The notes below the pieces were generated by a model, which worked only from the letters and a program-made list of their open reading frames with translations, did no database searches and had not been told where the DNA came from. The translations under genes were made by a program, and so were the position numbers. DNA of 64,000 nt from Aurantibacter crassamenti (GTDB taxonomy: Bacteria; Bacteroidota; Bacteroidia; Flavobacteriales; Flavobacteriaceae). This document shows, one piece after another, positions 1 to 64,000 of the stretch; positions within the stretch are counted from its first letter, which is position 1; each line of letters starts with the position of its first letter. Location of the stretch: contig NZ_JAFBGM010000002.1 in the NCBI RefSeq assembly GCF_016811105.1, positions 682,001 through 746,000 on the forward strand. The letters run 5' to 3'.

Positions 1-1
1 A

Positions 2-406
2 GCATTTGCCATAGCTATAAATAATGACAACACCCTTTATAATAAAGCATTTGAACAAAACATTGTAATTGTTACTCCTTCTACTTTATTGGCGACGTTA
101 CGCACAATAGATAGTATGTGGAATAACGAAAAACAACAGCGAAACGCTATTGAAATTGCCAGACAAGCTGGTGCACTTTATGATAAATTCGAAGGTTTTG
201 TTGGTGACCTTACCAAAGTCGGTAAACGATTAGATGATGCCAAGGGCGAATACAAAGGCGCAATGAATAAATTAGTTGATGGCCGCGGTAATATTATTAC
301 AAGTATTGAGAAGTTGAAAAAAATGGGTGCCAAAGCTAAAAAGTCAATACCTGATGCTTTTATAAAAAGAGCTGAAGAAAGTGATTTTGAAGAAATTGAA
401 ATGTAG
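2..406 (+). CDS. rmuC: RmuC family protein, C-terminal part
   Basis: The reading frame is open from the left window edge, so this is the last 134 residues of a longer protein. The visible part matches the end of the RmuC family: a hydrophobic strand (IVIVTPSTL), then a conserved segment around LLATLRTIDSMWNNEKQQ, then a helical tail of about 100 residues with many Lys and Glu. RmuC proteins carry a nuclease-like core and are linked to DNA recombination and limiting inversions; that role is family knowledge, since the catalytic core lies outside the window. An internal ATG is absent near the window start, so the 105-residue stretch from position 89 is not a separate gene. The next gene starts about 100 bases downstream on the same strand. 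Confidence 0.85.
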   Translation, partial: AFAIAINNDNTLYNKAFEQNIVIVTPSTLLATLRTIDSMWNNEKQQRNAIEIARQAGALYDKFEGFVGDLTKVGKRLDDAKGEYKGAMNKLVDGRGNIITSIEKLKKMGAKAKKSIPDAFIKRAEESDFEEIEM

Positions 407-467
407 AATACAACGATTTACATTTAAATAGATGGGGCTACAAATTAATGCCCTTAATTAAAAAACT

Positions 468-481
468 CCTGTATATACAGG
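468..481. promoter_or_regulatory. 14-bp perfect palindrome upstream of the small membrane protein gene
   Basis: CCTGTATATACAGG is a perfect palindrome that ends 21 bases before the ATG at 503. It lies in the only gap upstream of the two-gene unit 503-1416. It could be a binding site for a dimeric regulator or the foot of a small hairpin; nothing in the sequence decides between these. Confidence 0.3.
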
Positions 482-502
482 TATGACTATAATAACTTAT
501 TG

Positions 503-868
503 ATGAAAAAAGCACTAGTTCTTGGCTTAACGTTTTTATTAATTGCGATAGCCGCATTTTATGCATTTATTTATTTTGTGCCATATAGTCAAGGATACCG
601 CTCAGGTGAATTGATAAAATTTTCTAGTAGAGGGGTACTAACAAAAACTTGGGAAGGTGAAATTAGCCAAGGAATTTCTGGTGCTCAAATATTCTCATTT
701 TCGGTTTTAGACAAAGAAAAAGAAGTAATACAAAAATTGAAAGACTACCAAGGTAAGTATGTCAAAGTAACTTATGTTGAACGTTACGCCACTTTCTTTT
801 GGTTAGGAGATAGCAACTATTTCATTACCGAGGTAGTTGAAGAAAAATCACCCCATTTTAATAAATAG
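503..868 (+). CDS. Small single-pass membrane-anchored protein, function unknown
   Basis: Protein of 121 residues. Residues 2-27 form one hydrophobic segment preceded by two Lys, so it is an uncleaved anchor or signal sequence. The rest is a small soluble domain of about 90 residues with alternating polar and hydrophobic strands (YSQGYRSGELIKFSSRG, then a region ending in YFITEVVEE). I do not recognise a characterised family and no catalytic motif is evident. I chose the ATG at 503, because the TTG immediately upstream adds only one residue. It is followed after 2 bases by the thioesterase gene, so the two are probably co-transcribed. It sits close to pentose phosphate genes, but its sequence shows no dehydrogenase features, so any label of that sort would be unsupported. 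Confidence 0.75.
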   Translation: MKKALVLGLTFLLIAIAAFYAFIYFVPYSQGYRSGELIKFSSRGVLTKTWEGEISQGISGAQIFSFSVLDKEKEVIQKLKDYQGKYVKVTYVERYATFFWLGDSNYFITEVVEEKSPHFNK

Positions 869-870
869 CA

Positions 871-1416
871 ATGCAGAATTATAAATCAGCAAGAGAATCT
901 AAAGTTTCAATTACAGAGTTAATGCTTCCCTCCCATTCCAATTTCGGTGGTAAAGTTCACGGTGGCCATATATTAAATTTAATGGATCAAATAGCCTTTG
1001 CTTGTGCTTCAAAACATTCGCAATGTTATTGTGTTACAGCATCGGTCAATAGAGTTGATTTTTTATCACCTGTAGAAGTTGGTGAATTAATTACCTTAAA
1101 AGCATCCATCAATTATACAGGTAGAACCTCAATGGTTGTTGGCGTTCGAGTAGAATCTGAAAATATTACGACTGGCAAAAAAAGACATTGTAATTCGTCT
1201 TATTTCACCATGGTCGCTAAAGACACAGATGGCAAAAACATACCTATTCCTGGTTTACTCGTAAATGACAATCAAGGGATTAGAAGATTTACACGAAGTA
1301 AATTTAGAAAAGAATCGGCCTTTGATCGTGATAGCAAGTTTGATGCTAGCAATTTTAATGCAGATGAACATGTGAAATTACTAAACGAAGAAAATGTTAA
1401 GATTGAGTTGAAGTAA
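871..1416 (+). CDS. Acyl-CoA thioesterase, hotdog fold (YciA/BACH type)
   Basis: Protein of 181 residues. One hotdog domain covers roughly residues 10-130, with the family pattern N-x-G-G-x-V-H-G-G around residues 24-32 and the helix LMDQIAFACASKHS after it; the conserved strand VNRVDFLSPVEVGE follows near residue 60. Enzymes of this type hydrolyse acyl-CoA to free fatty acid and CoA in the cytoplasm. The extra 50 residues after the domain are charged and poorly conserved. The gene begins 2 bases after the small membrane protein gene, and its last 20 bases overlap the convergent pgl gene. Substrate chain length cannot be read from the sequence. Confidence 0.88.
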   Translation: MQNYKSARESKVSITELMLPSHSNFGGKVHGGHILNLMDQIAFACASKHSQCYCVTASVNRVDFLSPVEVGELITLKASINYTGRTSMVVGVRVESENITTGKKRHCNSSYFTMVAKDTDGKNIPIPGLLVNDNQGIRRFTRSKFRKESAFDRDSKFDASNFNADEHVKLLNEENVKIELK

Positions 1417-2122
1417 TTCCTGCAGCTGCGGCTTCATCTAAATACCAAACAACTTTACCATCTGTTGGCTTCACTAAACTAACAGGATATTTTTTTGCTA
1501 TCTCTTCTCCTTTTATAATTTCAGAAATCCTGTCAGCTTTACCTGCACCTGTAACTAAAAAGGCGACGATTTTTGCATTATTGATTATTTGACCTGTTAT
1601 CGTGATTCTCTTTTGACCGCTTACCGGATGTTTGGCAACCTCACAATATTTTTTTGAATGCCATAATTTAATTTGATTCGGAAAAATTGATGCGGTATGA
1701 CCATCATCACCAATACCTAAAATCACCAAGTCAAAAGTTGGCAACGCATTTGTTTTTGGTAAAACAACATTTAAGAATTCACTATAATGTGCTGCCTCAT
1801 ATTTTGGACCGTTTTCACCTTTTATTCTATGAATATTTAATTCAGGTATTTTAATTTTAGACAACAAATGTTCGTTGGTCATTTTATAATTGCTTTCATC
1901 ATCATCAGGCCACACGCAACGTTCATCACCCCAATATAAATGCACTTTTGACCAATCAATTGTTTCTTGATAATTAGCAGCTAATTCATCAAAAACAACC
2001 TTAGGTGTACTACCGCCAGAAAGCGCAATATGCACCTCAGGTTTAGAAGCACAAACTTTGGCAAAATAATTTGCAAAGTCTTTAGCAACTTCGTTTTTAG
2101 TACTTGACACATTTAAATTCAT
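1397..2122 (-). CDS. pgl: 6-phosphogluconolactonase
   Basis: Protein of 241 residues, the usual length for the DevB/SOL type. It hydrolyses 6-phosphogluconolactone, the second step of the oxidative pentose phosphate pathway. Family motifs are visible: ALSGGSTP at residues 33-40 for the phosphate site, YWGDERCV at 63-70, and LGIGDDGHTASIFP near 135-148 with the conserved Asp and His. It lies 37 bases after zwf on the same strand, so zwf-pgl is very likely one transcript. Its end overlaps the convergent thioesterase gene by 20 bases, leaving no room for a separate terminator. Confidence 0.95.
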   Translation of the reverse strand: MNLNVSSTKNEVAKDFANYFAKVCASKPEVHIALSGGSTPKVVFDELAANYQETIDWSKVHLYWGDERCVWPDDDESNYKMTNEHLLSKIKIPELNIHRIKGENGPKYEAAHYSEFLNVVLPKTNALPTFDLVILGIGDDGHTASIFPNQIKLWHSKKYCEVAKHPVSGQKRITITGQIINNAKIVAFLVTGAGKADRISEIIKGEEIAKKYPVSLVKPTDGKVVWYLDEAAAAGITSTQS

Positions 2123-2159
2123 AGTAATTTGGGGTTTTATTTCAATCTACTTTTAGAGT

Positions 2160-3689
2160 TTAGCTAATAACACAATAACCGGGATCATCAGCTAAGTTTT
2201 CACAGGGGTTACGCCACATACTTACACCATCAATAAGTTCATCGGCATTTTTAGGACCCCAAACACCGGCAGAATAACCATAAACTTTAGCATCAGAATT
2301 TTTCCAGAAGTTTAATATTGGATCAACAAATGCCCATGCTGCCTCAACTTCATCAGCTCGTGCATAGAGAGTAGCATCACCCTGCATTGCATCCAATAAT
2401 AAACGCTCGTAGGCCGTCATCACATAAGTATCAACCAAACTAGAATAGTAAAAATCCAAATTTGCACGTTCTACCTCAAACCCTTGTCCTGGAACTTTAA
2501 CACCAAATTTTATTAAAATACCTTCATCAGGTTGAATTCGTATTACAAGTTTATTGTCTTTATTATTCAAGCTAGATTCCTTAAAAATTTGATGATGTGG
2601 TGATTTAAAATGAATAACCACTTCCGTTACTTTAGTAGGCATACGCTTAGCTGTTCGCACATAAAATGGCACATCAGCCCAACGCCAATTATCAACAAAA
2701 AATTTAATTGCGGCATATGTTTCTGTGGTAGAATCAGGATCAACACCATCTTCTTCTCTATACCCTTTTACATTTTCCCCATCAATTACAGAAGAAACAT
2801 ATTGTGCTCTTATTGTATTGTCATGCAACTCTTTATCAGTAGTCATAACACGTAACGATTTTAAAGCTTTCACTTTTTCATTTCTAATCTCTTCTGCATT
2901 AGCCCCAATTGGTGGTTCCATAATTATCAAAGAAACAATTTGAAGCAAGTGGTTTTGAAACATATCGCGCAAGGCACCAGATTTATCATAGTATCCACCA
3001 CGCTTTTCAACACCTACACTTTCTGCATTCGTAATTTCTACATGATGTATGTAGTTACGATTCCATAATGGTTCAAAAATGCTATTTGCAAAACGAGTAA
3101 CCAACAAATTCTGAACAGTTTCTTTACCTAAATAATGATCAATTCTAAAAATTTGTGGCTCTTTAAAATAACGATGTAATGCATTATTCAAATTCTTAGC
3201 GGTTTCAAGATTGTAACCAAAAGGTTTTTCTACAATCACTCTTTTCCAACCATCATCTTCTTTGTGTAAACCTTGATCATAAATATTCTTGGCCGTTGGT
3301 TCGTAGGCAGCAGGTGGCAATGAAAAATAGAAAATGTAATTATTATCCGTAGCGTAGTTTTTATTCAGCTGAGTAATGCGTTCATTCAAAGAACCAAAAT
3401 CAGCATCTTGGTCTTTATCTAAAACATGATAGAAAATTTTATCACAAAAATCAGTTATAAAATCCTTATCAACTGTCGCCAATTCATCTTTAAGGTAAGT
3501 GCTTTCTTTTACAACATTCTTCCGAAAATCATCATCTGTCCAATTACTCCGACTCGCTCCTAAAACCACAAAATTTTCAGGCAAGTGCTTCCCTTTGTAC
3601 AAATTATATATTGCAGGTATTAATTTTCTTGCGGTTAAGTCACCTGATGCACCAAAAATAATAAGCATCTGATTCGCGGTTTTATCCAT
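2160..3689 (-). CDS. zwf: Glucose-6-phosphate 1-dehydrogenase
   Basis: Protein of 509 residues, full length for the family. It oxidises glucose 6-phosphate to 6-phosphogluconolactone with reduction of NAD(P). The N-terminal Rossmann motif GASGDLTARK lies at residues 13-22, the conserved EKPFG at 154-158, and the substrate-binding RIDHYLGKE with its catalytic His at 182-190. The C-terminal half carries the beta-sheet domain with WRWADVPFYVRTAKRM. It is the first gene of the minus-strand zwf-pgl unit and is divergent from gnd across a 139-base gap, so all three oxidative branch genes share one regulatory region. Confidence 0.97.
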   Translation of the reverse strand: MDKTANQMLIIFGASGDLTARKLIPAIYNLYKGKHLPENFVVLGASRSNWTDDDFRKNVVKESTYLKDELATVDKDFITDFCDKIFYHVLDKDQDADFGSLNERITQLNKNYATDNNYIFYFSLPPAAYEPTAKNIYDQGLHKEDDGWKRVIVEKPFGYNLETAKNLNNALHRYFKEPQIFRIDHYLGKETVQNLLVTRFANSIFEPLWNRNYIHHVEITNAESVGVEKRGGYYDKSGALRDMFQNHLLQIVSLIIMEPPIGANAEEIRNEKVKALKSLRVMTTDKELHDNTIRAQYVSSVIDGENVKGYREEDGVDPDSTTETYAAIKFFVDNWRWADVPFYVRTAKRMPTKVTEVVIHFKSPHHQIFKESSLNNKDNKLVIRIQPDEGILIKFGVKVPGQGFEVERANLDFYYSSLVDTYVMTAYERLLLDAMQGDATLYARADEVEAAWAFVDPILNFWKNSDAKVYGYSAGVWGPKNADELIDGVSMWRNPCENLADDPGYCVIS

Positions 3690-3756
3690 ATATATCTTCG
3701 TTATGATTTTTCTAATACAAGATTCATTTAAATATAACCAACCTTTATGAGTTTAC

Positions 3757-3775
3757 AAGAACTAAAAGAACTAAA
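3757..3775. repeat. Short tandem direct repeat in the zwf/gnd intergenic region
   Basis: AAGAACTAA occurs twice head to tail with a period of 9 bases inside the 139-base divergent region. It could be a half-site pair for a regulator of zwf and gnd, or chance in AT-rich DNA. A TAATTTTG box (3792-3799) matching the Bacteroidota -7 pattern lies just downstream on the gnd side, without a matching -33 TTG. Confidence 0.25.
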
Positions 3776-3828
3776 ACCGGATATTTTCATTTAATTTTGA
3801 ATTCATTGAAACCTTCAAATTATAGATT

Positions 3829-5232
3829 ATGGAGCATACTTACGATTTTGGATTAGTAGGATTAGGAGTCATGGGGCGCAATTTTATTTTAAATGTTGCT
3901 GATAATGGCTTTAAAGCTTTTGGCAATGATTTAGACACAGAAAAAGTAAATGCTCTAATTGAGGAAGGTGGTGATACCAATCGAGTTAATGCATCCACAG
4001 ACTTAAATACCTTTGTTAATGCATTAGTTAGACCGAGAAAAATTATGTTGCTGGTACCTGCCGGAAAAGTTGTAGATATTGTAATTGAAAGTCTTTTGCC
4101 ACATTTAGATCATGATGATATTATCATTGACGGTGGAAATTCTTTTTTTACAGATACAGACCGTCGGGAAGCCTATTTACAAGAAAAAGGAATTCATTTT
4201 TTTGGCGCAGGAGTTTCTGGTGGCGCGAAAGGTGCTCGTTTTGGCCCTAGTATTATGCCTGGAGGAAATAGAGATGCCTACCAACATGTTAAACCCATTT
4301 TTGAAGCCGTAGCTGCTAAATCACATGGCGAACCTTGTGTTGCATACCTCGGACCAAAATCGGCTGGTAACTACGTAAAAATGGTTCACAACGGTATTGA
4401 ATATGGTCTTATGCAATTGACCTCTGAAATATATGACCTCCTTAAAAAAGGTGGTGATTTTTCAAATGAATTATTGCATCAAACCTATGCCAAATGGAAT
4501 TCAGGACGCTTACAATCTTTTCTAGTGGAAATTACTGCTGAAATCTTTGAACAAAAAGATGATTTAAGTGATGGCAATCTAATAGATATGATATTAGACA
4601 AAGCCAAACAAAAAGGTACTGGTAAATGGACAAGTCAAAACGCAATGGACCTTGGTATACCTGTACCTTCAATTGATATTGCAGTTAGCATGCGTGAAAT
4701 TTCAGCTTTGAAAGAAGAGCGTATTAAAGCTGATGCCTTATATAATAGACCCGAAGTAACTTTAATGAATAAAGCTACATTGGGTGGTTTAGCAGAAAAA
4801 TCTTTATTCTTCTCATTTATAATTACCTATGCCCAAGGTTTACATCAGTTATCTGACGCTTCAAAAGAATATGGTTACGAATTAGAATTGGCTGAAATTG
4901 CAAAAATTTGGCGTGCGGGTTGTATTATTAGAGCCGGATTATTGGGTGATATTATGCAAGCTTTTCAAGAAGACAGTTCTTTAACAAATCTATTACTTTC
5001 ACCTCGTTTTGTAGAAAAAATTCAAGACACCGTAGATGCCGCACGTGAGCTAGTAAGTTATGCTGCTCAAAATGGAATTCCTGTACCAGGGCTATCAAAT
5101 TCACTTACATATTTTGATTCGTATACCTCTTCTCGCCTACCCTTGAACTTAATTCAAGCACAGCGCGATTATTTTGGATCACATACCTATGAACGCATAG
5201 ATCGTGAAGGAACTTTTCATACGGAATGGTAG
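3829..5232 (+). CDS. gnd: 6-phosphogluconate dehydrogenase, decarboxylating
   Basis: Protein of 467 residues, the long enterobacterial-type length. It converts 6-phosphogluconate to ribulose 5-phosphate and CO2, normally with NADP. The nucleotide-binding GLVGLGVMGRNFILN is at residues 8-22, the conserved IIDGGNS follows near 100, GVSGGAKGARFGPSIMPGG lies near 127-145, and the catalytic-lysine segment SAGNYVKMVHNGIEYG near 183-198. The C-terminal all-helical domain ends with the typical QRDYFGSHTYER. With zwf and pgl it completes the oxidative pentose phosphate branch at one locus. Its stop is 10 bases from the stop of the convergent serine hydrolase gene. Confidence 0.97.
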   Translation: MEHTYDFGLVGLGVMGRNFILNVADNGFKAFGNDLDTEKVNALIEEGGDTNRVNASTDLNTFVNALVRPRKIMLLVPAGKVVDIVIESLLPHLDHDDIIIDGGNSFFTDTDRREAYLQEKGIHFFGAGVSGGAKGARFGPSIMPGGNRDAYQHVKPIFEAVAAKSHGEPCVAYLGPKSAGNYVKMVHNGIEYGLMQLTSEIYDLLKKGGDFSNELLHQTYAKWNSGRLQSFLVEITAEIFEQKDDLSDGNLIDMILDKAKQKGTGKWTSQNAMDLGIPVPSIDIAVSMREISALKEERIKADALYNRPEVTLMNKATLGGLAEKSLFFSFIITYAQGLHQLSDASKEYGYELELAEIAKIWRAGCIIRAGLLGDIMQAFQEDSSLTNLLLSPRFVEKIQDTVDAARELVSYAAQNGIPVPGLSNSLTYFDSYTSSRLPLNLIQAQRDYFGSHTYERIDREGTFHTEW

Positions 5233-5242
5233 GCAAAATAAT

Positions 5243-6550
5243 CTACTCAAAAGAATTAACTGCCGTTTCTAACTGAGGTTCAGCTAATTTTTGAACTGGT
5301 TTATTATATATGCTTTCTACAATTTTATGCAAATCTGGAATTACATTTCTAGCTATTGGAGAATTACTATTTAACAATACGCAAATTCCAAAGTCAGTAT
5401 CTGGGTAAACTGCAATTTCATTTCTGAAACTATTCACGCTACCTCCATGATGCCACATGGTCTGTTGCTTGTTAGTGGTCTCATCCATAAATTTATGAAT
5501 ACGCCAACCAAAACCATAATAAGATGCCAAATGACCTGGCCATTTTTTATAATACTTACGACCAATTTTAATGTCTACACGTGGTTCAAAAACTTCAGAT
5601 AAAGCCGATTTATTCAACACCTCTGGATTATGACCTAGCAAAAATCGCATCCATTTTGCCATATCTAATGCACTTGCATTAATACCTCCAGCAGCCACTG
5701 CATTGTCGTAATGATCATTAAGTTTTCTACTTCTCCATCCCCTTCTACTTTTTGAATGCGGTATGGCTACATTTTTATTTTGAATTAAAGTTTCATAATT
5801 AGTACTTGCAGTATACATTCCTAATGGTTTAAAAAACCGTTTCGATAATGAAACTCCAATATCATTTCCTGTAACTTTTTTTGTTATCTCACTTGTAAGT
5901 GCAAACATTGCATTTTGATAACTATACATTGCACCAGGTTCACTAATTGGTTTTACTTCGCTGAAACGAGCGGCAATTTTTTCTAACGTTATACCTGCTT
6001 CAACAAGGTTTGTAAAACTATGATATGGTGTGCCTGAAGTATGCGATAAAATATGTGACAATTTAACCTGATCCGTATTTTCTTTATCGCCCAAATGAAA
6101 CTGAGGCAAATAATCACTCACTTTATCTTGCCAGTTTAGTTTACCTTCATCTTTAAGTTCTGCTGTTAAAACTGCTGTAAATCCTTTCGATAAAGACCCA
6201 AGTCTAAATACGGTTTCACCATCAACTTTAGTTGTAGTTTCAACACTTCTTTTACCAAAACCGTTTGAAAGTAAAATTGAGTCACCCTTAACAATGCTAA
6301 CGCCTGCACCAATTATAAGGCCTTCTTTTACTGCTTTTTTGAAGTATGAAGCTACCGCAATTTCTAATTCTTGCTGTTGTTTTTTGTGAACTTTATAAGC
6401 TTCTAAATCGAATGTGATTTTTTCCGTCGTGGATGAAGTTATTGATTCTGACGCTACTTTATCTGCTGGTTTATGCCCACTCAATATCAATACTACTAGT
6501 AGCATCATTGATAAAAAAGTAAATACGACCAGAATTTTAAATCGTCGCAT
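5243..6550 (-). CDS. Serine hydrolase, beta-lactamase class C/penicillin-binding protein family, membrane-anchored
   Basis: Protein of 435 residues. Residues 5-24 form a hydrophobic N-terminal anchor or signal peptide, placing the enzyme outside the inner membrane. The catalytic SxxK is S119-L-S-K122 in GSLSKGF, the second motif YxN is Y211-Q-N213, and an HHGGS segment near residue 368 stands where the third (K/H-x-G) motif is expected. These are the marks of the beta-lactamase/DD-peptidase/esterase superfamily. Members include carboxypeptidases, esterases and lactamases, and sequence alone does not choose between them. It is transcribed alone, with gnd convergent and the Nif3 gene divergent. 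Confidence 0.88.
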   Translation of the reverse strand: MRRFKILVVFTFLSMMLLVVLILSGHKPADKVASESITSSTTEKITFDLEAYKVHKKQQQELEIAVASYFKKAVKEGLIIGAGVSIVKGDSILLSNGFGKRSVETTTKVDGETVFRLGSLSKGFTAVLTAELKDEGKLNWQDKVSDYLPQFHLGDKENTDQVKLSHILSHTSGTPYHSFTNLVEAGITLEKIAARFSEVKPISEPGAMYSYQNAMFALTSEITKKVTGNDIGVSLSKRFFKPLGMYTASTNYETLIQNKNVAIPHSKSRRGWRSRKLNDHYDNAVAAGGINASALDMAKWMRFLLGHNPEVLNKSALSEVFEPRVDIKIGRKYYKKWPGHLASYYGFGWRIHKFMDETTNKQQTMWHHGGSVNSFRNEIAVYPDTDFGICVLLNSNSPIARNVIPDLHKIVESIYNKPVQKLAEPQLETAVNSFE

Positions 6551-6662
6551 AGGTTAAGTTTTGATTTGGTTGTTATCTTAAAAATAGGACTATATAACTT
6601 TATAAACGCCTGATTTTACTTAATATTTCATTAAATTATTGGCATATAAAAACCATGAAATT

Positions 6663-7520
6663 ATGTACGTCAGATTCTTATTAATTCTAAGCTGTATTTT
6701 ACCAATGCTCGCCGTAGGGCAAAATACATCATCAATCACTGCCGAGCAACTAATTGAAACCATAATTGAACAAACCGGTGCCAAAAAGATATCAAATACA
6801 GTTGATGTTATTAAAGCAGGTAATGCTGACACTAAAGTAACTGGTATTGTTACATGTATGTTTGCTACTATGGATGTTTTAAAAAAAGCAGCTGAAAAAA
6901 AATGCAATCTTATTATCACTCATGAGCCGCTGTTTTATAATCATATAGATAGTTCAGAAAAATTTGAAGATGATGTAGTTTATTTAGCGAAGAAGAAATT
7001 TATTGATGACAATAATTTAGTCGTCTGGCGATTTCATGATTACATACATCGCATTCAACCCGACGGTATTATGTCTGGTATGGTCAATAAATTAGGATGG
7101 CAAACAAACCAATCAAGTAAGAACCCTTATAAATTTAGTTTTCAAGAAACTACTTTAAGTGCATTTTTAAAAAGTATAAAAAAAGTTTTTCCTGAAAACG
7201 CTTTTCAAGTAGTAGGTGATTCAACAATGAATCTTACAAATGTAGTATTGGTACCTGGCGCATCAGGTAGTATGGCGCAAATAGGTCAACTAAGAAAAAG
7301 TGATGTTGATGTTGTAATCGCAGGAGAAGTGCCACAATGGGAAACCTATGAGTACGTACGAGATGCAAATTTACAAGGTCGAAAAAAAGCAATACTATTC
7401 ATCGGACATATCAACTCAGAAGAAAGCGGAATGAATTTTTGTGCTGATTGGTTAAGTGAATTTATCAATGATATTCCCATTCATTTTATAGCATGTGGTT
7501 CATCATATTGGAGTTATTGA
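6663..7520 (+). CDS. Nif3-like (DUF34) dinuclear metal-binding protein with an export signal
   Basis: Protein of 285 residues. The start is placed at the ATG at 6663, which gives a clean signal peptide (residues 1-17, ending in a VGQ-type cleavage region); the TTG at 6639 would add eight polar residues and blur it. The rest follows the Nif3/YbgI family: TAEQLIETI at the start of the domain, the metal-site motif LIITHEPLFYNH, a conserved DGIMSGMVNKLGW segment, and a late VIAGEVPQWE and GHINSEESGM that supply further metal ligands. The reaction of this family is not settled; some members act as GTP cyclohydrolase-like or amidohydrolase-like enzymes. Most studied homologues are cytoplasmic, so an exported form is notable. 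The pullulanase gene begins 33 bases downstream. Confidence 0.85.
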   Translation: MYVRFLLILSCILPMLAVGQNTSSITAEQLIETIIEQTGAKKISNTVDVIKAGNADTKVTGIVTCMFATMDVLKKAAEKKCNLIITHEPLFYNHIDSSEKFEDDVVYLAKKKFIDDNNLVVWRFHDYIHRIQPDGIMSGMVNKLGWQTNQSSKNPYKFSFQETTLSAFLKSIKKVFPENAFQVVGDSTMNLTNVVLVPGASGSMAQIGQLRKSDVDVVIAGEVPQWETYEYVRDANLQGRKKAILFIGHINSEESGMNFCADWLSEFINDIPIHFIACGSSYWSY

Positions 7521-7553
7521 AAAAAGATTTGTACTTAACTATTGATTTATTTT

Positions 7554-9515
7554 ATGATAAGTTCACTCAATAATTCTAGTTCTTTGGATAAAAAAAAGTT
7601 GAAGACTTTTGAAGACTACCCTACTCCCATTAATGCTAATCTATGGTTAGAATATTCTGAAAAAACTTCAAAGTTCACGATTTGGTCACCTACAGCAGAC
7701 GAAGTAAGGTTGCACTTATATGAAAACGGAAATGGCGGTGCATCCTTTGAAACGCATCCGCTTATAATTGAAAAAGATGGAATTTGGTCTGTATCAATTT
7801 CAAAAGATTTAAATGGTATTTATTACACCTATCAGGTAAAAATTAAAGGCAATTGGTTAAATGAAACACCAGGTATTTATGCTAAAGCTGTTGGGGTGAA
7901 TGGTGAACGCGCTATGGTTTTAAATTTCAAAAATACAAATCCGGTTGGGTGGGCAACTGATAGAGGTCCAGAAATAAATTACGCCAATGAATCAATAATC
8001 TATGAATTACATATTAGAGATATGACCATTAGTGAAAGCTCAGGGTCCACTAATCCAGGAAAATATTTAGGCCTAATTGAAGAAAATACTAAAAGCCTTG
8101 AAGGAATTAAAACAGGTATAGGTCACTTAAAAGAATTAGGCATAACACATGTACATCTACTGCCCACATTTGACCACTATGCTATTGATGAAACAAAACT
8201 AGATAGCCCTCAATATAACTGGGGTTATGATCCGCAAAATTACAATGTACCAGAAGGCTCATTTTCTATAAATCCATTTGATGCTAAAGTCCGTATTAAA
8301 GAATTTAAGAAAATGATACAAGCGTTTCATGACAATGGAATTGGTGTGATTTTAGATGTCGTTTACAATCATACTGGTAAAACATCTACATCTAATTTTA
8401 ATCAAGAAGTTCCTGGTTATTATTATCGATTTAACAAAGACGGATCGTATTCAGACGCCTCCGCTTGTGGTAACGAAACGGCTTCTGAGCGCTCAATGAT
8501 GCTTAAATTCATGATTGAATCTGTCACCTATTGGACACAGGAATATCATATAGACGGTTTCCGGTTTGATCTCATGGGCATTCATGATATAGATACCATG
8601 AATGCAGTTAGTACAGCGCTTAAAAAAGCGAATAAAAACTGCATTATATTTGGCGAAGGATGGACTGCAGCTAATTCAGTTTTACCTGAAGAAAAAAGAG
8701 CATTAAAAAAACACATGCAACAACTGCCGTTAATTGCCGCTTTCAGCGATGACTTTCGCGACGGTCTCAAAGGTTCAGTATTTGATGAATCGGATACTGG
8801 CTTTGTTAGCGGTAAAACGGGTGTTGAAGAATCCGTAAAATTTGGAATTATAGGTTCAATAGCACATCCTCAAATTAATTATAAGCTTGTAAATTATTCT
8901 GATGCTCCATGGGCAAATCAACCCTGGCAAGCAATATCTTATGTTTCGTGTCATGATAATCACACCCTCTATGATAAATTAAAATTATCCAAACCAAAAG
9001 CCTCAGAAAAAGAAATCATAGCCATACACAAATTAGCAATTGGTATCGTGCTAACTTCTCAAGGCACACCCTTTATACATGCTGGGTCTGAACTATTGCG
9101 TAGTAAAAATGGAGAACACAATTCTTATAATTTACCAGATACAATCAATCAAATAGATTGGAGACTAAAAAGTAAAAATGCAGCTGTTTATAAATTTTAT
9201 AAAAATCTCATCGCTTTGCGAAAAAAACATCCTGCCTTCCGAATGACATCGGCAAATGCGGTTAGAAATAATTTAGAATTTATAAAAACTGAAGCAGGTT
9301 TAATAAGTTATAAAATTAATAATCATGCCAATGGTGACAGCTGGAAATCAATTTTAGTGATATACAATGCACATAAAATATCTATAAATTATAAACTAAA
9401 TGAAGCTTGGAAAATTGCCTTAAATGATGACCACTTCTTCACGGAAAATTACATAACTTGTAGAACGAAAATTGAAGTCAAACCCATTGCTATGGCAGTA
9501 CTTTTTCAAAATTAA
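7554..9515 (+). CDS. pulA: Type I pullulanase (GH13), cytoplasmic
   Basis: Protein of 653 residues from the ATG at 7554. An N-terminal CBM48-like domain (about residues 25-125) precedes a GH13 barrel. The type I pullulanase signature YNWGYDP is at residues 221-227. The four GH13 regions are present: DVVYNH at 268-273, GFRFD with nucleophile D339, the acid/base E368 in FGEGW, and CHDNHTLYDK around 474 with the transition-state Asp. It cleaves alpha-1,6 branches in glycogen- or pullulan-like glucans. There is no signal peptide, so it probably acts on internal glycogen or imported oligosaccharides. It is preceded by the Nif3-like gene and followed 7 bases later by an alpha/beta hydrolase gene. 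Confidence 0.93.
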   Translation: MISSLNNSSSLDKKKLKTFEDYPTPINANLWLEYSEKTSKFTIWSPTADEVRLHLYENGNGGASFETHPLIIEKDGIWSVSISKDLNGIYYTYQVKIKGNWLNETPGIYAKAVGVNGERAMVLNFKNTNPVGWATDRGPEINYANESIIYELHIRDMTISESSGSTNPGKYLGLIEENTKSLEGIKTGIGHLKELGITHVHLLPTFDHYAIDETKLDSPQYNWGYDPQNYNVPEGSFSINPFDAKVRIKEFKKMIQAFHDNGIGVILDVVYNHTGKTSTSNFNQEVPGYYYRFNKDGSYSDASACGNETASERSMMLKFMIESVTYWTQEYHIDGFRFDLMGIHDIDTMNAVSTALKKANKNCIIFGEGWTAANSVLPEEKRALKKHMQQLPLIAAFSDDFRDGLKGSVFDESDTGFVSGKTGVEESVKFGIIGSIAHPQINYKLVNYSDAPWANQPWQAISYVSCHDNHTLYDKLKLSKPKASEKEIIAIHKLAIGIVLTSQGTPFIHAGSELLRSKNGEHNSYNLPDTINQIDWRLKSKNAAVYKFYKNLIALRKKHPAFRMTSANAVRNNLEFIKTEAGLISYKINNHANGDSWKSILVIYNAHKISINYKLNEAWKIALNDDHFFTENYITCRTKIEVKPIAMAVLFQN

Positions 9516-9522
9516 TATGTTA

Positions 9523-10314
9523 ATGAAAGCCCTCACTAGTATAACAATACTATTCCTATTTTTTATAACTACAAATGTAATAGCTCAAGAAAATGCATTT
9601 AGCGATTACGAAATCAAGGCGTTTGAGTTTAAAGGTAGAAGTGCAAAAATTGTAATTCCTAAAAAAGCAAATGATGAGCGTTTATGGATTTGGCGTGCAC
9701 GATTTTGGGGCCATGAACCGCAAACAGATCTTGCATTATTAGAAAAAGGCTTTCATGTAGTTTATGTTGATGTGGCAGGGCTATTTGGTAACAATGAAGC
9801 CGTTGAAATATGGAATAGTTTTTATGACTATCTTTTAAAAGTGTATAATTTAAATACCAAAACAGTTTTAGAAGGTATGAGCCGTGGAGGATTAATTATT
9901 TATAATTGGGCAGCTGTTAATACAGATAAAGTATTTTGTATTTATGCTGATGCCCCTGTATGCGATATAAAAAGTTGGCCAGGCGGATTGTATAATGGTA
10001 ACGTAGGCGCTGCCAAAGATTGGAAAGAATGTTTAAAAGCTTATAGCTTAAATGAGAAGTCGGTTTTAACGTTTGAAGGTATTCCAATAAATAATGCTGT
10101 AAAGGTTGCAGAAGCAAAAATTCCAGTTTTACATGTATGTGGGGGTGCCGACAGAGTAGTACCGTATGAAGAAAATACGGCTAAACTAGAGGAAAAATTT
10201 AAAGCGGCAGGCGGTGACATAAAAATTATAGTAAAAGATGAAGTTGGTCATCATCCGCACAGTTTAAAAAATCCGAAGCCTATTGTAGATTTTATTTTAG
10301 AGCACGCGAACTAA
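9523..10314 (+). CDS. Exported alpha/beta hydrolase, probable esterase
   Basis: Protein of 263 residues from the ATG at 9523; an in-frame ATG at 9517 adds two residues. Residues 1-20 are a signal peptide ending in VIAQ. The nucleophile elbow GMSRGG lies near residue 118 and a late GHHPHS supplies the probable catalytic His; the Asp is likely in the CGGADRVVP segment. The region WRARFWGHEPQTDLALLEKG is typical of a hydrolase group found near polysaccharide-degradation genes in Bacteroidota, so an esterase acting on acetylated or methylated sugars is a reasonable guess, not a demonstrated function. Together with pulA (7-base gap) it may form one transcription unit. Confidence 0.8.
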   Translation: MKALTSITILFLFFITTNVIAQENAFSDYEIKAFEFKGRSAKIVIPKKANDERLWIWRARFWGHEPQTDLALLEKGFHVVYVDVAGLFGNNEAVEIWNSFYDYLLKVYNLNTKTVLEGMSRGGLIIYNWAAVNTDKVFCIYADAPVCDIKSWPGGLYNGNVGAAKDWKECLKAYSLNEKSVLTFEGIPINNAVKVAEAKIPVLHVCGGADRVVPYEENTAKLEEKFKAAGGDIKIIVKDEVGHHPHSLKNPKPIVDFILEHAN

Positions 10315-10343
10315 CATAGTTCATTATCCTATAAATAATACTT

Positions 10344-11399
10344 ATGTATACGAAAAAAATATTCACTGTACGGCAATTAGTAAAATGGACAAGGTATGAA
10401 ACACTTGTTTTTCTATGTATTATAATTGCATTCGTATCGGCTTATTACTTTCTAGATTTAGTTTGGGTAAAAATTCCTTGGACACCTTTGGCACTTATTG
10501 GTACTGCGGTAGCTTTTGTGATTGGTTTTCAAAATAATTCGGCCTACGGAAGAATTTGGGAAGCGCGAAAAATTTGGGGTGGTATAGTAAATACATCTAG
10601 AACCTTAGGCATGTTTCTTCAAGACATGATTACCAATGAATATGCTGAAAGCCCAGTCTCTGAAGAACAGCTAAAATCTGAGATTAAAATTATTACATAC
10701 CGACATATTGCATGGATGACCGCACTACGACATGCAATGCGATTACCAAAACCATGGGAAACCACTTCAGCACACAAAACAAATCAAGAATTTGGTATAC
10801 GGCCACCAGAAATGAATTCTAATTTAAGTGACGATTTGAAACCCTATATTTCACAAGCTGATTTAGATGCAATAATGGGCAAAAACAATAAACCCACTGC
10901 CCTATTGTATCAACAATCACATCACCTTAAAAAACTAAAAGAACACGGTATTCTATGGGAATTTTCATTTTTAGAGTTGGAGGCAATTCTTCAAGAACTG
11001 TTTACACTTCAAGGTCAAAGTGAACGCATCAAGAATTTTCCGTATCCACGACAATTTGCAACAATGAATCACTTTTTCATGTGGGTATTTGTACTATTAC
11101 TTCCGTTGGCATTAGTGCCACAATTTGCAGAAATTGGCCTTGAACTTAAAGCTACATACCCAATAATTGGTAATTTATTTGTGTGGTTATCCGTTCCGTT
11201 TTATATAATAGTTGCCTGGGTTTTTCACACCATGGAAAGAATAGGAAGAACAGGTGAAAATCCGTTTGAAGGAACCGCGAATGATGTGCCCATTTCGACC
11301 ATTTCAAGAGGAATAGAGATTGACCTTAGGCAGAATTTAGGTGAAAATAGTGAAGATATTCCGTTACAATTTCCTGAAAAATTCAACACTCAGTTTTAA
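10344..11399 (+). CDS. Bestrophin family anion channel
   Basis: Protein of 351 residues. Hydrophobic segments near residues 20-42 and 48-65 are followed by the conserved FQNNSAYGRIWEARKIWGG stretch, the hallmark of bacterial bestrophin-like (UPF0187/RFP-TM) proteins; two more hydrophobic segments lie near residues 240-260 and 275-298. The family forms pentameric channels, and bacterial members studied so far conduct cations or anions. The C-terminal segment ENPFEGTANDVPI is also typical. The gene is followed after only 3 bases by a small GIY-YIG-like gene, so the two are probably co-transcribed. Confidence 0.9.
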   Translation: MYTKKIFTVRQLVKWTRYETLVFLCIIIAFVSAYYFLDLVWVKIPWTPLALIGTAVAFVIGFQNNSAYGRIWEARKIWGGIVNTSRTLGMFLQDMITNEYAESPVSEEQLKSEIKIITYRHIAWMTALRHAMRLPKPWETTSAHKTNQEFGIRPPEMNSNLSDDLKPYISQADLDAIMGKNNKPTALLYQQSHHLKKLKEHGILWEFSFLELEAILQELFTLQGQSERIKNFPYPRQFATMNHFFMWVFVLLLPLALVPQFAEIGLELKATYPIIGNLFVWLSVPFYIIVAWVFHTMERIGRTGENPFEGTANDVPISTISRGIEIDLRQNLGENSEDIPLQFPEKFNTQF

Positions 11400-11402
11400 T
11401 TC

Positions 11403-11753
11403 ATGCCAAAAACAGAATATCGCGTTTATGTGGTGGAGCTTTCTAAAAAGGTGTTTTCTGAAAATAGAAAATTCAGAGAGGCGAATCCACAATTCAACGG
11501 TGTGCTTGAATGCCTTTATGTAGGTATGACTAGTAAGGCTCCTAAAGAACGTTTTGAACAACACAAAAAAGGGACCTTGAGTAAAAAAGGTCATAATTTA
11601 TCTTCCAGCATTGTTCGTAAATATGGTGCGTACTTACGCCCCAGTCTCTATAATCACATTGACCCAATGCCCACACGAGCTCAAGCCTTAAAAATGGAAA
11701 AAATACTTGCACTTGAACTTCGTAGAAAGAAATATGCCGTTTGGTTCAACTAA
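11403..11753 (+). CDS. Small stand-alone GIY-YIG-like protein
   Basis: Protein of 116 residues. The first strand is YVVEL at residues 9-13 in the position of the GIY motif, and CLYVGMTS at 37-44 corresponds to YIG. The catalytic Arg expected nine residues later is R50 in KERFEQH, the conserved His is H54, and a Glu candidate is E99 in the helix ALKMEKILALE. The core set Tyr/Tyr/Arg/Glu is thus complete, although the GIY motif itself is altered. GIY-YIG domains cut DNA in repair, restriction and intron homing, but many small single-domain members have no known role. No second domain is present. The gene begins 3 bases after the bestrophin stop. Confidence 0.65.
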   Translation: MPKTEYRVYVVELSKKVFSENRKFREANPQFNGVLECLYVGMTSKAPKERFEQHKKGTLSKKGHNLSSSIVRKYGAYLRPSLYNHIDPMPTRAQALKMEKILALELRRKKYAVWFN

Positions 11754-11769
11754 TTAAGCTAATCTGTAG

Positions 11770-11799
11770 CGTCTTGATGAGTTTGATTAAATCGAGACG
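11770..11799. promoter_or_regulatory. Inverted repeat upstream of the decarboxylase gene
   Basis: CGTCTTGAT (11770-11778) and ATCGAGACG (11791-11799) pair over nine positions with one G-U wobble around a 12-base loop. No T-run follows, so an ordinary intrinsic terminator is unlikely on the plus strand. It overlaps the expected -33 region of the candidate promoter at 11808 and may be an operator. Confidence 0.35.
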
Positions 11800-11807
11800 A
11801 AAACCAA

Positions 11808-11815
11808 TACCTTTG
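11808..11815 (+). promoter_or_regulatory. Candidate -7 box for the decarboxylase gene
   Basis: TACCTTTG fits the Bacteroidota -7 pattern TAnnTTTG. A TTTG at 11782-11785 lies 22 bases upstream, slightly longer than the usual spacing of about 19-20. It is 48 bases before the ATG at 11863. Confidence 0.4.
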
Positions 11816-11862
11816 AACAAAATATTTCGTTTTAAAGTTAAAATGTTTTTTAGCTAAAACCT

Positions 11863-13311
11863 ATGACAAAAAAAAACACGCTTACCTTATCCAAAAACGC
11901 GATGCAGGAGTATGGCTATAAAATTGTAGACACTATTGTTGAACACTTTCTCACTCAAGATGAGAAAAATCCGATAGCTATAGCAACGCGTCAAGAAATG
12001 GATAAACTTTTTTTAGAGGAAGCTCCTGAACAAAGTTCAGACCCACTTGAGGTATTAGAATTTGTAAAAAAAAATGTACTGGCACAAGCCGGAATTCCTT
12101 CACATTCAAAATTTTTCTCTTTTGTACCAGGGCCTAGCAATTATATAAGTGCAATGTCAGATAGTTTGGCAACTGGTTTTAATGTTTTTTCTGGAGGCTG
12201 GGCGGCATCAGCAACTGCGGCAGAGCTTGAAATAGTTACCATTAACTGGCTCTTGAAAATATTTAAATTTCCCACAAAAAAAGGGGGCGGTATTTTTACA
12301 AGCGGTGGGTCAATGGCAAACTTGACAGCTTTAGTTACCGCAAGAAAGCAGCTTTTAGGTGATGATTATTCAAAAGCAGTCATTTATATTTCAGATCAAA
12401 CACATTCTTCTAATATCAAGGCAATTAGAACAATTGGTTTCAAAAAAGACCAAGTACGAATCATTCCGACAGATATGGAGTTTAAAATTTATATAAATAA
12501 ATTAAAAAACGCCATTGCAAAAGATAAATTAGAAGGCCTGCAACCTTTTTGTATCATTGCTACTGCAGGTGCTACCAACACAGGCACGGTAGACCCGTTA
12601 TCAGAAATATCAAGTATATGTAAGGAAGAAAGTATGTGGATGCATGTTGATGCTGCCTATGGTGGAGCCGGAATACTTTCTAAAAAAGGCGCTAAAGAAT
12701 TACGTGGTATTGAGAAAGCGCATTCTATAACTATAGATCCGCATAAATGGTTTTTTCAACCCTATGAAATGGGCTGTTTATTAGTACGAAACCATAAATG
12801 GCTGAGCTCAACGTTTAGTGAAAAACCAGAATACTTAAAAGATGTTGAAGGCAATGAGTCAGAAATAAACTTTTATGACCATGGTATTCAATTAACTAGA
12901 AGATTTAGGGCTTTAAAATTTTACATGTCAATAAAGACCTATGGCTTATCTGCTTTTAGAGAAGCCATTACTTATAATATTGAGCTCGCAGAAGAATTAG
13001 AACATTCTATTCGAAAAAGTAAAAATTGGGAGATTGTATCACCAGCGAAATTGGCAATTATTAATTTTAGATATAATCCTATCGGGCTAGGTTTCAACGA
13101 ATCAAAACTGAATACGCTCAACCGTGAAATTTCTAAACGTGTTATGATATCAAAAAAAGCTGTTTTGGTTACAACTGAATTACATGGTCAAGTTGTTTTA
13201 AGAATGTGCCTAATCAACCCAAGAACAACAATGAAAGACATAGATGAAACACTTGATTTGTGCATTCATTTTGCCAACGCAATTTTAGGTAATAAGAATT
13301 CGACCGCCTAA
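11863..13311 (+). CDS. PLP-dependent group II amino acid decarboxylase
   Basis: Protein of 482 residues, the usual length for aromatic amino acid decarboxylase-like enzymes. The PLP lysine is K295 in TIDPHKWFFQP, the cofactor Asp is D263 in HVDAAYGG, and the ring-stacking His is H181 in SDQTHSS. The substrate-side region FSFVPGPSNYISA near residues 86-98 and the GGS motif at 148-150 agree with the group. Members decarboxylate aromatic amino acids, glutamate, diaminobutyrate or aspartate; the overall pattern is closest to the aromatic/tyrosine type, but specificity cannot be fixed here. It stands alone between the bestrophin unit and the convergent carB, with a strong terminator downstream. 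Confidence 0.85.
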   Translation: MTKKNTLTLSKNAMQEYGYKIVDTIVEHFLTQDEKNPIAIATRQEMDKLFLEEAPEQSSDPLEVLEFVKKNVLAQAGIPSHSKFFSFVPGPSNYISAMSDSLATGFNVFSGGWAASATAAELEIVTINWLLKIFKFPTKKGGGIFTSGGSMANLTALVTARKQLLGDDYSKAVIYISDQTHSSNIKAIRTIGFKKDQVRIIPTDMEFKIYINKLKNAIAKDKLEGLQPFCIIATAGATNTGTVDPLSEISSICKEESMWMHVDAAYGGAGILSKKGAKELRGIEKAHSITIDPHKWFFQPYEMGCLLVRNHKWLSSTFSEKPEYLKDVEGNESEINFYDHGIQLTRRFRALKFYMSIKTYGLSAFREAITYNIELAEELEHSIRKSKNWEIVSPAKLAIINFRYNPIGLGFNESKLNTLNREISKRVMISKKAVLVTTELHGQVVLRMCLINPRTTMKDIDETLDLCIHFANAILGNKNSTA

Positions 13312-13383
13312 TTTAAATCTCTGAACATATCATACAACTTATATAAGTATGATAATGAGACTTAAATTATATTGATTAAAAAA

Positions 13384-13412
13384 GCCCCAAATTAGTAGTT
13401 CTAATTTGGGGC
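13384..13412. terminator. Bidirectional intrinsic terminator
   Basis: GCCCCAAATTAG and CTAATTTGGGGC pair perfectly over 12 bases around a 5-base loop, with TTTT on the right and AAAA on the left. It sits between the convergent decarboxylase and carB genes and can serve both. Confidence 0.92.
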
Positions 13413-13434
13413 TTTTACTTTATAAGAATGAGTT

Positions 13435-16287
13435 CTATTTTGATAGATACATTTTGCGTCTAGCGTATAAATTATAGAAAGCATCATCTTTCAAACTATC
13501 AATAAACAAAATACTTTCACCCGTACTCTTCATTTCGGGTCCTAAGTTTTTGTTCACGTTAGGAAACTTATTGAAAGAAAATACCGGTTGCTTAATTGCA
13601 AATCCTTCTAATTGCGGATTGAATTTGAAATCTTTCACCTTTTTCTCACCCAACATCACTTTTGTGGCATAATTTACATAGGGCTCTTTATAAGCCTTAG
13701 CTATAAATGGTACCGTACGTGAAGCACGCGGGTTGGCTTCAATAATATAAACCGTATCATCTTTAATTGCGAATTGAATATTTATTAATCCAACTGTATT
13801 AAGTGCCAAAGCAATTTTCTTAGTATGATCCTTAATTTGTTGCATAACAAATTCACCTAAATTAAACGGTGGTAAAGTCGCATTTGAATCCCCTGAATGA
13901 ATACCACAGGGTTCAATATGCTCCATAATTCCTATGATATAAACATCTTCCCCATCACAAATAGCATCAGCTTCAGCCTCAATTGCACCATCTAAGTAAT
14001 GATCCAACAATAATTTGTTATTCGGAATTTTACGAAGCAAATCAACTACATGTTCTTCTAATTCTTCTTTATTGATTACAATTTTCATTCCCTGACCACC
14101 CAAAACATATGAAGGTCTTACCAATAATGGAAAATCCAATTCATCAGCTAAAACCAACGCCTCATCAGCAGATTCAGCAACACCAAATTGTGGAAAAGGA
14201 ATATTGTTAGCTTGTAAAAGTTCAGAAAAACTACCGCGATCTTCCGCAAGGTCAAGCGACTCAAAACTGGTACCAAGTATTTTAATTCCGTATTTCGATA
14301 ATTTTTCAGCCAGCTTTAATGCCGTTTGGCCACCCAACTGCACAATAACACCTTCTGGTTTTTCGTGTTTAATAATATCGTAGATATGTTCCCAAAAAAC
14401 AGGCTCAAAATAAAGTTTATCAGCAGTATCAAAATCTGTTGAAACCGTTTCAGGGTTACAATTAATCATTATGGTTTCATAACCACACTCAGCAGCCGCT
14501 AACACCCCATGAACACAACAATAATCAAATTCGATACCTTGACCAATACGATTAGGGCCAGATCCTAAAACAACTATTTTCTTGCGATCAGTAACAATAC
14601 TATCATTTTCAACATAACGCTTACCATCTGGCGTTTCTATTTCAGCCTCAAAAGTTGAATAATAATAAGGCGTCATAGCTTTAAACTCAGCAGCACAAGT
14701 ATCAACCAATTTGAATACACGGTTGATGTTCATTTGTACGCGTTTTTCGTGCACTTCACTTTCGTAACAATCAAGCATGTGCGCTATTTGTCGATCCGCA
14801 AAACCTTTTTGTTTGGCTTCAAGCATCAACTCTTTCGATAAGGTATCTACACTATAGTTGGAAATTTCTTTTTCTAAATAGTGTAATTCTTCATACTGTC
14901 GTAAGAACCACATATCAATTTTTGTGATCTCATGAATACGACTTAATGGAATGCCCATTTGAATAGCATCATATATAACAAACACACGATCCCAACTAGG
15001 TATCGTTAATTTGCTAATGATTTCATCATAGTTTGTATAGCCTTTTCCGTCTGCACCCAGTCCATTTCTTTTAATTTCAAGCGATTGTGTTGCTTTATGC
15101 AATGCTTCTTGAAACGAACGACCAATACCCATTACTTCACCAACAGCCTTCATTTGTAGGCCTAAAGTTCTATCAGAACCTTCAAATTTATCAAAATTCC
15201 ATCGCGGAATTTTTACAATCACATAATCCAAAGTTGGCTCAAATAAAGCTGAAGTAGACTTCGTAATTTGATTATCTAATTCATCAAGAGAATAGCCAAT
15301 TGCAAGTTTTGTTGCGATTTTTGCGATAGGATATCCGGTTGCTTTAGATGCCAATGCTGATGAACGAGATACCCTTGGGTTAATCTCAATGGCAATAATA
15401 TCTTCTTTTTCATCGGGACTAACGGCAAATTGCACATTACATCCACCTTCAAAATCACCAATACTACGCATCATATGTATTGCCATATCACGCATTCTTT
15501 GATACGTTCTATCAGAAAGCGTCATGGCAGGTGCTACGGTAATTGAATCACCTGTATGAATACCCATTGGATCCATATTCTCAATAGCACAAATGATGAC
15601 TACGTTGTCATTTCTATCTCTAAGAAGTTCAAGTTCATACTCTTTCCACCCCATCATAGCCTTATCAATCATGACCTCATGAATAGGTGAAATTTCTAAT
15701 CCACGGCTTAGCAGTTCATCAAAATCTTCTGGTTTATATACAATTGAAGCTCCCGCCCCACCTAAAGTATATGATGCTCTAATTACAAGTGGAAAGCCAA
15801 ACTCTTGTGCAATTTCTTTTCCTTTTAAGAAAGATGTAGCAGTAGCTTGCGGTGCCATGGGCACACCAATTTCAAGCATCAACTCACGAAATTTCTCTCT
15901 ATCTTCAGTAATATTAATGGCATTAATATCAACACCGATCATATCAACCCCAAAATCTTCCCAAATACCTTTTTCATCAGCCTCTATACAAAGGTTAAGT
16001 GCCGTCTGCCCTCCCATAGTTGGTAAAACCGCATCAATTTCCGGATGATCTTTTAATATCTCAATTATTGATTTAGTAGTGAGTGGCTTCAGATAAATAT
16101 GGTCCGCCATAGACGGATCCGTCATAATAGTTGCAGGGTTGTTATTAATTAATACAGTTTTGATTCCATCTTCAGTTAATGACCGTAAAGATTGTGAACC
16201 TGAATAATCAAATTCACATGCTTGACCAATAACAATAGGGCCTGAACCAATAATTAATATACATTTTAAATCTTCTCTTTTTGGCAT
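13435..16287 (-). CDS. carB: Carbamoyl-phosphate synthase large subunit lacking the allosteric domain
   Basis: Protein of 950 residues. It makes carbamoyl phosphate from bicarbonate, ammonia and two ATP, for pyrimidine and arginine synthesis. Both ATP-grasp halves are complete: the first opens with ILIIGSGPIVIGQACEFDYSG, the second with VVLGSGPNRIGQGIEFDYCC near residue 560, each followed by its GGQTAL and metal-binding NPR segments. The E. coli enzyme has about 1,073 residues and ends in an MGS-like domain that binds UMP, IMP and ornithine. Here the protein stops about 25 residues after the conserved GPEMKSTGE, so that domain is absent rather than broken off by a frameshift. It is downstream of rpmH on the same strand, separated by a terminator. 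Confidence 0.96.
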   Translation of the reverse strand: MPKREDLKCILIIGSGPIVIGQACEFDYSGSQSLRSLTEDGIKTVLINNNPATIMTDPSMADHIYLKPLTTKSIIEILKDHPEIDAVLPTMGGQTALNLCIEADEKGIWEDFGVDMIGVDINAINITEDREKFRELMLEIGVPMAPQATATSFLKGKEIAQEFGFPLVIRASYTLGGAGASIVYKPEDFDELLSRGLEISPIHEVMIDKAMMGWKEYELELLRDRNDNVVIICAIENMDPMGIHTGDSITVAPAMTLSDRTYQRMRDMAIHMMRSIGDFEGGCNVQFAVSPDEKEDIIAIEINPRVSRSSALASKATGYPIAKIATKLAIGYSLDELDNQITKSTSALFEPTLDYVIVKIPRWNFDKFEGSDRTLGLQMKAVGEVMGIGRSFQEALHKATQSLEIKRNGLGADGKGYTNYDEIISKLTIPSWDRVFVIYDAIQMGIPLSRIHEITKIDMWFLRQYEELHYLEKEISNYSVDTLSKELMLEAKQKGFADRQIAHMLDCYESEVHEKRVQMNINRVFKLVDTCAAEFKAMTPYYYSTFEAEIETPDGKRYVENDSIVTDRKKIVVLGSGPNRIGQGIEFDYCCVHGVLAAAECGYETIMINCNPETVSTDFDTADKLYFEPVFWEHIYDIIKHEKPEGVIVQLGGQTALKLAEKLSKYGIKILGTSFESLDLAEDRGSFSELLQANNIPFPQFGVAESADEALVLADELDFPLLVRPSYVLGGQGMKIVINKEELEEHVVDLLRKIPNNKLLLDHYLDGAIEAEADAICDGEDVYIIGIMEHIEPCGIHSGDSNATLPPFNLGEFVMQQIKDHTKKIALALNTVGLINIQFAIKDDTVYIIEANPRASRTVPFIAKAYKEPYVNYATKVMLGEKKVKDFKFNPQLEGFAIKQPVFSFNKFPNVNKNLGPEMKSTGESILFIDSLKDDAFYNLYARRKMYLSK

Positions 16288-16354
16288 TCTAATACTTCTT
16301 TTAAGGTACTTACATTTAGATTAAAACCCGTTTCACAAAACTTGGGTAAAAAAA

Positions 16355-16382
16355 AAGTGCTACTTCTAAAAAAGTAACACTT
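16355..16382 (-). terminator. Intrinsic terminator after rpmH
   Basis: Read on the minus strand, AAGTGTTACTT and AAGTAGCACTT form an 11-bp stem with one U-G wobble and are followed by a run of ten T. It lies between rpmH and carB and should end most rpmH transcripts, so carB probably has its own promoter or depends on read-through. Confidence 0.8.
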
Positions 16383-16406
16383 CAATATTATAAAATAATT
16401 CAATCA

Positions 16407-16574
16407 TTATTTTTTATGTCGTAGCTCAGATGATACAGTAAGTTTCTTTCTTCCTTTAGCTCTTCTTCTTGCTATTACCTTTCTACCATTAACAGAAGCC
16501 ATACGTTCTCTGAACCCATGTTTATTCTTCCTTTTTCTCTTTGATGGCTGATATGTTCTTTTTTGACCTGGCAT
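16407..16574 (-). CDS. rpmH: 50S ribosomal protein L34
   Basis: Protein of 55 residues beginning [20 protein letters not shown], with [14 protein letters not shown] and a basic tail, all conserved in L34. The ATG at 16574 was chosen because it gives the standard N-terminus; the frame stays open further upstream but that stretch overlaps the promoter. In many bacteria rpmH adjoins rnpA and dnaA near the origin; here neither is present, and the neighbour is carB. A canonical Bacteroidota promoter precedes it and a strong terminator follows it. Confidence 0.96.
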
Positions 16575-16629
16575 TGTTAAATACTTTTCGTTGTTGAATG
16601 TTCTACAGTACGACCTGCAAAACTGGGCG

Positions 16630-16659
16630 CAAATATACAAAGACTTTTTTCTTCAGCAA
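16630..16659 (-). promoter_or_regulatory. rpmH promoter
   Basis: On the minus strand, TTG (16657-16659) is followed after exactly 19 bases by TATATTTG (16630-16637), which matches the Bacteroidota -33/-7 consensus in both sequence and spacing. The start of transcription would fall near 16623, giving a leader of about 50 bases before the ATG at 16574. Confidence 0.78.
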
Positions 16660-16716
16660 GCCTATATAAAAAAATATTTTTTAATTGTTCAATCGTTCCT
16701 ACGGATTGCTTTTTAT

Positions 16717-16724
16717 TACTTTTG
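16717..16724 (+). promoter_or_regulatory. Candidate -7 box for the DUF6263 gene
   Basis: TACTTTTG fits TAnnTTTG and lies 31 bases before the ATG at 16756. No TTG stands at the expected distance upstream, so the support is partial. Confidence 0.38.
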
Positions 16725-16755
16725 CAAGAATCTATTTTACGCTATAAATATAGAC

Positions 16756-17640
16756 ATGAAACATAAGTTCTCCATTTTCTTCTTTTTTTTAGCATTTGCC
16801 ACCACTTTTGCGCAGACTACCTTGCAATATAATCTGAAAAAAGATCAGGTGTTTTTGGTAAAACAACAAGCTGAACAGGTAATTACGCAAGAACTTGACG
16901 GCGCTAGCCATGTTTTAACTAACTCTATTGATGGTATTTTACAATTTAAGGTTATTGAAGTAAATGAAAGCGATTATAAAATTGAGCTTTCATTTGAAGA
17001 CCTTAATATGAAGATGAATTCAAGTATACAAGGCGATATTATGAATGTTCGCGCCAAAGAGGTAGTTGAAGGAGATATGCAATCTATGATGTTTAATAGC
17101 CTCTTAGGAAACCCTGTTAACATGATTCTTTCGCAAACAGGCGAAATAATTGAGGTTATTGGTGGCGACAAGCTTGTAAATAATATGGTAGCAAAAGCAG
17201 GCATTGAAGACGAATTCACGCTAAATATGATGAAAACATCTTTAGATAAAGAATTTGGTTCTGAGGCACTTTCAGATAGTTATGAGCAAATGACCTTTAT
17301 TTATTCTAAAGAGCAAGTAAAGGTCGGAGATACATGGAATAATGAGTTTTCTGGCAAGTTAAATGCAAAAAACACATGGACACTAACTGCCTTAACAGAC
17401 GAAACAACCAGCATAACCGGTGTTGCTGAAGTCATCATGAATATAGAAGAACCTGCACTAACTATGAACCTTTCAGGTAATCAAAACAGTGAAGTTATCA
17501 CAAATAGCACAACGGGTTTCATTAAAAAAATGACCGTAGAAGGATTAGCTGAAGGCAGTTCTACTATGGTACAATTGGCGGATCAAAAAATACCAACAAC
17601 TATAAAATCAACAGTAACTTACGAATTAATCACACCATAA
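16756..17640 (+). CDS. Exported DUF6263-type protein
   Basis: Protein of 294 residues from the ATG at 16756; the frame runs further upstream but the preceding residues do not look like protein and would hide the signal peptide. Residues 1-20 are a signal peptide ending in TTFAQ. The mature part is a single beta-rich domain with repeated segments of the type SILGNPVNMILSQTGEIIEV and VKVGDTWNNEF, which I associate with the DUF6263 family of Bacteroidota envelope proteins; its role is not known. No catalytic residues stand out. The next gene starts one base after the stop, so they form a pair. Confidence 0.75.
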   Translation: MKHKFSIFFFFLAFATTFAQTTLQYNLKKDQVFLVKQQAEQVITQELDGASHVLTNSIDGILQFKVIEVNESDYKIELSFEDLNMKMNSSIQGDIMNVRAKEVVEGDMQSMMFNSLLGNPVNMILSQTGEIIEVIGGDKLVNNMVAKAGIEDEFTLNMMKTSLDKEFGSEALSDSYEQMTFIYSKEQVKVGDTWNNEFSGKLNAKNTWTLTALTDETTSITGVAEVIMNIEEPALTMNLSGNQNSEVITNSTTGFIKKMTVEGLAEGSSTMVQLADQKIPTTIKSTVTYELITP

Positions 17641-17641
17641 A

Positions 17642-18157
17642 ATGTTCAATAAAAACATAAAGCTTGTTATAGCAGCCTTAATAATAGCATACGCAGTTTA
17701 TCAATTTATAGAAGGAGGAATTGGCAATGGAATAGCCTTAATTCTACTTGCAGGAATATTCATTTTTCTATATTTCAGAAATGAAATTATTCTTTTATCT
17801 TTTCTTCGGATGAGAAAGCAAGATTTAGCAGGTACTGAAAAATGGCTTACTAAAATCAAAAATCCTGAAGCAGCGTTAATAACAAAACAACAAGGCTACT
17901 ATAATTACCTACACGGAATCATTTATTCACAGAAAAACTTAACTACGGCTGAAAAATATTTCAGAAAAGCCCTAAAACTAGGCTTAACAATGGATTATGA
18001 CATAGCAATGGCTAAATTAAGTCTTGCAGGCATTGCAATGCAAAAACGTAGAAAACGTGAAGCTACTACCCTACTTCAAGAAGCTAAAAAATTAGATAAA
18101 AACAATATGTTGACTGAGCAAATTAAGATGATGCAGCAGCAAATGAAGAAAATCTAG
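17642..18157 (+). CDS. Membrane-anchored TPR-like protein
   Basis: Protein of 171 residues. Two adjoining hydrophobic segments (about residues 8-23 and 28-45) form a helical hairpin in the membrane. Residues 80-165 are helical with the TPR-like spacing of YYNYLHGIIYSQKNLTTAEKYFRKAL and a second unit ending REATTLLQEAKKLD. Such small proteins usually serve as docking surfaces. The gene is one base after the DUF6263-type gene, which suggests the two act together in the envelope; the partner is unknown. Confidence 0.7.
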   Translation: MFNKNIKLVIAALIIAYAVYQFIEGGIGNGIALILLAGIFIFLYFRNEIILLSFLRMRKQDLAGTEKWLTKIKNPEAALITKQQGYYNYLHGIIYSQKNLTTAEKYFRKALKLGLTMDYDIAMAKLSLAGIAMQKRRKREATTLLQEAKKLDKNNMLTEQIKMMQQQMKKI

Positions 18158-18271
18158 CTTATACATTGTAGACAATTAAAGTCTATAAATAGCCTGAAAT
18201 ACATGATTTCATTGTTAGCATATTATTTCGCTAACGAAAAGTACTACCGATAAAATCTAAAATATTCGATT

Positions 18272-19219
18272 TTATTTAGAACCGCGATAATACCCTTTAT
18301 TTGGAATCTGAATTGTATATTTTTTACCAGACTGGTTATTCAAATGTGGCTCACGCAACCATGGGTTATGACGCTTAAGTATCTTATAGTTGATTTCATA
18401 TTGTTTCGCGAAATCTGTAATACTAAAGATAGGCTCATCAACTTCGACCTCAAAAGTAGGAACTGCAGTATATAAATCCTCTTTAGGAATGTCAAAACCA
18501 TACTTCTCAGGATTTGAAAGAATTTCTTTAATAGCCATTATTCTGAATACATATCTTCCCGTTTCTTGCCCTAATAATAAGTCATAATAATCATCAACTT
18601 GTTGTGCACCTAAATACTTATTTATCGCACCTGGCCCTGCATTATACGCCGCAGTAGTTAAAGTCCAATTTCCATACTTACTCTTCCATTTGTTTAAATA
18701 CTTACAAGCTACCTCAGTTGACTTCACTAAATTGTAACGTTCATCTACATTAGCATTCACTTCTAGTCCGTATTCGCGACCTGTACCTTTCATAATCTGC
18801 CAAAAACCAGTAGCGCCAGCATGTGAAACCACATTTGTCAATCCGCTTTCAGCAACCGCTAAGTACTTAAAATCATCAGGAATTCCGTTTTTAGCCAAAA
18901 TTGGCTCTATAATCGGAAAATATTTATGTGCTCTTTTTATCAAAAGCACGGCATTTGACTGCCAATACGTATTCACCAAAAATTCACGATCAATACGCTC
19001 CATTATTTCAGGGTCGTCTTGCGGTACTTTTTCACCAGCAAAGTTTAAATCTTCAGGAATTTCAATTGAGGTTATCCTATATTCTTTCGCAACACTTTTA
19101 TCGGTTATATCAGTGTCAGTTGATTCTGAGACAATTGTTTTGTCTTGAATTGCAAAAATTAAGGTGCTTATTACAAAAACAACACCCAATCCCATTAATA
19201 TATTCTTTAAAAGCTTCAT
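18272..19219 (-). CDS. Lytic transglycosylase (MltD-like, SLT domain)
   Basis: Protein of 315 residues from the ATG at 19219, which gives a signal peptide or anchor (residues 1-25). The SLT domain covers about residues 85-235: the catalytic Glu is E124 in LAVAESGL, followed by GATGFWQIM and the late AAYNAGPGAI. These enzymes cleave peptidoglycan to 1,6-anhydro products during wall remodelling. After the domain a segment resembling one LysM unit (YEINYKILKRHNPWL, ending KKYTIQIP) probably binds the wall. It lies 45 bases downstream of an alpha/beta hydrolase gene on the same strand. Confidence 0.92.
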   Translation of the reverse strand: MKLLKNILMGLGVVFVISTLIFAIQDKTIVSESTDTDITDKSVAKEYRITSIEIPEDLNFAGEKVPQDDPEIMERIDREFLVNTYWQSNAVLLIKRAHKYFPIIEPILAKNGIPDDFKYLAVAESGLTNVVSHAGATGFWQIMKGTGREYGLEVNANVDERYNLVKSTEVACKYLNKWKSKYGNWTLTTAAYNAGPGAINKYLGAQQVDDYYDLLLGQETGRYVFRIMAIKEILSNPEKYGFDIPKEDLYTAVPTFEVEVDEPIFSITDFAKQYEINYKILKRHNPWLREPHLNNQSGKKYTIQIPNKGYYRGSK

Positions 19220-19264
19220 TTTGATAATTTTTGGAGTTAACTCAAAGGTAATATTAGAACTCAC

Positions 19265-19933
19265 TTATTGCAAAATAATTGTAGCTAAGTGTTCATTAAA
19301 CCATTTAGCTCTATGAATAATCATAGTATGTGTACCATTCTCTACTGAAATACAATTCTTTATCCGCTCTATTGGAAAAACAGGATCCTTATCACCATGA
19401 ATATGTACAATGTTTTCGGGCGGTTCTTTTTGTCGCCAATTAACCATTTGATCTATGGCCCAATTAAGGTAAGTAGTATCACGAACATCAAGATACTTTT
19501 CATATAAGTGTAAACGCTTAGTTACTGCGTCACCAAAGGCATATTTTGCCATAAACTCAACATTATTTACTAAACTAGTAGGTAGTAATTTGTGGGCACT
19601 GATCAAACTTGCAAATCGCATTTTCTTTGGCAACTCATCACTAGTCTTCACGCTAGATATAATTATAACTTTTTTGACTTTTTTATATTTCGCCATTTCT
19701 TGCACCAAAATGCCTCCAAAAGAAACCCCAATTAACACTACATTTTCATGAATAATACTCTTATTCAATTCTTGTGCATATGCCGCTAAAGTCATATTTG
19801 GTGTAGGCACAAACCATTTGAGTAAATGAATTTCAAATTTTTCAATTGGCAATTTAATATATTCGAAAATGGAAGTGCTTGCAGCCAAACCAGGTACGCA
19901 ATAAATATGCTGTTTTTCATTTTCTTCAATCAT
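19265..19933 (-). CDS. Cytoplasmic alpha/beta hydrolase
   Basis: Protein of 222 residues from the ATG at 19933; a TTG just upstream would add one Met. The oxyanion region CVPGLAAS is at residues 12-19, the nucleophile elbow GVSFGG at 69-74 with S71, an acid candidate lies in HGDKDPVFP, and the His is in NGTHTMI near the end. No signal peptide is present. The substrate is not evident. It is upstream of the lytic transglycosylase gene and may share its transcript. Confidence 0.8.
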   Translation of the reverse strand: MIEENEKQHIYCVPGLAASTSIFEYIKLPIEKFEIHLLKWFVPTPNMTLAAYAQELNKSIIHENVVLIGVSFGGILVQEMAKYKKVKKVIIISSVKTSDELPKKMRFASLISAHKLLPTSLVNNVEFMAKYAFGDAVTKRLHLYEKYLDVRDTTYLNWAIDQMVNWRQKEPPENIVHIHGDKDPVFPIERIKNCISVENGTHTMIIHRAKWFNEHLATIILQ

Positions 19934-20092
19934 CAATTGTCTGTTTTAATAGGAAAATCGCCTTTTTTTTCTTACTTTTGTCTTTCGGCCATATTTAAAC
20001 TCTTAATTTAAGACGTTTGCCGATTTATTGGAATTACGTCATCAGAACACCGTAATTTTTTATTCTAAAGAGACCAATTAAAATCAAACTAT

Positions 20093-20386
20093 ATGAATGA
20101 AATGGAAATCAATGACAACAGTTTCTTGCGCCAATTTGAAACCAAGATGGATGGTCATCTAGCAAAGATCGAGTATTCTTCTCAAGAACGAAAAGTATTT
20201 TTGACCAAATTGGTCATTCCTGAGGAAATCACTACAGAAGGTTTCAAAGAAAATTTCATTAAAGCTGTATTACATCAAATTCAGGATAAAAATTTGAGAG
20301 TAGTACCAACAAGCCCTCAAATTGCAGGATTTGTTAGAAAACACAGACAGTACAAAGAAATGTTGCCCGTAGGCATAAGAATCTAA
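20093..20386 (+). CDS. Small GNAT-like N-acetyltransferase (YjdJ/NATD1 type)
   Basis: Protein of 97 residues. The pattern matches the minimal single-domain GNAT group: an N-terminal strand pair around GHLAKIEYSS, the strand KVFLTKLVIPEE, and a conserved end with VVPTSPQIAGFVRKHRQYKEM, where the P-x-x-P-x-x-x-x-F-x-x-K-H-x-x-Y element is characteristic. The acceptor is unknown. The gene stands alone with a strong bidirectional terminator after it. A TACTTTTG box at 19973-19980 could be a distant -7 element. Confidence 0.75.
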   Translation: MNEMEINDNSFLRQFETKMDGHLAKIEYSSQERKVFLTKLVIPEEITTEGFKENFIKAVLHQIQDKNLRVVPTSPQIAGFVRKHRQYKEMLPVGIRI

Positions 20387-20405
20387 TTCTTTGTATGACA
20401 ATATT

Positions 20406-20443
20406 AAAAAAATCCCGTTTAGCTATCTAAACGGGATTTTTTT
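20406..20443. terminator. Bidirectional intrinsic terminator
   Basis: ATCCCGTTTAG and CTAAACGGGAT pair perfectly around a 4-base loop, and the pairing extends through A-run and T-run to a 17-bp stem. It separates the convergent GNAT-like and mtaB genes. Confidence 0.93.
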
Positions 20444-20501
20444 ATGGATTACCTTGAGATTCATAAGCTGTCTCCGCGCTACAATACACTTTTCTGAATT
20501 T

Positions 20502-21836
20502 TTAATAATTAGTAAAAACAGCCGTATCAACAAAATCAAACCGAACTAAACCATCAACATCAATTTCTTTAAGTATAATTTGATGTAAGGTATTCACGAG
20601 TTCAGGATTCCAAGTTGATTTTACTTTCACATAGTTTTCAGTAAAACCATGAATATAGCCTTCTTTGTTTTCACCTTCAAAAAGTACAGTTCGTTGACTG
20701 CCCAATTGACTTTCATAAAAAGCACGTCTCTTTTTAACCGAAAGCCCTCTTAACATTTTACTCCGTTTGTTTCGTACATTTTTAGGAACCTCCCCAGCCA
20801 TAGTAGCTGCAGGCGTATTATCTCTTTCAGAATAGGTAAAAACATGCAAATAAGAAATATCAAGCTCATTTAGAAAATGATAGGTTTCTAAAAAATGCTC
20901 TTCGGTTTCTCCTGGAAAGCCAACAATAACATCAACTCCAATACAAGCATTCGGCATTGTTTGTTTTATACGATTCACCCGATCAACATATAAACCACTC
21001 ATATAACGCCGTTTCATTAGCTTTAATAAGTCATCACTACCACTTTGAAGGGGAATATGAAAATGTGGCACGAAAGCATCGCTCTGCGCAACAAAATCAA
21101 TGGTTTCATTTTTTAGAAGGTTCGGTTCAATTGAAGAAATACGTAATCTATGAATACCCTCTACCCTATCTAAAGCTTGAACCAAATCAAGAAAAGTATG
21201 TTCGTGTTTTTTATTTCCAAACTCACCCTTACCGTAATCACCAATATTTACGCCCGTAAGAACAATTTCCTTTATTCCTTTTGAGGAAATCTCAGCCGCA
21301 TTTTTTAGCACATTTTCAAGTGTATCACTACGAGAAATACCTCTAGCTAAAGGAATTGTACAATAAGTACATTTATAATCACAACCATCTTGTACTTTTA
21401 AAAATGCTCGTGTACGATCTCCAATCGCGTAACTACCTACATAAAAATCAGCCTCCTCAATTTCACATGAATGTATTTCACCTTGTGCGTTTTTTGAAAG
21501 GTCATTCACATAATCTGCAATCTTAAACTTCTCACTAGCACCCAACACTAAATCAACTCCATCTACTGCAGCTAGGGCTTCTGGCTTTAATTGTGCATAG
21601 CAACCAATTGCCGCTACAAAAGCGTCTGGATTTACTTTCTGCGCCTGTTTTACAATCGTTTTAAAGCGCTTATCTGCATTTTCAGTAACTGAACACGTAT
21701 TTATTACATACATATCAGCCTGCTCGGTAAATTCAACTCGCTCATACCCGTCTTCTTGAAACCCTCTAGCAATGGTAGAAGTTTCAGAAAAGTTAAGTTT
21801 ACATCCTAAAGTATAAAATGCGACCTTCTTTTTCAT
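20502..21836 (-). CDS. mtaB: tRNA t6A37 methylthiotransferase MtaB
   Basis: Protein of 444 residues, the typical length. It adds a methylthio group to N6-threonylcarbamoyladenosine at position 37 of tRNAs that read ANN codons. The N-terminal domain carries cluster cysteines C12, C48 and C79; the radical SAM triad is C152, C156 and C159 in GCDYKCTYC; a TRAM-like domain occupies about residues 375-440. The opening VAFYTLGCKLNFSETS separates MtaB from MiaB and RimO. It follows the GlmU-like gene by 22 bases on the same strand, so they are likely co-transcribed. Confidence 0.94.
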   Translation of the reverse strand: MKKKVAFYTLGCKLNFSETSTIARGFQEDGYERVEFTEQADMYVINTCSVTENADKRFKTIVKQAQKVNPDAFVAAIGCYAQLKPEALAAVDGVDLVLGASEKFKIADYVNDLSKNAQGEIHSCEIEEADFYVGSYAIGDRTRAFLKVQDGCDYKCTYCTIPLARGISRSDTLENVLKNAAEISSKGIKEIVLTGVNIGDYGKGEFGNKKHEHTFLDLVQALDRVEGIHRLRISSIEPNLLKNETIDFVAQSDAFVPHFHIPLQSGSDDLLKLMKRRYMSGLYVDRVNRIKQTMPNACIGVDVIVGFPGETEEHFLETYHFLNELDISYLHVFTYSERDNTPAATMAGEVPKNVRNKRSKMLRGLSVKKRRAFYESQLGSQRTVLFEGENKEGYIHGFTENYVKVKSTWNPELVNTLHQIILKEIDVDGLVRFDFVDTAVFTNY

Positions 21837-21858
21837 AAAATTGAAAACTGATTAGCTT

Positions 21859-23034
21859 CTAATATTTTCTCCACTTTTTTGTCAATTCAAAAACATGCTC
21901 TAATATGCGAGCTTCTTTGTCATCAAACTGTACGCCTCTTCTTGCCATCATTACAGTAGCCGCCTCAAAAGCTTTTTTTGGTAAATACGTAGAAAAGCCT
22001 GTTGCCCCACCCCAACTAAAACTAGGAATAAAGTTTCTTGGAAATCCTGGCACATAAAGATTTACATTAACACCCACTACAGTGCCCGTATTTAGCATGG
22101 TGTTTATGGCAGTTTTACTGTGATCACCCATCATTAGGCCGCAAAACTGCAAACCTGTATGTTCAAATTTTTCAGTGGCATAATTCCACAATCGAACTTG
22201 AGCGTAATTATTCTTTAAATTGGAATTATTGCTGTCTGCACCAATATTACACCATTCACCTAAAACAGCATTTCCCAAATAACCTTCATGGCCTTTACTT
22301 GAATAGCCAAAAATTACAGAATTGCTAATTTCACCACATACCTTACTAAAAGGCCCTATAGTTGTGGCTCCATAAATCTTCGCCCCCATTTTCACTACGG
22401 CATTATTGCATAATGCAAAAGCACCTCGAATTAGGTTACCTTCCCAAATTTCTGAATCTTTACCCAAATAAATCGGGCCGTCAGTTGCATTTAAGATACT
22501 ATATTCTACTGAAGCACCTTCTTCAGCAAAGATATTATCAGGATTAATTAAGGTATTTGTATTTGAAATAGCAGCACTCTTTCTTCCTTCTGTTAAGAAA
22601 TCAAAATCAGCTTGTATCGCTTCCTGATTTTTAGAAAAAATGTCCCATGTATATTCTATCCGCAGTACTTCACCTTGAAACTCAATTTGCTTGTAATTTT
22701 CAAAGTCTACTTCTTCTTGTTCGTCTTTCGTAAAAAAAGCAATGACCTCATCCTCATAAAAAACAGCCTCATTTTCTTGTAAGTCCTCAATTATAGCTGC
22801 TAGCGCCTTATTTGGCAAAAATGATGCATTAATCAATACATTTTCTGGCATTTCAACCATAGGGTACTTCTCAGAAAGGTATTCTTCAGTAATTGTGGTT
22901 GTAGTACTGCCTAGATATTTTTCCCATTTCTCACGAATGGTCAAAATGCCGACACGAATATCCGCTACGGGCCTAGTAAAAGTGAATGGTAGTAGATTAT
23001 TGCGAACGGTACCATCAAAGAGAATGTAGTTCAT
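21859..23034 (-). CDS. GlmU-like sugar-1-phosphate nucleotidyltransferase/acyltransferase
   Basis: Protein of 391 residues. The opening YILFDGTVRNNLLPFTFTRP with a later ADIRVGILTIREKWE is diagnostic of the Bacteroidota GlmU-like family (TIGR03991 type). A nucleotidyltransferase-like N-terminal half is followed by a left-handed beta-helix (about residues 180-340) with hexapeptide-type repeats such as GAKIYGATTIGPFSKVCGEI. It is thought to act in UDP-N-acetylglucosamine synthesis, but that assignment rests on family resemblance; the classical GTRM-type nucleotide loop is not evident. It precedes mtaB and is separated from rpmE2 by a terminator. Confidence 0.85.
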   Translation of the reverse strand: MNYILFDGTVRNNLLPFTFTRPVADIRVGILTIREKWEKYLGSTTTTITEEYLSEKYPMVEMPENVLINASFLPNKALAAIIEDLQENEAVFYEDEVIAFFTKDEQEEVDFENYKQIEFQGEVLRIEYTWDIFSKNQEAIQADFDFLTEGRKSAAISNTNTLINPDNIFAEEGASVEYSILNATDGPIYLGKDSEIWEGNLIRGAFALCNNAVVKMGAKIYGATTIGPFSKVCGEISNSVIFGYSSKGHEGYLGNAVLGEWCNIGADSNNSNLKNNYAQVRLWNYATEKFEHTGLQFCGLMMGDHSKTAINTMLNTGTVVGVNVNLYVPGFPRNFIPSFSWGGATGFSTYLPKKAFEAATVMMARRGVQFDDKEARILEHVFELTKKWRKY

Positions 23035-23067
23035 GGCTAGCGAATTTCAACAAAAGTAAAAAAAATA

Positions 23068-23091
23068 ACGCCCCCGAATTACCGGAGGCGT
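23068..23091 (-). terminator. Intrinsic terminator after rpmE2
   Basis: On the minus strand ACGCCTCCG and CGGGGGCGT form a 9-bp GC-rich stem with one U-G wobble around a 6-base loop, followed by TTATTTTTTTT. It should end the rpmE2 transcript before the GlmU-like gene. Confidence 0.85.
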
Positions 23092-23121
23092 CTGTATTAT
23101 CTTAATATGAATTGAATCATA

Positions 23122-23451
23122 TTATTTTTCATCTGAACCTTCTTTGGCTTTCGCCTCAGCTTTTGGAGCTTCCTTTTCGGCAGGAGCTTCAGCAGCAGGA
23201 GCTTTTTTGAATTTGTTGTATTTATTTTTGAACTTATCAATTCTACCAGCGGTATCAACCAATTTAGCTTTACCAGTATAAAAAGGATGTGAAGTTCTAG
23301 AGATTTCTAATTTTACCAATGGGTATTCAACACCATCAACCTCTAAAGTTTCTTTAGTATCTGCAGTAGATTTTGTTAAGAATACATCTTCATTAGACAT
23401 GTCTTTAAATGCTACTACTCTATAACTTTCTGGGTGTATATCTTTTTTCAT
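23122..23451 (-). CDS. rpmE2: 50S ribosomal protein L31, type B (zinc-free)
   Basis: Protein of 109 residues from the ATG at 23451, which gives the standard start [13 protein letters not shown]. The core (residues 1-82) includes [24 protein letters not shown]. The CxxC zinc ligands of type A L31 are absent, so this is the type B form. The last 27 residues are an Ala/Glu/Lys/Pro-rich extension ([18 protein letters not shown]) that is probably disordered; similar tails occur in flavobacterial L31 proteins. A consensus promoter precedes the gene. Confidence 0.95.
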
Positions 23452-23501
23452 TATAATAAAATTTAACGCACCCATTCCGACAGGCACTCATTTTAAGGCT
23501 G

Positions 23502-23531
23502 CAAATTTACTGTTTTTTTATTATTTCACAA
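23502..23531 (-). promoter_or_regulatory. rpmE2 promoter
   Basis: On the minus strand TTG (23529-23531) is followed after exactly 19 bases by TAAATTTG (23502-23509). Both elements and the spacing fit the Bacteroidota consensus and are the same as for rpmH. The leader would be about 45 bases. Confidence 0.78.
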
Positions 23532-23645
23532 TTATATTATACAAAAAAACAACATGTAATATACCTTTAAAAATTAATGTATATTTAAATGTAACATTAT
23601 GAACAATCATGTTACTAACCAAATAAACCTAAAAACTATATTAAA

Positions 23646-24167
23646 ATGAATGATAATCAACCAAAAATCGGAAAATTTTCTTGGACTTATGGTCTATTAT
23701 TAGGTGTCGCAAGTGTAATCTTTGGTTTCATGTTGTATACAATGGAAATGCATTATGAACAAGGATGGGCTGTACGTATTGTTGGCATTGTATTAATGGT
23801 TGCAGCGGTAGTATTAGCCGTTATGCAATATAAAAAAGCCAATTCAGGTTTTCTTAAAATTGTTGATGCAGTCAAGCTCGGTGCCGGAATAGGTGTAGTT
23901 TCTGCAATTATTAGTCTTATTTGGTATGCCCTTTTAACAAATGTGATAGAACCAGATTTTATGGACAAAGCTATGGAACTGGCAAAAGTTCAAGCCATGG
24001 CTCAAAATCCGCAAATGACAGATGAACAATGGCAACAAGGGGTAGAAATTCAAAAGAGTTTTGCTTGGTTAGCATACCCCATCGGTATTGTGGTTAATGT
24101 TATTTTCGGATTAATAATTGGGGCAATTGTTGGCGCAATAATGAAAAACACTGACCCAAATAATTAA
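23646..24167 (+). CDS. DUF4199 integral membrane protein
   Basis: Protein of 173 residues with four hydrophobic segments (about residues 13-30, 40-57, 75-95 and 142-165), the layout of the DUF4199 family of Bacteroidota. A polar loop of about 45 residues with QAMAQNPQMTDEQWQ lies between the third and fourth segments. The function of the family is unknown. It is 36 bases before a glycosyltransferase gene; in related genomes this pairing with a GT2 gene is common, but I cannot check that here. Confidence 0.82.
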   Translation: MNDNQPKIGKFSWTYGLLLGVASVIFGFMLYTMEMHYEQGWAVRIVGIVLMVAAVVLAVMQYKKANSGFLKIVDAVKLGAGIGVVSAIISLIWYALLTNVIEPDFMDKAMELAKVQAMAQNPQMTDEQWQQGVEIQKSFAWLAYPIGIVVNVIFGLIIGAIVGAIMKNTDPNN

Positions 24168-24173
24168 TATTCG

Positions 24174-24181
24174 TACTTTTG
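24174..24181 (+). promoter_or_regulatory. Candidate -7 box for the GT2 gene
   Basis: TACTTTTG fits TAnnTTTG and lies 22 bases before the ATG at 24204. It has no obvious -33 TTG at the right spacing, so read-through from the DUF4199 gene is equally possible. Confidence 0.33.
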
Positions 24182-24203
24182 AAATGCTTATCAAAGGTAC
24201 TCT

Positions 24204-25169
24204 ATGAATTTATCGATAGTAATTCCCTTACTCAACGAAGAGGAATCTCTCAAAGAATTACATGATTGGATTGTTCAAGTGATGCAGTCGAATCATTTTT
24301 CATATGAAATTCTTTTCATTGATGATGGTAGTACTGATGATTCTTGGAGAATAATTGAATCACTATCTACCCACAATACAAATGTAAAAGGCATTCGTTT
24401 TTTAAGAAATTTTGGTAAATCGCAGGCGTTACATGCTGGTTTTGCTGCAGCCAATGGTGATGTAATTATTACTATGGATGCTGACTTGCAAGATAATCCT
24501 GAAGAAATTCCTGAATTATATGCCATGATTGAAACCGAAAATTTTGATTTAGTTTCTGGTTGGAAGAAAAAAAGATATGATTCTGTAATTGCCAAAAACC
24601 TACCCTCAAAATTATTCAATTGGGCAGCTGGTAAAACTTCGGGTGTAAAACTTCATGATTTTAATTGTGGATTAAAAGCTTATAAAAAAGCTGTTGTAAA
24701 AAACATAGAAGTATCTGGTGAAATGCACCGTTATATTCCAGTTTTAGCAAAAAATGCTGGCTATTCAAATATTGGCGAAAAGGTGGTACAACACCAAGCC
24801 AGAAAATATGGTAATACAAAATTTGGTATGAGTAGATTTATCAATGGCTTTCTTGATTTAATAACCATCTGGTTTGTTTCAAAATTCGGAAAACGCCCTA
24901 TGCACCTCTTCGGGGCCATAGGCGTTTTGATGTTTCTAATTGGTTTTGGTTTTGCCGCATATCTTGGTATTGACAAAGCATTTATCAACCAAACTGGACG
25001 TTTAATTACTGACAGACCTCAATTTTATATCGCACTCACAGCCATGCTAATAGGTTCACAATTATTTTTGGCGGGGTTTCTCGGAGAAATCATCATTCGA
25101 TCTCGTAAAAACGAAAGCCGCTACAATATTTCTGAAATGTTGAACCAAAGCACCCAAAAAGAAGAGTAA
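24204..25169 (+). CDS. Glycosyltransferase family 2, polyprenol-phosphate type
   Basis: Protein of 321 residues. The GT2 domain begins LSIVIPLLNEEESL, with DDGSTDDSW near residues 35-43 and DADLQDNPEEIPEL near 92-105 binding the nucleotide-sugar and metal. The segment RKYGNTKFG near 200 takes the place of the family's GxSKY motif. Two transmembrane helices follow (about residues 235-258 and 275-300). This arrangement is that of the DPM1/GtrB/ArnC group, which moves a sugar from UDP or GDP onto a polyprenol phosphate at the membrane. The sugar is not predictable. A phosphohexomutase gene follows, which could supply the sugar 1-phosphate. Confidence 0.9.
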   Translation: MNLSIVIPLLNEEESLKELHDWIVQVMQSNHFSYEILFIDDGSTDDSWRIIESLSTHNTNVKGIRFLRNFGKSQALHAGFAAANGDVIITMDADLQDNPEEIPELYAMIETENFDLVSGWKKKRYDSVIAKNLPSKLFNWAAGKTSGVKLHDFNCGLKAYKKAVVKNIEVSGEMHRYIPVLAKNAGYSNIGEKVVQHQARKYGNTKFGMSRFINGFLDLITIWFVSKFGKRPMHLFGAIGVLMFLIGFGFAAYLGIDKAFINQTGRLITDRPQFYIALTAMLIGSQLFLAGFLGEIIIRSRKNESRYNISEMLNQSTQKEE

Positions 25170-25206
25170 TCTTCGTATTTTTAAAATAGATTTTTAGCAA
25201 ACTACT

Positions 25207-26916
25207 ATGGATAACATTATAACTATTGCCAAAACTTGGCTTACTGATTTTTTTGACGCCGATGTAAGATCGCAGGTACAACACCTAATTGACAACGATA
25301 CTGAAGAATTAAAGGATCGTTTTTATAAAAATATGGAGTTCGGTACAGGTGGTATGCGCGGTATGATGGGTGTTGGCACCAATAGAATTAATAAATATAC
25401 TTTAGGAAAAAGTACTCAAGGCTTAAGTAATTATCTTAATGCTTCTTATAAAGACGAAGATATTAAAGTGGTTATTGCCTTCGATTGTCGTCACAATAGC
25501 GATACACTAGCAAGAACGGTTGCGGAAGTTTTTTCAGCAAACGGAATAAAAGTTTTTCTCTTTTCTGAATTACGCACCACTCCTGAACTTTCATTTGCAG
25601 TTCGTCATTTAGATTGTCATGCCGGTATTGTTTTAACCGCATCACATAATCCGCCAGAATATAATGGCTATAAAGTTTACTGGACAGATGGCGGACAAAT
25701 AGTACCACCACAAGACGGTGAAATTATTTCAGAAATAAACGGACTTAATTTTGAGGATATTAATTTTAATGGGGATGATAGCCTTATTGAACTAATAGAT
25801 AAAGAAGTTGATGAATCTTTTATGGAAGCATCTGTAGCCAACGGAAATTTTAATGCAGCTGGAAAAGATGATTTTAAAATTGTATTCACCTCATTACACG
25901 GAACTTCAATAACTGCAATACCTGAAGTATTAAAACGTGCCGGATATAAGAATGTTACTATAATTGAAGAACAGGCTAAACCTGACGGGAACTTCCCCAC
26001 GGTAAAATCACCAAACCCTGAAGAACCAGAAGCACTTTCAATGGCAATTGCCAAAGCAGAAGAAATTGGCGCTGACATGGTAGTAGGTACCGACCCTGAT
26101 AGTGATCGTTTAGGTATTGCGGTTAGAAACCTAGAAGGTATAATGGAAATTGTCAACGGTAATCAGGCAATGATTTTAATGACTAAGTTCCTTTTAGAAA
26201 AGCAAAAACAAAAAGGTTTTAAAGGCAATGAGTTTGTTGCAACAACAATAGTTTCTACGCCAATGATGGAAGCAATGGCAAAAGCTTATGGCGTTGAATT
26301 TAAAACGGCACTTACTGGTTTTAAATGGATAGGAAAAATGATAAAAGACTTTCCACAATCGAACTTCTTAGGGGGTGGTGAAGAAAGTTTCGGCTATATG
26401 GTAGGTGATTTTGTACGTGATAAAGATGCAGTAACGGCTACCCTATTAGCTTGTGAAATTGCAACTCAGGCAAAAGCAAATGGAAGTTCTTTCTACAAAG
26501 ACCTTATATATTGTTATGTTGATTATGGCTATTACAAAGAACACCTGGTTTCATTGACTAAAAAGGGAATTTCTGGCGCTGAAGAAATCAAACAAATGTT
26601 AATTGATTTCAAAGAGAATCCGGTTAAATCTGTTGCTGGCTCAAAAGTAAAATGGATTGAAGATTACAACACTTCAATTGCCACCAACGTGATAACTGGT
26701 GAAGAAAAAGCTATAGACATTCCAAAATCAAATGTTTTAATTTATGAAACAGAAGATGGCACGCGTGTAGCAGCTAGACCAAGCGGAACAGAACCAAAAG
26801 TGAAATTTTACATTAGCACCAATACTGTTTTAGATAAAGCGGAAAATTTCAAAAAAGTTACAAATGAACTCAATGACAAAATTGAGCGCATTTTGAGTGA
26901 ACTTAACCTTGGTTAA
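25207..26916 (+). CDS. Phosphoglucomutase/phosphomannomutase
   Basis: Protein of 569 residues, in the long alpha-D-phosphohexomutase group. The catalytic phosphoserine is S146 in TASHNPP, the metal loop is DPDSDR at residues 296-301, the sugar-specificity loop is GGGEESFGYM near 388-397, and the phosphate-binding RPSGTEPKVK is near 520. The enzyme interconverts hexose 6- and 1-phosphates in the cytoplasm. It connects glucose 6-phosphate to glycogen, trehalose and envelope sugars encoded elsewhere in this window. Its stop codon overlaps the ATG of the ABC transporter by one base, so the two are translationally coupled. Confidence 0.93.
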   Translation: MDNIITIAKTWLTDFFDADVRSQVQHLIDNDTEELKDRFYKNMEFGTGGMRGMMGVGTNRINKYTLGKSTQGLSNYLNASYKDEDIKVVIAFDCRHNSDTLARTVAEVFSANGIKVFLFSELRTTPELSFAVRHLDCHAGIVLTASHNPPEYNGYKVYWTDGGQIVPPQDGEIISEINGLNFEDINFNGDDSLIELIDKEVDESFMEASVANGNFNAAGKDDFKIVFTSLHGTSITAIPEVLKRAGYKNVTIIEEQAKPDGNFPTVKSPNPEEPEALSMAIAKAEEIGADMVVGTDPDSDRLGIAVRNLEGIMEIVNGNQAMILMTKFLLEKQKQKGFKGNEFVATTIVSTPMMEAMAKAYGVEFKTALTGFKWIGKMIKDFPQSNFLGGGEESFGYMVGDFVRDKDAVTATLLACEIATQAKANGSSFYKDLIYCYVDYGYYKEHLVSLTKKGISGAEEIKQMLIDFKENPVKSVAGSKVKWIEDYNTSIATNVITGEEKAIDIPKSNVLIYETEDGTRVAARPSGTEPKVKFYISTNTVLDKAENFKKVTNELNDKIERILSELNLG

Positions 26917-28739
26917 TGGACTATTTTAAAAAGATTCTTCGCTTTGCGAAGCCTTATAGTAGCTACGGCTATCTCAATATTTTCTTTAATGTACTTTACG
27001 CACTTTTTAGCGCATTATCTTTTGCTGCCCTAATACCAATGCTTGATGTGCTTTTTACACCTGAAAAAAAGGTGTTTAAAGAACCCATTTACGAGGGCAT
27101 GGCGAACATTAAAGATTATTTACAAGAATATATTAATTATAGAGTTACCGCTTATTCTGGTGATGACGACATGAAAGGCCTAGTTCTCGTAATTGGTCTA
27201 GTTTTAATACTGTTCTTACTTAAGAATTTTTTCAATTATTTGGCAATGTATTTCATTACCTTTTTACGCAATGGGGTTTTGAAAGATATTAGAAATAAAA
27301 TGTTTCATAAAATCACTGAATTGCCCATTTCTTATTACTCTGAAAAAAGAAAAGGTGATGTAATTGCACGTATAACTTCAGATGTTTTAGAGATTCAACA
27401 TTCATTTTTATCAGTTTTAGAACTAATAGTTCGTGAGCCCCTGACTATATTATTTACCATCATAATAATGTTTGGAATAAGCGCCAAACTAACTTTATTT
27501 GTTTTCATCTTTATTCCAGTTGCCGGAGCAATTATTTCAAGAATTGGTAAATCATTAAAAAAACAATCTGATAAGGTTCAAGAAGAGCAAGGTCAATTTT
27601 TGTCTATCGTTGAAGAAACCCTTGCGGGACTGCGAGTTGTAAAAGCCTTTAATTCGGAATCACGTTTTTATAAAACTTTTTCAAATTCAACACAACGCTT
27701 TTTTGATTACAGCAACAAACTACTCAATCGGCAGAATTTGGCATCACCAACAGGAGAATTCTTGGGCATCTTAGTTATTGGTGTATTATTATGGTTTGGT
27801 GGCAAAATGGTTTTAGTTGATAAAACTTTAGATGCATCTTCCTTTATTGCATACATGGGCTTAGCTTATAACATCTTAACACCTGCAAAATCAATAAGTA
27901 AAGCGTCATACGGAGTTAAAAGAGGTAATGCAGCCGCAGAACGAGTTTTAGAAATTCTTGAAACTGAGAATCCTATAAGTGATAAACCAGATGCGGTTGA
28001 AAAAACAAGTTTTGATTCAGGCATAGAATTAAAAAATATTTCCTTTAAATATGAAGATGAATATGTACTAAAACAATTCAATCTTATTGTACCTAAAGGT
28101 GAAACTGTTGCTCTTGTTGGTCAGTCAGGTAGCGGTAAAAGTACTATTGCCAACTTAGTAACTCGCTTTTATGATGTAAATGAAGGCGAAATTAAAATTG
28201 ATGGTATCGATATAAAAGATATGACTAAAAAGTCACTTAGAAGTCTAATGGGACTTGTTACACAAGATTCTATACTTTTTAATGATACGGTGGCTAAGAA
28301 TATTTCTTTAGGCAATGAAAATGCTACAATTGAAGAAATTACAGAAGCAGCAAAAATTGCCAATGCCCATGAGTTTATTGCTGAGTTGCCGGAAGGTTAC
28401 CATACGAATATTGGTGATAGTGGAAATAAATTAAGTGGCGGACAGAAACAACGATTATCAATTGCACGAGCGGTTTTGAAAAATCCACCAATCATGATTT
28501 TAGATGAAGCCACTTCAGCATTAGATACCGAAAGTGAACGTCTGGTACAAGATGCGTTAGAGAAAATGATGCGTAATCGTACTTCTATAGTTATTGCGCA
28601 TCGCCTTTCTACTATACAAAATGCAAATACAATTGTTGTTTTACAAAAAGGTGAAATAGTAGAACAAGGATCACATGAAACACTTCTTGCCAAAAATGGC
28701 ACATATAAGAAATTGGTTGAAATGCAATCTTTAGGATAA
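26916..28739 (+). CDS. ABC exporter, fused permease and ATPase (MsbA-like)
   Basis: Protein of 607 residues. The N-terminal half has six membrane helices (about residues 20-320) of the type I exporter fold; the C-terminal half is the ATPase with Walker A GQSGSGKST at 402-410, signature LSGGQKQR near 505-512, and Walker B ending in D530-E531. The length and layout match MsbA-like lipid or drug exporters, working as homodimers in the inner membrane. Cargo is not determined. It overlaps the phosphohexomutase gene by one base and ends 105 bases before the ECF sigma gene. Confidence 0.92.
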   Translation: MDYFKKILRFAKPYSSYGYLNIFFNVLYALFSALSFAALIPMLDVLFTPEKKVFKEPIYEGMANIKDYLQEYINYRVTAYSGDDDMKGLVLVIGLVLILFLLKNFFNYLAMYFITFLRNGVLKDIRNKMFHKITELPISYYSEKRKGDVIARITSDVLEIQHSFLSVLELIVREPLTILFTIIIMFGISAKLTLFVFIFIPVAGAIISRIGKSLKKQSDKVQEEQGQFLSIVEETLAGLRVVKAFNSESRFYKTFSNSTQRFFDYSNKLLNRQNLASPTGEFLGILVIGVLLWFGGKMVLVDKTLDASSFIAYMGLAYNILTPAKSISKASYGVKRGNAAAERVLEILETENPISDKPDAVEKTSFDSGIELKNISFKYEDEYVLKQFNLIVPKGETVALVGQSGSGKSTIANLVTRFYDVNEGEIKIDGIDIKDMTKKSLRSLMGLVTQDSILFNDTVAKNISLGNENATIEEITEAAKIANAHEFIAELPEGYHTNIGDSGNKLSGGQKQRLSIARAVLKNPPIMILDEATSALDTESERLVQDALEKMMRNRTSIVIAHRLSTIQNANTIVVLQKGEIVEQGSHETLLAKNGTYKKLVEMQSLG

Positions 28740-28760
28740 CACCACTCAAACTACTCATTA

Positions 28761-28795
28761 ATAGCGAATTATCACCATATTCGTATAGCGAATTA
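28761..28795 (+). repeat. Direct repeat upstream of the ECF sigma gene
   Basis: ATAGCGAATTA occurs at 28761-28771 and again at 28785-28795, a period of 24 bases (just over two helical turns). The second copy also forms ATTCG-TATAG-CGAAT, a small inverted repeat. It lies 50-84 bases before the sigma start and may be a regulatory or promoter element of the module. Confidence 0.42.
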
Positions 28796-28844
28796 AACCT
28801 TTTTCTATATCTAGAGTCTAATCATTAAACACAAGAACTAAATA

Positions 28845-29387
28845 TTGGTTGCAGAAGACGACTTAGTAGATCAGTTAAAACAAGCTGACACCCAATCAAA
28901 AGCTTTCGAAGTGCTTATAAACACCTATAAAGAGCGTTTGTATTGGCATATACGTAGAATTGTGTTAGATCATGATGATGCTGATGATGTGTTGCAAAAC
29001 ACTTTCATTAAGGTTTTTAAAAATATAAATGGTTTTAAGGGTGACAGCCAACTATATTCATGGATGTATCGTATTGCTACGAATGAATCTTTGAGTTTTA
29101 TGAAATCCAAAGCAAGGAAATTAGGCGTAAATAATGAAGAACTTCATGATCGTTTAGCAAATAACTTGCAAGCCGATGTTTATTTTGATGGAAATGAAAT
29201 TCAACTCAAATTACAACAGGCAATAGCTAAGCTGCCAGAAAAACAAAAACTGGTGTTTAATATGAAGTATTTTGACGAATTGAAATACGAAGAAATATCT
29301 AAAATTTTAGACACTTCGGTAGGTGGGTTAAAAGCCTCGTATCACTTAGCCATAAAAAAATTAGAAAATTATTTAAAAGAAGATTAA
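28845..29387 (+). CDS. ECF RNA polymerase sigma factor
   Basis: Protein of 180 residues. Region 2 spans about residues 22-90 with the core-binding DADDVLQNTFIKVFKNI and the -10-reading SQLYSWMYRIATNESLSFM; region 4 spans about 125-175 with LPEKQKLVFNMKYFDELKYEEISKIL and a helix-turn-helix. Such factors redirect RNA polymerase in response to envelope signals. The start is a TTG at 28845: no in-frame ATG occurs until well inside region 2, and the first residues VAEDDLVDQLKQ already match the family's helix. It is the first gene of a three-gene unit with a putative anti-sigma factor and an exported protein. Confidence 0.9.
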   Translation: MVAEDDLVDQLKQADTQSKAFEVLINTYKERLYWHIRRIVLDHDDADDVLQNTFIKVFKNINGFKGDSQLYSWMYRIATNESLSFMKSKARKLGVNNEELHDRLANNLQADVYFDGNEIQLKLQQAIAKLPEKQKLVFNMKYFDELKYEEISKILDTSVGGLKASYHLAIKKLENYLKED

Positions 29388-29419
29388 ACCTTTTAACAAA
29401 TTGATAGTCAAAGAATAAG

Positions 29420-29932
29420 ATGAAAGCATCAAATAAAAATAACGGATTTAAAACACCTGAGGGCTACTTTGAAGGCCTAACGGATAAATTGCTCAGCAAA
29501 ATAGCTGAAGAGCAGTCTGTTTTACCAAAAGAAGCCGGTTTTAAAGCTCCTGAGGGTTATTTTGATACTTTACAACAAAACATACTGCAAAAAATTGATA
29601 CGGCAGAACCTAAGGTTATACAGTTAAATCCGTACCGTAAATATTATTTTGCAGCGGCCGCAGTTGCTGCTGTAGCTTTAGTGATTTTCGGAATTAATTT
29701 CAACTCAACTGAAAGTCCCACTTTTGAAGGCTTGGCAGACTCAGATATAGAAAATTACTTTGAAAATAATACGATGGAATTATCATCATATGAGCTTGCA
29801 GAAGTGATTTCATTTGACGAATTAGACATTAATGATATACTAGACAACCAGCTTATTGACGACCACATTATTGATTATCTTGACGATAATATTGACGATT
29901 TAGATGAATTAAATCTTGAAACCGATGAATAG
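29420..29932 (+). CDS. Putative single-pass anti-sigma factor with a duplicated motif
   Basis: Protein of 170 residues. The N-terminal part carries the same motif twice, GFKTPEGYFEGL at residues 9-20 and GFKAPEGYFDTL at 40-51, 31 residues apart, each followed by a helix. One membrane segment covers about residues 76-92. The remaining 75 residues are very acidic (ending DYLDDNIDDLDELN), with few basic residues, and would lie in the periplasm. Gene order right after an ECF sigma gene and the single membrane pass argue for an anti-sigma role; that is inference, as the zinc motif of classical anti-sigma domains is absent. It overlaps the next gene by 8 bases. Confidence 0.7.
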   Translation: MKASNKNNGFKTPEGYFEGLTDKLLSKIAEEQSVLPKEAGFKAPEGYFDTLQQNILQKIDTAEPKVIQLNPYRKYYFAAAAVAAVALVIFGINFNSTESPTFEGLADSDIENYFENNTMELSSYELAEVISFDELDINDILDNQLIDDHIIDYLDDNIDDLDELNLETDE

Positions 29933-30383
29933 CTTAAAAAACTTAACCGTAATTATATTTCTACTCACCACAACTGCTTTTTATTCGCAAAACAAGCAAG
30001 ATTGGGATAAAATAAAGTCGCTCAAAGTTGCTTATTTTACTGAGCAATTAGAACTTACCAGTAATGAAGCAGAGGCGTTTTGGCCAGTATATAACAAGTA
30101 TGAAAAAGAACGTTATCTACTCAGAAAAAACGGATATGACGAGCTAAGAAATAGAATGAAAGAGGCTGATAGTTTTAATGAAAAAGAAGCCGACAAATTA
30201 TTAGATGAATACTTAGATTACGAAGAAAATGAAGAAGAATTAGATAAGAATTTCTTCGTCAAAATAAGTAAAATTATTACGGCCAAAAAGACTTTGAAAC
30301 TAATACGTGCTGAGCAAGATTTCAAACACAAACTAATTCGTCAATACCGTAAAAAGCACCAAGACGACAAAGGAAATCGTTAG
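29925..30383 (+). CDS. Exported charged helical protein of the ECF module (Spy/CpxP-like architecture)
   Basis: Protein of 152 residues from the ATG at 29925, which overlaps the preceding stop by 8 bases; the upstream TTG at 29916 is less likely. Residues 1-21 are a signal peptide ending in FYSQ. The mature part is almost entirely helical and highly charged, with QLELTSNEAEAFWPVYNKYEKER near the start, the LTxxEAxxFWPxYxxY pattern typical of flavobacterial proteins named as sensors of ECF sigma factors. The architecture resembles periplasmic chaperones such as Spy or CpxP. A role in sensing or buffering envelope stress is inferred from context. Confidence 0.75.
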   Translation: MNSLKNLTVIIFLLTTTAFYSQNKQDWDKIKSLKVAYFTEQLELTSNEAEAFWPVYNKYEKERYLLRKNGYDELRNRMKEADSFNEKEADKLLDEYLDYEENEEELDKNFFVKISKIITAKKTLKLIRAEQDFKHKLIRQYRKKHQDDKGNR

Positions 30384-30397
30384 GTAGGCTATTTAAA

Positions 30398-31426
30398 TTA
30401 TCTGAAAATAAGTTTAGAAATTCGATTCTGACCAGCTGCATATGCTACAGAATCATTTAAAAATCTCAGCGTGTAAAATGATTCATCTGAGAGCGTTTTC
30501 CAATGTTCACCCATATCATTTGAATATGAAATTCCAGTGAAACCTAAGGCAACTATCCCATTTCCTTTTGAATTTGGCACAAATTGAACACAGCTTTTAT
30601 AATTAGGAGCTTGACCGTCGGCAATCAATTTCCAGGTTTTACCGCCATTTTTAGTAATTGCTTTATTCTGTTTATTCTCATTTGGTTTAGTGTAATCACC
30701 ACCGACAACAATTCCTATATTTTCGTTATAAAAGTCCATCGAATAAATACCCTGAGTTGGTTCTTCTTTCACTATTGGAGTTTCTTGAATCTCCCAAGTT
30801 TTTCCTTTATCCGGAGAAAAATAAACACGACTACTAGTAGTTGCAATCCAAGTTTTATTTCCTTTAACCACAATATTTGTATTACTCGCAGCAAAAGCAC
30901 CTTCACCTTCTAATGCTTGAGGCAGTTCATCACATGTAAGTTTAGCCCAATGATGGCCGCCATCACGAGTTATAATTATTGACAAACATCCGTACATAAA
31001 ATCGCCTACAGCAATCCCTTCTCTATTATTCCAAAATGTCATTGCATCATAAAACACTTTTTCACCCGTCTCATCATAGACTAAATCCATCACGTCATCT
31101 TCACCGGTTTTGTAGAGCAAAGCTGGATTAGCGACAGAAAGCATAAAAAAGTCAGTAGCATTATGAGCTACAGCTCTATATTCAGGAACAATTGAACCAA
31201 ACGTTTGAACACTAGCGCGTACTTTTCCACTTGATAATCCTATTGTACCAAAAACACCTTTGTTCGCAGCAAATACCAAGTTATTACCCATTAAATCAAT
31301 AGCTCTTATACTCAAAGAATCTTCATACAAATTTTCAATTGCTACAGATGTAAAAGGAGCTTTCTGATTCTTTTTGGCGCATGAACTGCCTAAAACCAAA
31401 ATCATTAAAATAAAAAAACGCGTCAT
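30398..31426 (-). CDS. BNR/YCF48-like beta-propeller lipoprotein
   Basis: Protein of 342 residues. The N-terminus ends in the lipobox LGSSC with C16 as the lipidated Cys. At least three Asp-box-type turns are visible: TRDGGHHWAKL, SPDKGKTWEI and TKNGGKTWKL, and a further SNDMGEHWKTL, each ending a propeller blade. Such propellers occur in sialidases, photosystem assembly factors (YCF48) and many exported proteins without enzymatic role. No sialidase catalytic Arg triad or Tyr-Glu pair is apparent, so I would not call it a sialidase. It is convergent with the ECF module, with a 14-base gap. Confidence 0.8.
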   Translation of the reverse strand: MTRFFILMILVLGSSCAKKNQKAPFTSVAIENLYEDSLSIRAIDLMGNNLVFAANKGVFGTIGLSSGKVRASVQTFGSIVPEYRAVAHNATDFFMLSVANPALLYKTGEDDVMDLVYDETGEKVFYDAMTFWNNREGIAVGDFMYGCLSIIITRDGGHHWAKLTCDELPQALEGEGAFAASNTNIVVKGNKTWIATTSSRVYFSPDKGKTWEIQETPIVKEEPTQGIYSMDFYNENIGIVVGGDYTKPNENKQNKAITKNGGKTWKLIADGQAPNYKSCVQFVPNSKGNGIVALGFTGISYSNDMGEHWKTLSDESFYTLRFLNDSVAYAAGQNRISKLIFR

Positions 31427-31470
31427 GAAGTAAAGTTTATCAAAAATAAAAGGAATAGATGCGAATACAA

Positions 31471-31478
31471 TACCTTTG
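31471..31478 (+). promoter_or_regulatory. Candidate -7 box for the RNA methyltransferase gene
   Basis: TACCTTTG fits TAnnTTTG and lies 19 bases before the ATG at 31497. No -33 TTG is seen at the expected distance. Confidence 0.4.
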
Positions 31479-31496
31479 CAAACTTAATTCACAAGA

Positions 31497-32714
31497 ATGA
31501 AACTGCACAGAAATTTAGTTTTTGCCGTCATCGACGCCTTGAATTTAACATTTAATGAAGGAGAATATGCCGATAAAGTCATTCAGAAGGTTCTGAAAAT
31601 TGACAAGCGTTGGGGTGCCCGTGATCGCGGATTTATTGCTGAAACTACCTATGAAATGGTCCGATACAAAAGGTTGTATGCAGAAATTGCAGAAATTAAA
31701 GCCCCATATAACAGACAAGATTTATTTAGAATGTGGGCTGTTTGGGCAGTTTTAAAAGGAATTAAATTACCAGACTGGAAACAAATTGAACCTACACCAG
31801 AACGTAGAATAAAAGGAAAATTCGATGAACTTTCAAAAATTAGAAAATTCAAAGAAGCAGTGCCAGACTGGATAGATGAACTTTGCGTAAAAGCACTTGG
31901 CGAAAAGTTATGGTCAGCAGAGATTACTGCGTTAAACAAACAGGCCGAAGTTATTCTGCGAACCAACACATTAAAAACGACAAAAGAAAAACTACGAAAA
32001 GCACTTTTAGACGAAGGTATTGTCACTGAACCAATAAAGGGATACCCATTAGCACTACGATTACCAGAACGTGCTAATGTTTTTGTTACCGATAGTTTTA
32101 AGAAAGGTTATTTTGAAGTTCAAGATGCATCTTCGCAACTAGTTGCTGAATTCCTTGATGTAAAACCTGGGCAACGGGTTGTTGACACATGTGCTGGTGC
32201 TGGCGGTAAATCACTGCATCTAGCAGCTTTGATGGAAAACAAAGGGCAATTAATTGCTATGGATATTTATGGCAGTAAATTGAAAGAGCTTAAACGACGT
32301 GCTAGAAGAGACGGCGCTCATAATATTGACCCTCGCGAGATTGACTCAACCAAAGTATTCAAAAAACTCTACGGTAGTGCAGATCGCGTTCTGATTGATG
32401 CTCCTTGTACAGGTTTAGGCGTAATTAGAAGAAACCCTGATACTAAATGGAAGTTACAACCTGAATTTGTAGATAAAATTGTTAAGGTTCAACATGATAT
32501 CATTCGCAGTTATAGTAAAATAGTAAAACCAGGAGGTAAAATGGTTTATGCTACTTGCTCTATTTTACCAAAAGAGAATAATGATCAAGTTGCTTCTTTC
32601 TTAGCTTCGGAAGAAGGTAGCGACTTTACCCTTGTAAAAGAAAAGAAAATATACGCCTCAAAAGATGGTTTTGATGGTTTTTATATGGCATTATTAGAAA
32701 AGGCGAATAAATAA
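31497..32714 (+). CDS. RsmB/NOP2-type RNA m5C methyltransferase
   Basis: Protein of 405 residues. The N-terminal third is helical and resembles the NusB-like RNA-binding domain of RsmB. The methyltransferase domain has the SAM loop DTCAGAGGKSLHLAA near residues 228-242, then DAPCTGLGVIRRNPDTKW near 300-317 with one catalytic Cys, and ATCSILPKENNDQV near 350-363 with the other. The pair of Cys marks RNA cytosine-5 methyltransferases of the NOP2/Sun family. It could act on 16S rRNA or a tRNA; the sequence does not settle that. A perfect hairpin at its stop codon ends the transcript. Confidence 0.92.
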   Translation: MKLHRNLVFAVIDALNLTFNEGEYADKVIQKVLKIDKRWGARDRGFIAETTYEMVRYKRLYAEIAEIKAPYNRQDLFRMWAVWAVLKGIKLPDWKQIEPTPERRIKGKFDELSKIRKFKEAVPDWIDELCVKALGEKLWSAEITALNKQAEVILRTNTLKTTKEKLRKALLDEGIVTEPIKGYPLALRLPERANVFVTDSFKKGYFEVQDASSQLVAEFLDVKPGQRVVDTCAGAGGKSLHLAALMENKGQLIAMDIYGSKLKELKRRARRDGAHNIDPREIDSTKVFKKLYGSADRVLIDAPCTGLGVIRRNPDTKWKLQPEFVDKIVKVQHDIIRSYSKIVKPGGKMVYATCSILPKENNDQVASFLASEEGSDFTLVKEKKIYASKDGFDGFYMALLEKANK

Positions 32715-32729
32715 TATTTATTCGCCTTT
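32699..32729. terminator. Intrinsic terminator overlapping the methyltransferase stop codon
   Basis: AAAGGCGAATAAAT and ATTTATTCGCCTTT pair perfectly over 14 bases around a 3-base loop. The left arm contains the TAA stop of the methyltransferase gene. A T-rich stretch follows; the same hairpin can serve the convergent HxlR gene. Confidence 0.85.
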
Positions 32730-32758
32730 CTATATTTTTATTTAAGTTCTGGAATTTA

Positions 32759-33226
32759 TCAGAACAACGTTATTTGTGCTGAATCAGACGGTGGTGCCTT
32801 TTTAACAGGTTTTGTAGTTTTAACAGCCTTAGTTGGTTTAACAACTTTAGTTATTTCTACCAGTTTTTCCTCTTCTATCACTGTACCATGTTGTTCTTTT
32901 TGACCCCATCTATTCATAGCCTGAACAAGGGGTAAAAGCGACTGCCCTTTCACTGTTAAATTATATTCTACACGTGGTGGTATTTCACCATATACTTTGC
33001 GTTCTAACAAACCATCACGCTCTAACTCTTTTAATTGCTTACTTAGCATTTGTCTATTTATACCTTCAACACATGCGATTAGCAAACCAAATCGGTTTTG
33101 TCCTTTTGAAATTCTATCCAATAATATTGGTTTCCATTTGCCTCCAATATATTTCATACAAAATGTAATACTGCATGAATCTGTGTTTAATGTTGCTCTT
33201 TTTGTGTTACTCTTAGTAATTGCCAT
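32759..33226 (-). CDS. HxlR family transcriptional regulator
   Basis: Protein of 155 residues from the ATG at 33226; the frame extends eight residues further without a better start. The winged helix-turn-helix covers about residues 15-105, with CSITFCMKYIGGKWKPILL, then RFGLLIACVEGINRQMLSKQLKELERDGLL, then the wing VEYNLTVKGQSLLP. C18 and C23 are candidates for redox or aldehyde sensing as in other HxlR proteins. The tail of about 35 residues is rich in Lys, Thr and Val. The regulator stands alone, divergent from purL over 256 bases; its targets are unknown. Confidence 0.9.
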   Translation of the reverse strand: MAITKSNTKRATLNTDSCSITFCMKYIGGKWKPILLDRISKGQNRFGLLIACVEGINRQMLSKQLKELERDGLLERKVYGEIPPRVEYNLTVKGQSLLPLVQAMNRWGQKEQHGTVIEEEKLVEITKVVKPTKAVKTTKPVKKAPPSDSAQITLF

Positions 33227-33442
33227 ATCAATTAGTTTAGGGAAGAACAAATTAACATACTTTATTCAAAATTCATACTGTTTAATTAAAATAAATATTA
33301 GTTCAAAAAGCATACTTAGCATAAGCCACTAATAACCAGTGAGATTGGTAAGATATTTTTTATCAACAAATTGTTGTCACATCATTAACAATTGCTGTTT
33401 ACAAGTGTTTAAAAAATGCGCAATACATAACTAGTAAAATCT

Positions 33443-33450
33443 TAAATTTG
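33443..33450 (+). promoter_or_regulatory. Candidate -7 box for purL
   Basis: TAAATTTG fits TAnnTTTG and lies 33 bases before the purL ATG. The -33 element is not clear. The rest of the 256-base gap between the HxlR gene and purL is AT-rich and shows no riboswitch-like fold that I could recognise. Confidence 0.42.
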
Positions 33451-33482
33451 TGCTTTCTTAAACCTAACAATTTACGCTGTTC

Positions 33483-36400
33483 ATGATTCACTTTTTCGGG
33501 GATGCAAGTACCACGGTTTTTGCGGTTCAAACTGCTAAAGAACTTACACAAGAAGATTCAAACAAATTAAATTGGTTGTTTGGCAATCAACCTAAAATTA
33601 ACGCGGCGTCAATTGACGCCTTTTTTGTTGGACCACGAGCGGCCATGATTACTCCATGGAGTACAAATGCTACAGAAATCACTCAAAATATGGGTGTTTC
33701 AGGTATTATCAGAATTGAAGAGTTTCACAGCGTTTCAAGTGAATATTCTGATTTTGACCCAATGCTTTCTCAAAAATTTTCTGCATTGCATCAAGATATT
33801 TTCAAGATTGATGTCACGCCAGAATCGGTAAAGCAAATTGATGACATTGCACAATATAATCAACAAGAAGGTTTAGCCCTGAGTGACGAAGAAGTTACGT
33901 ATTTAGAGAATCTAGCTAAGAAATTAGAGCGTCCATTAACAGACTCAGAAGTTTTCGGATTTAGTCAAGTGAATTCAGAACATTGTCGTCATAAAATATT
34001 CAATGGTACTTTTATCATTGATGGTAAAGAAATGCCAAGCTCTTTATTCAAATTAATAAAGAAGACTTCACAAGAGCATCCAAATGACATTGTATCGGCA
34101 TACAAAGACAATGTGGCCTTTGTAAAAGGCCCAAAAGTGTTACAATTTGCACCAAAAACAGCCGATAAGCCTGATTATTACGAAGAAAAAGAATATGAGT
34201 CAGTAATTTCATTAAAGGCAGAAACACATAATTTTCCCACCACAGTTGAACCTTTCAATGGTGCAGCAACAGGTTCAGGAGGTGAAATTCGTGATCGACT
34301 AGCTGGTGGCAAAGGTTCTTTACCTTTAGCTGGAACAGCTGTTTATATGACCGCATATTCGCGTTTGGAAGAAAATAGACCTTGGGAAAATGCGATGCCC
34401 GCACGTCCATGGCTATATCAAACTCCAATGGACATTTTAATAAAAGCCTCTAATGGTGCATCTGATTTTGGTAATAAGTTTGGTCAACCTTTAATTTCAG
34501 GATCTGTATTAACTTTTGAGCACCAAGAAAGCGCATCATCCGAAGACATCGATGGAAGAAGATTAGGTTTTGATAAAGTTATCATGCAAGCTGGTGGTAT
34601 CGGTTATGGAAAATCAGAACAAGCTTTAAAAGACACGCCTAATAAAGGTGATAAAATAGTAATTCTTGGTGGTGACAACTACCGCATTGGTATGGGCGGT
34701 GCCGCAGTTTCTAGTGCAGATACAGGCGCTTTCAGTTCTTCTATAGAATTAAATGCTATTCAACGTTCAAATCCTGAAATGCAAAAAAGAGCGGCCAATG
34801 CCATTCGTGGTATGGTTGAAAATGATGTAAACTCCATTGTTTCAATTCACGATCATGGTGCTGGTGGGCATTTAAATTGTCTTTCTGAGTTGGTTGAAGA
34901 TACTGGTGGTAAAATTGATTTAGACAAATTACCAATTGGTGACCCTACCCTATCTGCAAAAGAAATTATTGGTAACGAATCACAAGAACGTATGGGTCTT
35001 GTCATCGGTAAAAATGATATAGATTTATTGGCACGAATTGCTGAACGTGAACGTTCCCCAATGTACGAAGTTGGTGATGTTACCAATGATGACCGATTTA
35101 CGTTTGAATCGAAAACTACGGGCGAAAAACCTATGGATGTTCATTTGAATGATATTTTCGGGAGTTCACCAAAAACAATATTAACAGATTCAACGGTAAC
35201 AAGAACTTACGAAAACGCCAATTATTCACTAGAACTTTTTCATGATTATTTAGACCAAGTTTTACAGTTAGAAGCTGTAGCCTGTAAAGACTGGCTAACA
35301 AATAAAGTAGACCGTTGTGTTGGTGGTCGCGTGGCAAAACAACAATGTGCTGGCCCATTACAACTTCCATTAAACAATGTCGGCGTTATGGCTTTGGATT
35401 TTAAAGGAAAAGAAGGCATTGCAACAAGTATTGGCCACTCGCCTATTTCAGCATTAATTGATCCTGCAGCAGGAAGCAAAAACAGTATTGCTGAGGCATT
35501 AACCAATATTATTTGGGCACCTTTAAACAAAGGATTAAAATCTATATCACTTTCTGCCAATTGGATGTGGCCCTGTAAAAACGAAGGAGAAGATGCTAGA
35601 CTTTATAAAGCAGTAGAAGCGGTTTCTGAGTTTTCAATAGCATTGGGTATTAATGTACCAACGGGAAAAGATTCACTTTCCATGAAACAGAAATACAAAG
35701 ATGGTGATGTTCTAGCACCCGGTACCGTTGTAATTTCTGCCGCTGGTCATTGTGATGATATTACCAATATTGTTGAACCAGTTTTTCAAAAAGCTGGTGG
35801 TTCAATCTACTATATTAACCTTTCAAAAGATGATTTTAAATTAGGTGGTTCGTCTTTCGGGCAAGTATTAAATGCTGTCGGAACTGAGACGCCGACCATT
35901 AAAGATGATGCCTATTTTAAGACTACATTCAATACTATTCAATCACTAATCAAAAAAGGTAAAATTATTGCAGGTCATGATGTTGCATCTGGTGGGCTAA
36001 TAACTACTTTGTTAGAGTTATGTTTTGCTGATATTAATTTAGGAGCAGCATTAGACCTTTCTGATTTAGGTGAATCGGATACAATAAAATTATTATTTTC
36101 TGAAAATTCAGGAATTGTTTTTCAAACTAAAGATGCCTCAATTGAAACTGAATTAGCTGCCGCAAATATTGAATTTAAAAAGATAGGTGAGGTAATTACT
36201 GAGTCTAATTTAACCATCAAAAATGGTGGTATGGAAATGGGACTTAATGTTAATTCACTACGTGACACATGGTTTAAAACATCTTATCTACTAGATAATA
36301 AACAAACATCAAATAATTTAGCAAAAGCTCGATTTGATAATTATAAAACACAGCCTTTAAATTATTCTTTTCCAAAGAACTTTACGGGCTCATTACCTAC

Positions 36401-37166
36401 AATAAGTAAAACTAGACCTAAAGCCGCCATCTTAAGAGAAAAAGGTAGTAATTCAGAACGTGAAATGGCGAATGCCATGTATTTGGCAGGCTTTGATGTA
36501 AAAGATGTTCACATGACCGATTTAATATCGGGACGAGAAAACCTACAAGATATTCAATTTTTAGGTGCTGTTGGTGGATTCTCTAATTCTGATGTTTTAG
36601 GAAGTGCCAAAGGATGGGCAGGAGCTATTAAATACAATGAAAAGGCAAATACTGTAATTAAAAATTTCTTTTCAAGGCCAGATACACTTTCAATAGGCAT
36701 TTGTAACGGTTGTCAATTGTTTATGGAACTAGATTTAATAAATCCAGAGCATGAAAAACATGGAAAGATGACCTATAATGATTCGCATAAACACGAGAGT
36801 AATTTTACTTCAGTGAAAATTCAAAAGAATAATTCAGTGATGCTTTCAACACTAGAAGGCACTTCATTAGGGGTTTGGATTTCTCATGGCGAAGGTAAAT
36901 TCAAGCTTCCACTTGCTGAGGAAAATTATGATATTGTTGCCAAATATGGATATGAAGGATACCCAGCGAATCCGAATGGCAGTGACTTTAACACAGCAAT
37001 GCTTTGCGATACAACTGGTCGGCATTTAGTAACAATGCCACATATAGAACGATCGACTTTTCCTTGGAATTGGGCCTACTACCCTACTGATAGAAATGAT
37101 GAAGTTTCACCATGGTTAGAAGCATTTGTTAATGCAAGATTGTGGGTAGAAGTAAATAAAGGATAA
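33483..37166 (+). CDS. purL: Phosphoribosylformylglycinamidine synthase, single-chain form
   Basis: Protein of 1,227 residues, the large fused type that carries all activities in one chain. It converts formylglycinamide ribonucleotide, glutamine and ATP to the amidine in purine synthesis. The order is an N-terminal PurS-like domain, a linker, two AIR-synthase-like halves (SEHCRHKIFNG near 166 and the conserved KAETHNFPTTVEPFNGAATG near 243), then a C-terminal glutaminase. In the glutaminase the nucleophile is C1074 in GICNGCQ, and SHGEGKF and the final MPHIERS carry the His/Glu partners. It is the only purine gene here. Confidence 0.96.
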   Translation: MIHFFGDASTTVFAVQTAKELTQEDSNKLNWLFGNQPKINAASIDAFFVGPRAAMITPWSTNATEITQNMGVSGIIRIEEFHSVSSEYSDFDPMLSQKFSALHQDIFKIDVTPESVKQIDDIAQYNQQEGLALSDEEVTYLENLAKKLERPLTDSEVFGFSQVNSEHCRHKIFNGTFIIDGKEMPSSLFKLIKKTSQEHPNDIVSAYKDNVAFVKGPKVLQFAPKTADKPDYYEEKEYESVISLKAETHNFPTTVEPFNGAATGSGGEIRDRLAGGKGSLPLAGTAVYMTAYSRLEENRPWENAMPARPWLYQTPMDILIKASNGASDFGNKFGQPLISGSVLTFEHQESASSEDIDGRRLGFDKVIMQAGGIGYGKSEQALKDTPNKGDKIVILGGDNYRIGMGGAAVSSADTGAFSSSIELNAIQRSNPEMQKRAANAIRGMVENDVNSIVSIHDHGAGGHLNCLSELVEDTGGKIDLDKLPIGDPTLSAKEIIGNESQERMGLVIGKNDIDLLARIAERERSPMYEVGDVTNDDRFTFESKTTGEKPMDVHLNDIFGSSPKTILTDSTVTRTYENANYSLELFHDYLDQVLQLEAVACKDWLTNKVDRCVGGRVAKQQCAGPLQLPLNNVGVMALDFKGKEGIATSIGHSPISALIDPAAGSKNSIAEALTNIIWAPLNKGLKSISLSANWMWPCKNEGEDARLYKAVEAVSEFSIALGINVPTGKDSLSMKQKYKDGDVLAPGTVVISAAGHCDDITNIVEPVFQKAGGSIYYINLSKDDFKLGGSSFGQVLNAVGTETPTIKDDAYFKTTFNTIQSLIKKGKIIAGHDVASGGLITTLLELCFADINLGAALDLSDLGESDTIKLLFSENSGIVFQTKDASIETELAAANIEFKKIGEVITESNLTIKNGGMEMGLNVNSLRDTWFKTSYLLDNKQTSNNLAKARFDNYKTQPLNYSFPKNFTGSLPTISKTRPKAAILREKGSNSEREMANAMYLAGFDVKDVHMTDLISGRENLQDIQFLGAVGGFSNSDVLGSAKGWAGAIKYNEKANTVIKNFFSRPDTLSIGICNGCQLFMELDLINPEHEKHGKMTYNDSHKHESNFTSVKIQKNNSVMLSTLEGTSLGVWISHGEGKFKLPLAEENYDIVAKYGYEGYPANPNGSDFNTAMLCDTTGRHLVTMPHIERSTFPWNWAYYPTDRNDEVSPWLEAFVNARLWVEVNKG

Positions 37167-37227
37167 AACTGTTCATTATAAAATAACAATAGAATTGTTA
37201 TTTTAGTTTTTGAAGTATATAAAAATG

Positions 37228-37260
37228 AAAAGGCATCTATCAAATAGCTAGATGCCTTTT
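37228..37260. terminator. Bidirectional intrinsic terminator
   Basis: AAAAGGCATCTA and TAGATGCCTTTT pair perfectly over 12 bases around a 9-base loop. It separates the convergent purL and T9SS-protein genes. Confidence 0.9.
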
Positions 37261-37278
37261 ATTCTATTTTGATTAATA

Positions 37279-39879
37279 TTATCGCACTAATAACCTACCG
37301 CTCCATATCTTGTTATTTGTATTGGTAATTTTATATAAATATAGACCAGGACCAAGATTTTTTCTCCCAACAACTATTTCATTTTGTCCTTCAACACTAT
37401 TTCCTTCCATATGTTGATTTGCGATTAAACTACCTCCTAGCGTAAACAAATCGAACTGATATTCAGAAGCTTGTTCTTCATAAAAATACAGTGTAGCTGA
37501 CGTAACCATAGGATTAGGGTACACTACAGATTTATTAATATCGGTATCAATAAATTGTTGCCCCGACACGCGATTATTAAAATCGATATTACTTAATTCC
37601 ATTGATTTAGCTTCGTTCTGCTCGTTGGTTGCAATAAGATTAAAAGAAATGACTTTTAAATCTGAGAAATCTGTGCTTACTTCCTCATTTTTGAAATCCG
37701 AATCAATTAAAATATAGGTGTTTAAGTCATTTTCTAAAGTTACAGCTGTCTTAAAAACTGAACCATCACCTTTAATTAATTGCACTTCTAAAGTACCAGT
37801 ACCTTTAGCATCAAAACTTAACTTTTGATACGCGCTCAAATCAACAGGAGAAAATCGCGGACTCAAAGCTCTATAGACACCTAAATAATTACTAGTAGCT
37901 CCTTTAAGCAAAACATTTCTTTCTATTGAATAACCTTCTCCCGTGTACGGACTTTCAGTAGGTAATATTTCATATACCTCAACCGATGTATCTTCAGCTG
38001 ATTCATCTAATCCCCATGGAGCATCTGCCACGAACAAATCATCTGGTGTATCCGAAGAACCAGCACTTATACGAAATCCTAAGTCGAACAAAGTACCTGT
38101 TTTTAAAGCCACTGTATCGAGATACCCATCAATATTAGCAGAGACACCTATTACCTCGGTATCACTTGTTTCAGTTAATTTTAATCCACCTTCTAGTTTT
38201 ATAGACTCCGTATTGTTATTATTTACGAGATTTAAAATTACCTCTCCGTTTTTATAACTCGCCGATTTTACAAAAACTGGTGGCGGGGTAGAACCATTAT
38301 AATTGCTTATTATAGCATTCGCCTCCAATAAATTTAAAATCTCATCTGCAAGAGCAATTAGATCATCAATAGAATTAGACCATATTTGAAAATTATAATA
38401 CGCAGTATCTTTGGCATAGGCATCAATATTCCAATGTGATTCAACAGTAAGATTATTTTCTTCATTAACCCTTGCTGAAAACGTAAGCGCAAATTCTAAA
38501 CTTCCATCTGGCTGTTTTATAATTGATTTTATAAAATCTTTCTCACGTAATTGTATATTAGAAACAGATAGTAATTGTGCCCCTAGAAAACGATCGCAAA
38601 TAAATTTACTATGTTCATAAACTTGATTATCAGTTTTAATAACCATAACCGAAGCCAGATTCGTAGATTCATTTAAATAATCTACTGAATAAATATCAGA
38701 AGCATTAGTTAAGTCTAATAAATCATCTGGAGAGGATTCAATAGTACTTGTTTCCCCTATAACACCAATAGGTATTAAACTATTTAATGAAATATTGTCA
38801 ACACTAGTTTTGGCACTTTTTCCGTAATGGACTGTTTTCAAAACTTTACTTGCAGTTTTCTTATCGAATTTATAATTCTTTTTTACACGTTGGTAGTTTC
38901 TATTGCTAATTAAATTGGATAACCTGTCATTACTTTCAAGTCCCCCATTATTGGCACTTGAAGTTGTTTTAATAACCGGACAGGTTGCAACACCTGAACA
39001 AGCTGGATCATCGCAATCTACTAAACCATCCCCATCATCATCAATACCATTAATACAATCTTCTTGTGGTACTGGTGCAGTTGGACAACGAGCTCCATCG
39101 TTACTAGCAGCTGCAGGTCCAAATGCAAAAATATTTGAATCTATAATGCCTGAAATAATATTTTGGGCTGTTTTAATTTTGTAAACAGAACCGGTTTGAT
39201 TAGCTGATACATAAAAATTACCATCCACATCAAAATAAACAGCACCAAAAGTATAATTTAATCCAGATAAAATTGGAACCACACCTAAAGGTTCAACTAT
39301 ACCTGTTTCGGCGGTTATTCTGTATAATATATTAGTACTCTTTTCAACGGTGTATAGTTTACCATCTTGAGCATTAAAAGCCCAATCGTGAATTTTTAAA
39401 CTTTGGGTTAACGTTATTGATCCAAGATATTTAAGATAATTTGCAGAAGAAGGGTTTAAATCTATACTATAATACGTAGAAGAACCAGACTTCAAATAAT
39501 AAATGCCATCAATGGAAATATCACCCACATATTTATTACTTGTATCTGGCAGCTCAGAAATACTAAAAACTTCAGGTGTAAAATCCTTACCTATTCTTAC
39601 AATTGACTTACTTGGACTAGACAAGTAGCCCCACAGATAACCATCAGCAGAGTTATACGCTGCTGCATTAATATTACCACTTGTAACATTTTCTGATACT
39701 AAATAAGAACTGCCTGAAGCTAAGTCGAGCGCATAAATGTCATTATATTGAAATAAATAAGCATTAAAATCGCAATTAAAAGGTTCAGCTTGCGCAATTA
39801 ATTTTACATTAAAAAATAATATAAGTGTAATAGTACTTATGTACTTTAATAAATAATTTAAAGTGTAAATTGTCTTCAT
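37279..39879 (-). CDS. Large exported protein with type IX secretion sorting domain
   Basis: Protein of 866 residues. A signal peptide (about residues 1-30) ends in LIAQ. Residues 35-260 look like a beta-propeller with repeats of the type YALDLASGS and DGKLYTVEKSTNILYRI. A Cys- and Asp-rich loop, EDCINGIDDDGDGLVDCDDPAC, near 275-295 resembles calcium-binding or MopE-like metal motifs. A long middle region of about 450 residues is beta-rich with no recognised family. The last 80 residues are a type A sorting domain, with VVYPNP, a beta-sandwich and a terminal KIWSGRLLVR, which directs secretion and surface anchoring by the type IX system. The ligand is unknown. Confidence 0.85.
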   Translation of the reverse strand: MKTIYTLNYLLKYISTITLILFFNVKLIAQAEPFNCDFNAYLFQYNDIYALDLASGSSYLVSENVTSGNINAAAYNSADGYLWGYLSSPSKSIVRIGKDFTPEVFSISELPDTSNKYVGDISIDGIYYLKSGSSTYYSIDLNPSSANYLKYLGSITLTQSLKIHDWAFNAQDGKLYTVEKSTNILYRITAETGIVEPLGVVPILSGLNYTFGAVYFDVDGNFYVSANQTGSVYKIKTAQNIISGIIDSNIFAFGPAAASNDGARCPTAPVPQEDCINGIDDDGDGLVDCDDPACSGVATCPVIKTTSSANNGGLESNDRLSNLISNRNYQRVKKNYKFDKKTASKVLKTVHYGKSAKTSVDNISLNSLIPIGVIGETSTIESSPDDLLDLTNASDIYSVDYLNESTNLASVMVIKTDNQVYEHSKFICDRFLGAQLLSVSNIQLREKDFIKSIIKQPDGSLEFALTFSARVNEENNLTVESHWNIDAYAKDTAYYNFQIWSNSIDDLIALADEILNLLEANAIISNYNGSTPPPVFVKSASYKNGEVILNLVNNNNTESIKLEGGLKLTETSDTEVIGVSANIDGYLDTVALKTGTLFDLGFRISAGSSDTPDDLFVADAPWGLDESAEDTSVEVYEILPTESPYTGEGYSIERNVLLKGATSNYLGVYRALSPRFSPVDLSAYQKLSFDAKGTGTLEVQLIKGDGSVFKTAVTLENDLNTYILIDSDFKNEEVSTDFSDLKVISFNLIATNEQNEAKSMELSNIDFNNRVSGQQFIDTDINKSVVYPNPMVTSATLYFYEEQASEYQFDLFTLGGSLIANQHMEGNSVEGQNEIVVGRKNLGPGLYLYKITNTNNKIWSGRLLVR

Positions 39880-40117
39880 AACGTTAAAGATTTGGGTAAA
39901 TTCTTTAGCAAACCTAAATAAAAGTTTCTAGGAATTTTCCTACAAACAACTAAACTGTTTATATAACCCGTTCAGTAGCAATTTATTGTAGACAAATGGT
40001 GAATTTTTAAATTACCATAATTAAGAAATTTATAATTTTTGTGATGTATATTTATTAATACAATTTTAAAATCCCGTGTTCTTTCGCTAATTTGCAGTAA
40101 CTCATTCGAAACTTAAT

Positions 40118-41893
40118 ATGCAAAACGTAACCCGACTTTTTGATTTTCCGTATTATCAACTGGAAAAGTATAATCTTGAAAAATCACTTATCACCAAGTA
40201 TAACGGAGAATGGCTAGCTACCTCTACCAAAGATTATATTGATAGAGCAAACGAAGTGAGCCGTGCATTACTTCGTTTGGGAGTTAAAAAAGATGATAAA
40301 ATAGCCATTATATCCTCTACCAATAGAACGGAGTGGAACATTATGGATATTGGCATTCTTCAATTAGGAGCTCAAAACATTCCCATTTATCCAACAATTT
40401 GTGCTGAAGATTACGCTTATGTACTAAACCACAGCGAATCAATATACTGTTTTGTATCTGATGTCGAGGTCCTTGAAAAAGTAAAAAAGGTACAATCAAC
40501 AACCCAATTAAAAGAAGTCTACAGCTTTGATCAAATTGATGGTTGCAAACATTATTCTGAATTGTTTGAATTGGGCAAAGATGATAGTAATCAAAATGAA
40601 GTCCAAAAAAGAATGGATGATGTACAGCCAACTGATTTGGCAACCATTATATATACGTCGGGGACAACAGGTAAGCCAAAAGGCGTAATGTTATCTCATA
40701 AAAATATCACCAGTAATGCATTAGCTGGAGCAAAAAGATTACCAATTACCGGTAGTGGCACTCGAATACTTAGCTTTTTACCAATATGTCATATTTTCGA
40801 ACGGGTACTCATATATATATATCAATATTCTGGCACCTCAGTTTATTATGCAGAAGGACTTGATAAGATTGGTGACAATCTAAAAGAAGTGCATCCGCAT
40901 TTAATGTCAGTTGTACCGCGATTACTTGAGAAGTTGTTTGATAAGATTTTTGCCAAAGGCGCAGAATTGACAGGTTTAAAGAAAAAATTATTTTATTGGG
41001 CTGTAGAAATTGGTGAACAATGGGAACCGTATGGTAAAAACGGTTGGTGGTATGGATTCAAACTTTCAATTGTTGACAAACTAATATTTAGCAAATGGCG
41101 AGAAGCATTGGGTGGCGAACTATCTACTATGGTTTCAGGTAGTGCTGCATTGCAACCAAGATTAGGTAGAATATTTGGCGCAGCGGGTATGCATGTTATG
41201 GAGGGTTATGGCCTAACAGAAACATCACCAATTGTCTCTGTAGGTATGTATGCAAATAATATGTATCAGGTAGGTGCGGTTGGTAAAGCAATTGAACATG
41301 TAGAAATAAAAATTGCTGAAGACGGTGAAGTATTAGTTAAAGGCCCTAACGTAATGCTGGGTTATTATAAAGATCCAGAAAAAACCAATCAAGTTATGAC
41401 TGGTGATTATTTTCATACTGGTGATAAAGGTGAAGTCGATAATGACGGCTTCCTTAAGATAACAGGTCGCAAGAAAGAAATGTTTAAAACTTCTGGCGGA
41501 AAATATGTAATACCCACTTTATTAGAAAATGAATTGAAACAATCTCGGTTCATTGAACAGGTTATGGTTGTTGGTGAAGGTGAAAAAATGCCAGCCGCTT
41601 TTATTCAACCAAATTTTGAATTTGTTCAAGAATGGCTTGCCAAAAAGAATAATGTTATTGGTGCAACACCAAGCGAAATTGCTTCTTCTCAAGAAGTTAT
41701 AGAACGTATACAACAAGAATTAGATAAATGCAACGAGCATTTTGGAAAATGGGAACGAATAAAAGTATTCCGTTTAACAAAAGAAGCTTGGACTCCAGAA
41801 GCTGGTCACCTCACGCCAACTATGAAGATGAAAAGAGCAATTATAAAAGAAATGTACATTGACCTTTATAATGATATGTATGGGCGCTCATAA
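40118..41893 (+). CDS. Long-chain fatty acid-CoA ligase (AMP-dependent)
   Basis: Protein of 591 residues. The AMP-binding P-loop IYTSGTTGKPKGVMLSH is near residues 178-194, the adenylate-forming motif GYGLTETSP near 364-372, and the hinge TGDKGEVDNDGFLKITGRKKEMFKTSGGKYV near 430-460 with the conserved Lys. This is the long-chain ligase group related to FadD and eukaryotic ACSL. It activates fatty acids for beta-oxidation or lipid synthesis at the membrane. It lies 114 bases upstream of the MarR gene and opens the fatty-acid degradation locus, but the palindrome in between suggests that it may be controlled separately. Confidence 0.92.
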   Translation: MQNVTRLFDFPYYQLEKYNLEKSLITKYNGEWLATSTKDYIDRANEVSRALLRLGVKKDDKIAIISSTNRTEWNIMDIGILQLGAQNIPIYPTICAEDYAYVLNHSESIYCFVSDVEVLEKVKKVQSTTQLKEVYSFDQIDGCKHYSELFELGKDDSNQNEVQKRMDDVQPTDLATIIYTSGTTGKPKGVMLSHKNITSNALAGAKRLPITGSGTRILSFLPICHIFERVLIYIYQYSGTSVYYAEGLDKIGDNLKEVHPHLMSVVPRLLEKLFDKIFAKGAELTGLKKKLFYWAVEIGEQWEPYGKNGWWYGFKLSIVDKLIFSKWREALGGELSTMVSGSAALQPRLGRIFGAAGMHVMEGYGLTETSPIVSVGMYANNMYQVGAVGKAIEHVEIKIAEDGEVLVKGPNVMLGYYKDPEKTNQVMTGDYFHTGDKGEVDNDGFLKITGRKKEMFKTSGGKYVIPTLLENELKQSRFIEQVMVVGEGEKMPAAFIQPNFEFVQEWLAKKNNVIGATPSEIASSQEVIERIQQELDKCNEHFGKWERIKVFRLTKEAWTPEAGHLTPTMKMKRAIIKEMYIDLYNDMYGRS

Positions 41894-41946
41894 TCAATTA
41901 ACATCTGAATTCTAAATAAACAGTTAGAGTTTTTCATCGGTTTTTG

Positions 41947-41978
41947 ATAAATATATTATGCGTGCATAATATATTTAT
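41947..41978. promoter_or_regulatory. Perfect 32-nt palindrome, probable MarR operator
   Basis: The left arm (41947-41961, ending TTATGC) and the right arm (41964-41978, starting GCATAA) are perfectly complementary over 15 bases around a central GT. It ends one base before the -7 box at 41980, covers the expected -33 region, and lies 30 bases before the marR start. A bound dimer would block RNA polymerase, so autorepression of the marR-fad unit is the natural reading. Confidence 0.72.
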
Positions 41979-41979
41979 G

Positions 41980-41987
41980 TATATTTG
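41980..41987 (+). promoter_or_regulatory. -7 box of the marR-fad promoter
   Basis: TATATTTG matches the Bacteroidota -7 consensus, and transcription would begin near 41994, close to the ATG at 42008. The -33 region lies inside the palindrome. Confidence 0.6.
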
Positions 41988-42007
41988 GGTATACTATAAA
42001 ACCTATT

Positions 42008-42460
42008 ATGCCAGATATTACCATTGATTATGCACTTCGAGACACATGGTTATCAGTAGCCAAAATGTACAACGAAGAGGCTAAAAACTATGGCAGTACC
42101 ATGGCCATGGGATTTACCCTTTTAAGTATAGATCCAAAAACAGGCACTCCATCAACGGCTTTAGGGCCAAAAATGGGAATGGAAGCGACAAGTCTTTCAA
42201 GAATTTTAAAAAGTCTTGAGAAAAAAGGATTTATTCGGCGCAAGCCAAATCCTAAAGACGGTAGAGGTGTTTTAATTCATCTAACAACCACAGGTCTAGA
42301 GAAAAGAAACTTATCAAAAAATGCCGTTTTATGTTTTAATGAAATGGTTCGCGAAAATGTATCCGAAGAAAAAATGAAAGCATTTTTTGAAGTTACCGAG
42401 ACCATTAATAAATTAATTTTAGAAAAGAATATTTTTTCAGATAACACTACAAACAAATAA
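42008..42460 (+). CDS. MarR family transcriptional regulator
   Basis: Protein of 150 residues with the MarR fold: dimer helices at both ends and a winged helix-turn-helix between about residues 45 and 100. The recognition region is GMEATSLSRILKSLEKKGFIRRKPNPKDGRGVLIHLT, where RKPNPKDGRG is the wing. MarR proteins usually repress their own operon and release DNA on binding a small ligand. The position at the head of fadN-fadA-fadE, 11 bases before fadN, suggests that acyl-CoA or fatty acid is the ligand, as for FadR-type regulators; this is inference. The palindrome at 41947-41978 is the likely operator. Confidence 0.9.
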   Translation: MPDITIDYALRDTWLSVAKMYNEEAKNYGSTMAMGFTLLSIDPKTGTPSTALGPKMGMEATSLSRILKSLEKKGFIRRKPNPKDGRGVLIHLTTTGLEKRNLSKNAVLCFNEMVRENVSEEKMKAFFEVTETINKLILEKNIFSDNTTNK

Positions 42461-42471
42461 CAAAAACAGCA

Positions 42472-44877
42472 ATGCGAAAACATATTAATAAGGTTGCAGT
42501 TATCGGATCCGGAATAATGGGAAGTGGTATTGCTTGCCATTTTGCAAATATTGGGGTTGAAGTACTTCTACTTGACATAGTACCCAGAGAACTTACTGAC
42601 AAAGAAAAAGCCAAAGGCTTAACACTTACAGATAAGGTGGTTCGTAATAGGTTGGTGAATGATTCACTTACAACGGCTTTAAAATCGAAGCCTTCACCTA
42701 TTTACCACCAAAAATTTGCTTCTAGAATTACAACGGGTAATTTAGATGATGATATTTCAAAAGTGGCTAATGTAGACTGGATAATTGAAGTGGTTGTTGA
42801 ACGATTAGACATTAAAAAGAAGGTCTTTGAAAACCTCGAAAAGCATAGAACACCAGGTACATTAATTACTTCAAATACATCTGGTATTCCTATAAAGTTT
42901 ATGAGCGAAGGTAGAAGTGATGATTTTCAGAAACATTTCTGCGGAACTCACTTTTTCAATCCAGCTAGATATTTAAAATTATTTGAGATAATTCCTGGAC
43001 CAAAAACTTCACCAGAAGTTCTTGAGTTCTTAAATGGTTATGGTGAGCAGTTTTTAGGAAAAACATCTGTTATCGCTAAAGACACCCCAGCATTTATAGG
43101 AAATCGAATTGGAATTTTCAGTATTCAGAGCCTCTTTCACATGGTCAAAGAAATGGGCATGACTGTTGAAGAAGTAGATAAATTGACTGGGCCAGTAATT
43201 GGTCGTCCAAAATCAGCAACTTTTAGAACGGTTGATGTAGTTGGCTTAGATACTTTGGTTCACGTAGCAAATGGTATTTCTGACAATTGCAAAGAAGATG
43301 AGCGTCTTGAACTTTTCTCTTTACCAGATTTTATTTCCACAATGATGGAAAACAAATGGCTCGGAAGCAAAACCGGACAAGGCTTTTACAAGAAATCAAA
43401 AGATGATAAGGGTAAAACTGAAATTTTGACTTTAGATTTAGATACGATGGATTATCGTTCTAAAAAGAGTGCAAAATTTGCCACATTAGAATTGACAAAA
43501 ACCATTGATAAAGTAGTTGATCGTTTTTCTGTTTTAGTAGATGGAAAGGATAAAGCTGGTAAATTCTACAGAAAAAGTTTTGGACAACTATTTGCATACG
43601 TATCGCAAAGAATTCCTGAAATTACCGATGAACTTTATAAGATTGATGATGCAATGAAAGCTGGTTTCGGTTGGGAACATGGCCCCTTTCAAATTTGGGA
43701 TGCAATCGGATTAGATAAAGGCTTAGAACTTATAAAAGCTGAAGGGCAAGAAGCTGCCGCATGGGTTAACGAATTAAAAGATTCAGGAAACAACTCCTTT
43801 TACAGTGTAAAAGATGGAGCGACTTATGCATATGACATTCCGAAAAAATCGATGGAGAAAATTCCAGGTCAGGATGCCTTCATCATTTTAGATAACATTA
43901 GAAAATCTAAAGAAGTATTTAAAAATAGTGGCGTTGTTATTGAAGATTTAGGTGATGGCATACTTAATTGCGAATTCCAATCTAAAATGAACACCATTGG
44001 TGGCGATGTATTGGCCGGTTTAAATAAAGCAGTTGATTTAGCTGAAAAAGACTTTCAAGGATTGGTAATTGGTAATCAAGCAGCGAATTTCTCAGTAGGA
44101 GCTAATATCGGAATGATTTTCATGTTGGCCGTTGAACAGGAATATGATGAGCTAAACGCAGCTGTAAAAATGTTTCAAGATACAATGATGCGCATGCGCT
44201 ATTCTTCAATTCCAACCGTATCAGCCCCTCATGGTATGTGTTTAGGCGGTGGATGCGAACTTTCATTGCATGCTGACAAAGTAGTTGCAGCAGCTGAGAC
44301 TTATATAGGTTTAGTTGAATTCGGAGTCGGGTTTATTCCTGGTGGCGGTGGTTCAAAAGAATTTGCAGTTCGCGCACAAGACACCTTTAAGAAAAATGAT
44401 GTTGAATTGAATGTATTACAAGAATACTTTCTAACTATTGGTATGGCTAAGGTTTCAACTTCTGCTTATGAAGCTTTTGATTTAGGCATTCTTCAAAAAG
44501 GAAAAGATATTGTGGTAGTAAACAAAGACAGACAAATTGCCACTGCAAAAGCGCATGCAAAATTAATGGCGGAAGCGGGCTACACGATGCCACCGAAACG
44601 AAAAGACATTAAAGTACTTGGTAAACAAGCTTTAGGTATGTTTTTAGTGGGAACCGATTCAATGGAAGCAAGCCATTACATTAGCGAACATGATAAAAAG
44701 ATTGCCAATAAATTAGCCTACGTAATGGCTGGTGGCGATTTATCAGAGCCAACTCTTGTTAGTGAACAATATTTACTAGACTTAGAGCGCGAAGCGTTTT
44801 TATCACTTTGTACAGAGAAGAAAACCTTAGAGCGAATTCAGCATATGTTGAAAACAGGGAAACCATTACGTAATTAA
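42472..44877 (+). CDS. fadN: Bifunctional 3-hydroxyacyl-CoA dehydrogenase/enoyl-CoA hydratase (FadN type)
   Basis: Protein of 801 residues. The dehydrogenase comes first, with the NAD site GSGIMGSGIACHFANIG at residues 11-27 and the substrate region CGTHFFNPARYLKLFEIIPG near 160-180. The crotonase domain is C-terminal (about residues 490-700), with GMCLGGGCELSLHAD and the following VEFGVGFIPGGGG, which supply both catalytic Glu residues. This order is the reverse of E. coli FadB and agrees with FadN of Bacillus. The enzyme hydrates enoyl-CoA and oxidises the product to 3-ketoacyl-CoA. It follows marR by 11 bases and precedes the thiolase. Confidence 0.93.
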   Translation: MRKHINKVAVIGSGIMGSGIACHFANIGVEVLLLDIVPRELTDKEKAKGLTLTDKVVRNRLVNDSLTTALKSKPSPIYHQKFASRITTGNLDDDISKVANVDWIIEVVVERLDIKKKVFENLEKHRTPGTLITSNTSGIPIKFMSEGRSDDFQKHFCGTHFFNPARYLKLFEIIPGPKTSPEVLEFLNGYGEQFLGKTSVIAKDTPAFIGNRIGIFSIQSLFHMVKEMGMTVEEVDKLTGPVIGRPKSATFRTVDVVGLDTLVHVANGISDNCKEDERLELFSLPDFISTMMENKWLGSKTGQGFYKKSKDDKGKTEILTLDLDTMDYRSKKSAKFATLELTKTIDKVVDRFSVLVDGKDKAGKFYRKSFGQLFAYVSQRIPEITDELYKIDDAMKAGFGWEHGPFQIWDAIGLDKGLELIKAEGQEAAAWVNELKDSGNNSFYSVKDGATYAYDIPKKSMEKIPGQDAFIILDNIRKSKEVFKNSGVVIEDLGDGILNCEFQSKMNTIGGDVLAGLNKAVDLAEKDFQGLVIGNQAANFSVGANIGMIFMLAVEQEYDELNAAVKMFQDTMMRMRYSSIPTVSAPHGMCLGGGCELSLHADKVVAAAETYIGLVEFGVGFIPGGGGSKEFAVRAQDTFKKNDVELNVLQEYFLTIGMAKVSTSAYEAFDLGILQKGKDIVVVNKDRQIATAKAHAKLMAEAGYTMPPKRKDIKVLGKQALGMFLVGTDSMEASHYISEHDKKIANKLAYVMAGGDLSEPTLVSEQYLLDLEREAFLSLCTEKKTLERIQHMLKTGKPLRN

Positions 44878-44897
44878 TATTACCAAGTTATTTGCCC

Positions 44898-44968
44898 TTA
44901 GCTACTGGCTTTTGGCAAAATAAGAAATCAATTAAATGCTAAAAGCCAAAAGCTAATAGCCAAAAGCA
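44898..44968. repeat. Imperfect inverted repeat with an extra direct copy between fadN and fadA
   Basis: A 20-base arm (44898-44917) and its partner (44937-44956) are complementary at 17 of 20 positions around a 19-base loop. The core AGCCAAAAGC of the right arm is then repeated directly at 44958-44967. The structure fills almost the whole gap between fadN and fadA. No T-run follows, so it is not a normal terminator. It could be a small dispersed repeat, an RNA processing site or a translational control element for fadA. Confidence 0.55.
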
Positions 44969-44974
44969 TAAAAA

Positions 44975-46165
44975 ATGAAAACAGCATATATAGTTAAAGC
45001 ATATAGAACCGCTGTCGGAAAAGCACCAAAGGGAGTTTTCCGATTTAAGCGAACAGATGAATTGGCAGCTGAAACCATCTCATACATGATGAATGAGTTG
45101 CCTGATTTTGATAAGAAAAGAATAGACGATGTTATTGTGGGTAACGCTATGCCTGAAGGTTCACAAGGCTTAAACATGGCAAGGCTAATCTCATTAATGG
45201 GATTAGATATTGTTGATGTACCTGGTGTGACAGTGAATCGTTTTTGTTCTTCAGGTATTGAAACTATTGGTATTGCCACTGCAAAAATACAAGCTGGCAT
45301 GGCTGATTGTATTATTGCTGGTGGAGCTGAAAGTATGAGTTCTGTACCCATGACAGGTTATAAAACTGAATTGAATTATGATTTAGTTGCTGAAGGTCAC
45401 GAAGACTATTATTGGGGAATGGGTAATACGGCTGAAGCTGTAGCGAATGAATACAAGGTCTCTAGAAAAGACCAAGATGAGTTTGCATACAATTCACATA
45501 TGAAGGCATTAAAAGCGCAAGCTGAAGATCGCTTTCAAGATCAGATTGTACCTATTGAAGTAGAGCAAACGTATATTGATGCAAATGGTAAAAAAGCAAC
45601 CAAAAAGTATACAGTAACCAAAGATGAAGGTCCAAGAAAAGGGACAAGCATTGAAGTTTTAAATAAACTTCGAGCAGTTTTTGCTGCAGGTGGAAGTGTT
45701 ACTGCTGGTAATTCATCACAAATGAGTGATGGTGCTGCTTTCGTTTTAATTATGAGCGAAGACATGGTAAAGGAACTAAATATAGAACCTATTGCCCGAT
45801 TAGTAAATTATGCCGCCGCTGGTGTACCGCCACGTATTATGGGTATCGGACCTGTAGTTGCAATTCCAAAAGCATTAAAACAAGCAGGTCTAAAACAATC
45901 TGACTTAGAACTAATTGAATTAAATGAAGCATTTGCATCTCAATCATTGGCGGTTATTCGAGAATTAAATCTAAACGCTGATATCGTAAATGTAAATGGT
46001 GGGGCTATTGCCCTAGGTCACCCTCTGGGCTGTACAGGTGCTAAACTTTCAGTACAACTATTTGATGAAATGCGTAAGCGAGACATGAAAGGCAAATATG
46101 GTGCAGTAACAATGTGCGTTGGTACAGGTCAAGGTGCTTGCGGCATATTTGAGTTTTTGAACTAG
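44975..46165 (+). CDS. fadA: Acetyl-CoA C-acyltransferase (3-ketoacyl-CoA thiolase)
   Basis: Protein of 396 residues, normal thiolase length. The nucleophile is C91 in NRFCSSG, the His is in ALGHPLGCTGAK near 350-360, and the second Cys is in CVGTGQGACGIFE close to the end. It cleaves 3-ketoacyl-CoA with CoA to acetyl-CoA and a shortened acyl-CoA, the last step of the beta-oxidation cycle. It lies between fadN and the acyl-CoA dehydrogenase gene, and the repeat described upstream sits directly before its start. Confidence 0.95.
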   Translation: MKTAYIVKAYRTAVGKAPKGVFRFKRTDELAAETISYMMNELPDFDKKRIDDVIVGNAMPEGSQGLNMARLISLMGLDIVDVPGVTVNRFCSSGIETIGIATAKIQAGMADCIIAGGAESMSSVPMTGYKTELNYDLVAEGHEDYYWGMGNTAEAVANEYKVSRKDQDEFAYNSHMKALKAQAEDRFQDQIVPIEVEQTYIDANGKKATKKYTVTKDEGPRKGTSIEVLNKLRAVFAAGGSVTAGNSSQMSDGAAFVLIMSEDMVKELNIEPIARLVNYAAAGVPPRIMGIGPVVAIPKALKQAGLKQSDLELIELNEAFASQSLAVIRELNLNADIVNVNGGAIALGHPLGCTGAKLSVQLFDEMRKRDMKGKYGAVTMCVGTGQGACGIFEFLN

Positions 46166-46263
46166 AATAGCAAAGACTAAAAATCAGAAATTAAAAAAAT
46201 TGTTTAACTATTAAAATATCCCTACAAACCTGCTTTTCAATTAGCAGTAAAGGAACTTAAAGC

Positions 46264-48072
46264 ATGGAAACAGCAAATAAAGATAATTTACTTCGTGGAG
46301 GTCAATTCCTCGTTAAAGAAACCAAATGTGAAGATGTCTTCACTTTAGAAGATTTGTCTGAAGAGCAAAAAATGATGCGTGATAGCACCAAAGAATTTGT
46401 TGATCGCGAACTTTGGGCTCATTGGGAGCGTTTTGAGAAAAAAGATTACGCTTATACTGAAGAGTGTATGCGAAAAGCAGGTGAACTTGGACTATTAAGT
46501 GTTGCTGTACCTGAATCTTATGGTGGTATGGGCATGGGATTCGTTTCTACCATGTTGGTTTGTGATTATATCTCGGGTGCAACAGGATCATTTAGTACTG
46601 CCTTTGGTGCACATACCGGAATTGGCACTATGCCAATTACACTTTATGGATCGGAAGAGCAAAAACAAAAGTATGTACCTAAATTGGCTTCTGGCGAATG
46701 GTTTGGCGCCTACTGCTTAACTGAACCAGGTGCTGGATCAGATGCAAATTCAGGAAAAACTAAAGCAGTTTTATCTGAAGACGGAAAACATTACAGCATT
46801 ACTGGACAAAAAATGTGGATTTCCAATGCAGGCTTTTGTAGTATGTTTATTGTATTTGCTAGAATTGAAGACGACAAAAATATCACAGGATTTATAGTTG
46901 AGAACAATCCAGAAAACGGAATAACTTTAGGTGATGAAGAGAAAAAACTAGGAATTCACTCCTCCTCTACTCGTCAGGTCTTCTTTAGTGATACCAAAGT
47001 ACCCGTTGAAAACATGCTTTCAGAGCGTGGAAATGGTTTTAAAATAGCGATGAATGCTTTAAACATTGGGCGTATTAAATTAGCGGCCGCTTGTTTAGAA
47101 GCACAAAGAAGAGTTATTAATGAGGCTGTAAATTATGCAAACGAAAGAATTCAGTTCAAGACACCAATAATGAATTTTGGGGCAATTAAGGCAAAGATTG
47201 CAAATATGGCCACCAACTCTTATGCTGGCGATTCCGCTTGTTATAGAGCAGCTAAAAATATTGAAGATCGCATAGCATTACGTGAAGCTGCTGGCAATTC
47301 TCATCAAGAAGCTGAATTAAAAGGTGTTGAAGAATACGCTATAGAATGTTCTATTTTAAAAGTTGCAGTTTCTGAAGATGTACAAAATACAACAGATGAA
47401 GGTGTTCAGATTTTTGGAGGAATGGGCTTTAGCGCAGATGCACCTATGGAAAAAGCTTGGCGAGATGCTAGAATTGCTCGAATTTACGAAGGCACAAATG
47501 AAATAAATAGAATGCTTGCCGTTGGCATGTTAGTTAAAAAAGCAATGAAAGGTCACGTTGATTTGCTTGGACCAGCAACATCAGTTGGAGAAGAATTAAT
47601 GGGAATTCCGTCTTTTGACACTCCTGATTTTTCTGAATTATTTGGCGAAGAAAAAGATTTACTTGTACGATTGAAAAAAGTATTTTTAATGGTAGCAGGT
47701 AGTGCCGTTCAAAAATATGGGCCAGAACTTGAAAATCATCAACAGTTAATGTTGGCTGCATCAGATATACTTATAGAAGTATACATGGCTGAAAGTACTT
47801 TGTTAAGAACAGAAAAAAATGCAAAACGTTTTGGTGAAGATGCACAGGCTACGCAAATAGCGATGTCTAAATTATATTTATATAGTGCAACTGAAACCAT
47901 CATTCAAAAAGGTAAAGAAGCAATTATTTCTTTTGCTGAAGGTGATGAGCAACGTATGATGCTAATGGGCTTGAAACGATTTACAAAATACACCAATAAC
48001 CCTAACGTGGTAGCCTTGCGTACACAAATTGCTGACAAGGTAGCTGCTGATAACGGTTACACTTTTGACTAA
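46264..48072 (+). CDS. fadE: Acyl-CoA dehydrogenase (long form, FadE-like)
   Basis: Protein of 602 residues. The N-terminal and middle domains include YCLTEPGAGSDANSGKTKA near 154-172 and KMWISNAGFCSMFIVFARIED near 183-203; the flavin-binding helical domain includes GVQIFGGMGFSADAPMEKAWRDARIARIYEGTNEI near 385-418, with the Glu in YEGTNE as the catalytic base candidate. An additional C-terminal domain of about 150 residues makes it longer than the short-chain enzymes, as in Bacillus FadE and mammalian VLCAD. It performs the first oxidation step of beta-oxidation. A strong terminator follows. Confidence 0.94.
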   Translation: METANKDNLLRGGQFLVKETKCEDVFTLEDLSEEQKMMRDSTKEFVDRELWAHWERFEKKDYAYTEECMRKAGELGLLSVAVPESYGGMGMGFVSTMLVCDYISGATGSFSTAFGAHTGIGTMPITLYGSEEQKQKYVPKLASGEWFGAYCLTEPGAGSDANSGKTKAVLSEDGKHYSITGQKMWISNAGFCSMFIVFARIEDDKNITGFIVENNPENGITLGDEEKKLGIHSSSTRQVFFSDTKVPVENMLSERGNGFKIAMNALNIGRIKLAAACLEAQRRVINEAVNYANERIQFKTPIMNFGAIKAKIANMATNSYAGDSACYRAAKNIEDRIALREAAGNSHQEAELKGVEEYAIECSILKVAVSEDVQNTTDEGVQIFGGMGFSADAPMEKAWRDARIARIYEGTNEINRMLAVGMLVKKAMKGHVDLLGPATSVGEELMGIPSFDTPDFSELFGEEKDLLVRLKKVFLMVAGSAVQKYGPELENHQQLMLAASDILIEVYMAESTLLRTEKNAKRFGEDAQATQIAMSKLYLYSATETIIQKGKEAIISFAEGDEQRMMLMGLKRFTKYTNNPNVVALRTQIADKVAADNGYTFD

Positions 48073-48100
48073 TTCAGATTATTAAATTTCCCCTAAAGTT

Positions 48101-48130
48101 AAGAGCCGTTTACTTTTGTAGACGGCTCTT
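48101..48130 (+). terminator. Intrinsic terminator of the fad locus
   Basis: AAGAGCCGTTTAC and GTAGACGGCTCTT pair over 13 bases with one G-U wobble around a TTTT loop, followed by a T-rich tail. It ends the marR-fadN-fadA-fadE transcript. Its T-run points to plus-strand use. Confidence 0.88.
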
Positions 48131-48232
48131 TTTATTTGAAATATTTCTTCAATTCTAGATGAAATTCGCCTTAAAGATCAACTCCAATTACAAACAATTA
48201 ATAATCTAAAAATCAGCAATTTAAGAATATCT

Positions 48233-50035
48233 TTATTCACGCATTGACTCCAAAATTGATTCTTCAGAATCTTTATTAGAGAAATTTATTGCACACTCTA
48301 TTAATGCTAAGTGAGAATACGCTTGTGGAAAATTCCCTAAAAGTCTTTTCGTTTTAAAATCTACATCTTCACTAAAAAGCCCTAAATGATTACTATAACT
48401 TAATAATTGATCAAAGTACTTTCGAGCTTTTTCCTCTTCACCAATTTTAAATAAACTATTTATAAACCAAAATGTACAAATTGTAAAGGATGAGGAAGGC
48501 AACCCAAAATCATCTTCATTTTTATATCTATATAGCAGTCCGTTATTATTTAAATCTTTTTCAATAGCCTTTACGGTACTAACAAATTTTGGATCTTTTG
48601 CGGGTATAAATCCATATGATTGCATTAATAAAACTGAGGCATCAAGATGGTCTGACCCGTATGATTGTACAAAAGCATTTACTTTCGGGTTCCATGCATT
48701 TTCATGAATGTCTTCTCTAATCTGTTGCTCAAGGGCTTGCCACTTTTCTAATTTTCTAGTCTTCTTAAAGATACGAGCTACTTTAATAGCTCTATCTACA
48801 GCCACCCAACATAAAACTTTTGAAAAGGTGAAATGGCGGTCTTCTGTTCGAAACTCCCAAATACCTTTATCTGCCTCTTGCCAGTGTTTCGAAACTATCC
48901 AAACAATACCTTTAGTAATACTCCATAGTTCTTCTCCATTTTCAATATCAGTATTAAATTGCATCAATTGCGTATAAATAACATCCATCAAAATACCATA
49001 GATATCATTTTGTTTTTGCGCATAAGCAGCATTACCAACTCGAACCGGCTTTGAACCTTTGTAACCAGACAAGTGATCAAGAGTTACTTCGGTTAACTTC
49101 TTTTCCTTATTAATACCGTACATGATTTGCAATTTTTCATCCTTATCCGGAATCAAATCAATAATAAATTGCAAATATCTTCGCGCTACATTTTTATGTC
49201 CTAATTCTGAAACAACTTTCACCACCATTGATGCATCACGAATCCAGCAAAAACGATAATCCCAGTTTCGAACTTCTCCAATTGTTTCTGGTAATGATGT
49301 TGTAGCAGCTGCTAATATAGCTCCTGATTTATCATAACTTAACAATTTAAGTGTGATGGCACTTCTACTTATTTCAGCATTATATTTTTTATAGGTAGGT
49401 GTAGTACTGCTCCAATTCAACCAATATACTTTCGTACGTTCTAATTCAAGATACATACGTTTTGTATTTGGTAAAAATATTTTCTCATTGTAGCCCATTA
49501 AGAAATAGCCATCTTTCTTAATTTCAATTTCTCGGCCTTCTACAACTGCATTTTTATTAAATGATGTGTACAGAAAAACAGTATCAAACTTATCGCCATG
49601 AGTTAAACTGGCAATGAAGTTATGTTTTATAAATGTTTCGGTTACACCTGCTGCATACTCTAATTTAGGATCATACTTTACTCTAAATTTAGGTCTACCT
49701 GAAACAAGTCGCACATATCTAACTAATTCAGGTGGAGAATGATAACTACCATCTTCATTATGGTAACGTGGCATAAAATCACGAATCTCAAATGCATTTT
49801 CTCCATCAGAAAATCGCGTTATTAATAAAGCTGTATGCTTTTTATATCGTTGTGTAATCGTATAGCTTTCATCAACTAAAATTTCAAAGCTTCCGCCAAT
49901 TTCTTCATCTAACAATTTTGCTAAAACTGAAGAAGAATCAAATTCTGGCAAACAACACCAATCGATACTTCCTGTTTTCGACACTAAGGCCGCACTTCTA
50001 CAATTTCCTATAATTCCGTAGTCTAAATTATCCAT
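48233..50035 (-). CDS. Glycoside hydrolase family 15 protein (glucoamylase/trehalase type)
   Basis: Protein of 600 residues. The opening YGIIGNCRSAALVSKTGSIDWCCLPEFDS is diagnostic of bacterial GH15 enzymes, with a beta-sandwich for the first 220 residues and an (alpha/alpha)6 barrel after it. The barrel carries the substrate-binding WDYRFCWIRDASM near 258-270. No signal peptide is seen, so it is cytoplasmic. GH15 includes glucoamylases and true trehalases. Its position, divergent from an OtsA-OtsB fusion across 103 bases, argues for trehalose as substrate, but this is inference from context only. Confidence 0.85.
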   Translation of the reverse strand: MDNLDYGIIGNCRSAALVSKTGSIDWCCLPEFDSSSVLAKLLDEEIGGSFEILVDESYTITQRYKKHTALLITRFSDGENAFEIRDFMPRYHNEDGSYHSPPELVRYVRLVSGRPKFRVKYDPKLEYAAGVTETFIKHNFIASLTHGDKFDTVFLYTSFNKNAVVEGREIEIKKDGYFLMGYNEKIFLPNTKRMYLELERTKVYWLNWSSTTPTYKKYNAEISRSAITLKLLSYDKSGAILAAATTSLPETIGEVRNWDYRFCWIRDASMVVKVVSELGHKNVARRYLQFIIDLIPDKDEKLQIMYGINKEKKLTEVTLDHLSGYKGSKPVRVGNAAYAQKQNDIYGILMDVIYTQLMQFNTDIENGEELWSITKGIVWIVSKHWQEADKGIWEFRTEDRHFTFSKVLCWVAVDRAIKVARIFKKTRKLEKWQALEQQIREDIHENAWNPKVNAFVQSYGSDHLDASVLLMQSYGFIPAKDPKFVSTVKAIEKDLNNNGLLYRYKNEDDFGLPSSSFTICTFWFINSLFKIGEEEKARKYFDQLLSYSNHLGLFSEDVDFKTKRLLGNFPQAYSHLALIECAINFSNKDSEESILESMRE

Positions 50036-50138
50036 TCAATAAAAATATTGATTCAATCTGTTTAACAATTGCTTTTGCGCTTCAATTTGTCGAAATTTAA
50101 AGACAAAGAATTTAATAGCAGTCAAAATCTTCTAAAAT

Positions 50139-52349
50139 ATGAGTAAAACTATCATAATCTCAAATAGACTACCAGTTCAACTACAAATTAGCAATGGTGG
50201 CATCACTGCAGTGCCAAGTGTTGGCGGATTGGCTACTGGAATGAAATCTGTACATTCAAGTGGAGATAGTCTTTGGATTGGTTGGAGTGGATTGACAGAT
50301 GAAGAAATTCCGGAAGAACTTTCTGATGATATTGACGTAGCACTTGCAAAACATGGCTCATCAAAAGTGAGACTAACAGCCCAAGAAGTTGATGGCTTTT
50401 ATTACGGATTTAGTAACAGAACCATTTGGCCATTATTTCATTATTTTTTAGAGTATTCCGAATTTGAACTCGATAGCTGGAACACCTATAAAGCAGTAAA
50501 TCAAAAATTTGCAGATGCAATATTAGAAAAAGCCGGTGATGATGATACCATTTGGATTCATGATTATCAATTAATGTTAGTACCGCAAATGGTTCGTGAA
50601 AAAAGACCGAACATTTCAATTGGTTTCTTTTTACACATTCCGTTTCCTTCGTTTGAAATATTTAGAACAATGCCTTGGCGTGAAGAAGTTTTACGTGGAT
50701 TATTAGGCTCAGATTTAATTGGATTCCATATTTATGATTACGAAAGGCATTTTCTAAGTTCGGTAAGAAGGTTACTCGGACTTGAGGTAAGTTTTAATGA
50801 TATTTATTTGGATAATAGAATCATCAAGGTTGATTCATTTCCGATGGGAATCGATTATAAGAAGTTTAGAGGTGCTGCTGAAGAGCATGAAAATCGTAGT
50901 CCTGATGAACTTTCTGAATTACAAAAAAGGCTTAATTCACATAAGACATCAGATCCTGATAGTAAATTTTTACTATCAATTGACCGTTTAGATTATTCGA
51001 AAGGAATTGCAAAACGCTTGAATGCTTTTGAATATTTCTTAAATAAATATCCGCAGTACAAAGAAAAGGTACGTTTGATAATTTTGGCAGTACCGTCTCG
51101 CTCAAATGTACCTCAATACCAACTTTTAAAACGTGAAATAGATGAGTTAGTTGGCCGTATTAATGGTGAATTCTCAACAGTAAGTTGGACACCAATTTGG
51201 TATTTCTATAGATCAATGCCTTTTGAAAACCTCATCGACCTTTACACCTCTAGTGATATAGCTTGGTTAACCCCACTACGTGATGGTATGAATTTAGTTG
51301 CCAAAGAATATATAGCAACACGAACAGATAAAACAGGCGTACTTATTTTAAGTGAAATGGCTGGTTCTGCAAATGAAATGAATGAATCATTATTGATAAA
51401 TCCGAATAATTTTGAACAAATTGCCGATGCCATTAATGAGGCAATTAATATGCCTATAGAAGAACAGCAAGCGCGAAACGGACAATTGCAAGAACGTCTT
51501 GAACGATATAATGTAGAAAGATGGGCTAATGATTTTATGACTTCATTAGAAGCTCAACGTGATAGAGAAGCAGCAAATGTTTCTGCCCGAATTACTGATT
51601 TACGATTAACATCAATTGTAGAGAATTATTCAAAATCGAAAAAACGCCTATTATTTTTAGATTATGATGGTACGTTAGCTGGCTTTCATAATGACCCGCA
51701 AAAGGCAAGCCCTGATGAAGAATTATATGAATTATTAGACACCTTGCATAATCAAGAAGGCACAGAACTTTTTCTTATCAGCGGTCGTGATAAAGACACT
51801 TTTACCAAATGGTTTTTACATAAAAAATACAATATGATTGTTGAGCATGGTGTATGGATTTCGAGAAAAGGCGAAGAATTTAAACTTCTAGAAAATGTGA
51901 AAAATGATTGGATGGAAAAAATACGTCCCGTACTTGAATCTTTTGTTGATCGTACGCCAGGCAGTTTTATAGAAGAAAAAAACTATTCACTAGCTTGGCA
52001 CTACCGTAAGACAGATCCTGATTTTGGTAGTTTACGTGCTACTGAACTTACTACAGTACTTACAAGTTTAATTGGCACAGATGATCTCAGCGTACTTAAC
52101 GGTAATAAAGTTATGGAAGTTAAAAGCAGTAATGTCAATAAAGGCCGTGCATCAATGCGCATGTTAGGTGAGGCCGACTATGATTTTGTTTTTGCAATTG
52201 GTGATGATTGGACAGATGAATTTATGTTTCAAGAACTGCCAGAAAGTACGGTAACCGTAAAAGTTGGCCGACAAAAAACTTCAGCAAAATATTTTGTAGA
52301 GAATACTGAAAAAGTTCGTGTATTGTTAAAAGCTTTTGCGAAAGTATAA
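50139..52349 (+). CDS. Fused trehalose-6-phosphate synthase/trehalose-6-phosphatase
   Basis: Protein of 736 residues. The GT20 synthase domain covers about residues 1-470, with VGGLATGMKSVH near the start, IWIHDYQLMLVPQM for substrate binding and HIPFPSFEIFR following. The HAD phosphatase domain begins near 495, where the nucleophile and acid are D508 and D510 in FLDYDGTL, and GDDWTDE near 685 is the late metal site. The chain makes trehalose 6-phosphate from UDP-glucose and glucose 6-phosphate and then removes the phosphate. E. coli encodes the two activities as separate OtsA and OtsB proteins; here they are in one polypeptide. Confidence 0.94.
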   Translation: MSKTIIISNRLPVQLQISNGGITAVPSVGGLATGMKSVHSSGDSLWIGWSGLTDEEIPEELSDDIDVALAKHGSSKVRLTAQEVDGFYYGFSNRTIWPLFHYFLEYSEFELDSWNTYKAVNQKFADAILEKAGDDDTIWIHDYQLMLVPQMVREKRPNISIGFFLHIPFPSFEIFRTMPWREEVLRGLLGSDLIGFHIYDYERHFLSSVRRLLGLEVSFNDIYLDNRIIKVDSFPMGIDYKKFRGAAEEHENRSPDELSELQKRLNSHKTSDPDSKFLLSIDRLDYSKGIAKRLNAFEYFLNKYPQYKEKVRLIILAVPSRSNVPQYQLLKREIDELVGRINGEFSTVSWTPIWYFYRSMPFENLIDLYTSSDIAWLTPLRDGMNLVAKEYIATRTDKTGVLILSEMAGSANEMNESLLINPNNFEQIADAINEAINMPIEEQQARNGQLQERLERYNVERWANDFMTSLEAQRDREAANVSARITDLRLTSIVENYSKSKKRLLFLDYDGTLAGFHNDPQKASPDEELYELLDTLHNQEGTELFLISGRDKDTFTKWFLHKKYNMIVEHGVWISRKGEEFKLLENVKNDWMEKIRPVLESFVDRTPGSFIEEKNYSLAWHYRKTDPDFGSLRATELTTVLTSLIGTDDLSVLNGNKVMEVKSSNVNKGRASMRMLGEADYDFVFAIGDDWTDEFMFQELPESTVTVKVGRQKTSAKYFVENTEKVRVLLKAFAKV

Positions 52350-52406
52350 ATAGATGCAATTAAACTTTTAGCTTTGACCTTTTAAATTATAAATTAAGAC
52401 TACTAA

Positions 52407-53597
52407 ATGATAATAGAACCTAGAACTCGCGGATTTATCTGTATCACTTCACATCCTGATGGTTGTGCCAAGGGTGTGGCAAATCAAATTGACTATATAA
52501 AATCAAAAGATAAAATTGATGGAGCAAAAAATGTTCTGATCATAGGTGCATCAACAGGGTTTGGTTTGGCTTCAAGAATCACAAGTGCTTTTGGTTCAGA
52601 CGCCTCCACTATTGGCGTATTTTTTGAAAAACCACCAGCAGCGGGTAGAACTGCATCATCGGGTTGGTATAATACTGCAGCTTTTGAAAAGGCTGCCCAT
52701 AATGAAGGTTTATATGCTAAAAGTATAAATGGAGATGCATTTTCACATGAAATAAAGAACGAAACAATAGAACTTATCAAAAAAGACCTAGGTCAAATTG
52801 ATATGGTTGTTTACAGTTTGGCTTCACCTGTTAGAACGCATCCTGACACAGGTATTCGTTATAAATCAACATTAAAGCCAATAGGCAAAACATATACCAA
52901 CAAAACAGTAGATTTTCATACTGGTGAAATAAAAGAGATAAGTATAGAGCCGAGCACCGAAGATGATATCTCAAATACAGTGGCCGTAATGGGTGGTGAA
53001 GATTGGGAAATGTGGATAAATGAATTGAAGAAAAACAATCTGCTTTCGCCAAATTTTAAGACTATTGCCTACTCATATATTGGTCCAAAACTTACAGAAC
53101 CAGTCTACAGAAAAGGAACCATTGGCAAAGCAAAAGACCATCTAGAACAAACAGCATTCACCATCACTGATTCACTCAAAGATTTAAACGGACAAGCATA
53201 TGTTTCTGTTAATAAAGCGCTCGTGACACAATCAAGTTCAGCTATACCAGTGATACCATTATACATTTCTTTATTGTACAAGGTCATGAAGGAAAATGGA
53301 GTTCAAGAAGGATGTATTGAGCAAATACACAGACTCTATTCAGAACGATTATTTATTGATAAAACACCAACAGATTCTGAGGGTAGAATTCGAATTGACG
53401 ATTGGGAAATGCGATCTGACATTCAAGAAAAAGTTACTAAGTTATGGGAACAAGCTACTACCGAATCACTTTCATCAATTGGAGATTTAGAGGGATATAG
53501 AACTGAATTTTTTAATCTCTTTGGGTTTAATTTTGATGAGATTGATTACAGTGCCGACACCAATGAAATAGTAAATATTCCGAGTATAAATGCATAA
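52407..53597 (+). CDS. fabV: Enoyl-ACP/trans-2-enoyl-CoA reductase FabV
   Basis: Protein of 396 residues, the usual length. The opening IIEPRTRGFICITSHPDGC is diagnostic of the FabV family; the nucleotide site GASTGFG is at residues 47-53, and the catalytic Y-x8-K is Y234 to K243. It reduces the enoyl thioester in fatty acid synthesis, using NADH. FabV enzymes are typically insensitive to triclosan, unlike FabI. Whether this strain also has FabI cannot be seen here. A TAGCTTTG box at 52369-52376 could be its -7 element, again without a clear -33. Confidence 0.95.
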   Translation: MIIEPRTRGFICITSHPDGCAKGVANQIDYIKSKDKIDGAKNVLIIGASTGFGLASRITSAFGSDASTIGVFFEKPPAAGRTASSGWYNTAAFEKAAHNEGLYAKSINGDAFSHEIKNETIELIKKDLGQIDMVVYSLASPVRTHPDTGIRYKSTLKPIGKTYTNKTVDFHTGEIKEISIEPSTEDDISNTVAVMGGEDWEMWINELKKNNLLSPNFKTIAYSYIGPKLTEPVYRKGTIGKAKDHLEQTAFTITDSLKDLNGQAYVSVNKALVTQSSSAIPVIPLYISLLYKVMKENGVQEGCIEQIHRLYSERLFIDKTPTDSEGRIRIDDWEMRSDIQEKVTKLWEQATTESLSSIGDLEGYRTEFFNLFGFNFDEIDYSADTNEIVNIPSINA

Positions 53598-53748
53598 ATA
53601 TTGGCATCGTTATTGCTTATAAAGTATAGAATATAGTAAGTGACAACAAAATGTCATACACACCAATAACACCATATTTCATTACTTTAGTCTGTTTTTA
53701 ATACCAATTAAAAATATTAAAATTACGTGTGATTTATATCAAAATTAA

Positions 53749-55383
53749 ATGAAAAAAAACTCACATTTATTATTTACAGTTCTCGCTTTAATTATGTCTA
53801 CAATTTGTACGGCACAAGAATTTACAGAGCAAGATACATTACGAGGTAGTATCACTCCAGAACGTGCTTGGTGGGATTTAAATTATTATCATTTAAATCT
53901 TGAGGTAAACCCAGATAAGAAATTTATCTCTGGATCCAATACAATCCGTTATAAGGTTTTAGAAAATAAAAAAAATCTTCTTCAATTCGATTTACAGCCA
54001 CCGCTAAAAATTGATAAAGTTACACAAGATGGTAAAGTTTTAAAGGTAACTTCAAAGGGTAATGCGCATTTCGTTCATTTAAAAAAGAAACAGAATAAGG
54101 ACATGTTTAATGAAGTAATTGTTCATTATTCTGGTAAACCGAAAGTGGCTGTTAGGGCTCCTTGGGATGGTGGTTTTTCTTGGAAAAAAGACGAGAATGG
54201 AAAACATTTTGTCGCTACATCTTGTCAAGGTTTGGGTGCTAGTGTCTGGTGGCCTAATAAAGACCATATGTATGACGAAGTTGATAGCATGCTAATTAGT
54301 GTTACGGTTCCTAAAAATTTGATGAATGTTTCAAATGGGCGTTTGCGAAAAGTTGATGATAATGGTAGCACCAAAACTTATCATTGGTTCGTCGACAATC
54401 CTATTAACAACTATGGCGTCAATGTAAATATTGGAGATTATGTTCATTTTGGAGAACAATTTTACGGCGAAAAAGGCACTTTAGATATGGACTATTATGT
54501 ACTTCGTGACAATTTAGAAAAAGCGAAGAAACAATTTAAACAGTCGCCAATGTTAATGGCAGCTTTTGAATATTGGTTTGGCCCCTACCCTTTTTATGAA
54601 GACAGTTTTAAGTTAGTTGAAGTCCCATATTTAGGTATGGAGCATCAAAGCTCGGTAACTTATGGAAACAAATATAATAACGGTTATTTAGGGCGCGATT
54701 TATCTGGTACAGGTTGGGGGTTAGAATTTGATTATATACTTATACATGAGGCAGGCCACGAATGGTTTGCTAATAATATCACCTATAAAGATATTGCTGA
54801 TATGTGGATTCATGAGAGTTTTACAACCTATTCTGAAAGCCTCTATGTAGACTATCATTTTGGTAAAAAAGCTGCCGAAGAATATGTTATTGGTATTCGC
54901 GGTAATATAAAAAATGACGCCCCAATTATTGGAAAGTACAATGTGAATATGCGTGGTAGTAATGACATGTACCCTAAAGGCGCAAATTTAATTCATACCA
55001 TTCGGCAATTGGTAGATGATGATGAAAAATGGCGTGAGATACTACGTGGTATGAATAAGGATTTTTATCATCAAACGGTAACTACGGCACAAATTGAAAA
55101 TTATATCAGTGAAAAGTCGGGTATCGATTTATCAAAATTCTTTGATCAATATTTACGCACCAATAAATTACCATTACTGGAATATAAAATAGAAGGTAAT
55201 ACAATTCAAACTAAATATTCGAATGTTGTAGAAGGTTTTAATATGCCTATAAGAATACTTTCAGAAGGCACTTCACAATGGATTCACCCAACCACAAAAT
55301 GGAGTTCTGAAGAAATAAATGGTGATGTATCAAATTTAAAAATTGATCCTAATTTCTATATTGAATCGAAATTGGTAAACTAA
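53749..55383 (+). CDS. Exported M1 family metallopeptidase
   Basis: Protein of 544 residues with a signal peptide (residues 1-23, ending CTAQ). The zinc motif is HEAGH at 333-337 and the third ligand is E356 in WIHESF, exactly 18 residues later, as in all M1 peptidases. A PYLGMEHQSSVTYGN segment near 296-310 stands where the GxMEN exopeptidase motif is expected; the Asn after Glu is replaced by His. The N-terminal beta domain has YYHLNLEVNPDKKFISG. It is shorter than classical aminopeptidase N because it lacks the large C-terminal helical domain. It probably degrades peptides in the periplasm or outside the cell. Confidence 0.93.
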   Translation: MKKNSHLLFTVLALIMSTICTAQEFTEQDTLRGSITPERAWWDLNYYHLNLEVNPDKKFISGSNTIRYKVLENKKNLLQFDLQPPLKIDKVTQDGKVLKVTSKGNAHFVHLKKKQNKDMFNEVIVHYSGKPKVAVRAPWDGGFSWKKDENGKHFVATSCQGLGASVWWPNKDHMYDEVDSMLISVTVPKNLMNVSNGRLRKVDDNGSTKTYHWFVDNPINNYGVNVNIGDYVHFGEQFYGEKGTLDMDYYVLRDNLEKAKKQFKQSPMLMAAFEYWFGPYPFYEDSFKLVEVPYLGMEHQSSVTYGNKYNNGYLGRDLSGTGWGLEFDYILIHEAGHEWFANNITYKDIADMWIHESFTTYSESLYVDYHFGKKAAEEYVIGIRGNIKNDAPIIGKYNVNMRGSNDMYPKGANLIHTIRQLVDDDEKWREILRGMNKDFYHQTVTTAQIENYISEKSGIDLSKFFDQYLRTNKLPLLEYKIEGNTIQTKYSNVVEGFNMPIRILSEGTSQWIHPTTKWSSEEINGDVSNLKIDPNFYIESKLVN

Positions 55384-55449
55384 AATGTAATCATCATCAA
55401 TACCTCCCAAAATAACGTAAATAAATTTAGAGAACGTATTAGCGACTAT

Positions 55450-56382
55450 ATGTCGTCAGCCACGCCTTTTGTTTTTATCATCGATTTTGACATGCAAAAT
55501 CCATTAGTTTATTCTATTGATACGCTTGAAAAAGAAGGTTTTTTGTTTGACATAAAAGGAAAAACAAATGGTTCAAAAAAATCGATTCAATTGAATGATA
55601 TTCAATTAAAAATAAATCCATTATCCCAAAAAATATATGATAAAGCATTTGATGAAGTACAAGTAAACATCAACAAAGGCAACTCATTTTTATTGAACCT
55701 TACCTTTCCTTCTGAAATAGAAACTCCAGCTACATTAGAAGATATTTTTTATTCTGCAAGAGCACCTTACAAACTGTTTCGTAAAGATAAATTTGTAGTG
55801 TATTCACCTGAGTGTTTTGTTAAAATCAAAGACGGTTATATTTATTCATACCCCATGAAAGGCACAATAGATGCAAACCTACCAGATGCAGAATGTATTT
55901 TATTAAACAGTCAGAAAGAAATTAGAGAACACAATACCATTGTAGATTTAATCAGAAATGATTTATCTATGGTAGCAACAGAAGTTACAGTAACTAAATT
56001 CAGATATGTAGAAAAAATAAAATCGCATCAAAATGAAATTCTACAAACAAGTTCTGAGATTAGAGGAAAATTACCAGATAATTGGGAGAACAATTTCAGT
56101 GACCTTTTGTTGAAATTACTACCGGCCGGATCAATTTGTGGAGCGCCAAAAACGAAAACAATAGAAATCATCAATTCCGTAGAAATGAATAACCGTGGTT
56201 ATTACACAGGCGTATTCGGCATATTTGATGGGAAAAATATTGATAGCGCTGTAAGCATTCGTTTCATTGAGAAAGATGATAATACGTTGTGGTATAGAAG
56301 TGGTGGAGGTATAACTGCATTGAGTAATGCAGATGAAGAATATCAAGAACTTATAAATAAAATTCATGTACCCACTAATTGA
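55450..56382 (+). CDS. pabB: Aminodeoxychorismate synthase component I
   Basis: Protein of 310 residues from the first ATG; it makes aminodeoxychorismate from chorismate and ammonia for folate. The chorismate-binding core shows the conserved NSQKEIREHNTIVDLIRNDLS, GSICGAPKTKTIEII and the late TGVFGIFDGKN and YRSGGGITALS. At about 310 residues it is the short form common in Bacteroidota. The frame is open for 22 codons before this ATG, and the residues there (NKFRERISDY) look like the start of a helix, so translation could begin earlier at a non-ATG codon. It overlaps the class IV aminotransferase gene by 17 bases. Confidence 0.9.
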   Translation: MSSATPFVFIIDFDMQNPLVYSIDTLEKEGFLFDIKGKTNGSKKSIQLNDIQLKINPLSQKIYDKAFDEVQVNINKGNSFLLNLTFPSEIETPATLEDIFYSARAPYKLFRKDKFVVYSPECFVKIKDGYIYSYPMKGTIDANLPDAECILLNSQKEIREHNTIVDLIRNDLSMVATEVTVTKFRYVEKIKSHQNEILQTSSEIRGKLPDNWENNFSDLLLKLLPAGSICGAPKTKTIEIINSVEMNNRGYYTGVFGIFDGKNIDSAVSIRFIEKDDNTLWYRSGGGITALSNADEEYQELINKIHVPTN

Positions 56383-56965
56383 AACCATATGCGTATTAGA
56401 CGGAGCAATTCAAAACCTCGAATGGCATCAAGAACGTTACGAATATTCATTTAACGAACTGTATGGCCTAAAACCAACCGATAGTGTTATTGAAGGTTTT
56501 AAGTTATTAGAAAAATATTCGTCGGGTTGTTATAAATTACGGGTTTCGTATAGTGATAGAAACAAAAAATATGAGTTGGAAAAATATAGTTCACGGCAAA
56601 TTAACACGCTTAAACTAGTACGAGCTAATAGTCTAGATTATGAACTTAAGTATGCCGATCGAGAACCCTTAAACCAACTTGTACAACACAAAGCTGATTG
56701 TGATGACATACTCATTTTAAAAAATGAAAAAGTTACGGATGCATCCTATGCAAATATAGTTTTCACCGATGGAGAAAAATGGTTTACCCCTTCTACTCCA
56801 CTTTTAAAAGGCACCTGTAGAGCTCGACTATTAAAAGAAAAAAAAATAATAGCAATTGACATTGGCCTTCACGATTTATCAAAATATTTGGGTTTCAACC
56901 TTATCAATGCAATGAATGATTTAAACACTAGTAGTTATGTGAAAATTGAGAATATAATTCAGTAA
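56366..56965 (+). CDS. Class IV aminotransferase fold protein, probable 4-amino-4-deoxychorismate lyase
   Basis: Protein of 199 residues, short for the family. It begins PLIETICVLDGAIQNLEWHQERYEYS, in which the Arg/His pair near residue 20-25 is conserved. The PLP-binding lysine is a candidate within the middle region; the conserved end includes TDASYANIVFTDGEKWFTPSTPLLKGTCRARLL, where the T-D-A-S-Y-A-N-I element matches the cofactor-phosphate side of PabC. The overlap of 17 bases with pabB makes a role in p-aminobenzoate formation likely. The assignment rests on family and position. Confidence 0.8.
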   Translation: MYPLIETICVLDGAIQNLEWHQERYEYSFNELYGLKPTDSVIEGFKLLEKYSSGCYKLRVSYSDRNKKYELEKYSSRQINTLKLVRANSLDYELKYADREPLNQLVQHKADCDDILILKNEKVTDASYANIVFTDGEKWFTPSTPLLKGTCRARLLKEKKIIAIDIGLHDLSKYLGFNLINAMNDLNTSSYVKIENIIQ

Positions 56966-56976
56966 CAATCTTATAA

Positions 56977-57010
56977 AAAAAAGCATCCGTCAATTGACGG
57001 ATGCTTTTTT
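56977..57010. terminator. Bidirectional intrinsic terminator
   Basis: A perfect 34-nt palindrome with core GCATCCGTCAA/TTGACGGATGC, flanked by A-run and T-run. It lies between the convergent pab genes and the ThuA-type lipoprotein gene and can terminate both. Confidence 0.92.
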
Positions 57011-57048
57011 AATTCGGCTTAGTTTTTAAACTAAGTATAATAATAGTA

Positions 57049-60000
57049 CTATTTTTTTCTAGATAAAGCTACCGATTTAGAGCCCGTTAACGGTATAGTA
57101 CCTTCTGTTCCATTATCAGTATAACTTGCGGTTATTACCATTAATTCCCCTGAATCATTAGCTTCTGCCGTTATAGCGCCTTTTGCTGGCAATGATGGTT
57201 TTCTATTCGAAGTACCATTTAATGACATTATATAGGTTCCTATCTGTCTCGTTTCATCAGAAGTAATATTTGGATGCGCTGGCATCGAAACCTCACCCCA
57301 TACGCCAGAACCACCTTTTTTAATTTTATTTTGCAAATAAGTCATAGCTCTTTTCACATCTTTATACTTTTTTGCAATATCTAAATATTTAGGTCCGATA
57401 GATGCTTCAGCCTCTTTATGACAAGTTTTGCAGTCCATAGCTTGGGTAAGCGCTTTACCAGTTACAGCAGCAGACACTTGTTGGTGTCCAAGCGACATTG
57501 TTGCTTTATCCAATCCTTCTAAATAATCAACGGATACAAAAATATTGTCTTTATTAATAGCATTACCCTCAGCGTCCGTAACGGTAACCTCATATTTTAT
57601 TTTTTGGCCGGGCTCATAAAATGAAGCGTCACCTTCAATTTCAATACTTACAACAGGTCTTGAATTACCTGCTACAACTGAAGTCAATGCACTTTTTGCA
57701 ACTTCCCCTTTATCGTCTTTAGCTTCAACAGAAATTTTAAAATCTCCGGCTTCCTTAAATGTGTACTGAATATTAGGTTCATTTGTTTCTTTGGTTTCGC
57801 CATTTCCTAAATCCCATAGATATGTAATTGCATCTCCCTCTTTGTCCATTGCTTCAACACTTGCATTGACTGTTAATGGAAGTTTACCTGAAGTATGGTC
57901 TACAGCTACTTTATTTATTACTGGAGGACGATTGCCTGCGTTATAATCAATAAAACTTAATGCAGCGTTTTCATTTGCAGAAAACCAACCACTACCATAT
58001 TCTAATAAATACATACGTCCATCAGGTGACATTTCAACATCTATTAAGCTATTAACCTTGATGTCTGAAGCAAATGGTTCCATTTTATTAAAGGTGCCAT
58101 CGTCAAAAAGCGTAACCGCCATCATCCACCCACGAATCCACTCATAAATTATAGTTTTGCCATCGTAATATGAAGGTAATCCACCGCCATTTTCATACAT
58201 ATCGGAATAATAGGTTGGGCCGGCCATGGCATTTCTACCGCCTGTTCCCGTCTGTGGAAACAATTTACTTTCATCATACGGATAGTATATATAAGCAGGC
58301 TTAGCTGGTGGCAACTCACGTAAACCCGTATTGTTTTTTGAATCGTTAATAGGTTTTAGTGGATCAAAGGCCTCACCAGATTCTCCTGTTCCATAATCAT
58401 AAGCGCGATATGGATAGTTGTCACCAATAAATAACGGCCAACCAAAATTACCTGCTTTTAATGCAAGGTTCATTTCATCATATCCTTTAGGCCCTCTAGT
58501 GTCTAACGAATCACCTCTAGCATCAGGCCCTACTTCACCCCAAAACAAATGATTATTTTTAGGGTCAACAGAAATTCTGTATGGATTTCTATGTCCCATA
58601 GTATAAATTTCTGGTCTAGTTTTATCGGTTCCTAAAGCAAAAAGATTTCCTTCCGGAATATCATAACTACCATCTTCATTAATTTTTATCCGAAGAATTT
58701 TACCTCTTAAGTCATTCGTGTTAGCTGAAGAACGCCGCGCATCATATTGCTCATGACCAGGAATATCATTTAATGGTGCATAACCATTATTAATATACTT
58801 TTCTCCTTTCTCATTAAATGGAGTGGCATTATCACCAGTAGAAAGATATAATAAACCATCGCCTCCAAAAGCTATTGAACCACCGGTATGACAGCAAATT
58901 TCACGATCTGATTTTACATCTAAAATTTTCTGTTCTGAAGCTAAATCAATAGCACCATCAATATATTTAAATCTCGAAAGTCTATTAACCCACAAATCGC
59001 CTGCAGGTGCATAATACACATATATCCAATTATTTGTCGCAAAATTTGGGTCCTTTTGTAAGCCTAGTAGCCCTTCTTCTGCATTTACGCCAGGGGTATT
59101 TAAGGTTTTATGGTACACATCTAATTTTGCAATTTCAGTTACTTCTTTGGTTTCAGCATTGTATCTAACAATTTCCCCTCTTCGTTGACCAATTAATACA
59201 TCATTATTCGCAAGCACTGTCATTTCAATAGGTTCAAAAAAATCACCTTCGGCTAGTACAACCTTAGAAAAACGATCAATATCTGGTGGTAGCTGCGATG
59301 TAGCTTTACTATAATCTAAAATAAGATTATCACCTATTGCATATTGTATACCACCTAAAATATGCTTCAAGAATAGTTCTTCAGAATAAGTTTCTTCGGT
59401 ATGACCAGCACCCGTATAAAAAGCTCTACCACCATCAAAGTCATGGTACCAAGCAAAAGGATGATTATCACCATTTTTGCCACCTTCATAGGTAGATTCA
59501 TCTACCGTCATCAGCACATTTACATCCGGATTTATATTTTTATAATTATAAATTTCATCTGCACGATGCCAAACTGAATCAGTAAAATGTTTGGTCGCAA
59601 TAAAGCTATTGTCTTTAATTATAAAATCAGCTTCAGGTGTGCCAGCAGGGTGACTTAAAAATTGGGCGCCAACTAACTTATTATACCAACCCCAATCATA
59701 CTCAGTATCAGTAGCAGCATGAATACCTACATAACCACCGCCTGCTTGAATATAGCGTTCAAAGGCAGCTTCTTGTTTATGATCAAGCACATTTAATGTG
59801 GTACTCAAAAAAACTATCGCAGAATATTGCTTTAAATTTTCTTCAGTAAATAAGTCTGCATTTTTGGTTGTATCTACTTCAATTCCATTTTCTAGACCTA
59901 ATTTTTGAACTGCAGCTACACCGGTTGGTATAGAAGCATGTTTATATCCCATAGTTTTTGAGAAAACCAATATTTTGGGATTACCATCACGTTTATTTCC

Positions 60001-60057
60001 ACATGATGAAATGAATAAACCAAATACTAGTATAAGTACTAAAAGTATTTTTCGCAT
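57049..60057 (-). CDS. Multidomain lipoprotein: ThuA, PQQ-type sugar dehydrogenase, PKD, cytochrome c
   Basis: Protein of 1,002 residues. The signal sequence ends in the lipobox ISSC with C19. Next comes a ThuA-like domain (about 28-240, with SKTMGYKHASIP and GGYVGIHAATDTEYDWGWY), then a six-bladed GSDH-type sugar/sorbosone dehydrogenase domain (about 255-690, with CCHTGGSIAFGGDGLLYLSTGDN and MGHRNPYRISVD), a PKD domain (about 700-790), and a class I cytochrome c with C876-K-T-C879-H880 and a distal Met in VSMPAHP. The arrangement suggests a surface or periplasmic sugar oxidase with its own electron acceptor. The natural substrate is unknown. Confidence 0.88.
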   Translation of the reverse strand: MRKILLVLILVFGLFISSCGNKRDGNPKILVFSKTMGYKHASIPTGVAAVQKLGLENGIEVDTTKNADLFTEENLKQYSAIVFLSTTLNVLDHKQEAAFERYIQAGGGYVGIHAATDTEYDWGWYNKLVGAQFLSHPAGTPEADFIIKDNSFIATKHFTDSVWHRADEIYNYKNINPDVNVLMTVDESTYEGGKNGDNHPFAWYHDFDGGRAFYTGAGHTEETYSEELFLKHILGGIQYAIGDNLILDYSKATSQLPPDIDRFSKVVLAEGDFFEPIEMTVLANNDVLIGQRRGEIVRYNAETKEVTEIAKLDVYHKTLNTPGVNAEEGLLGLQKDPNFATNNWIYVYYAPAGDLWVNRLSRFKYIDGAIDLASEQKILDVKSDREICCHTGGSIAFGGDGLLYLSTGDNATPFNEKGEKYINNGYAPLNDIPGHEQYDARRSSANTNDLRGKILRIKINEDGSYDIPEGNLFALGTDKTRPEIYTMGHRNPYRISVDPKNNHLFWGEVGPDARGDSLDTRGPKGYDEMNLALKAGNFGWPLFIGDNYPYRAYDYGTGESGEAFDPLKPINDSKNNTGLRELPPAKPAYIYYPYDESKLFPQTGTGGRNAMAGPTYYSDMYENGGGLPSYYDGKTIIYEWIRGWMMAVTLFDDGTFNKMEPFASDIKVNSLIDVEMSPDGRMYLLEYGSGWFSANENAALSFIDYNAGNRPPVINKVAVDHTSGKLPLTVNASVEAMDKEGDAITYLWDLGNGETKETNEPNIQYTFKEAGDFKISVEAKDDKGEVAKSALTSVVAGNSRPVVSIEIEGDASFYEPGQKIKYEVTVTDAEGNAINKDNIFVSVDYLEGLDKATMSLGHQQVSAAVTGKALTQAMDCKTCHKEAEASIGPKYLDIAKKYKDVKRAMTYLQNKIKKGGSGVWGEVSMPAHPNITSDETRQIGTYIMSLNGTSNRKPSLPAKGAITAEANDSGELMVITASYTDNGTEGTIPLTGSKSVALSRKK

Positions 60058-60176
60058 AATTTAAGTTGATTTGTTTTTGTATAATTTTTAAAAGTAAGGC
60101 ATCTTCACCTTTTTTACCAAATTAGCAGAAAAATATATACTATTTTTAGAGTTTATGGATAAAATTCTACCGATTA

Positions 60177-60752
60177 ATGGGTAATTCACAAGAATACTAT
60201 TTTAAAAATTCATCTGAATTTCAAGTGTGGCTTCATGAAAATCACACTCAAACAGAAGGTATTTATTTGATCTTTTATAAAATTGATCATGAAAATGAAA
60301 GCATGCGCTGGGAAGAAGCTGTCAGAGTTGCACTTTGCTACGGGTGGATTGACAGCACAGTGAAAAGTCTGGGCGATGGTAAACGTCGGCAATATTTCTG
60401 TCAAAGAAAGGCAAAAAGTGTTTGGAGCAAATTAAATAAAGAACATATTAAGGATCTTAAAGCTAAAAAGTTAATGCATAAAAGCGGATTAGCAACAATA
60501 AAAATTGCAAAAGAAAATGGTTCTTGGACTGCTTTAGATGATGTTGAAAACGGCGTGATACCTAAAGAGCTTCAAAATGCGTTTGATAAAAACCCTGTTG
60601 CATTTTCGAACTATAATAATTTTTCTCGAAGTCAGCAAAAGAGTTATTTATATTGGCTAAATCAGGCGAAACGAGAAGCAACCAAAGAAAAACGAATTAC
60701 CGAAATTATAAGACTTTGTTCCGAAAATATCAAGTCACGAGATACATGGTAA
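60177..60752 (+). CDS. YdeI/OmpD-associated family protein
   Basis: Protein of 191 residues. The family pattern is clear: WEEAVRVALCYGWIDSTVKSL near residues 45-65, RRQYFCQRKAKSVWSKLNKEHI near 70-92, and a late SRSQQKSYLYWLNQAKREATKEKRI. No signal peptide or membrane segment is seen. YdeI-type proteins have been linked to survival under bacteriocin or osmotic stress, but a molecular activity is not established. The gene stands alone, divergent from the ThuA-type lipoprotein. Confidence 0.87.
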   Translation: MGNSQEYYFKNSSEFQVWLHENHTQTEGIYLIFYKIDHENESMRWEEAVRVALCYGWIDSTVKSLGDGKRRQYFCQRKAKSVWSKLNKEHIKDLKAKKLMHKSGLATIKIAKENGSWTALDDVENGVIPKELQNAFDKNPVAFSNYNNFSRSQQKSYLYWLNQAKREATKEKRITEIIRLCSENIKSRDTW

Positions 60753-60864
60753 TATCTTAGATTATACCGAATTGTTAATTAAATCTTATCTTTATACAAG
60801 CTTTTGAAAAGTGTATCGAGCTAGCGTGTTTTCGTTTTCGATTTTCTATACTTGAGCCCCTTCC

Positions 60865-61632
60865 ATGTCCAAATTGCCGAAAGAGCACCAATTCTTAGAT
60901 TTTTCTGATTACGGAAGACCTCTTGCACGTTACATCGCAGAACATTTGAAGAACACTTCAATCACTCCCATACATGTCACAATTTGGTTCATAATATCAG
61001 GTTTTATTGCAATAGTCTGTATTTTAAACCATAACTATTGGGCAACTGCTTTTTTTCTAATTTTAAAATCTATACTTGATGCAGCTGATGGAGAACTTGC
61101 TCGAGTAAAAAATACACCCAGCTATACGGGTAGGTATTTAGATTCGGTTTCTGATATTATTTTGAATCTTTTAATACTGATTTCAATATGGCATGTTACT
61201 AACGGCTCATTAGTATATGCATTACTCGCTTTCTTCGGTCTTCAATTACAAGGTACATTATACAACTATTACTATGTAATACTCCGAAACAAATATGCTG
61301 GAGACACCACAAGTCGAATAATTGAAGAAGGCACACCCACTGCCATGATGGGTGAAACACAAAAACATGTAAACTATCTCTTTAAAACTTATACCCTGTT
61401 ATATGGTCTTTTTGACCGTATCATTTATCGCTTAGATCGTAATGCCGTTGAAAGTGAAAAGCTACCCAATTGGTTTATGACCGCAGTTTCAACTTTTGGC
61501 TTAGGTTTTCAACTTTTAATTATCGGTTTTATGTTGGTTGTAGGGCACGCTCAATATATTATCCCATTTTTTATAGGGTACTCACTACTTATTTTTGTTT
61601 TTATTGCTATTCGAAAATTTATTAATAGTTAA
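60865..61632 (+). CDS. CDP-alcohol phosphatidyltransferase family enzyme
   Basis: Protein of 255 residues. The complete family motif is present: D72-xx-D75-G76-xx-A79-R80, eight residues, G89-xxx-D93-xxx-D97. About six hydrophobic segments (around 35-55, 58-72, 100-118, 120-135, 205-225 and 230-248) place it in the inner membrane. Members transfer a phospho-substituent from a CDP-linked donor to an alcohol in phospholipid or inositol-lipid synthesis; the acceptor here is not clear. Its last 48 bases overlap the convergent MFS transporter gene. Confidence 0.9.
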   Translation: MSKLPKEHQFLDFSDYGRPLARYIAEHLKNTSITPIHVTIWFIISGFIAIVCILNHNYWATAFFLILKSILDAADGELARVKNTPSYTGRYLDSVSDIILNLLILISIWHVTNGSLVYALLAFFGLQLQGTLYNYYYVILRNKYAGDTTSRIIEEGTPTAMMGETQKHVNYLFKTYTLLYGLFDRIIYRLDRNAVESEKLPNWFMTAVSTFGLGFQLLIIGFMLVVGHAQYIIPFFIGYSLLIFVFIAIRKFINS

Positions 61633-62886
61633 TTTCTCGCTACCATTAAAAGTTCGATAATATCTAAAAGCCGCAATACCACCGACTACAGAAAACCCAA
61701 CCAACATTAAAAAAATATATTGATAGCCAAGCTCTCCCGGAAATTTATCTAATAAATAACCGTAAGCTAATCCTGCAAAAATATCTGGCGTAAATCCAAC
61801 TAAAGAAATTAATCCAACCGCTGTGCCAGTATAAATTAAGGGAATTCTACCTTCTTCCATAAGCGCAAAATAAAGTGAACGAGCCGCATAAACACCAATG
61901 GCAATTACCACTACTGAAAGAAAAAATAATGCTGTTGCCGAAGGTTCAATTAATCCGGAAGCAAAAAGTAGTCCGCCTATTATTGACATCAAAAAGCTAT
62001 AAACCAAACAAAGTGAAATTTTAAATCGATCCACAACCAAACCAACCATAACGCCTATAACTGGTCTTAAAAATTGAAGAAAGGTGCCAATTTTAGCAGA
62101 TTTCACTTGATTATAATGTAGAACCTCATTTGCATATTGCGACAAAATATCAGTTATTTTGTAACCAACATAAGCACATAAAATAATTACCATCAATAAT
62201 TTTACAGCGGGTAAATTAATTACTAGACCTATTTGTTTATAGGTTATCGATTCAGAACGAATTTCTATCTCATCAACATCAGACTTCATAAAGAACCAGG
62301 TTAAAAAACCTATAGTAGTAATGATGGCAACAGTACAGTAAATCACATTTTGAAAAGCAAGTTTTCGATTAGACAATAGTGCGGTTTCTATATTTTCTGA
62401 AACGAAAATTGAAAAAACAAAAACACCCATCAATCCAAAAAGTGCACCGGTCATTCCTCTACCACCATCTAATAGTCCGAATGCTTTTCCTTGCGAACTT
62501 GAACCACCCCATATTCGAGCGGCTTTTATCATTGGTGCCCAGAATAAAAATATGGTTGTAAAGCCCCAAAATCCATATAAAACTTTAAGCATCCTATAAG
62601 AAGGAAACGTTGCAAAAAGTAAACCACCAAATGCTGTCATCCATAAAGCAATAGCCATTAATTTTCTAGGAGGATAACGATCCGCTATGGGGCCACCCAA
62701 CAGATAAGAAACCAAAGCAACAACGCCATAAATGGAAAAACAGAAACCCAGCTCAACATTTTCTAATTGAAATACTTCTAAAACAGTAGCTCTAAATATT
62801 CTTGGAAGTACAAAAGGAAGTATGAAAACTGCTTCACCAGCTAAAATCAATAACGTAAGATAATACCAACTGGCTTTTTGTTTCAT
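61585..62886 (-). CDS. MFS transporter
   Basis: Protein of 433 residues with twelve hydrophobic segments in two sets of six, the loop GGPIADRYPPRKLMAIALW between helices 2 and 3 being the classic MFS motif A. The long central loop is short and charged, and the second half has a related VGLVVDRFKISLCLVYSF. No close relative can be named, so the substrate is unknown; the sequence recalls the organophosphate or nitrate/sugar groups. The C-terminal end, KFSNSNKNKNK, is low complexity and is encoded within the overlap with the phosphatidyltransferase gene. Confidence 0.87.
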   Translation of the reverse strand: MKQKASWYYLTLLILAGEAVFILPFVLPRIFRATVLEVFQLENVELGFCFSIYGVVALVSYLLGGPIADRYPPRKLMAIALWMTAFGGLLFATFPSYRMLKVLYGFWGFTTIFLFWAPMIKAARIWGGSSSQGKAFGLLDGGRGMTGALFGLMGVFVFSIFVSENIETALLSNRKLAFQNVIYCTVAIITTIGFLTWFFMKSDVDEIEIRSESITYKQIGLVINLPAVKLLMVIILCAYVGYKITDILSQYANEVLHYNQVKSAKIGTFLQFLRPVIGVMVGLVVDRFKISLCLVYSFLMSIIGGLLFASGLIEPSATALFFLSVVVIAIGVYAARSLYFALMEEGRIPLIYTGTAVGLISLVGFTPDIFAGLAYGYLLDKFPGELGYQYIFLMLVGFSVVGGIAAFRYYRTFNGSEKLTINKFSNSNKNKNK

Positions 62887-63029
62887 ATGTGCTAAAAATA
62901 CTTAAAATAAGCGGGTATGCTAATTATACTAAAAACCAATATTCATAACTATATTTTACCAAACTTAAAGTTTTTAATATCTTTAAATTCTTAATTAATT
63001 CAAACGAATCTCCCGTATTTTCCTTCTCT

Positions 63030-63734
63030 ATGAAAAAATTTATTTTAGTTTTCACATTACTTATTGCTATTCAAAGTTTTGCCCAAGAAAATGGTGAAAA
63101 CAAATTAGGTTCTTGGCACATGTATTTTGGCACCACTAAAGTTTCTGATAAATTAAGTATTCATTCTGAAGCACAACTTCGTTATTTTGAACAAGCTAAA
63201 AATTTCAACCAATTACTTTTACGAACTGGGTTAAATTATCATATTAACGCTAACGCTATTGCTACAATAGGTTATGGTTATATTACCACTGACGGAACTT
63301 TTGAAGAATTTTCGAACGAAGAAAATGCCAAAGAGCATCGTATTTTCGAACAATTCATTTTAAAAAATAAGGTTAGTAATGTTGCATTTGAGCACCGCTA
63401 TCGATTAGAACAACGTTTTCTTAATTCTGGCAACAATTCAGACACGCAACACCGTGCTCGTTATCGACTACAAGTCACTGTACCTTTGACAAAAATTGTT
63501 TTCTTAAATTTTTATGATGAAATATTTTTAAATCTTCAAAATGAAATTTTCTCGCAAAATAGATTGTATGGCGCAATAGGATTTAATGTATTTAAAAACG
63601 TTTCACTTCAGGTCGGTTATTTGAAGAATCATTTCAAATCTGCTCATTATGATCGTTTACAGATAGGTGTCGTAATAAATACCGACTTAAGAAAAAGCGA
63701 CAAAAATAAAGACGATGAATCTACAAAAAATTGA
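63030..63734 (+). CDS. DUF2490 outer-membrane-type protein
   Basis: Protein of 234 residues with a signal peptide (residues 1-18, ending SFAQ). The mature part is a series of amphipathic strands rich in aromatic residues, starting LGSWHMYFGTTKVSDKLSIHSEAQLRYFE and including FEHRYRLEQRF and YRLQVTVPL, which matches the DUF2490 family. A small outer-membrane beta-barrel is likely, with the function unknown. The next gene overlaps its end by 20 bases, so the two are co-transcribed. Confidence 0.87.
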   Translation: MKKFILVFTLLIAIQSFAQENGENKLGSWHMYFGTTKVSDKLSIHSEAQLRYFEQAKNFNQLLLRTGLNYHINANAIATIGYGYITTDGTFEEFSNEENAKEHRIFEQFILKNKVSNVAFEHRYRLEQRFLNSGNNSDTQHRARYRLQVTVPLTKIVFLNFYDEIFLNLQNEIFSQNRLYGAIGFNVFKNVSLQVGYLKNHFKSAHYDRLQIGVVINTDLRKSDKNKDDESTKN

Positions 63735-64000
63735 ATTTAAGAATAAAGAAGACCAAATTTTAAATGGGCGATTAGAATTACCCTTAGACCAACAACCACA
63801 TAACTTTGCAATTTTCGCACATTGTTTTACGTGCAATAAAAACCTTTCAGCAGTAAAAAATATAAGTAGATCATTGACTGCAAAAGGTTTTGGCGTTCTT
63901 CGATTTGATTTCACTGGACTAGGAGAAAGTGAAGGTGAATTTGAAAACACCAATTTCTCAGGAAATATTGAAGATTTAATTGCAGCGTCCAATTATCTCG
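63715..64000 (+). CDS. Alpha/beta hydrolase, N-terminal part (probably fused to OsmC)
   Basis: The frame starts at the ATG at 63715, 20 bases inside the DUF2490 gene, and is open to the right window edge (95 residues visible). The segment FAHCFTCNKNLSAVKNISRSL and the following GFGVLRFDFTGLGESEGEF are typical of the hydrolase part of a group in which the hydrolase is fused to an OsmC-like peroxidase domain. The nucleophile elbow and the C-terminal domain lie beyond the window, so the fusion is a prediction from family resemblance. Confidence 0.8.
   Translation, partial: MNLQKIEFKNKEDQILNGRLELPLDQQPHNFAIFAHCFTCNKNLSAVKNISRSLTAKGFGVLRFDFTGLGESEGEFENTNFSGNIEDLIAASNYL

Follow-up and report, generated by a model that had tools for sequence, protein, structure and literature searches.

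We propose that three adjacent plus-strand genes of Aurantibacter crassamenti, at positions 28845-30383 of the window (the whole 64,000-nucleotide stretch of DNA analysed), form an autoregulated envelope-stress module, in which an ECF sigma factor is followed by a single-pass membrane protein with a repeated motif, acting as its anti-sigma factor, and by an exported protein resembling Spy, CpxP and CnrX. We assign this reading a probability of roughly 0.78. Envelope-stress control in the Bacteroidota is poorly mapped, and a flavobacterial transcriptome study, in the part of it available to us, left its ECF regulons unassigned (PMC9723704). The module can be put to the test: it supplies a candidate design of anti-sigma factor in which one short motif is repeated in tandem, a defined promoter consensus that occurs at two successive autoregulatory sites, and a predicted set of target genes in which Spy-like chaperones are central. 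The host genome (4.52 Mb in two contigs) groups with the Flavobacteriaceae, close to the named relatives Kriegella, Maribacter, Pricia and Arenibacter. All three genes, together with every detail of the locus described in an earlier sequence-only reading, were present when the sequence was read again. An ABC exporter gene lies upstream of the module (26916-28739) and a BNR-like lipoprotein gene lies downstream on the other strand (30398-31426); each recurs in its place beside the module in many relatives.

The gene order is strongly conserved. The repeat protein was detected in 132 of 149 family genomes (115 of the 125 good ones), mostly as a single copy per genome, and a divergent single-motif form sits beside the sigma and third genes in three further family genomes. 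We examined 109 family loci drawn from the 132 genomes with a match, leaving out two loci that repeat the window (L001 and L002) and a FecR paralogue (L052). The sigma factor, the repeat protein and the third protein were encoded in the same order on one strand in 109/109 loci, with the third gene broken into two frames in one of them (L044). Repeat-protein homologues without an adjacent ECF gene, which had been set beforehand as the observation that would count against a sigma/anti-sigma pairing, numbered 0 of 109, and this invariant adjacency supports the pairing. The same order is also found far outside the family. Among 119 genomes sampled at the level of the order, 47 had a match to the repeat protein, and the sigma gene adjoined it in all 22 loci inspected (L201-L222), with the third gene recognised by profile in 20; at the level of the phylum, 33 of 99 genomes had a match, and both partners flanked the repeat protein in 18 of 21 loci. 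A scan seeded by the third protein yielded 80 named loci, 69 of them complete by profile. Each of the remaining 11 had one gene that escaped the profile, and the module was recognised on inspection: in nine the middle protein carries a single motif (six of these on contigs named Flavobacterium), and in two it was the sigma gene, which was seen by eye and in one case is truncated at the end of the contig. No plasmid-borne homologues were found. One locus, L163, lies on a contig labelled Sphingobacterium thalpophilum and resembles the Flavobacterium genus type, perhaps through an error of binning or naming.

The first gene (28845-29387, plus strand), identified from its open reading frame and profile matches, encodes an ordinary ECF sigma-70 factor with only regions 2 and 4 in its 180 residues (Sigma70_r2, PF04542, E 1.3e-12; Sigma70_r4_2, PF08281, E 6.8e-15; each passing its curated cut-off). 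Its TTG start, noted earlier, is a conserved trait: only GTG or TTG was available as a sigma start in 153/182 loci, whereas ATG was the start picked for the repeat gene in 171/180 and for the third gene in 161/189, with picks for these two genes made so as to favour ATG. The conserved TTG or GTG start is a possible translational brake on the sigma factor.

The second gene (29420-29932, plus strand, ATG start) encodes a protein of 170 residues that carries GFKTPEGYF at residues 9-17 and GFKAPEGYF at residues 40-48, 31 residues apart as previously described. Each is the beginning of a longer unit, the first spanning residues 9-28 (GFKTPEGYFEGLTDKLLSKI, 29444-29503, plus strand) and the second residues 40-59 (GFKAPEGYFDTLQQNILQKI, 29537-29596, plus strand), and the unit consensus is F-K-[VT]-P-E-[GN]-Y-F-[ED]-x-[LF]-E-x-x-[IL]-x-x-K-[IL]. 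A degenerate DNA pattern for the motif has two matches in the whole 4.52-Mb genome, each of them at this locus, and the reversed pattern has none. Because P13, Y16 and P44 are invariant among 49 aligned homologues and at least two copies are present by a strict pattern in 101/109 family loci, the motif is not a product of chance. The protein has one hydrophobic segment, as the sequence-only reading had it, placed by sequence and hydropathy as a transmembrane segment at about residues 75-95 (29642-29704, plus strand), followed by a periplasmic tail of 75 residues (96-170; 29705-29929, plus strand) with a net charge of -26 by the script's placement of the membrane segment. The tail carries a negative net charge in 176/176 loci. 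Two matches to the repeat protein, G093:C23 and G121:C1, contain one internal TAA and may be broken genes or alignments that run past a stop.

The repeat protein falls outside several established anti-sigma families. The HisX3CysX2Cys motif of zinc anti-sigma factors, which is optional in class I, is missing, as had been noted, since residues 1-74 contain neither His nor Cys; no ASD family profile of the class I four-helix ASDI domain was found in the window protein with Pfam or NCBIfam, or among the Pfam matches of its 49 homologues; and a FecR domain is absent. A weak second match in the same genome, L052 (C1:2059300-2063500), is itself a FecR-type anti-sigma factor (PF04773, E 1.1e-20) that adjoins another ECF gene and aligns to the repeat protein at the helix preceding the membrane. 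Three distant loci, L323, L324 and L326, have the same gene order and encode possible hybrid proteins, in which a single motif-like helix precedes the membrane and the N-terminal region looks like a classical anti-sigma domain by its sequence. A profile search of this region confirmed no classical anti-sigma domain, and no ASDI relatives of the L326 hybrid were found among solved structures. From these possible hybrids we hypothesise that the FKxPEGYF unit may derive from helix 4 of class I domains, which binds sigma2.

How many copies of the motif a protein carries varies. Among 232 sigma/repeat-protein pairs (6 of 238 pairs were dropped before the motif and DCA counts), 170 proteins have two copies, 46 have one, 14 have three, one has four and one has six, an overall range of 1-6 in tandem, and the first and membrane-proximal copies share one common consensus. 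Six tandem FxVPxGYF units are present in the anti-sigma-like protein of locus L310 (1498-2424, minus strand), and single-copy forms, found in Flavobacterium and several families, retain the whole module. It had been suggested that the two motif copies make up the sigma-binding surface. Binding of sigma by the FKxPEGYF motifs is plausible from a structural model, but a fixed surface of two motifs is contradicted by the range of copy number.

The model was built from the Arenibacter aquaticus pair (L156), with the sigma factor and the cytosolic part of its partner as one read-through chain and an alignment of 33 paired rows (1 of 34 in-frame pairs, L172, was dropped). It has a mean pLDDT of 78.4 and a pTM of 0.71, the five models ranging from 59 to 78. 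The helix at 212-222, which corresponds to motif 1, falls within a block scoring pLDDT 87, and the blocks of motif 2 score 61-74. The modelled sigma factor superimposes on that of SigW/RsiW (Z 17.4, rmsd 2.4, 156 aligned) and of CnrH/CnrY (4CXF; Z 16.2, rmsd 2.2, 154 aligned), whereas ECF sigma chains bound to RNA polymerase fit it only at an rmsd above 20. This compact shape, the closed one that sigma adopts when bound by an anti-sigma factor, agrees with an anti-sigma factor that wraps around sigma, although free ECF factors may be compact too. DCA between sigma and motif 1 or the membrane-proximal motif (232 and 170 pairs, respectively) gave best z values of 4.2-5.5, no higher than the 4.0-5.7 of shuffled pairs.

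These data bear on two further ways in which the repeats might work. The protein may be an anti-sigma factor of which only the membrane-proximal motif touches sigma, with the extra copies serving the membrane surface, oligomerisation or contact with additional sigma molecules. The retention of the whole module by single-copy forms, and the 46/232 pairs with one copy, fit this arrangement, but the confident helix in the fused model is motif 1 and not the membrane-proximal motif 2, and both copies hold the same consensus; we regard it as possible but doubtful. Less probable still, and in our judgement unlikely, is that the protein is a multivalent sponge in which every FKxPEGYF unit binds sigma as an independent helix and the 1-6 units set how many sigma molecules are held, or how tightly. 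If this were true, a stress response found across the phylum would be tuned by repeat number.

The sequence-only reading had missed two promoter-like elements in the module, which we call P1 and P2. The predicted ECF-type promoter P1 (28793-28821, plus strand) consists of TTAAACC (28793-28799), a 16-base spacer and GTCTAA, with its GTC at 28816, 29 nt ahead of the sigma start. Predicted promoter P2 (TTAAACC-N16-GTCAAA; 29384-29412, plus strand) overlaps the sigma stop codon and lies largely in the 32-base gap between the sigma and repeat genes, with its GTC at 29407, 13 nt ahead of the repeat-gene ATG. In the genome of A. crassamenti, the strict form of the motif occurs only at P1 and P2 (control, 0). 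Both elements are widely conserved. Upstream of sigma, AAACY-N16-GTC is present in 161/185 loci and absent from 24. The gap between sigma and repeat genes is usually 30-36 bases long and contains AAACC(T/A)TT followed by GTC(A/T)(A/T)A; AAAC[CT]-N-GTC was found in 155/176 gaps (absent from 21), with a spacer of exactly 16 in 154, against about 2.9 expected from its density in the loci. GTC lies 11-15 bases ahead of the ATG in 132 of the 155 gaps with the motif, which may leave the anti-sigma mRNA with hardly any leader. The -35-like box (TTAAACC) normally overlaps the sigma stop codon, and where the stop is displaced the box tracks the -10-like element instead; this retention of spacing led us to reject an artefact of coding sequence or of a ribosome-binding site. 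In Flavobacterium-genus loci that lack the motif, TTC or ATC by eye replaces GTC. The loci with TTC or ATC as the -10-like element upstream of sigma are L169, L178, L179, L182, L184, L188 and L190. The 11-base direct repeat described earlier (ATAGCGAATTA; 28761-28771 and 28785-28795, plus strand, 24 bases apart) is present, and its second copy overlaps the conserved -35-like element of P1, but the repeat itself looks unconserved, the bases before TTAAACC differing among 60 upstream rows, and we rejected it as a conserved operator.

The presence of P2, together with the non-ATG sigma start, suggests that the inhibitor would be favoured over sigma. The shared promoter motif also bears on whether the middle protein is an anti-sigma factor at all or an unrelated membrane protein that happens to be encoded beside sigma. 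Neither Pfam nor NCBIfam gave a convincing family match for it, and solved structures included no significant relative, as might be expected of an unrelated protein; nevertheless, its invariant adjacency, its positive-inside topology (which places the motifs on the same side as sigma), the promoter motif and the genetics of a deletion of the similarly arranged cirZ (PMC13114119, as far as it is available) all count against this explanation, which we consider very improbable.

Copies of the motif elsewhere in the genomes lie close to genes for exported proteins. In 22 family genomes, TTAAACYWTT-N13-GTCWWA had 70 matches versus 9 for the reversed pattern, and when the spacer was freed over seven values, 70 of the 96 matches had N13, equivalent to the 16-base spacer of P1 and P2. 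Among the 37 fetched sites other than P1 and P2, an ORF starts 8-70 nt downstream in 32, and 31 of these 32 ORFs have an exported-type N-terminus. By comparison, 2 of 20 off-spacer control sites precede an ORF start, one of them exported-looking (Fisher p 1.6e-8; the 20 are those retrieved out of 25, one off-spacer match lying in a module gap being excluded). Spy-like proteins follow 10 of the 37 sites; of the six that were profile-scanned, five matched DUF4890 and three LTXXQ, all under the curated cut-offs, and the other four were assigned by sequence likeness. Beta-lactamase-fold lipoproteins follow four sites (one scanned, the rest by likeness), small DUF6515-type proteins three (two scanned), and large proteins with carboxypeptidase-regulatory-like starts six (two scanned). 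The 37 sites include L252 (G018), in which the DUF6515 gene directly following the module's third gene has a motif copy of its own.

Within the A. crassamenti genome, TTAAACC-N16-GTCNNA has 9 matches versus 4 for the control, and seven precede ORFs, encoding the sigma factor, the repeat protein, a Spy-like protein, two lipoproteins of the beta-lactamase fold (one scanned), one protein similar to the Porph_ging protein L240 and another similar to DUF6515 proteins. A looser pattern gave 10 matches versus 16 for the control. Because this relaxed count does not exceed its control, regulon calls from the single genome are weak, and support for the regulon comes from position and from recurrence across genomes. 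Among 17 family genomes in which no repeat protein was detected, the motif is present in 4 of the 5 that have the third protein and in 1 of the 12 that lack it (p 0.0099); the single genome that has the motif but not the third protein, G016, is an assembly in about 220 contigs with 91% completeness.

The third gene (29925-30383, plus strand), whose ORF overlaps that of the repeat protein by 8 bases as reported earlier, encodes an exported, all-helical protein of 152 residues from its ATG. The window's protein has no convincing Pfam or NCBIfam match, but among its 52 homologues LTXXQ was matched by 19 (best 2e-5) and Metal_resist by 14 (best 4.8e-4), both with E up to 0.1. Its model consists of four helices (pLDDT 87.4). 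With this model, Foldseek gave no match at E up to 0.001 (best E 0.34, STV), and VIA gave a Z of 7.9 for CnrX (rmsd 6.0, 107 aligned), 7.1 for ZraP, 6.9 for CpxP and 6.2 for Spy, values that unrelated helical proteins also reach. The fold lists are rich in CnrX, NccX, CpxP, ZraP, Spy and STV, with individually weak scores, and taken with the profile matches they favour the earlier description of the protein as Spy/CpxP-like. We infer that it would act on unfolded envelope proteins in the manner of CpxP or Spy. Metal sensing of the CnrX type is unlikely because conserved metal-ligand side chains are absent: no His, Cys or Met column exceeds 30% in 70 third-protein sequences, except H59 at 44%. 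The idea that the acidic tail docks a basic third protein found no support: with a mature net charge of about +1, the protein of this locus is near neutral rather than clearly basic, and the charges of tail and third protein do not co-vary (Spearman 0.03).

Whether the third protein takes part in sensing is less certain. It could be only an output chaperone of the operon, making no contact with the anti-sigma factor and leaving sensing to the tail or to a protease, and we see this as a real possibility, somewhat short of even odds. The missing charge covariation fits such a role, as does the recurrence of a second Spy-like family as a predicted target (the 10/37 sites above). That second family, however, is encoded elsewhere in the genome, whereas the third gene stays with the sigma/repeat pair in 109/109 family loci. 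CpxP, from the same superfamily as the third protein, is a regulator. So is CnrX, also of that superfamily, according to the available part of its description (PMC4598750), whereas the Spy protein encoded after cirYZ in Phocaeicola vulgatus is described, in what is available of that report, as an effector chaperone (PMC13114119).

In the mechanism we favour, the cytoplasmic ECF sigma factor would be kept inactive by the single-pass repeat protein, whose amphipathic FKxPEGYF helices, variable in number (1-6), would grip sigma and hold its two domains closed, and sensing would take place in the periplasm, through the acidic tail together with the exported Spy/CpxP-like protein. Envelope proteins that are damaged or misfolded would be the signal that relieves the anti-sigma factor, by proteolysis or a conformational switch. 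The freed sigma factor would then read TTAAACC-N16-GTC at P1 (its own promoter), at P2 (for the anti-sigma and Spy-like pair) and at a small regulon of exported proteins, comprising Spy-like chaperones, beta-lactamase-fold lipoproteins and outer-membrane proteins. P2 and the weak TTG start of sigma would bias output toward the inhibitor and close a negative feedback loop.

Judged by gene order and deletion effect as given in the available part of a 2026 report, CirYZ-Spy of Phocaeicola vulgatus comes nearest among characterised systems; there, an ECF sigma gene and an anti-sigma gene are followed by a co-transcribed Spy-like gene in an envelope-stress setting, and deletion of cirZ raises expression of cirY, spy and two neighbouring genes (PMC13114119). 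The order of sigma, repeat protein and Spy-like protein in the window matches this arrangement. P. vulgatus belongs to another order of Bacteroidota, the Bacteroidales, and the available text mentions no repeat motif for CirZ and no promoter motif (PMC13114119). CnrH/CnrY/CnrX of Cupriavidus metallidurans likewise combines an ECF sigma factor, a short helical anti-sigma factor that wraps around closed sigma, and a periplasmic helical-hairpin sensor, as described in the accessible parts of two sources (PMC4598750, PMC7406223). Cnr structures are matched by the modelled sigma and, with weak scores, by the third protein, but the anti-sigma factor proposed here has repeats and the third protein is without the conserved His/Cys/Met of CnrX. 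The Cnr gene order, cnrYXH, is also unlike that of the module.

Among Bacteroidota, the EcfO/Reo and Das/Dma (ECF21) systems similarly pair an envelope-stress ECF factor with an adjacent membrane anti-sigma factor (PMC13088901, PMC13114119, as far as these are available). In those accounts Reo and Dma have a long tether to a C-terminal beta-barrel, whereas the repeat protein, at only 170 residues, stops after 75 acidic tail residues, and we rejected a dual-membrane anti-sigma factor of this type; the EcfO targets described are NigD proteins, whereas the targets predicted here include Spy-like proteins. Class I anti-sigma factors such as RseA, RsiW and ChrR share with the repeat protein a single-pass topology, a cytosolic helical inhibitor domain and a gene just after that for sigma, in the part of the source available (PMC7406223), but the repeat protein lacks the four-helix ASDI and zinc motif and is built instead from a repeated unit of roughly 20 residues. 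Relative to these systems, as described in the sources available, the variation in repeat number and the promoter and its predicted regulon are additional features.
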